Of a DNA stretch of 22,474 nt, positions 1-22,474 are shown one piece after another. Positions within the stretch are counted from its first letter, which is position 1. Every line of letters begins with the position of its first letter. The notes under the pieces were generated by a model that saw only the letters and a program-made list of their open reading frames with translations, was not told the origin of the DNA and ran no database searches. The position numbers and the translations under genes were made by a program. Origin of the DNA: a virus. The DNA lies in IMG/VR virus record IMGVR_UViG_3300030116_000725, positions 21,952 to 44,425 of that record, one strand, 5' to 3'.

Positions 1-1
1 G

Positions 2-166
2 GACTTAACTGATGAACAGAAGATGATGGTGAATCATATAAACGACATACAAAACAAACAAGCATCTAATGGTTTTATTGCAGACCAACTTAGAGTAGGT
101 CACGATGCGTTTGTTAATATGTTAAAACAATCATTAGAGTCTGAAGAAGAGGTTAAAGAAGACTAA
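2..166 (+). CDS. C-terminal part of a small hypothetical phage protein
   Basis: The open frame runs from the window edge to a TAA at 164-166, giving the last 54 residues of a protein whose start lies outside. It begins DLTDEQKMMVNHIND and ends in an acidic tail (ESEEEVKED). The composition is that of a soluble helical protein, with no cysteine, signal or membrane segment. Its stop overlaps the start of the next gene (TAATG), so it is probably the upstream member of the same transcript. I associate this type of sequence with small conserved proteins next to head genes in marine phages, but I cannot assign a function. Confidence 0.6.
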   Translation, partial: DLTDEQKMMVNHINDIQNKQASNGFIADQLRVGHDAFVNMLKQSLESEEEVKED

Positions 167-615
167 TGCTTATAAGGAAAAGTTCTCAGGGTCATTACTT
201 ACGACTATATAGGAATACAACTCCCGGTGCTACTAGGACAAAAAAATACCCAGATGGTACGACTGAGACCCTGACTTATCCTTCTAGGTATAAATATTTC
301 TTGGTTGTAGATGGTGAGATTGTTCAGAGAAGTGATAGTTGGGCAACGATTGAACAGGCGTATGTTGATAGATGTGATAGCAGTCACGGGGGTGGTCATG
401 GTAGGCTAGACCCCGGACATCATCATCTTATTAACTGTGTAGCTACTTCACAGTCCGATTATCCTACAATGGATAATACAAAAGCAGAGATACAAGATTT
501 TTACGATAAGAGAAGTATATCTTACTCTAGCTCAGAAACTAAGTCAGAGTTGCTATCTAGAATAGTTCCAATGATGGCTGGAGATGAAGAGGTTTCTAAA
601 CATTTAAAGGTTTGA
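166..615 (+). CDS. Hypothetical protein with C-terminal HeH/SAP-like domain
   Basis: 149 residues, starting at the ATG that overlaps the preceding stop (TAATG). Residues 1-65 look like beta strands (GHYLRLYRNTT, YKYFLVVDGEIVQRS). The middle has a Gly/His stretch (SSHGGGHGRLDPGHHH). Residues about 99-134 (YPTMDNTKAEIQDFYDK, then TKSELLSRI) fit the helix-extended-loop-helix pattern of HeH/LEM/SAP domains: 'TKAEI..FYD...I.Y....TK.ELL..I'. In phages such domains are found on small head or DNA-associated proteins and generally bind nucleic acid or a partner protein. The domain call rests on pattern recognition only. The role is probably structural or DNA-associated. Confidence 0.6.
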   Translation: MLIRKSSQGHYLRLYRNTTPGATRTKKYPDGTTETLTYPSRYKYFLVVDGEIVQRSDSWATIEQAYVDRCDSSHGGGHGRLDPGHHHLINCVATSQSDYPTMDNTKAEIQDFYDKRSISYSSSETKSELLSRIVPMMAGDEEVSKHLKV

Positions 616-616
616 T

Positions 617-925
617 ATGAGTTTATATAAATACACACAGAAAGAAGCATCTAATCTATTAATAGGGCAAAATGGTTTCGATGTTATAGGAACACACGAC
701 ACTAATGTTGTGAATCCAGACACAGGTTCTTGGATTGCTATTCAAGCCTTAGGTAAAGACACGGAAGGAACTACTGAGTTTCTTAAAATAAAGGTTACAT
801 CTAATATAGGGGATAATATAGATTCATTTGTAAATCTGATACCCGGAGAAATACTTTATGGTAACTTTAGTGGGATTGTAAACCACACAGATTCTTCAGC
901 GGTATGCATAGCTTACAGAGGGTAA
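617..925 (+). CDS. Hypothetical beta-rich protein, possibly virion-associated
   Basis: 102 residues; the ATG lies one base after the TGA of the previous gene, so it is almost certainly co-transcribed and translationally coupled. The sequence alternates hydrophobic strand-like segments and turns (GSWIAIQALGKD, TEFLKIKVTSNIGD, VNLIPGEILYGNFSGIV, SAVCIAYRG). There is no signal peptide or transmembrane helix. Small all-beta proteins of this type, ending in a strand such as 'YGNFSGI', are common near the head genes of tailed phages and are often suspected to be decoration or accessory virion proteins. That is inference from context, not a recognised family. Confidence 0.55.
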   Translation: MSLYKYTQKEASNLLIGQNGFDVIGTHDTNVVNPDTGSWIAIQALGKDTEGTTEFLKIKVTSNIGDNIDSFVNLIPGEILYGNFSGIVNHTDSSAVCIAYRG

Positions 926-939
926 GAAGAACTTATAGA

Positions 940-1014
940 ATGGAAAGAAGACTTAAGATGCAAAAACTTTCTATGTGGCAAAAAATTAAAAATTGGTTTA
1001 AAAAAATATTTTGA
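940..1014 (+). CDS. Candidate 24-residue cationic amphipathic peptide
   Basis: A short reading frame in the gap between the 617-925 gene and the lipoprotein gene. ATG at 940 is preceded by purine-rich GGTAAGAAG; an in-frame ATG at residue 7 is preceded by GGAAAGAAG. The first half reads MERRLKMQKLSM and the second WQKIKNWFKKIF. It has eight Lys/Arg against one Glu, and hydrophobic residues at 5, 7, 10, 12, 13, 16, 19, 20, 23 and 24, a spacing of 3-4 that gives an amphipathic helix with Trp and Phe at the end. This resembles membrane-disrupting cationic peptides, and the neighbours are lysis-type genes. The frame is very short and lies in AT-rich DNA, which by itself favours Lys/Phe/Ile codons, so chance is a real alternative. 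Confidence 0.4.
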   Translation: MERRLKMQKLSMWQKIKNWFKKIF

Positions 1015-1044
1015 ATAATAAAATAAAAAAGGAGAGTTGTCAAG

Positions 1045-1272
1045 TTGTTAGTACGAGTTATGATATCCCTGTTAAATACATTAATGCTAAGCGGTTGCAG
1101 TCAAGGTTGGAGCGTAGCAAATCTAGAGCTGTCACCACAGGATACAGTTACAAATACGGTTTTTATAGAAGTAATGGGGATTGACTCAGTCTTACATTAT
1201 TATCACGGTAGGGTTTACGAAGCTTCTAATTGGTGCTGGGTTCATCACCAATATGAAGATGTGGTGAAATGA
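1045..1272 (+). CDS. Small lipoprotein with lipobox, o-spanin-like by position
   Basis: 75 residues. I chose TTG at 1045 because GGAG at 1031-1034 is well placed for it and the signal peptide would then be complete; the first in-frame ATG is residue 6. Residues 1-17 are a short signal (MLVRVMISLLNTLMLSGC) ending in a lipobox LSGC with lipidation expected at Cys18. The mature part, about 58 residues, is mostly strand-like with aromatic residues near the end (LHYYHGRV, NWCWVHHQY) and one more Cys. It would sit in the outer or inner membrane of a Gram-negative host. The next gene overlaps it (ATGA) and encodes a membrane-anchored coiled coil, which recalls the two-component spanins. The mature part is not Pro-rich like classical Rz1, so the function remains an inference. 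Confidence 0.55.
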   Translation: MLVRVMISLLNTLMLSGCSQGWSVANLELSPQDTVTNTVFIEVMGIDSVLHYYHGRVYEASNWCWVHHQYEDVVK

Positions 1273-1589
1273 GTGGAAAACCTGATACCGCTAGAAGTTA
1301 TCGCACTACCATTCTTGATGATAACGCCATTGTTAGCATTAATCTCAAATGGCTTGCTCAAGGATGTGTCCTTGTTGCAGTTTTGGTATATGGCTACTGG
1401 CAAATTGAAAACAGGATTAAATCACTTGAAGATAAAGTTGCTAATGCAGATGAACAAATTGGGAATCTACTTGATAAACACATCGTGGAAGAAAGGGCTC
1501 AACGAGAAGAGTTGGCAGAGAAAGTAGCGTTTTACGAAAAGGAATTAAATTTAAACCCATTTAGCTGGGGAAAGCGGAAAAATAAATAA
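1269..1589 (+). CDS. Single-pass membrane protein with coiled coil, i-spanin-like
   Basis: 106 residues; the ATG overlaps the TGA of the lipoprotein gene (ATGA), implying coupled translation. A single hydrophobic helix covers residues about 28-44 (WLAQGCVLVAVLVYGYW) after a polar N-terminus, followed by a long heptad-like helix at about 46-95 (IENRIKSLEDKVANADEQI, then EERAQREELAEKVAFYEKEL) and a basic tail (GKRKNK). This topology, with a short inside segment, one membrane helix and an external coiled coil, is that of inner-membrane spanins. It is also typical of widespread small membrane proteins of marine phages with no known role. Being coupled to a lipoprotein and close to an endolysin favours a lysis function. 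Confidence 0.6.
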   Translation: MSGKPDTARSYRTTILDDNAIVSINLKWLAQGCVLVAVLVYGYWQIENRIKSLEDKVANADEQIGNLLDKHIVEERAQREELAEKVAFYEKELNLNPFSWGKRKNK

Positions 1590-1906
1590 TGGATTTTATG
1601 GCAATATACGGAGAGGCTGGGATGATAGGCGTTGTCGGGGTAATGTTCGTCTATCTAGTAATGTCTTTATCTAAGAAGAGTGAGACACAGCAAGAGGCTT
1701 TAGAAAATTTAAAAGTAGAAAACAAGGGTCAAAGCGAAACACTAGAGAATATGGAAGGAATGATTATTAAGTTAATAGGAAGATGGAATCAGTCTGATGA
1801 TAAACTTGATAGAAAGTTCGATGCTCTTACAAAAGAAATAAATGATTTAGATAATCAAGTTTCTAGAATAGATGGTTCGCTATCTAGGATAAATGGAAAA
1901 CATTAA
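1589..1906 (+). CDS. Membrane-anchored coiled-coil protein, holin- or spanin-like
   Basis: 105 residues, starting at the ATG overlapping the previous stop (TAATG). An N-terminal membrane helix spans about residues 9-27 (EAGMIGVVGVMFVYLVMSL), followed by a charged segment and a continuous coiled coil (ETQQEALENLKVENK, DDKLDRKFDALTKEINDLDN, ISRIDGSLSRI-type heptads). It has the same one-helix-plus-coil design as the gene before it, but I see no sequence similarity beyond that. Small proteins of this type in lysis regions have been called holins or accessory lysis proteins. The sequence does not settle whether the coil is cytoplasmic or periplasmic. Confidence 0.55.
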   Translation: MDFMAIYGEAGMIGVVGVMFVYLVMSLSKKSETQQEALENLKVENKGQSETLENMEGMIIKLIGRWNQSDDKLDRKFDALTKEINDLDNQVSRIDGSLSRINGKH

Positions 1907-1907
1907 A

Positions 1908-2054
1908 ATGGATAGTTTGAAAGTTACTGGATTAAGTACAAGCTTAGGCTTTGTTTACTGGACAGATTTAATATCTGGTATATTAATGTGTGTTATGTTT
2001 GCAATACAAATTTATTATTTATATTTAAAAACAAAAAAGATAAAGGAAAGTTAA
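1908..2054 (+). CDS. 48-residue single-helix membrane protein, holin candidate
   Basis: ATG at 1908, one base after the stop of the preceding gene; stop TAA at 2052-2054. It begins MDSLKVTGLSTSLGFVYW. Residues about 20-40 form a strongly hydrophobic helix (LISGILMCVMFAIQIYYLYL), followed by a short basic tail (KTKKIKES). The pattern '(M)..LKVTG.S......', then one membrane helix and a Lys-rich end, is familiar to me from tiny predicted holins next to endolysin genes of marine phages. A holin would form lesions in the inner membrane and release the endolysin encoded at 3089. Only the size, topology and position support this. Confidence 0.6.
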   Translation: MDSLKVTGLSTSLGFVYWTDLISGILMCVMFAIQIYYLYLKTKKIKES

Positions 2055-2055
2055 T

Positions 2056-2232
2056 ATGTTAATGAAAATGATAGCAGATGAATTATTATCTGATAAAACA
2101 GGTGATGAGATTATTGATGAAATTAATAAAGCTGTTGATATCCCAATTATCAGTGAAAAAACAGAAAAGGCTATATTAGAAGCTCTTTGGAAAGTAATCA
2201 AAGGCGTTCTACTTAAAAAGATTGGTGTATAA
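2056..2232 (+). CDS. 58-residue helical hypothetical protein
   Basis: ATG at 2056, one base after the previous stop, with AAGGAAAG at 2043-2050 as ribosome binding site; stop TAA at 2230-2232 overlaps the next start. The in-frame ATG at residue 3 is a less favoured alternative. It begins MLMKMIADELLSDKTGDE, has a central DIPIISEKTEKA, and ends in a basic hydrophobic stretch (WKVIKGVLLKKIGV). It looks helical and mostly soluble, with a C-terminal helix that could lie on a membrane. Motifs like 'IP.ISEKTE..I' recur in small proteins encoded beside lysis genes of marine phages. No function is known to me. Confidence 0.6.
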   Translation: MLMKMIADELLSDKTGDEIIDEINKAVDIPIISEKTEKAILEALWKVIKGVLLKKIGV

Positions 2233-2552
2233 TGCCTGCCAAGAAAGGAAAAAAGAAAGACTCTAGACTTAAAAGAGCTGGTGTATCTGGTTATAATAAA
2301 CCCAAGAGAACACCTAACCATCCTACTAAGTCACATATAGTTGTTGCTAAGGAAGGTAGTAAAATAAAGACAATACGCTTTGGTCAGCAGGGTAAAAGAG
2401 TTGGTAAGCTTTCAGGTACTGCAGGTAAACCTAAGAAGGGTGAGTCTGCTAGAATGAAAGCAAAACGTAAATCATTTAAGGCTCGTCACGCTAAGAACAT
2501 TGCCAGAGGTAAGATGTCAGCGGCTTGGTGGGCTAATAAGGTGAAATGGTAA
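2232..2552 (+). CDS. Highly basic small protein (about 32% Lys+Arg)
   Basis: 106 residues, starting at ATG in TAATG overlap with the previous gene. I count 25 Lys and 9 Arg against 3 acidic residues, spread along the whole chain, with many Gly, Ser and Pro, as in disordered DNA-binding tails. It begins MPAKKGKKKDSRLKRAG and ends in the more ordered MSAAWWANKVKW. The terminal 'SAxWWANKVKW'-type motif looks like a conserved family signature, although I cannot name the family with certainty. It is the first of three consecutive basic proteins, all joined by TAATG overlaps. Likely roles are binding nucleic acid in the virion or in the host, or binding an acidic partner. Confidence 0.65.
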   Translation: MPAKKGKKKDSRLKRAGVSGYNKPKRTPNHPTKSHIVVAKEGSKIKTIRFGQQGKRVGKLSGTAGKPKKGESARMKAKRKSFKARHAKNIARGKMSAAWWANKVKW

Positions 2553-2716
2553 TGAAGAAAAAAGTAAAAGCACCTGCCGGGTATCACTGGATGAAGTCAG
2601 GCAGAGGATTAAAGCTAATGAAGCATTCTGGTAAGTTTAAACCACATAAGGGCGCTAGTCTTACTGCAGATTTTGCAGTGCAAATGAAACATTCTAAACC
2701 AAGAAAGAAAAAGTAA
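2552..2716 (+). CDS. 54-residue basic protein
   Basis: ATG at 2552 overlaps the stop of the preceding gene (TAATG), and its own TAA at 2714-2716 overlaps the next ATG. The two overlaps and the composition argue that this short frame is real. It carries 15 Lys and 2 Arg against one acidic residue. It begins MKKKVKAPAGYHWMKSGRG, has several His (YHW, KHSGKF, KPHKG, MKHS), and ends KPRKKK. The central 'GYHWM..G..LM' pattern is reminiscent of short basic proteins seen in marine phage genomes. Function unknown; nucleic-acid binding is plausible. Confidence 0.65.
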   Translation: MKKKVKAPAGYHWMKSGRGLKLMKHSGKFKPHKGASLTADFAVQMKHSKPRKKK

Positions 2717-3096
2717 TGGCTACAGCTAAAAAGAAAGACCCAAAGAAGTGGGCTAGGGCAAAGGCAAGAGCTAGAGCTAAGATGGGTGGACACTCAGCTA
2801 GAGCTATGCAACTTGCAGTTAAGTACTATAAGCAAGCTGGTGGAAGATATTCTGGAAAGAAAAGTTCTGGTAATAAACTTTCTAAATGGTCAAAACAAAA
2901 GTGGGATTATGTCAGTAAGGGAGATAAGAAAAAACCGAAAAGAAAAAGAGGGCGTTACTTACCTGAATCAGTTAGGAAAAGTCTCAGTCCCGGTCAAAAA
3001 AGTGCTACAAACAGAGCAAAAAGAAAAGCCTCTGCTTCAGGAAGAAGAAAGGCTAAATATAGTAAATCAATAGCAAGGAAGGTTCGCAATGCCTAG
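2716..3096 (+). CDS. Basic protein resembling the DUF5872 family
   Basis: 126 residues with 29 Lys and 15 Arg against 4 acidic residues. The N-terminal third is Ala/Lys/Arg-rich (KWARAKARARAKMGG). Residues about 47-105 follow a pattern I recognise from DUF5872 proteins: '..GNKLSKWSKQKWDYVS', then 'GRYLPESVRKSLSP' and 'SATNRAKRKASASG'. The family is of unknown function and occurs in phages and in some eukaryotic viruses and algae. The start overlaps the previous stop (TAATG), and the end overlaps the endolysin start by 8 bases. Together with the two genes before it, it forms a histone-like basic trio. DNA compaction or binding is an inference from composition alone. Confidence 0.7.
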   Translation: MATAKKKDPKKWARAKARARAKMGGHSARAMQLAVKYYKQAGGRYSGKKSSGNKLSKWSKQKWDYVSKGDKKKPKRKRGRYLPESVRKSLSPGQKSATNRAKRKASASGRRKAKYSKSIARKVRNA

Positions 3097-3469
3097 ATTC
3101 GGAAAAAGAAGTAAAGAAAGATTAAAAGGTGTAGACGCTAGATTAGTTAACGTTCTTAATGAACTTATAAAAATTATGGATGTTACCATAATAGAAGGAT
3201 TGCGTAGTGAAGAAAGACAGAAAGAGCTATTGGCTAAGGGGGCAACGAAAGTAAGATACTCCAAACATATGGATGGAAAGGCGGTAGACTTAGCCCCCTA
3301 TCCGATAGACTGGAACAATAGAGATGGCTTTCACTATATGGGTGGAATGATACGTGGTATAGCACACAAGCTTGGACTTAAGGTAAGATGGGGTGGTGAC
3401 TGGGATTCTGATGGCGATGTGAAAGATAATGGATTTGATGACCTAGTACACGTGGAGATACTTGATTAA
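3089..3469 (+). CDS. Endolysin: M15-family zinc peptidase (L-Ala-D-Glu/D-Ala carboxypeptidase type)
   Basis: 126 residues, the usual length for single-domain phage M15 endolysins. The metal-binding pattern is complete: SKHMDGKAVDLAP gives His60 and Asp67, and DDLVHVEI near the end gives His121. EGLRSEERQKELLAKG (residues 36-51) is the conserved region before the first motif, and WGGDWDSDGD (101-110) matches the segment before the catalytic Asp/His. The enzyme would cut the peptide part of peptidoglycan, releasing progeny. There is no signal peptide, so export needs a holin, for which the membrane proteins at 1589-2054 are candidates. The ATG at 3089 lies inside the previous gene, and the stop overlaps the next start (TAATG). 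Confidence 0.9.
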   Translation: MPRFGKRSKERLKGVDARLVNVLNELIKIMDVTIIEGLRSEERQKELLAKGATKVRYSKHMDGKAVDLAPYPIDWNNRDGFHYMGGMIRGIAHKLGLKVRWGGDWDSDGDVKDNGFDDLVHVEILD

Positions 3470-6400
3470 TGCCTAAGGCTAGTATTAATATAAACGACTT
3501 TGGTAGAGGTATAAACACAGTTAAGAACCCTAGAGATTTAGCAATAGGTGAGTCTCCTAACATAGTTAACTTTGATACATCTAATAGAGGTGAGTTAAGA
3601 CCTAGAAGTTATTTCAATGCACAAATAAATGGTAGCTCTTTAAGGCTTAATAACGGTGTAGATGTTCTTACAGCGTCAATAAATCCCGGGTATGGATTGT
3701 ATTACTTTGAAGCTGATGAAGCCACTGGGCTTAGAGGTGTTACATTTACTGCTGATGGAGCTGGTACATACAGTACTAAAGATGGTAATAATATAATATT
3801 TTTAGCGGCAAGTAATACTATTAGAATAAATAATGATGACTTTTGGACTGAGAATAATATACTTTCTTCAGCTACGAATTTCCCAGTAAAGATTAAAATT
3901 TCAGGAACTGCTAATAACAATGGAACTTTTACAATTACTGGAATAGGTGGCGATGTAGACCCGTTTGGGCCTACCTTAGGTTCAACTTGGAATCCTACTG
4001 GAACTGACAATTTTGTAAATAATTATATAAAGGTTGCAGAAGACCTTACAGATGAAAATGTTGCGGCAAGTACTAGTGTTACTATACAAAGAATAGGTCT
4101 TGTAGGAGACCAGTTATTAGCATTAGGTAATACAGATGACAATAAAGTAGACGTGTATTCAGATAGTTCTGATGCTTGGTCTGCCGATAAGATTACAGTA
4201 GTAAATTCATTAGAGACAAATGAGAGCCCTGAATATGTATTTTACTATATAGACTCATCGCTCAGAGTTGCTGATGGGAATTTTAAAAACGAATCCACTC
4301 CTAAATGGTATGGCTTTATAGATAGGAATCAATTCCAATACAACCAAGGTACTAGCTCTGAAAATGTAAGAAGAACAATAGAACCAAACTTTTATGAGGA
4401 AGATAATGACTTAGTACCGCCAACCGAATTTAATTTAGAGACAACTATAAATGGTTCAGACGAGTTCCCAACATCTGGCTCTGGTTGGGGTTTTGCAATA
4501 AACGAAACAAATGATGAGGGTGAATTTAGTCCCGGTGACTACGAGTTTTGTGCTACGTTTATATATGATGGCAAACAAGAGTCTTTAATAAAAAAGGCTA
4601 GCGGAACTAAAACTTTAGAAGGTTTTAAGAAAATATGCTTTAATGTTTACGCTCATGACAATGGAACTTTAAGATACCCAAGAAGAGTTACTGGGGGTAG
4701 GGTATATTTTAGGGAAGCAGAGTCTAGAGACCCTTGGGTTTTGATAGCTGATATAGATATTAGAAGAGGTGTTAGGGCATCTTTAGTCGATGAATATAAA
4801 GGATGGATTGAAGACGGAACTGGAGAATTTAGAATTACTGAAAATACAACTACTGGAGATAGAGATTTTAGCACTACAGCATCTGATAATCACTGGGTTT
4901 TATTTGCACAGAGACCTAATATAGATACATATGAAAGTATAAATGGTTACTCTCCTAATGATACAAAACAAATTGCATTTGGTAAGATAGGCTCAGGTTA
5001 TAAAACAGCGGTAGTAGCTAATAGAAGAACTTTTGTAGCTAATGTATTATACGATGATAACGCTACTAGTAGCTCTGATGATAATACAGAGTTTCAACAC
5101 TATGGTGATAGGATAATGTTTAGCGAAGTAGGCAAGTATGACTTGTTTCCTAATTTTAATTTTATAGATGTTGTTAAAGGTGATGGGGAAGACTATGTAA
5201 AACTAGAGTCCTATGCTGATAGATTACTAGCATATAAACAAAGAACACTACAAATATTAAATGTATCATCTCCCTCCCCTTCTAATTGGTTTCTTGAGAC
5301 TACTATACAGGAAGGTGGTGTTACTAAACCTTACTCAGTATGCAAGGGTAGAGGTGGTGTTATATGGGCAAACACGAGTGGTGTTTACAGATATGATGGT
5401 TCATCAGTCAGGAAAGTTACAGATGGTAAAATAAAAGACTCAGAGTGGAAGACTTTTTCTCAGGTAGGTAAAATGTCGCTTGGATATATTGGAGACACAG
5501 ACCAAGTTATTATAATTTCTAGAGTTGATGGAGGTAGTTCAAGTTATGGAGATGCTTATATATATGATATAAGAACAGATTCTTTTTCTTTAGCTGAGGA
5601 CATTCACCCAAATCAAACTAGCACATTTAAACCACCCTTAACAAACTTCGTTAATGATTCAGAAGGTAAACTTATTGTAGCTTATGATACTGAGACAACA
5701 GACTTAGATGATGATGGCTCACCCGATAACAAAGTACACTTTACAGCTTGGAACGAAGGTGAAGGAACACATAAGATATATAAATTAGAAACCCCTGACT
5801 TAAGCTTTACAGAACCGCACAGAACTAAGAAAGTTTACAAGATATATGTTCATTACAAGTACACACATTCAGATAATGCAATAACAAATAATGAACCTAT
5901 TACAAAATCTAACGTGTATTACAGAGCTAATCAAAGAGGTAGTTGGAAGAATGTAACATCTGGAAGTATGGAAAATTCTGAGAACGTTCTTAGAAATGGA
6001 AACTTCGATAGGTATTGGTTAGGTTGGAATGATATATTCAATGACTCTAGTAGTAATGAAATAACTGATTGGACTTTTGTATCTGATGGTTCTGGTGGTA
6101 GAAAAGCTAAGTTTACAGCAACTGGTTCTCCTTCTATAGTTTTAACAAATAAAGAGATAATAGATGGTGGTTTAACCTACAATACTCAATTTACAGTTTC
6201 TGACTATTCTGCAGGTAACGTAAAGCTGAATGTAGGTGGAGTATCTGGTACAGCTAGAACGGCTGATGGTGACCATACAGAATCTTTTTCACCAAGTAGT
6301 GATGGCTATCTTATGATATCATGTAGTAATGATTTTGTAGGTAGTATAGACAATATAATAGTAAGACCTACTAGCTCTAGAGATTCTTATGGAGTTGCTG

Positions 6401-6540
6401 TCTTTGAATTAGAAGATACTAGAGGAGTTAGATGTCAGAGTATGGCTTTTAAAATAGAGACATCGCTTACTAATTCATCTAAGCTACATATAAATGATAT
6501 ACAAGTAGAGTATAGAGTGTTACAAAACAGGGTATTTTAA
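3469..6540 (+). CDS. Large tail/stabilisation-type structural protein with inserted carbohydrate-binding-like domain
   Basis: 1023 residues, ATG overlapping the endolysin stop. The N-terminus (NDFGRGINTVKNPRDL, then IGESPNIVNFDTSNRGELRP) has the look of P22-type stabilisation or tail-nozzle proteins, which are beta-propeller proteins of the podovirus tail tube. Residues about 95-207 form a likely separate beta domain (SGTANNNGTFTITGIGG, then VAEDLTDENVAASTSVTIQ) that recurs in phage tail proteins. The middle is strand-rich and propeller-like (YEYFCATF-type strands, GRGGVIWANTSGVYRYDGSS). Residues about 838-967 (NVLRNGNFDRYWLGWND to GSIDNIIVRP) resemble a CBM4/9-like jelly roll. After it the core resumes and ends in LHINDIQVEYRVLQ. 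It probably forms the distal tail and may touch host surface glycans. The family call is by pattern only. Confidence 0.65.
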   Translation: MPKASININDFGRGINTVKNPRDLAIGESPNIVNFDTSNRGELRPRSYFNAQINGSSLRLNNGVDVLTASINPGYGLYYFEADEATGLRGVTFTADGAGTYSTKDGNNIIFLAASNTIRINNDDFWTENNILSSATNFPVKIKISGTANNNGTFTITGIGGDVDPFGPTLGSTWNPTGTDNFVNNYIKVAEDLTDENVAASTSVTIQRIGLVGDQLLALGNTDDNKVDVYSDSSDAWSADKITVVNSLETNESPEYVFYYIDSSLRVADGNFKNESTPKWYGFIDRNQFQYNQGTSSENVRRTIEPNFYEEDNDLVPPTEFNLETTINGSDEFPTSGSGWGFAINETNDEGEFSPGDYEFCATFIYDGKQESLIKKASGTKTLEGFKKICFNVYAHDNGTLRYPRRVTGGRVYFREAESRDPWVLIADIDIRRGVRASLVDEYKGWIEDGTGEFRITENTTTGDRDFSTTASDNHWVLFAQRPNIDTYESINGYSPNDTKQIAFGKIGSGYKTAVVANRRTFVANVLYDDNATSSSDDNTEFQHYGDRIMFSEVGKYDLFPNFNFIDVVKGDGEDYVKLESYADRLLAYKQRTLQILNVSSPSPSNWFLETTIQEGGVTKPYSVCKGRGGVIWANTSGVYRYDGSSVRKVTDGKIKDSEWKTFSQVGKMSLGYIGDTDQVIIISRVDGGSSSYGDAYIYDIRTDSFSLAEDIHPNQTSTFKPPLTNFVNDSEGKLIVAYDTETTDLDDDGSPDNKVHFTAWNEGEGTHKIYKLETPDLSFTEPHRTKKVYKIYVHYKYTHSDNAITNNEPITKSNVYYRANQRGSWKNVTSGSMENSENVLRNGNFDRYWLGWNDIFNDSSSNEITDWTFVSDGSGGRKAKFTATGSPSIVLTNKEIIDGGLTYNTQFTVSDYSAGNVKLNVGGVSGTARTADGDHTESFSPSSDGYLMISCSNDFVGSIDNIIVRPTSSRDSYGVAVFELEDTRGVRCQSMAFKIETSLTNSSKLHINDIQVEYRVLQNRVF

Positions 6541-7151
6541 TGTCTAGAGATATAAGAAGATTAATTAATTTTACTGAGCAACCTCAAACATTTAGCAATG
6601 GTAGCCCAGCATCTTCTCTACAAGAGGGTGGTGTATCTGTATCTTTAGAGGGCGGTAGATTGGCAGTACTTAGAAAACACAAAGGTTTAGTATTTAAATC
6701 ATTTATGACATCAGACGGCAATCAGTATGTAGACAGAAATCTACAAGTATCTGGAGAGATAAGAGGTAATGAATTAGAGTACACTAATCACAATGTTGAG
6801 AGTCCGGGAACAGATAAGGTCTACTTAGGTGTGAATGGCAAGGCAAAGAATACATCAATAGACCATACAACAACTTGGATAGCACCATACAATGGTGTGC
6901 TTAAAAAGATTTTACTATATGGTAATGCATCTGGTGGAAATACAGCAGTTGGCTTACATATAAATTCTAACACTACAGCACAAAAAACAATAACACAGTC
7001 ACTGTCAGCAACTACTACGTTAGAGTATATATTCTCTGACTTAAATAGTTTTGACAAAGGAAACCTAATATCTATTAGTGTTCAATGTGCTAGTGACCCA
7101 ACTCATTTAAGAGCTGTATGTGTTTGGCAATATAATACATTAAATAGGTAA
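6540..7151 (+). CDS. Tail accessory protein with jelly-roll-like C-terminal domain
   Basis: 203 residues, coupled to the previous gene by TAATG. The N-terminal 60 residues carry two short glycine motifs (SLQEGGVSV at about 26-34 and SLEGGRLAV at 35-43) of the same type found in the next two proteins. Residues about 95-203 look like a beta-sandwich: TTWIAPYNGVLKKILLYGNA, GGNTAVGLHINSN, LISISVQCASD, and a final HLRAVCVWQYNT. 'W.APYNG.L..I.......G' followed by strands is a pattern I associate with phage tail-fibre or virion accessory domains. There are no membrane segments. It is probably a small virion protein at the tail or tail/internal interface; the exact place is unknown. Confidence 0.55.
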   Translation: MSRDIRRLINFTEQPQTFSNGSPASSLQEGGVSVSLEGGRLAVLRKHKGLVFKSFMTSDGNQYVDRNLQVSGEIRGNELEYTNHNVESPGTDKVYLGVNGKAKNTSIDHTTTWIAPYNGVLKKILLYGNASGGNTAVGLHINSNTTAQKTITQSLSATTTLEYIFSDLNSFDKGNLISISVQCASDPTHLRAVCVWQYNTLNR

Positions 7152-7155
7152 AGGT

Positions 7156-8199
7156 ATGCAGTATAATACTATAAGACAATATCAAGAAGGCGGCTTAAGA
7201 AGAAGGGCTAGGAGCTTACTTAGTAGACTTAATATAGGTAGAGAGCTTAAGAAGGAACAAGAACGAGCCGCTAAGGGAGCTAAGAAGATGAGCTTGGAAA
7301 AAGGATTAGGTTCCTTAGTCACATTTGGATTGACAAAACTTCTTCCAACGGCATTGACAACCTTAGTTCCCGGTGTTGGTGCTATTGGAACTGCGGGTTT
7401 AAAAGCCCTCGGTACTGGAGCTAGTAGATATCTAGGTGAAACTATTGGAGACTTACTAGTAAAAGACCCTAAACTTGAATCAAAGTCAGGATATCTAAAA
7501 ACAAATGTTTACGATGAACTATCTAGGGTTAAAAGAGAAGATAGAGATAAAAGACTTGGAAGAGCTTTAGGAGCTGGTGCGAGTACTGCTTTAATTGACC
7601 TTGCTTCATCTGGGTTTAAATCTTTAATTGATGCTAGAAAATCAAGAGAAGTTGCAGACCCAGCTCTTAAACAAACTATGGGTTTTGATATTGAAACACC
7701 AGAGTTAGGAATACAAAGAAGCTTAGGTGAACAAGACTTTTTAACATCTGGGCCACTAACAGGAAGTGAAGCTTCGTTATCAGATGCTATACCATCAGAC
7801 CTATCAACAGAGTCATCTAGGGCTATATTATCAGATGCATCTTCTATATCAAGTCAAGCACCAGAAGCTCAATTTGATTTAAGGTCTGCAGATTTAGATA
7901 TGTCACCTGAGTTTGTGCAAGCACCTTCTTTAATAGGTGAAGAGTATGCACTTGCTAGAGATTCTTTAAATACTCAAAGAGAAATGGAAGAACTTTCTAG
8001 AAACTTAGGTGTAAGCATTGCAAGACAGGAGGGTAGACTAGGTCAAGTTTTAGGAAATCAAAATATAAGACGACAAGGTTTAATGGATTTAGGTATAGGT
8101 AGTGTATCCCCAGTTAGTCCTTACTTTAATTTACCAATGAGAAGATATGCAGGCGGTGGGTTATTTAATCCTATGAAAACAGGAAGGAGGATATTCTAA
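7156..8199 (+). CDS. Putative internal virion (ejection) protein with Gly/Ala-rich hydrophobic region
   Basis: 347 residues; ATG at 7156 after AGGTAAAGGT, four bases beyond the previous stop. The basic N-terminus holds a YQEGGL motif (residues 9-14) then RRRARSLLSRLNIGRELKK. Residues about 50-101 are hydrophobic and rich in Gly/Ala/Thr (GLGSLVTFGLTKLLPTALTT, then VPGVGAIGTAGLKALGTGAS), as in virion proteins that insert into or cross membranes during DNA ejection. The middle (about 170-260) is Ser/Asp-rich and probably disordered. The C-terminus has a second motif, YAGGGLFNPM (331-340). The neighbouring genes and the composition fit podovirus internal virion proteins. I do not recognise a named family. 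Confidence 0.55.
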   Translation: MQYNTIRQYQEGGLRRRARSLLSRLNIGRELKKEQERAAKGAKKMSLEKGLGSLVTFGLTKLLPTALTTLVPGVGAIGTAGLKALGTGASRYLGETIGDLLVKDPKLESKSGYLKTNVYDELSRVKREDRDKRLGRALGAGASTALIDLASSGFKSLIDARKSREVADPALKQTMGFDIETPELGIQRSLGEQDFLTSGPLTGSEASLSDAIPSDLSTESSRAILSDASSISSQAPEAQFDLRSADLDMSPEFVQAPSLIGEEYALARDSLNTQREMEELSRNLGVSIARQEGRLGQVLGNQNIRRQGLMDLGIGSVSPVSPYFNLPMRRYAGGGLFNPMKTGRRIF

Positions 8200-9818
8200 T
8201 GGCTCAATCAGATAACATACCAGCAATGCTACAGTCAGGAGAATATGTAGTTCGCAAAGAAGCGGTAGAAAAATTAGGAAAAGATACTATGGATATGATA
8301 AACAATGTAGATAGATTAGGATATATGGGTGGAGGTCTTGTTCCTCAGGGAGAACACGGTCACTCAGCTATAGACGAATTACTAGCTTTAAACACCTTGG
8401 TAAATCAAAGAAGCGTTGATATGACTAGGGACTCAGCTATGATGAATAAAGGTGGAAAAGCATTAAAGAAAGCACCTGAAGGTAATAAAGGTTTAATGAA
8501 GCTACCGCAAGAAGTTAGGAATCGTATGGGGTATATGAAAGAAGGTGGGGAAGTTCAAGACAATACAGCAACAAATATAATGAATCTACTTGCACTAAAT
8601 GATATAATTGAAAGAGCTCCTCAGTATTCAATGTTTGATGCAGATTCTCGTGGAGGTGTTCTTTCAGACGAAGACATTCTTGGGATATCTGAAGGCAATT
8701 TCATGCCAGCCGCTGGTATATTAGGCAAGGGATATGCTGGAATTTTTGGTTCTGGGGATGTTTCATTATCTAAAATAAAAAAATTATTAATGTCTGATAG
8801 GTTTAATCGAGGCGGAGAAGGGAGTATGCTTAGGCAATTATCAAAGCAAAGTCCAACTATGTCAGATTTTGTGAGAAATGTGTCTAGAACAGGGAATGAA
8901 GAACTTGCAGATGAATATGCTAGAAAATTAATTAAAGAAGCTAGAGATGTATATAAAAAAGCATACCAAGAAGGTGGTATGATGGATAACTATATGTATG
9001 GAGGTATGCCTAAAAAGAAGAAGAAAAAAGGATACGAAGACGGTGGCTCTGTAGGTGTGGTTAATGAAATAGGAAAAGCTAGAAAGATGTTTAGTGATAT
9101 AGATGACCTACTAGCAACAGCCGCTTTGATGGATAATTATACCTTTGGCCCAATGCAAAGAAAAGCACTAAGGTCTATGCGTGAAGCTGATATGGTAGAC
9201 CCTAAAGATACTATGGAGCAAGTAATGATGTTGCTTAAAGCTCGTGAACAAAATAAAATACCATCGTTTGAAAAGCGTAAAAGTTATATAATGGGAGGCA
9301 GTGCAGGAGGAGGTTCTCAAACTGGATTTGACCAGCCAAGCACTAGTGATTATTTTCAAGAAATATATGAAGCATTTGGGTTTATACCATCAGATGCTGG
9401 TATAAGAGAAGACTTTGAAAAAAGATTTGCATATGACCCAACTAAAGCTGTAGGGGACATAGCATCATTAACAGAAGAAGCAACTGGCCAATTAGGAAGC
9501 ATTGTACAACAATCTCAACAAGTAGGTGGTGGTTTCGAAGGATTCGGAGAAAGGCAAAGAGGTATTGAGGAAGCTAGGTCTGATTTATATAGGATGGTAG
9601 AGGAAGGTGCGGAAGGAATTACTGAAGAATCTAAATTAGCCCAACAAGAAGAAGCTATACTAGACTTAGCAAGAAGAGAAGAGGCTGGAGCTGAGTTTGA
9701 CACAATGAAACCCGGCCCACCCGATATGCCAAGTGGATTTTTAAGAGCCGGAAGTAGAAGAAATATGGCTGATGGCGTATATATGTGGACAGGAAGTAGG
9801 TGGATGGGGCCAGCATAA
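8199..9818 (+). CDS. Putative internal virion protein with repeated GG/LLALN units
   Basis: 539 residues. The start is supported by a strong GGAAGGAGG site upstream and by overlap with the previous stop. Residues 6-38 (NIPAMLQSGEYVVRK, then EAVEKLGKDTMDMINN) match a short motif often found near the ends of tape-measure and other virion proteins ('P.ML..GE.V....AV...G'). Three diverged units follow: GYMGGGLV...IDELLALN (41-65), GYMKEGGEV...NLLALN (111-134) and GYEDGGSV...IDDLLATA (278-308). More GG motifs occur at 256-261, 265-270 and 362-368, and a poly-Lys stretch at 272-277. The C-terminus ends VYMWTGSRWMGPA. No enzyme motif is seen. It is probably packaged in the virion and ejected with DNA. 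Confidence 0.55.
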   Translation: MAQSDNIPAMLQSGEYVVRKEAVEKLGKDTMDMINNVDRLGYMGGGLVPQGEHGHSAIDELLALNTLVNQRSVDMTRDSAMMNKGGKALKKAPEGNKGLMKLPQEVRNRMGYMKEGGEVQDNTATNIMNLLALNDIIERAPQYSMFDADSRGGVLSDEDILGISEGNFMPAAGILGKGYAGIFGSGDVSLSKIKKLLMSDRFNRGGEGSMLRQLSKQSPTMSDFVRNVSRTGNEELADEYARKLIKEARDVYKKAYQEGGMMDNYMYGGMPKKKKKKGYEDGGSVGVVNEIGKARKMFSDIDDLLATAALMDNYTFGPMQRKALRSMREADMVDPKDTMEQVMMLLKAREQNKIPSFEKRKSYIMGGSAGGGSQTGFDQPSTSDYFQEIYEAFGFIPSDAGIREDFEKRFAYDPTKAVGDIASLTEEATGQLGSIVQQSQQVGGGFEGFGERQRGIEEARSDLYRMVEEGAEGITEESKLAQQEEAILDLARREEAGAEFDTMKPGPPDMPSGFLRAGSRRNMADGVYMWTGSRWMGPA

Positions 9819-9827
9819 GGAGTAATA

Positions 9828-11426
9828 ATGGCAAACGGAAATAGAATAGTAATACAAGAACCAGAAAGCGGACTAGATGTATTCTTAAAAGAGTTATCTA
9901 AGTACGCTAGTCCTCAGTATCAGTTATCTCTTAGAGAACAAGAGCGTGCTGATGCTAGGTTAGAATTATCTAAGAGGCAGATGGATGAGAATGAAAGAAG
10001 GTATCAAGATTCTCTAACGCAACAAAAGTTTCAAAATGATATAGCATCTCAAAACGCTGAAATAAATAAAGAGAAGTTTGAAATTACTAAATCAAATTCT
10101 GATTTTGAAATGGCTAAACAATATATAAATGAATCTTTCTCTGGTATGAATGCACAAGAAATAGCTAATATGAATATAGACTCTTTATTAATAGATGTTG
10201 CAGACCCAAGAGCTAAGTCAAGAGCTAGACAATATGCAAACAATATTCAAAAGTCAGGGAGAAGACAGTTACAAACAATTACGTCTAGAATGAATTTATA
10301 TAATCAAGGAAGGGATGCTAATAGTCAAATAAGTAAGGCAGAAGCATTGGATTTATTTGGAGATGATAAAAGATATAACGAGTTTTTAGTTAATAGTTAC
10401 TTAAAAGAAGGTCAATTAAATGATACACAAAAAGCTTTAATAACTTCAAACACATCTAGATTGACATCTCTTAGAAAACAGGAAGCAGACCTATTGGTAC
10501 AGCAAGCTAGTGGTGTAGAAGGTGCTATTGATGCACTGGCAGGGGTAACGGATGCTATTCAAACCTTACAAGGTGAAATAGACTCTATACTTAGACCCTC
10601 TAGTACACAAAGAGGCAATTCTGGTAGAGACCCTTATAGTTCTACAGGAACAGTAACTGCACCCTTAGGTGACAACATTGGGCTTAGCCCATTAATACCT
10701 GAAGATACATTTGCTAGTGATGATATGTATAATGTATTGTTCTCAGATGAAGAAGGTATAGTTGATAGTGCTGTAGCTATGGCTAACAGAAATGCATCTG
10801 GTGAAGATGTCAAGGATGTAACTTTATTACAAGGTGAATCTGTAGACGAATATGACCCTACTGATGAAAGTTTAGATGAAGAATCCCCTGTTCCACCAGC
10901 TTTTGTAGAAACTGCTTCAGATAGTGCAGAAGGTTCAGATGCTTTAGGTACGTTACTAAGTGGGTTAAGTTCTGCTCAGGCAAAAGGAACTAGAAAACCA
11001 AAGAGAAAAACTCGTTCTAGGCTACTTCCCCTTATTGACTTTACAGCAAGATTAAACAGATTGGATTTGTTCCAAGAACAACTAGATAAAACTCCTGATA
11101 AGAATAAGAAAAAACAAAAATCATTAAATAAAAAAATAGATAAAGTAAAAAAATCTATTGTTAAAGATTTTTCTAAGATATACGATAGTTCTGAGGGTGC
11201 TTTATCTATAGACCCTAGGTATACAGAAAGAACTATGGTGGGCACTCCAATGAGTCGCAATGAGCTTGCTAGATTAATAAGTCTATATAATGAAAGCGGT
11301 GGAAATATTAACGAAGAAAGTACCACTAGTAACTTTAGAAATACTATGAGTAGTGGACTTGACAATATGTTACAAGGTCTTGGCACAACACTAGAATTAC
11401 TTCAATATAAACCTCCTTATAGATAA
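9828..11426 (+). CDS. Putative internal virion protein with coiled coils
   Basis: 532 residues; ATG at 9828 preceded by AAGGAG with suitable spacing. Residues about 33-95 form a long charged helix (LREQERADARLELSKRQMD, ERRYQDSLTQQKFQND) likely to be a coiled coil, continuing into helical sequence to about 270. Residues about 285-390 are acidic and Ser/Pro-rich (EYDPTDESLDEESPVPP) and probably disordered. A second basic coiled segment lies near 405-445 (KTPDKNKKKQKSLNKKIDK). There is no membrane segment and no enzyme motif. Position between two other ejection-type proteins, length and architecture resemble the middle internal virion proteins of podoviruses. This is analogy, not homology that I can show. 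Confidence 0.55.
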   Translation: MANGNRIVIQEPESGLDVFLKELSKYASPQYQLSLREQERADARLELSKRQMDENERRYQDSLTQQKFQNDIASQNAEINKEKFEITKSNSDFEMAKQYINESFSGMNAQEIANMNIDSLLIDVADPRAKSRARQYANNIQKSGRRQLQTITSRMNLYNQGRDANSQISKAEALDLFGDDKRYNEFLVNSYLKEGQLNDTQKALITSNTSRLTSLRKQEADLLVQQASGVEGAIDALAGVTDAIQTLQGEIDSILRPSSTQRGNSGRDPYSSTGTVTAPLGDNIGLSPLIPEDTFASDDMYNVLFSDEEGIVDSAVAMANRNASGEDVKDVTLLQGESVDEYDPTDESLDEESPVPPAFVETASDSAEGSDALGTLLSGLSSAQAKGTRKPKRKTRSRLLPLIDFTARLNRLDLFQEQLDKTPDKNKKKQKSLNKKIDKVKKSIVKDFSKIYDSSEGALSIDPRYTERTMVGTPMSRNELARLISLYNESGGNINEESTTSNFRNTMSSGLDNMLQGLGTTLELLQYKPPYR

Positions 11427-11434
11427 GTTTAAGT

Positions 11435-14400
11435 ATGCCACAATTTAATCCAAATATGACAGTAGAACAGCTAGTCAATGACTTTAGAGCTATTGACCCT
11501 AGTTATAATACAATGAGTGATGAGTTAGCTTATAAAGTTATAACAAGAAAGTTTCCTCAGTATAAGTTAGAATCTCAACAGTCAGAGTATAACCCTAATG
11601 ATGAGAGTGGTATAATAGACCAGTTAGGTACTGTGTGGAAAGATGGATACAATAGGTCTTTACAAGGTATGGCTGAGGCTATAGCTACTGGTAAGGAACA
11701 AGTATATGACTTAGGTGATTACCATCCGGGTATAGTTGCGGATATAGCGGCTGGCGTAGCATCATTCTTTACACCACTAGACTTTGCAACCACTGTAGCA
11801 GGTGGTGGTATAGGAGGTATACTAGCTAAAGCTGGTGGTAAACAAACATTAAAGAAGTTTGTATTTAAGAAGCTAGTAAATAATAATGTATCTAGAAAGG
11901 TTGCGGCTACTACGGCTAACAAAGCACTTGATTATGCAGTTAAATCTGGTACTGGTGCTGGTGCATTAGGTCTATACTCAGGTGCTGGAGAGGCATTAAA
12001 TGAATACCTATCAGATGGTACTATAACTCCGGGCAAAGTAGTAAAGGCTGGTGCTAAGGGTTCTGTTTTAGGTGGTATGACAGGACTTACAAATGTATTC
12101 TTAACAGATAAGGGCATTGGTGTATTAGGTAGAACTTTTGCAGAGGTTGGTCAGTTTGGTACTGCGGCTCCATTACTAGAAGGTAGAGCACCTACACCTG
12201 AAGACTGGATTCATGCAGGCGGTATGGTACTAGGTATTAAGGGTGTTAATAAGGCGGCTACTAAAGGGTTTGAACAGCTAAGTAAGTTAAAGAAGTATGT
12301 TGTTGAACCAGAGATATCTAAGCAACCTGTACCAGAAGGTTTTGATATAACGGCAGAAGCCAGAGAAACAGGCAGAAGAAGTTATGCTCAAGAGTTGTAC
12401 GATAATATATATACAGATAGAAAAGGTAATAGACAAGCCAAGATACTTAGCTTTGATAAAGACAATGTTCAGTTGAAGTTTTTAGATACCAATGAAGTTT
12501 CTTTAGTTAGTAGAGATATATTCTCAACTTATTATAGGAAGGGAGAAAATGTAAATATATCTCCCAAAGAGTTAAGAGGTAAAAGAGAAAATGAAATTAG
12601 ACAACTAGAAAAAGAACTAGGTCATTCTGATAAAGTAAAAGAAACTAATAGAGGTTTGCAAAGAGCTGATAAAAGTGGAGAGAAGCTACCAAAGAGTTTA
12701 AAAGACCAGACAAATGATGAGCTTGTAAACTTAAGAGATAAGTTAACTGTTGAAAAGTATACTAAAAAAGCATTGGAAGATATGCAAAAGAATGGTATAG
12801 ATATGCAGAAGACTAGATTTAGTTTATTCTTAGATGATATGCTACCTGCTCCTGCTAATAAATTACTAGATGTTTTTAGACCAGCAAGAAATCAAGGTAG
12901 TGTAAGTCCAGTAAGGAGAAGGTATATCGCTAAGGTTGATAAGTTTGTAGTAGACCAAAGAAGAACCCTATCAGAGACATATGACCTTATGTCTCAGGCT
13001 GGACTAAACGCTGAGAAACCAACTAAGAAACAAGTCAGGAACTTAGCTAGGGCTATGAAGATGAATGAGTCTGAAGTTTCTAAAAGATATTGGGAACTTT
13101 TATCTGACGCTGTTGAACAAGGAATAAACACTCCAGAGACTATAGCCTATAAACAAATATCTAATTTTCTTTTTAATAGAGCTCGTCAATCTGGAGTTGA
13201 TGTTGGATATATAGAGAATTATATACCTAGAATGCTTAAGAAGGGTCTAGCTGAAAAGGTATTTGCTGATATATATAAAATATCAGAGATGGTGTCAAAA
13301 GAGTCAGTTAAGAAAGGTGAAGAAATGTTAGTCAAAGATTTAAAAAGTGACTACATAGATTTGATAATACAAGCAATGAATAATCCAGAAGCTTTTGCTA
13401 GTGGTAGAGGTGGAGAAGCTAGGTTTTTAAATAGGATTATAAAGAAAGCTATACCATCTTTATCTAAAGAAACTAGGGAAGCATATGAATCAATACTACA
13501 AACAGTAAGAAAAAGCGAAGGAGTTGAAGAGCTTAGCCCTTTCAAAGCTATGTCATTGATGGGTAGACTTACCTACGGTGAAGTATTCAAGGAGTATGGA
13601 AACCTAACAAAGAAAAGGACTTATGAATTACCATCAAAATTTTACGAAAGAGATATAAGACAATTACTAGGAACCTATTCATCTAATGTTGCTAGAGCTT
13701 CATCAGAAGCAAAGAACTTTGGTAAGAAGGGGTCAATATATACAGAGCTACTCAACAATGCTCCAGCTTCAGATTTACCTATAATAATGGAGTTACATAA
13801 TCACGTAATGGGCTCTATAGGTTATAATAGAAGATATAATCTAAATCCCGGAATCAAAGACTTTATGCAGAAGGTTATGGAGTGGGAGACATCTACTAAG
13901 ATTGCACTAGGTACTGCAACAGCTATGAACTTATCACAGTTTGCAATATCTTCTGCTTTATCTGCAGGGTACTGGAGATTTACCAAAGGTGCATATAACT
14001 ATATGACTAATAAAGATTTTAGAAAGCAAGTAGATGCATCTGGTGGTAACTTATATAAATACATAAACGAGATGATGGGCATATCACAACAGAGTGATAT
14101 ATCTAAGAGTATTGTAGGTAGACTAACTGACGTATCTCAGTTCAATAGAATAAACTCTATCAACAATATATTAGCGGCCGCAACAGCTAGGGTTTTAGTA
14201 GATGACTTGGTAGCTATATCAATAGGTAAAAGAGGTATAGGTTTAGGTAGGATAGGTTCAAAGAAGTGGGCTAACAATACACTACAGAAGATGGGTATAG
14301 ACCCAGCTCAAATAAAAGATGGTCAATTACCTAGGTCTACAGTTACCAATGCGATAGGTAGATTTGCAGTTAAGTCTCAGTTGCAGAAAGACATACTGTC

Positions 14401-15160
14401 AGACCCACTAATACTAAATAGACCATCAGCTAAACCGTTTCTACAGTTTAAATCATTTGGACTTAGGCAGTATAATTTTATAATGGATACACTAAAGTTT
14501 GATTTAGCTCAGGGTAACTTTATGCCTATGCTTAGATTAGCCGCAGGTGGTATGGCTACTGGTGCTTTAGCTATTAAAGCAAAAGAACTTATGAAGCAAC
14601 TAGCATCTGGTGAAAAAGCATATGACCCTGCTACATTCTTCGAAGCAGATGCTAAAGAGATAGTAGAAAACATAGCCGCAATAGGAGCCTTTGGTTTCTT
14701 GGGTGACTTTCTAATGGCTGGGTTAGAAGAAGGGAGAAGTGTTACTAGAGCACTAGCATTCTTCGCATCACCACCTTTTATGTCAGATGTATCTGAGTTG
14801 TTTAAGTTTATGGGGGCATTAGAAAGAGACTATAAGAACTACCAAGGAGACTTTATAAGAAGAGTTCCATCTAGAGCATTGAGAATGACTGGTAGTCCTC
14901 TATTAAAAGACTTTGCAAAACGATTAGAAACAACAGGTCTAAAGCAAAGTAGAATAGAGTTCCTTAGAGGTAGGAGAAAGTCTGCTATATTGGATACTAT
15001 AATAAAATCTGAAACACCAGAAGCATATCAACAAGCACTAGAGGATATGCGTAACTGGAATAGTACTTACCCTATGTACCCTATACTAGTAACAGACATA
15101 GACTACAAAGCTGTAATAAAAAGAAAAATGCAGAAACATAAGAAGAGAGCTGATGTATAA
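11435..15160 (+). CDS. Large internal virion / ejection protein
   Basis: 1241 residues, the longest protein here. ATG at 11435 lacks a clear Shine-Dalgarno site. The N-terminus (TVEQLVNDFRAIDPSYNTMS) looks like a small helical domain. Residues about 99-134 are hydrophobic and Gly/Ala-rich (GIVADIAAGVASFFTPLDF, then TTVAGGGIGGILAKAGG), with further Gly-rich hydrophobic stretches to about 265. The centre is charged and helical. Residues about 820-860 (TKIALGTATAMNLSQFAISS) resemble a helix conserved in large phage virion and polyvalent proteins, and two more hydrophobic stretches occur near 1030-1045 and 1075-1097. No lytic transglycosylase motif is visible. It probably forms part of the channel through which DNA enters the host. 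The stop overlaps the next start (TAATG). Confidence 0.6.
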   Translation: MPQFNPNMTVEQLVNDFRAIDPSYNTMSDELAYKVITRKFPQYKLESQQSEYNPNDESGIIDQLGTVWKDGYNRSLQGMAEAIATGKEQVYDLGDYHPGIVADIAAGVASFFTPLDFATTVAGGGIGGILAKAGGKQTLKKFVFKKLVNNNVSRKVAATTANKALDYAVKSGTGAGALGLYSGAGEALNEYLSDGTITPGKVVKAGAKGSVLGGMTGLTNVFLTDKGIGVLGRTFAEVGQFGTAAPLLEGRAPTPEDWIHAGGMVLGIKGVNKAATKGFEQLSKLKKYVVEPEISKQPVPEGFDITAEARETGRRSYAQELYDNIYTDRKGNRQAKILSFDKDNVQLKFLDTNEVSLVSRDIFSTYYRKGENVNISPKELRGKRENEIRQLEKELGHSDKVKETNRGLQRADKSGEKLPKSLKDQTNDELVNLRDKLTVEKYTKKALEDMQKNGIDMQKTRFSLFLDDMLPAPANKLLDVFRPARNQGSVSPVRRRYIAKVDKFVVDQRRTLSETYDLMSQAGLNAEKPTKKQVRNLARAMKMNESEVSKRYWELLSDAVEQGINTPETIAYKQISNFLFNRARQSGVDVGYIENYIPRMLKKGLAEKVFADIYKISEMVSKESVKKGEEMLVKDLKSDYIDLIIQAMNNPEAFASGRGGEARFLNRIIKKAIPSLSKETREAYESILQTVRKSEGVEELSPFKAMSLMGRLTYGEVFKEYGNLTKKRTYELPSKFYERDIRQLLGTYSSNVARASSEAKNFGKKGSIYTELLNNAPASDLPIIMELHNHVMGSIGYNRRYNLNPGIKDFMQKVMEWETSTKIALGTATAMNLSQFAISSALSAGYWRFTKGAYNYMTNKDFRKQVDASGGNLYKYINEMMGISQQSDISKSIVGRLTDVSQFNRINSINNILAAATARVLVDDLVAISIGKRGIGLGRIGSKKWANNTLQKMGIDPAQIKDGQLPRSTVTNAIGRFAVKSQLQKDILSDPLILNRPSAKPFLQFKSFGLRQYNFIMDTLKFDLAQGNFMPMLRLAAGGMATGALAIKAKELMKQLASGEKAYDPATFFEADAKEIVENIAAIGAFGFLGDFLMAGLEEGRSVTRALAFFASPPFMSDVSELFKFMGALERDYKNYQGDFIRRVPSRALRMTGSPLLKDFAKRLETTGLKQSRIEFLRGRRKSAILDTIIKSETPEAYQQALEDMRNWNSTYPMYPILVTDIDYKAVIKRKMQKHKKRADV

Positions 15161-15999
15161 TGCCTAGAACTGTGAATGAATACTTCCAACCTGCATCTAC
15201 AGGTGTACATAATAATATAGACAACCTAATACTTGATGCTGAACTAGATAAACTTGCACAAACTGGTAGTATGCGTGCAGATACTAGACCTCAGTATATA
15301 GGAGGAGTAGACCCTATTGTAGAGAACATAGCAATGGGGCCACTACTTACATTGAAAAGTCTTGGCAGTGTAGGTAAGAAAATTCTAGAGAAAACTGGTC
15401 TACGTAACCCAGTATCTCATTTCACATTTGGTCAAAACGCATCCAGTATATTAAGACAAGGAAAGATTCAAGGTTTTCCAGAAGTTTCAGTTACTAGAGA
15501 CCCTATGTTTTCTAATAGACCTCACGGTGCTATAGGCACAGATGTTAGATTTATCTTAGATAGAGATGAGCTAGTTAAAAAAGGTTTTCCTATGAAGCCT
15601 ATAGCTGTTTCTAATTATAAAAAAACTATTAATGATTATGGTAGGCCACCAATAACACTTGAGAATTATAAAAAAATTCATGGGTATTATCCAGACCAAA
15701 TGAATCCTAGATTTGAGTTTGAAGAAAGAGTAATGCGTAATATACCCATTGAAAATGTTAAACTTATAGATATATTACAACTACCATTAGGCGAATCTGA
15801 TTTCTCTCCAAATATGTTAAAGTTATTAGGACAATTATCTAGAACAAACATACCTATTATAAAAAGTAATTTAGTAAAAAACAGACTTAATAAAATGCCT
15901 ATAGACAAAGTAGATACATTTTCAGATGTATATAAATTAATGAATACACCCACCTATAAAACAAATCCATTTAAGGTTTCTGACTATTACTCATTTTAA
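15160..15999 (+). CDS. Candidate ADP-ribosyltransferase-fold protein, possibly co-ejected
   Basis: 279 residues, coupled to the large ejection protein by TAATG and last in the virion operon. Residues 1-75 are a non-enzymatic leader. Residues about 84-206 show, in order: VSHFTFGQNASSILRQGKI with His87, which recalls the 'H.T....SIL..GL' start of DarT/RNA-phosphotransferase-like and other ART folds; VSVTRDPMF with Ser110-Thr112-Arg113; the strand VRFILDRDELV; and FEFEERVMRNIPIENVKLI with a Glu186-x-Glu188-Glu189 cluster at the place of the catalytic Glu. Such ART domains in phages modify host proteins or nucleic acids. Catalysis is not proven; the residues about 207-279 are unrecognised. The second half is more AT-rich than its neighbours. 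Its 3' end overlaps the convergent helicase gene. Confidence 0.5.
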   Translation: MPRTVNEYFQPASTGVHNNIDNLILDAELDKLAQTGSMRADTRPQYIGGVDPIVENIAMGPLLTLKSLGSVGKKILEKTGLRNPVSHFTFGQNASSILRQGKIQGFPEVSVTRDPMFSNRPHGAIGTDVRFILDRDELVKKGFPMKPIAVSNYKKTINDYGRPPITLENYKKIHGYYPDQMNPRFEFEERVMRNIPIENVKLIDILQLPLGESDFSPNMLKLLGQLSRTNIPIIKSNLVKNRLNKMPIDKVDTFSDVYKLMNTPTYKTNPFKVSDYYSF

Positions 16000-17327
16000 A
16001 AAGGTTTAGGTGTACCGCCTACGCTATCTCCTCTACTCTTTGCTAGTTCTACTGCCTCAGATTCTGTATTAGTAACTAAACAACTGTTACCGTGATACCC
16101 TACCTCACAAGAGTTAGTACTACCATATCTATTCTTAGCTACTATAAGCTCTAGAAAACAATCACTATTGCCATCATCTCCATACCTTGACACCCAAGGG
16201 TAGTGTGTAAATACTACTATCTCTGCATCTTGTTCTAAGTTACCAGACTCTGCCAAGTCAGACAGCCTAGGTACTCTATCGTTTCTATGCTCCATATTCC
16301 TATTCATCTGTGATACTAGTATAACAGACATATCTTGTGCCTTAGCCAACCACTTATAACTACGACTAACATCACCTATCTTAAGACGTAGGTCTCTTCT
16401 ATCGTGAGCAGGGTGCTCAATCAATCCTATATGGTCATCAATAACTACGTCAGGACTTATGGCTTTTATCTCACGAAACGTACCCTCTATATCTCTAACG
16501 TCATCAAACATAAATAGCTTACCTCCGTACACTTCTGATATCTTATCAGATACATCGGCTAGTTCTATCTGGTCTATGCCTACATTATTCCTAAGGTTTC
16601 TATACTGTAAAGCTCTTGACTCCATAGCAATAAACTTCTTCATCATCTCCGTGTTAGGCATCTCTCTATTAAACATAGCAACCTTCAATCCTCTATGTAC
16701 TAGGTTTCTAGCTATGTTAGCAGACACAGTAGTCTTTGCATTACCGGGTCTACCTGCAACTATAGTAATCTCACCTCTTGTCATACCAGTAATAACTCTA
16801 TCTAGAGTACCTATACCAGTAGGTATTTGTGTGGTAGAATTTATTATAGACTCTTTTGTATCAACCAATAGAGAGTCTATGTCAAATGTTTGATTAGGTT
16901 GTAGCTTTATAATATTACCAATAGTAGTATGTGCATCCTCTAGTAAGTTGCCAGTCTCTAAGGATGTATCATTAATACCTTTAGATATATCATTCATCTG
17001 TACAAATAATATTCTCCTAAGGTAGTAAGAGTGTAACCTCTTAGCATACTCAACAGCATTTGCAGGGGATGTAACCAAGTCTAGAAATCCTAGTATCTCA
17101 TATCTATCGTTACCAGAACTTGTAGAACTAACTACCTCTTCACATACAGTTACTGTATCTATCTCCTTGTTTTGTTTATGAAGTTTGTCTAGTGCTCTCC
17201 AAACCTTCTGATTAAATGATGAATAGAAATAATCATCCTCAGGTATATACTGCCTTACAGAATCTATGTACTTACTATCTGTTATTAAGCAACCTAGTAA
17301 GGCTTTCTCTAACTCAATACTCTTCAT
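15996..17327 (-). CDS. dnaB: Replicative DnaB-type DNA helicase
   Basis: 443 residues, normal DnaB length, with GAGGAG before ATG at 17327. Residues 1-100 fit the DnaB N-terminal domain (LEKALLGCLITDSKYID, FNQKVWRALDKL). The RecA-like core has a Walker A segment GRPGNAKTT (192-200), a Walker B VVIDDHIGL (294-302), the sensor VILVSQMNR (335-343, Gln340), SGNLEQDAE (361-369) corresponding to DnaB 'SG.IEQDAD', and KNRYGSTNS (398-406) corresponding to the arginine-finger loop 'K.R.GPT'. It would form the hexameric 5'-3' helicase of the phage fork. The residue before the Walker Lys is Ala rather than Gly. It is the last gene of the minus operon and overlaps the ART-like gene by 4 bases. Confidence 0.93.
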   Translation of the reverse strand: MKSIELEKALLGCLITDSKYIDSVRQYIPEDDYFYSSFNQKVWRALDKLHKQNKEIDTVTVCEEVVSSTSSGNDRYEILGFLDLVTSPANAVEYAKRLHSYYLRRILFVQMNDISKGINDTSLETGNLLEDAHTTIGNIIKLQPNQTFDIDSLLVDTKESIINSTTQIPTGIGTLDRVITGMTRGEITIVAGRPGNAKTTVSANIARNLVHRGLKVAMFNREMPNTEMMKKFIAMESRALQYRNLRNNVGIDQIELADVSDKISEVYGGKLFMFDDVRDIEGTFREIKAISPDVVIDDHIGLIEHPAHDRRDLRLKIGDVSRSYKWLAKAQDMSVILVSQMNRNMEHRNDRVPRLSDLAESGNLEQDAEIVVFTHYPWVSRYGDDGNSDCFLELIVAKNRYGSTNSCEVGYHGNSCLVTNTESEAVELAKSRGDSVGGTPKPF

Positions 17328-17694
17328 TGTTCTCCTCTAATTTTGGTGGTATTCTATCCAAGGTTCTTCTCTCATAGTCTTCTCTCAACCTAAATCTCTT
17401 GCTCTCATTCTTTACTATACCTGCAAGATACTTAATGTTATAACCTTGTTCTACACCATTCTTCTTTCTAAACTTCTTTATTGATTCTATAACTATAGAG
17501 TCATCTACTCCTTCTATATCCGCTAAGAACCCTGCCATCTGTACATCATCTACAACCCAGTGAGCAGACAACTCTTTCATTATAATATCTATTTGTCTAA
17601 GCGTAGATGGAGACCTAGATAATCTAAGAGACTTAAGTCTTATAGATACATCTTTCTTTAGTATCTTACCATCACATAATGGACACTTAGCCAC
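17314..17694 (-). CDS. CxxC protein preceding the helicase, possible helicase partner
   Basis: 126 residues from GTG at 17694, chosen because AAGGAG lies 11-12 bases upstream and the overlap with the previous gene is then only 8 bases; an ATG at 17727 would add 11 residues inside that gene. It begins MAKCPLCDGKILKKD with one CxxC pair only. The rest is helical and charged: RSPSTLRQIDIIMKELS, AGFLADIEGVDDSIVIESI, GYNIKYLAGIVKNESKRF, and an acidic tail. The last block recalls C-terminal parts of phage replication and helicase-loading proteins, where a helix bundle ends in '..YL.GI..N'. Position directly before and overlapping dnaB supports a loader or adaptor role, but this is inference. Confidence 0.5.
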   Translation of the reverse strand: MAKCPLCDGKILKKDVSIRLKSLRLSRSPSTLRQIDIIMKELSAHWVVDDVQMAGFLADIEGVDDSIVIESIKKFRKKNGVEQGYNIKYLAGIVKNESKRFRLREDYERRTLDRIPPKLEENNEEY

Positions 17695-17941
17695 AGAGAC
17701 CACACTCTCCTTTATGCAAAGGTACATTATCAAATACTGTACTAGGTAGCATTCTATTGCCTATATTACGACCACCTGACTGCATAGAGTTAGTTTCGTA
17801 AGCATTTGTACATTCAGTACACCTAAATACTTTACTAGCTACCATAGACTGACCTCCATCTCTTGACTTCTTATTGTTAACATAATAGTTAACTGCTTTG
17901 TAGTCAATCCATTCTTCTCCTAGGTAGTGCTGTAAGTCCAT
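17687..17941 (-). CDS. Small zinc-ribbon-like protein
   Basis: 84 residues from ATG at 17941, which overlaps the stop of the resolvase gene (TGATG). A longer form from ATG at 18103 would overlap that gene by 163 bases; it has a plausible AAGGA site, but I prefer the short form. It begins MDLQHYLGEEWIDYKAVNYY. Two CxxC pairs, FRCTECTNAYE (about 39-49) and KGECGLCG at the end, are about 36 residues apart, as in a zinc ribbon that binds one zinc ion. The segment between them (GGRNIGNRMLPSTVFDNVPL) is conserved-looking but unknown to me. It is probably a nucleic-acid-binding or scaffold part of the replication module. Confidence 0.55.
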   Translation of the reverse strand: MDLQHYLGEEWIDYKAVNYYVNNKKSRDGGQSMVASKVFRCTECTNAYETNSMQSGGRNIGNRMLPSTVFDNVPLHKGECGLCG

Positions 17942-18291
17942 CACCCTTGCTCTTGCTTTTGCTTCAAATCTCCACTGAGCGTCTTTAGGCGAACCATAAT
18001 CTCCATCAAGTCCGTCATTGACATTATAGCGTACATCTGACCCCTTGATTCCTTTACGCATTGGAGGTGTAATCCCTCTATTTGCTCCGAAGGTTTCAAC
18101 CATTCTGCTATCCTTTTCCGTACCTTACATTGTACGGTGTATTCTTCTATTGTTATATCTACTTCAGGGTGAAGTCCTAATGACCTGCCATCAGAACCCC
18201 ACGCTCTCTTAGATTCTAAGCCGTATTCCTTAGCTAGTTTTACGACTTCTCTTTCGAACCTGTTTCCTTTTGCTTTGCTTTTTGATGGCAC
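17941..18291 (-). CDS. PD-(D/E)XK nuclease, Holliday-junction-resolvase-like
   Basis: 116 residues from GTG at 18291, with GAGGAGGAA upstream. The N-terminus KSKAKGNRFEREVVKLAKEY holds the conserved helix with Glu13, as in archaeal-type Hjc resolvases ('..G..FE.E....'). The catalytic strands follow: HPEVDITIEEYTVQCKVRK gives Asp45 and Gln54-x-Lys56, the D...(E/Q)xK pattern. The length matches Hjc and similar phage nucleases. It would cut four-way or branched DNA made during replication and annealing, before packaging. Its stop overlaps the next start. A different role, for example as a nickase or general endonuclease of the same fold, cannot be ruled out. Confidence 0.7.
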   Translation of the reverse strand: MPSKSKAKGNRFEREVVKLAKEYGLESKRAWGSDGRSLGLHPEVDITIEEYTVQCKVRKRIAEWLKPSEQIEGLHLQCVKESRGQMYAIMSMTDLMEIMVRLKTLSGDLKQKQEQG

Positions 18292-18293
18292 TT

Positions 18294-18545
18294 CTATTCC
18301 TCCTCTTCTTGAAGGGACTCTCTAGGAATACTTCCATCCCCCTTGCTATTCTTTTGAATAAATCCATCTATTTTTTCCTCCATAAATTTAGTATAAGTCT
18401 CGGTCTCTCCTTTCATATCTAAGTAGTTATAAAGGAAATCTCCAAGAACATCTATTGCTGATTTATTAGCTAGAACTAATCTAGATAGAGTGTTTATATC
18501 TTTCTGAATAGTTCTCTTTGTTGTTTTGTTTTTCTTTATTTTCAT
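18294..18545 (-). CDS. 83-residue hypothetical helical protein
   Basis: ATG at 18545 lies two bases after the stop of the preceding micro-gene and has no clear Shine-Dalgarno site, so translation is probably coupled. It begins with a basic segment (MKIKKNKTTKRTIQKDIN), continues with a helix (LSRLVLANKSAIDVLGDFLY), and ends in an acidic tail (ESLQEEEE). There are no cysteines and no membrane helix. The basic start and acidic end suggest interaction with nucleic acid or protein. I recognise no family. Confidence 0.55.
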   Translation of the reverse strand: MKIKKNKTTKRTIQKDINTLSRLVLANKSAIDVLGDFLYNYLDMKGETETYTKFMEEKIDGFIQKNSKGDGSIPRESLQEEEE

Positions 18546-18547
18546 AT

Positions 18548-18661
18548 CTATTTAGGATAATGTGGGGGAATACAGAGCCAACCGTATGTCATCCTTTTAA
18601 TAAACGAAGAGAGAATGATAACACCACTTCCAGTTCCTACTCGCTTATGTGTTCTGCTCAT
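18548..18661 (-). CDS. Candidate 37-residue micro-protein
   Basis: ATG at 18661, TAG at 18548-18550, in an otherwise unassigned gap. It begins MSRTHKRVGTGSGVIILSS and ends MTYGWLCIPPHYPK, with a short hydrophobic stretch (GVIILSSFI). The main support is position: its stop lies two bases before the start of the next gene, which lacks its own ribosome binding site, so coupling would explain how that gene is translated. There is no good Shine-Dalgarno site for this ATG itself; a GGGGGG run is too far upstream. Low confidence. Confidence 0.3.
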   Translation of the reverse strand: MSRTHKRVGTGSGVIILSSFIKRMTYGWLCIPPHYPK

Positions 18662-18705
18662 AGGTCTATTATTAAAAGTTTTACCCCCCACATCTAATCC
18701 ATATC

Positions 18706-18840
18706 TTATCTATCTAACTTCTTTTCTATTCTGTGTAGTCTCCAGATATGACTAATCTGTAGACACAACATCATCAACATAGTAAATTCCCAGTATGGAA
18801 AATACTCTGCACTAAATAGAACTTCCCAGTAGTATCTCAT
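18706..18840 (-). CDS. 44-residue small membrane protein
   Basis: ATG at 18840 preceded by AAAGGAG at the right distance, stop TAA at 18706-18708. It starts MRYYWEVLFSAEYFPYWEFT, has a hydrophobic stretch at about 17-30 (EFTMLMMLCLQISHIW) and a charged C-terminal helix (RLHRIEKKLDR). The strong site and the three-base gap to the upstream mini-gene make it likely to be translated. It could be a single-pass inner-membrane peptide of the early region, possibly acting on host membrane proteins. No family is recognised. Confidence 0.45.
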   Translation of the reverse strand: MRYYWEVLFSAEYFPYWEFTMLMMLCLQISHIWRLHRIEKKLDR

Positions 18841-18843
18841 AAT

Positions 18844-18933
18844 CTACTCCTTTTTATTTTTGCAGTCATCACAGACTCCACTCTTGTTCATAGTTGGTTT
18901 GTCACACCCGTGACACATAAATGGTGTAGGCAT
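18844..18933 (-). CDS. 29-residue double-CxxC mini zinc-binding protein
   Basis: ATG at 18933 preceded by AAAGGA with 7-base spacing, stop TAG at 18844-18846. It reads MPTPFMCHGCDKPTMNK up to residue 17, then SGVCDDCKNKKE. Two CxxC pairs (Cys7/Cys10 and Cys21/Cys24) are 10 residues apart, the geometry of a rubredoxin-like zinc knuckle or zinc ribbon, so a chain this short could fold around one zinc. The good ribosome site, conserved-looking cysteines and close packing with the next gene argue that it is real. Tiny proteins like this are easily missed in annotation. Function unknown; a regulator of host or phage transcription is one possibility. Confidence 0.55.
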   Translation of the reverse strand: MPTPFMCHGCDKPTMNKSGVCDDCKNKKE

Positions 18934-18946
18934 ATCCTAATCCTTT

Positions 18947-18978
18947 GGGCGTTTCGAGATAAAGCTCTAGGTACGCCC
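18947..18978. other. Inverted repeat / hairpin GGGCGT...ACGCCC
   Basis: Arms GGGCGT (18947-18952) and ACGCCC (18973-18978) pair perfectly, with an inner GAG/CTC pair (18956-18958 and 18965-18967) inside the loop. The element lies just upstream of the 29-residue gene, whose ribosome binding site is at about 18940-18945 on the minus strand. It could shape translation or stability of the downstream message. No T-tract follows. Confidence 0.35.
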
Positions 18979-18988
18979 TAACCTCTTC

Positions 18989-19004
18989 TTAGTAAGGAGA
19001 CTAA
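18989..19004. other. Short inverted repeat TTAGT-N6-ACTAA
   Basis: Five-base arms TTAGT (18989-18993) and ACTAA (19000-19004) around AAGGAG. On the minus strand the loop reads CTCCTT, an anti-Shine-Dalgarno-like sequence. It is weak alone but sits between two better hairpins in the same 110-base non-coding interval. Confidence 0.2.
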
Positions 19005-19015
19005 ATAAAATCTTT

Positions 19016-19036
19016 GGGGTGTTTATGGCACACCCC
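19016..19036 (-). terminator. Hairpin after the HTH gene, possible terminator
   Basis: A perfect 7-bp GC-rich stem: GGGGTGT (19016-19022) and ACACCCC (19030-19036) with a 7-base loop. On the minus strand it starts 12 bases after the end of the helix-turn-helix gene and is followed by AAAGATTTTATTT, a broken T-rich stretch. It could be a partial intrinsic terminator that lowers expression of the genes beyond. The T-tract is imperfect, so a different RNA role is possible. Confidence 0.4.
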
Positions 19037-19047
19037 TAGCCATCTAC

Positions 19048-19251
19048 TTAAGAAGTAGTCAAAGAGTATACAGCGTATCCCTTTGTATTGTCAGTAGTAA
19101 TATCCATATTGAATGTATTACGTAATACATAGATAACTGCGGCTAATCTATATACACCAAACCTACTGATTGCTGTTTTAGCTGTGAGTTTCTTCCCAGT
19201 GAATAGGAAGTCTCTTACTTTTGCTACTTGTGATTTTCTTTTACGTGCCAT
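19048..19251 (-). CDS. Helix-turn-helix DNA-binding protein
   Basis: 67 residues, ATG at 19251 with AAAGGAG at a spacing of 5; it overlaps the preceding gene by 28 bases. A basic N-terminus (MARKRKSQVAKVRDFLF) is followed by KLTAKTAISRFGVYRLAAVI (21-40) and YVLRN. 'LT...AI..FG..RLAA.I..LR' is the pattern of small phage helix-turn-helix domains in which the second helix recognises DNA. The last part (MDITTDNTKGYAVYSL) would form the wing. It probably regulates transcription of the early region, perhaps its own operon. It is the last gene before a hairpin-rich interval. Confidence 0.7.
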   Translation of the reverse strand: MARKRKSQVAKVRDFLFTGKKLTAKTAISRFGVYRLAAVIYVLRNTFNMDITTDNTKGYAVYSLTTS

Positions 19252-19442
19252 GTTGGCTCCTTTTTGTATTTGGTTCTTAGTTTCTTGATTAAGAGGTAGT
19301 CCTCTCTATCATTTAATTCGTAGATACTTCTCTCACCTTTAGTAAACTCTTTAGATACATCTGTCATATGTCGTAGTCCATCGTACCATCCGAACTTAGT
19401 AGTGAAAGAATGTTCTATCTCATTCCACTTTTTTATCTCCAT
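19224..19442 (-). CDS. 72-residue hypothetical protein
   Basis: ATG at 19442 overlaps the previous gene by 23 bases and is preceded by GGAGGT at 7-8 bases. The protein is charged and soluble (MEIKKWNEIEHSFTTKFGWY, then GERSIYELNDREDYLLIKK) with a basic C-terminus and no cysteines. It overlaps the helix-turn-helix gene by 28 bases, so all three small genes here are tightly packed. I recognise no family. Confidence 0.6.
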   Translation of the reverse strand: MEIKKWNEIEHSFTTKFGWYDGLRHMTDVSKEFTKGERSIYELNDREDYLLIKKLRTKYKKEPTWHVKENHK

Positions 19443-19686
19443 TAGGGTTACCTCCGTATTCAGTATTCAATCTACTAGGGTATATCTCTTCTTCATCTGC
19501 TGTCATTCCCTCTGCCATATTGCGTTCTGCTATCTCGTCATATTCCTTCTGTAGTTTACCCTTTAACATATCTGCTTCCTCTCTAGTATTCCAGTGATTT
19601 GGTTTACTAGCACCGTACTTCATTATGTCTGAATAAGCTGATAAGGCTCTAATGATGATATCGTATTCTTGGTTTGTTATTTTCAT
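19420..19686 (-). CDS. 88-residue hypothetical helical protein
   Basis: The ATG at 19686 follows the stop of the SSB-like gene directly (TAGATG). The first half is helical (MKITNQEYDIIIRALSAYSD, then TREEADMLKGKLQKEYDEI) and the second is acidic and less ordered (EGMTADEEEIYPSR). It carries no membrane segment or cysteine. Direct coupling to the SSB-like gene suggests a role in the recombination and replication block, but nothing in the sequence identifies it. Confidence 0.6.
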   Translation of the reverse strand: MKITNQEYDIIIRALSAYSDIMKYGASKPNHWNTREEADMLKGKLQKEYDEIAERNMAEGMTADEEEIYPSRLNTEYGGNPNGDKKVE

Positions 19687-20259
19687 CTAGAATGGTAAGT
19701 CTGATAAGTCTTGCTTACCATTACTCCAACTATAGATTCCAACAACCTTAGGAGATGTTACCTCTTCTCCTTCTCTATTAGTCCAAGTCTCGTGCTTTAC
19801 CTTTACTATTGCAGGCATACCTTCACAGTTAGATGGTGTGAATACTGGTAGTGCGAATACCTTATTACCATCTATCTCTTTCTCCTCAGGCTTTATACCT
19901 AAAGAATCACACACTTCTTTGAACTCTCTATTACCACCAGAGTTAGGCTCTAGGTGATTCTCTGTTGGGTTCTTAAATCTAAACAAACCCTTAGAGCGTA
20001 TTGTTTTACCTACAAACATACTACCGCTATGCTCACCAAACTCTTTCTCAGAGTTCTCGCTAGCTAACTTAAACGTTAGGTTGTATATATCTGCTAGGTA
20101 TTTACCACGTATAACTACATCCTCTTTTAAGGTGAAGTCTTTTACGTGTGCATAATAGTCACCTTCAGGTACTATTACATTAGGCTTGTCTAGTGATGGG
20201 TCATAGTAAGACTCCCCTCCCATAACATTACCTAATACTGAATCAACTGAGTTACTCAT
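19687..20259 (-). CDS. Single-stranded DNA-binding protein (SSB-like)
   Basis: 190 residues from ATG at 20259, chosen because AAGGAAAG is correctly spaced for it rather than for the GTG six bases upstream. The C-terminus ends GKQDLSDLPF. An acidic tail closing in 'D-L-P-F' is the signature by which bacterial-type SSBs bind partner proteins. The body is beta-rich, as in an OB fold: PEGDYYAHVKDFTLKED, YLADIYNLTFKLASEN, GLFRFKNPTE, MPAIVKVKHETWTN. The fold call is pattern-based and it is not a canonical SSB sequence. It follows the Rad52-like gene with an 8-base overlap; the two would coat and anneal single strands together. Confidence 0.65.
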   Translation of the reverse strand: MSNSVDSVLGNVMGGESYYDPSLDKPNVIVPEGDYYAHVKDFTLKEDVVIRGKYLADIYNLTFKLASENSEKEFGEHSGSMFVGKTIRSKGLFRFKNPTENHLEPNSGGNREFKEVCDSLGIKPEEKEIDGNKVFALPVFTPSNCEGMPAIVKVKHETWTNREGEEVTSPKVVGIYSWSNGKQDLSDLPF

Positions 20260-20875
20260 TTTCACTTTCCTTTATTTGATTTATCTTGTTTATAACTTTC
20301 GCTATATCGTTCTTTTCTATATCACCATTCTCTATTGACAGTGATATCTTTCCTTTCCATTCATCACTAAGACTTTCCATCTCTGCATATATGTAGTCTA
20401 TATCTTCTTGACTCAATGATGTATCTTCTACTCTGTTTCTATATACGTCATCTGCAATGTTCATATACATATTAAATGCCTTCTTCATAGCATCTGTATT
20501 AGCTGACTTGATATCATTACCAACGTCTACGAAACCTTCCTTATCTCTTAACTTCATTATTCTATGAGCCGCTGTCATATCTCCTTCTCTCCATATACCA
20601 CCTTCAAACCACTTCAATCTTCCGTGTACCATAAACGCCTCGCTACCTAACATCTCTGTACTTATAATAGTCCAAGACCATCCGGGATAATACTTATCCG
20701 CTATACTTTTCATATAGCTAATCTCCACATAGTCCATACCCATCTTCTTCTTTACGAATGTCTTAGGTGTATCTTCCATAGATACTTTCTCGTGTAGGTC
20801 TCTTATTATACCAAACGCATCTTGTCTAACAATGTCTTCGTTTAGCTTTTCTGACAACGACATTTCACTACTCAT
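20252..20875 (-). CDS. Rad52/22-family single-strand annealing protein
   Basis: 207 residues from ATG at 20875, which has GGAG at a spacing of 5; a GTG two codons upstream is less likely. Residues about 50-146 carry the family pattern: YVEISYMKSIADKYYPGWSW, AFMVHGRLKWFEGGIWREGD (a beta-hairpin region), then FVDVGNDIKSANTDAMKKAF and NMYMNIADDVYR, corresponding to '.....A...A.KRA.....G..LY' of Rad52-like recombinases. The C-terminal part, after about 150, is helical. The protein would anneal complementary strands after resection by the nuclease encoded at 21516-22391, an Exo/Beta-like pair. Overlaps with both neighbours are 8 bases. Confidence in the fold is good, though the family is divergent. 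Confidence 0.75.
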   Translation of the reverse strand: MSSEMSLSEKLNEDIVRQDAFGIIRDLHEKVSMEDTPKTFVKKKMGMDYVEISYMKSIADKYYPGWSWTIISTEMLGSEAFMVHGRLKWFEGGIWREGDMTAAHRIMKLRDKEGFVDVGNDIKSANTDAMKKAFNMYMNIADDVYRNRVEDTSLSQEDIDYIYAEMESLSDEWKGKISLSIENGDIEKNDIAKVINKINQIKESENE

Positions 20876-21062
20876 TCTCACTCCTCTTCTTTATCTTTAG
20901 TATCTCTGCTGTTATATAGACACAAGCATCTAGTAATTCTTCTAATGCTTCCTTAGTCCAATCTCTACCATCGAACACATCCACCTCTTGCTTGTACTCT
21001 CTTCTGCCTTTTTCTAGCCTGCTCTCTATTAGAGATACTATCTCTTTATTATGACCACTCAT
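20868..21062 (-). CDS. Minimal MazG-like / NTP-pyrophosphohydrolase-fold protein
   Basis: 64 residues from ATG at 21062, just after the stop of the previous gene; a GTG at 21086 would give eight more residues and a 23-base overlap. The pattern IESRLEKGRREYKQEV (12-27) followed by DGRDWTKEALEELLDACVYI (31-50) matches the helices of MazG-like all-alpha NTP pyrophosphohydrolases: Glu22 in the first, Glu41/Glu42 and Asp45 in the second. Such enzymes hydrolyse nucleoside triphosphates to monophosphates and change the nucleotide or alarmone pool during infection. At this length it has only one metal-binding half and would have to work as a multimer. It may instead have lost activity. Confidence 0.55.
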   Translation of the reverse strand: MSGHNKEIVSLIESRLEKGRREYKQEVDVFDGRDWTKEALEELLDACVYITAEILKIKKRSENE

Positions 21063-21063
21063 A

Positions 21064-21261
21064 CTAAGCCTCTGCCTTATCTTCACTTACAAGTAGAGTA
21101 ATCATATCTTTATTCTCATTAGCTAACTTCTCTGCTTTCTTTATATTCTCTTTAAACAGAGGTAGCTCTTCCTCTTGATTAGCAACAACAAACATTAGAT
21201 TCATCAATGCAATCTCTAGCTGTTCTATTCTATACTCAAGGGTATTAATATCACTTGGCAT
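21064..21261 (-). CDS. 65-residue coiled-coil hypothetical protein
   Basis: ATG at 21261 inside the end of the previous gene (11-base overlap) with GAGG upstream. The chain is one long amphipathic helix by composition: INTLEYRIEQLEIALMNLMF, then EELPLFKENIKKAEKLANEN, with an acidic end (SEDKAEA). It may dimerise or act as an adaptor. There are no cysteines and no predicted membrane segment. I recognise no family. Confidence 0.6.
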   Translation of the reverse strand: MPSDINTLEYRIEQLEIALMNLMFVVANQEEELPLFKENIKKAEKLANENKDMITLLVSEDKAEA

Positions 21262-21514
21262 TTTTGTACCTCACTTCTGCTACTGTTGTTTTTCTACCAT
21301 ATAATCTATTCATATCATTGGATTGCATAATAGCATCATCCTTAGATTCGAATAATCTATAGTTGTATTTAGTATTTATAACATTAGAGAAAGCACCACC
21401 TCTAATCATCCACCAAGTACTACCATCACTCTTCTCTTCCTTAATAGCCCATCGCTTTCCACTATTAATATTATCTTCTTTACTCTTCTTAAATACTACT
21501 TCTAACTCTTGCAT
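21251..21514 (-). CDS. 87-residue hypothetical protein
   Basis: ATG at 21514, two bases after the nuclease stop, with AAGGAG at about 10 bases upstream within that gene. It starts MQELEVVFKKSKEDNINSG and holds WAIKEEKSDGSTWWMIRGGA and YRLFESKDDAIMQSNDMNRL. The order strand, turn, strand, helix (WW.IR....., then ESKDDAI...) suggests a small alpha/beta domain. It is co-transcribed with the nuclease and Rad52-like genes. Function unknown. Confidence 0.6.
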   Translation of the reverse strand: MQELEVVFKKSKEDNINSGKRWAIKEEKSDGSTWWMIRGGAFSNVINTKYNYRLFESKDDAIMQSNDMNRLYGRKTTVAEVRYKNAK

Positions 21515-21515
21515 C

Positions 21516-22391
21516 CTATTCTCCTTCGTTGTATGGACATATGTCTCTTACTGAACAGTAAGACTTACACTTTACACCATTCCAAGTTTCTTCATCTGTA
21601 CATTTGTCTGGTAACTCTTCATTATCTAATGATAATAATAGAGCGTCTCTCTTTGTCTCAAACATATCTAATAGATGTTCGTCGTTTATATAAGGAACTT
21701 CTATCATATATATATTCTTATCTATCCCTCTCTCTCTAGCTATCTGCAACCCTGCATCTCTAACCGTAGCTTGTACATACATACTATCTACTGGGTATCC
21801 GTTCTGTTCTAGTAAGTATCTATAGAAGTTTACTTGCCATCCCCAATCTTCCATATCTGCAGTATCTTTATCTATGTAAAACTCTTTTACTCTTCTTGGC
21901 GTACCAGCTTTACCCCATCTACCACTCTTCTTATACACTTCAGTAGGGTGATGTCCGTGTCTTACTTGTACACCAAGACACTTAGCTATCTTGTAACTAC
22001 CAGAGAACTTGTAATCTATTAACGTCTTTGTATCTTTGTCATATAAATCTACAGTCCCAGTTATACCATTTGATTCTACAGTAATCTCTGAACCTAGTCT
22101 ATCTAATACAGAAGAAGATTCTTCTAGCTTTAGATGATGTAGAGTCCCTGCTAAAGAGAATGCATTGTCGTCTGGATATATATAGTAGTCTTGTGTTCTT
22201 TGTAGATACGATTGACAAGTACCTTGTATCAGTTCTGTAGTAGAAGGCTTTCTATTAGGGTCTCTATCTGATGACATATGTAGTAAGGTAGGTAATGATA
22301 CTTGCATTCTCTCTATATCTACATTACCCTTCTTAATATCTGTTATAGATACTGTAGAACCATCAGGGTATTTAAAACCTCTCAAAGGCAT
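21516..22391 (-). CDS. Cas4/RecB-like PD-(D/E)XK nuclease with iron-sulphur cysteines
   Basis: 291 residues, ATG at 22391 preceded by GAGAGGAGT. Motifs in order: Cys59 (TCQSYLQRTQ), AGTLHHLKLE with His85/86, TGTVDLYD (Asp115), TLIDYKFSGS (Asp126-x-Lys128), WGWQVNFYRYLL (Gln186), and CKSYCSVRDIC at 275-285, giving Cys275, Cys279, Cys285. One Cys before the nuclease core and three near the end is the Cas4/AddB arrangement that holds a 4Fe-4S cluster and pins both ends of the domain. The enzyme would resect DNA ends to single strands for the Rad52-like protein. No cas1 or cas2 is present, so this is a stand-alone recombination nuclease. It is the first gene of the minus operon in this window. 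Confidence 0.82.
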   Translation of the reverse strand: MPLRGFKYPDGSTVSITDIKKGNVDIERMQVSLPTLLHMSSDRDPNRKPSTTELIQGTCQSYLQRTQDYYIYPDDNAFSLAGTLHHLKLEESSSVLDRLGSEITVESNGITGTVDLYDKDTKTLIDYKFSGSYKIAKCLGVQVRHGHHPTEVYKKSGRWGKAGTPRRVKEFYIDKDTADMEDWGWQVNFYRYLLEQNGYPVDSMYVQATVRDAGLQIARERGIDKNIYMIEVPYINDEHLLDMFETKRDALLLSLDNEELPDKCTDEETWNGVKCKSYCSVRDICPYNEGE

Positions 22392-22474
22392 ATATTTACT
22401 CCTCTCTCTCTTTGTTAATTTACTAATATGTGATTACTTGAAGCAAGTATTATTTTAATTTTCTTCTTCATTGT
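22392..22474 (-). promoter_or_regulatory. Leader of the minus-strand operon
   Basis: An AT-rich stretch upstream of the nuclease gene that ends in the GAGAGGAGT ribosome binding site. A TTGCTT (minus strand) at about 22441-22446 could be part of a -35 box, followed after 15 bases by TAGTAA, but the spacing and match are weak. The region contains the palindrome listed separately. It probably holds the operon promoter or continues into one beyond the window; only a low-confidence call is possible. Confidence 0.3.
22435..22449. promoter_or_regulatory. 15-bp palindrome TACTTGAAGCAAGTA, possible operator
   Basis: Perfect 6-base arms TACTTG and CAAGTA around AAG, about 45 bases upstream of the nuclease start and overlapping the only -35-like element. 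A symmetric site of this length with a 3-base centre fits a dimeric repressor, for which the helix-turn-helix protein at 19048-19251 is a candidate. No second copy was seen in the window. Confidence 0.35.

What the first reader, a model, noticed from the sequence alone, without database searches (positions are those of the whole stretch)
15160..15999. Candidate virion-borne ADP-ribosyltransferase at the end of the ejection-protein operon
Residues 84-206 present, in order, an HFT...SILRQGK start, an S-x-TRD segment, a VRFILDRDEL strand and an FEFEERV block, which is the order of motifs in ART folds (DarT-like and phage ART families). The gene is translationally coupled to the 1241-residue ejection protein, as if the product were made late and packaged, in the manner of T4 Alt. 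The long leader (residues 1-75) could be a packaging or targeting segment. I know of no named family it clearly belongs to.
Basis: partly seen in the sequence, partly recalled or inferred. Interest (0 to 1): 0.68.

Follow-up and report, generated by a model that had tools for sequence, protein, structure and literature searches.

The report
Leader-tagged phage ADP-ribosyltransferase with swappable cargo
This phage gene encodes an enzyme-like protein with the fold of ADP-ribosyltransferases, and its front end is a short tag that related phages attach to several unrelated domains at the same spots among their particle-building genes, as if it were a loading label for proteins delivered into the host.

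Summary
The gene at 15160-15999 is real: 279 codons, coupled to the upstream 1241-aa gene by a TAATG overlap, with 52 distinct relatives in uncultivated phages and purifying selection. An AlphaFold model from 48 homologues matches DarT (E 1.3e-4) and yeast Tpt1 (E 2e-3), and no other fold. The predicted catalytic positions H87, T89, S110, T112-R113 and E186/E188/E189 are identical in all 52. No Pfam, NCBIfam or PADLOC model recognises it, and no DarG-like partner lies beside it.

The larger finding is the leader. About 25-55 N-terminal residues recur in front of several different domains: the ART, a HEPLHG zincin-like domain and several uncharacterised ones. They occupy two slots, before DnaB and before the terminase, both in the late gene module. 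The ART body is a swapped cassette: 62-74% nucleotide identity between flanks of about 95%. A motif like the leader's also lies in a tape-measure-like late protein family. I read this as a virion-loading tag with interchangeable effectors, comparable in logic to MuF toxins or polyvalent proteins but built on a different leader. Packaging, catalysis and target are untested; the 1241-aa gene's identity as an ejection protein is unproven.

The parts
15160..15999 (+). 279-aa leader + ART-fold protein, last gene of the rightward late operon
   Evidence: AlphaFold/Foldseek; homologues
15190..15267 (+). Leader core, residues 11-36 (PASTGVHNNIDNLILDAELDKLAQTG), shared by 59 distinct ORFs with different C-terminal domains
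15160..15384 (+). Whole leader, residues 1-75; low-confidence in the model up to residue 60, where only helices at 15-35 and 52-58 are predicted
15403..15867 (+). ART-fold domain, residues 82-236
15418..15426 (+). H87-F88-T89 on strand 1, proposed NAD+ ribose contact (equivalent of DarT1 H17-F18-T19)
   Evidence: H and T 52/52; DarT1 residues from PMC11543638; register
15487..15510 (+). S110-V-T-R-D-P-M-F117 on strand 2; S110 proposed at the Y position of H-Y-E, as S63 in DarT1
   Evidence: correspondence inferred by hand
15712..15729 (+). F185-E-F-E-E-R190; E188 proposed catalytic glutamate (E-x7-P spacing as in DarT), E186 at -2
   Evidence: correspondence inferred by hand; model confidence is low at 179-186
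11435..15160 (+). 1241-aa late protein of unknown identity, translationally coupled upstream neighbour
15996..17327 (-). DnaB-type helicase, convergent neighbour; marks slot A
   Evidence: DnaB_C 1.3e-49
8199..9818 (+). 539-aa tape-measure-like late protein whose homologues carry the leader-like motif (here GHSAIDELLALNTL, residues 54-67, weak in the window copy)

Best explanation
The protein is a late-made phage effector with two parts. The first 25-75 residues are a portable tag that loads the protein into the assembling particle, probably by docking to the same partner as the tape-measure-like late protein that carries a similar motif. Residues 82-236 are an ADP-ribosyltransferase of the DarT/Tpt1 branch: H87 and T89 hold NAD+, S110 sits where other members have a tyrosine, and E188 is the catalytic glutamate. 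After ejection with the DNA it would transfer ADP-ribose to a host macromolecule early in infection, for takeover or against a defence. The E-x-E arrangement (E186, E188) leans towards a protein target, perhaps arginine, rather than DNA. Shown here: the gene, the fold match, invariant motifs, the shared leader, the two late-module slots and cassette exchange. Inferred: packaging, NAD+ chemistry, target and timing.
For: Model core block pLDDT 75-97, pTM 0.74; Foldseek PDB top hits are DarT structures including the NAD+ complex (E 1.3e-4 to 1.4e-3, probability 1.00) and yeast Tpt1 (E 2.2e-3), nothing else significant. Catalytic-position residues 52/52 identical. A profile finds Bacillus phage SP-15 gp261, E 6.2e-5 (pairwise profile P 8.4e-6), and other SP-15 proteins appear in the structural search. 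Leader shared by 59 ORFs with different domains in two late slots. Leader HMM hits the tape-measure-like family at 12-17 bits against a best of 10.5 in 60 shuffled HMMs. Identity drops to 62-74% over the ART body between 93-97% flanks; leader and domain have different dS in the same pair (L002 1.64 vs 0.50; L025 1.42 vs 0.44), a sign of recombination between them. Published precedent: about 44% of phage ARTs lie in contexts suggesting head packaging (PMC9503650).
Against: No sequence profile reaches DarT significantly (P 0.006, while an unrelated control family gave 0.007). TM-scores over the full chain are low (0.3-0.4) because the leader and loops are poorly modelled, and residues 179-186, just before E188, are below pLDDT 50. 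The 1241-aa neighbour is unidentified. Leader conservation could partly reflect its use as a recombination site. The leader-like motif in the window's own 539-aa protein scores at noise (E 6.6); only its homologues score well. No packaging, NAD+ or target data exist.
Confidence: 0.55

Rival explanations
1. An active ART made late but not packaged. It acts in the infected cell, for example to shut down the host, block superinfecting phages or modify phage products, as T4 ModA/ModB act after synthesis.
For: Late-operon position and coupling fit late action equally well. The leader could fold or localise the protein rather than load it.
Against: A leader kept across unrelated domains and two slots, and similar to a motif in a tape-measure-like protein family, is more easily explained by particle loading.
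Confidence: 0.27
2. An ART-fold enzyme with another reaction: an RNA 2'-phosphotransferase of the Tpt1/KptA type or an NADase.
For: Yeast Tpt1 is the other fold match, with the highest target-normalised TM-score of the significant hits, 0.63.
Against: Tpt1's signature residues (R-H-R-R, from general knowledge) are not evident, and the E-x-E-E-R block fits transferases. The NADase option is not excluded.
Confidence: 0.1
3. A structural or inactive protein with an ART-derived fold.
For: The family is confined to structural gene modules.
Against: All catalytic-position residues are invariant in 52 sequences while the rest of the domain diverges.
Confidence: 0.05

Closest known systems
DarT (PF14487, DNA-base ADP-ribosyltransferase toxin of DarTG)
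   Same: Best structural match; shared strand 1-helix 1 pattern (HxT..IL..G), R-x-P-M-[LF]-like strand 2 ending, E-x7-P after the catalytic glutamate; serine at the tyrosine position as in DarT1 (PMC11543638).
   Different: No hit to PF14487; no DarG macro-domain neighbour; lies in a phage late operon behind a leader; E instead of Q at -2 of the catalytic glutamate.
T4 Alt (virion-packaged ART)
   Same: Proposed use: head-packaged ART injected with the DNA.
   Different: Alt is of the R-S-E class (PMC9503650); this reads as H-S-E. No sequence or structural match to Alt was returned.
MuF polymorphic toxins of temperate phages (PMC5576092)
   Same: Constant N-terminal part plus variable C-terminal effector, gene in the packaging module.
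   Different: No MuF domain; leader is short; no small immunity ORF follows, the next gene being DnaB or terminase; MuF toxins are tied to temperate phages.
Polyvalent proteins (PMC5512222)
   Same: ART and zincin domains in probable virion cargo; some relatives here carry two or more modules (L007, L009, L040).
   Different: The window protein has a single effector domain, and the shared leader is not a domain I could match there.
Bacillus phage SP-15 gp261 (AMM45068.1)
   Same: Same HFT, S-x-TRDP, D..L and EAEE pattern.
   Different: No leader; lies beside a protease gene; annotated as hypothetical.

Membership tests
ADP-ribosyltransferase superfamily | ART fold | tested here: met
   DarT and Tpt1 are the only significant PDB matches
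ADP-ribosyltransferase superfamily | Conserved active-site triad in order (H-[Y/S]-E or R-S-E) | tested here: met
   H87, S110, E188 are 52/52; assignment of S110 and E188 is by hand
ADP-ribosyltransferase superfamily | NAD+-dependent transfer activity | not testable with these tools
   needs biochemistry
DarT (PF14487) | Match to the family model | tested here: not met
   no hit at E<=10 for P0001, none for 48 members
DarT (PF14487) | Adjacent DarG macro or NADAR antitoxin | tested here: not met
   neighbours are the 1241-aa ORF and DnaB, or terminase
DarT (PF14487) | Profile-profile similarity | tested here: inconclusive
   P 0.006, above 100 column shuffles but equal to an unrelated control; register at strand 1 is the expected one
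Tox-ART-HYD1 (PF15633) | Match above the curated cut-off | tested here: not met
   best 18.9 bits against 25 on L100
MuF polymorphic toxins | MuF domain | tested here: not met
   no MuF model among hits of 48 members
MuF polymorphic toxins | Constant N-terminus with exchangeable C-terminal domains | tested here: met
   (with a different constant part)
Virion-packaged ART (Alt-like use) | Present in virions | not testable with these tools
   needs proteomics; context only
Virion-packaged ART (Alt-like use) | Encoded among packaging/morphogenesis genes | tested here: met
   slot B is directly before TerL; slot A ends the late operon

The most novel reading that the evidence does not exclude
A so far undescribed phage cargo system: a short HxNIDxLI leader, similar to a motif in a tape-measure-like protein, acts as a portable virion-loading tag, and phages swap whole effector domains (ART, zincin-like peptidase and others) behind it at two fixed slots of the late module.
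Probability: 0.42. Interest if true: 0.76.

Novelty: new variant of a known kind. Interest (0 to 1): 0.62.

Why it matters
If the leader is a loading tag, it is a compact signal for placing proteins in a phage particle, and each gene behind it in metagenomes becomes a predicted injected effector. The ART family is unnamed, has an H-S-E active site and lies close to DarT, so it would extend ADP-ribosylation to virion cargo of uncultivated phages. The exchange of the effector body between nearly identical flanks suggests strong selection from hosts.

Tried and rejected
Sequence searches that found nothing useful: INPHARED tblastn with P0001, L041 and L100; GTDB contigs (close relatives only); PDB by sequence with A1 and A3. 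The Crov588 hit is a repeat artefact. Profile-profile against DarT was calibrated with two unrelated families and column shuffles and is not significant alone. PHROG and PADLOC hits of single members at E near 1e-3 are scattered and were not taken as assignments. The 1241-aa protein could not be identified by Pfam, PHROGs, PDB or INPHARED. DarTG toxin-antitoxin was considered and rejected for lack of an antitoxin neighbour. The nonleader filter did not remove all leader ORFs; the non-leader hits cited come.

Full report
What is there. The window is the right half of a 44,425-base virus record. The record encodes a terminase (phrog_38), a portal (phrog_156), a head protein (phrog_1328), an amidoligase, an endolysin (phrog_465) and a DnaB helicase; its terminase has only distant relatives among isolated phages. 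ORF 15160-15999 ends the rightward late operon. It overlaps the 1241-aa gene by one base (TAATG), and its stop overlaps the convergent DnaB gene.

Homologues. Pattern-based scans of IMG/VR returned 69 loci with the domain and 64 with the leader, reducing to 52 distinct ART proteins. None was found in INPHARED or, at close range, in GTDB contigs. No Pfam, NCBIfam or PADLOC assignment was obtained; PHROG hits were marginal, scattered and mostly unnamed.

Fold. A 48-sequence alignment gave a model with a confident core (residues 61-150 and 191-270, block pLDDT 75-97; pTM 0.74), a poorly defined leader and weak stretches at 153-160 and 179-186. Foldseek against the PDB returned Thermus DarT (7omx 1.3e-4, 7omw with NAD+ 2.0e-4), DarTG (7yk3) and yeast Tpt1 (7yw4, 2.2e-3); everything else was above 0.4. 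Viral matches include mostly unnamed phage proteins and iridovirus 422L; a DarT-related ART family in insect viruses is described in PMC9503650. A sequence profile also reached Bacillus phage SP-15 gp261 (E 6.2e-5), which keeps HFT, S-x-TRDP and EAEE.

Active site. H87, T89, S110, T112, R113, E186, E188, E189 and R190 do not vary in 52 sequences; residue 88 is Y, F or H. In DarT1, H17 and T19 contact the NAD+ ribose, F18 stacks on nicotinamide, S63 replaces the tyrosine of H-Y-E, and E152 is essential (PMC11543638). By spacing to a conserved proline (E-x7-P in the DarT alignment; E188 to P196 here), E188 is the likely catalytic residue. This mapping is inference: profile-profile comparison aligns only strand 1 and helix 1, and its P value (0.006) is matched by an unrelated control, though its score exceeds 100 column shuffles.

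Leader and cargo. Among 59 distinct leader-bearing ORFs, 47 carry the ART and the rest carry other domains: a HEPLHG zincin-like domain (4 ORFs), an 'LLEFDVP' domain (3 without the ART; 2 more ORFs have it in tandem with the ART), a helical domain (3), one other (L190), and one truncated ORF. Two slots are used. Slot A is between the 1241-aa gene and DnaB (22 ART ORFs). Slot B is before the terminase (25 ART ORFs). The zincin-like domain occurs in both. A 26-residue leader HMM also hits homologues of the window's 539-aa protein, just after its tape-measure-type GEFVIKRES motif, at up to 16.8 bits against a maximum of 10.5 for 60 shuffled HMMs; a separate alignment of that family has H55, I58 and D59 invariant. 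The window copy itself is weak.

Exchange. Against L008 nucleotide identity is 93-97% over most of the 1.3 kb before the gene and 94-96% just after it, and 62-74% within the ART body. In other pairs the leader and the domain have different synonymous divergence. The leader and body therefore appear to recombine separately, while the body stays under purifying selection.

Reading. A constant leader before unrelated domains in late-gene slots is most simply a loading or docking tag. MuF toxins (PMC5576092) and polyvalent proteins (PMC5512222) are the known systems with this logic; no MuF domain was found here. Whether the protein is in the particle, whether it uses NAD+ and what it modifies remain open.

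Noticed in passing
window 7156-8199 and 8199-9818; L002, L007, L011, L012, L013, L127: A G-[FY]-x-x-G-G motif (GYQNGG, GYEDGGSV, RQYQEGG) recurs in several late proteins, between modules of leader ORFs and at the C-terminus of slot B proteins (GFENGGVVQNLYSMI). Role unknown.
   Followed up: partly
L185, L186, L187, L189: Zincin-like domain with TETLLHEPLHGI behind the same leader, found in both slots.
   Followed up: partly
L007:9374-10009, L127:2773-3411, L175:2983-3600: Second cargo domain 'LFRGVP...GTWASKS..EA...LLEFDVP' resembles R-S-E type ARTs by eye; structure prediction failed.
   Followed up: partly
L009, L033, L175: Extra module 'KWYLFPTM...KHFGVYDSYDEGMKADRVIH' upstream of the leader.
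   Followed up: no
window 2716-3096: Very basic 126-aa protein (phrog_14910, 8.8e-12), just before the endolysin gene.
   Followed up: no
L112:1459-2076: Bacillus phage SP-15 has two paralogues of this ART-like family (195365 and 184800); gp261 is annotated only as hypothetical.
   Followed up: partly
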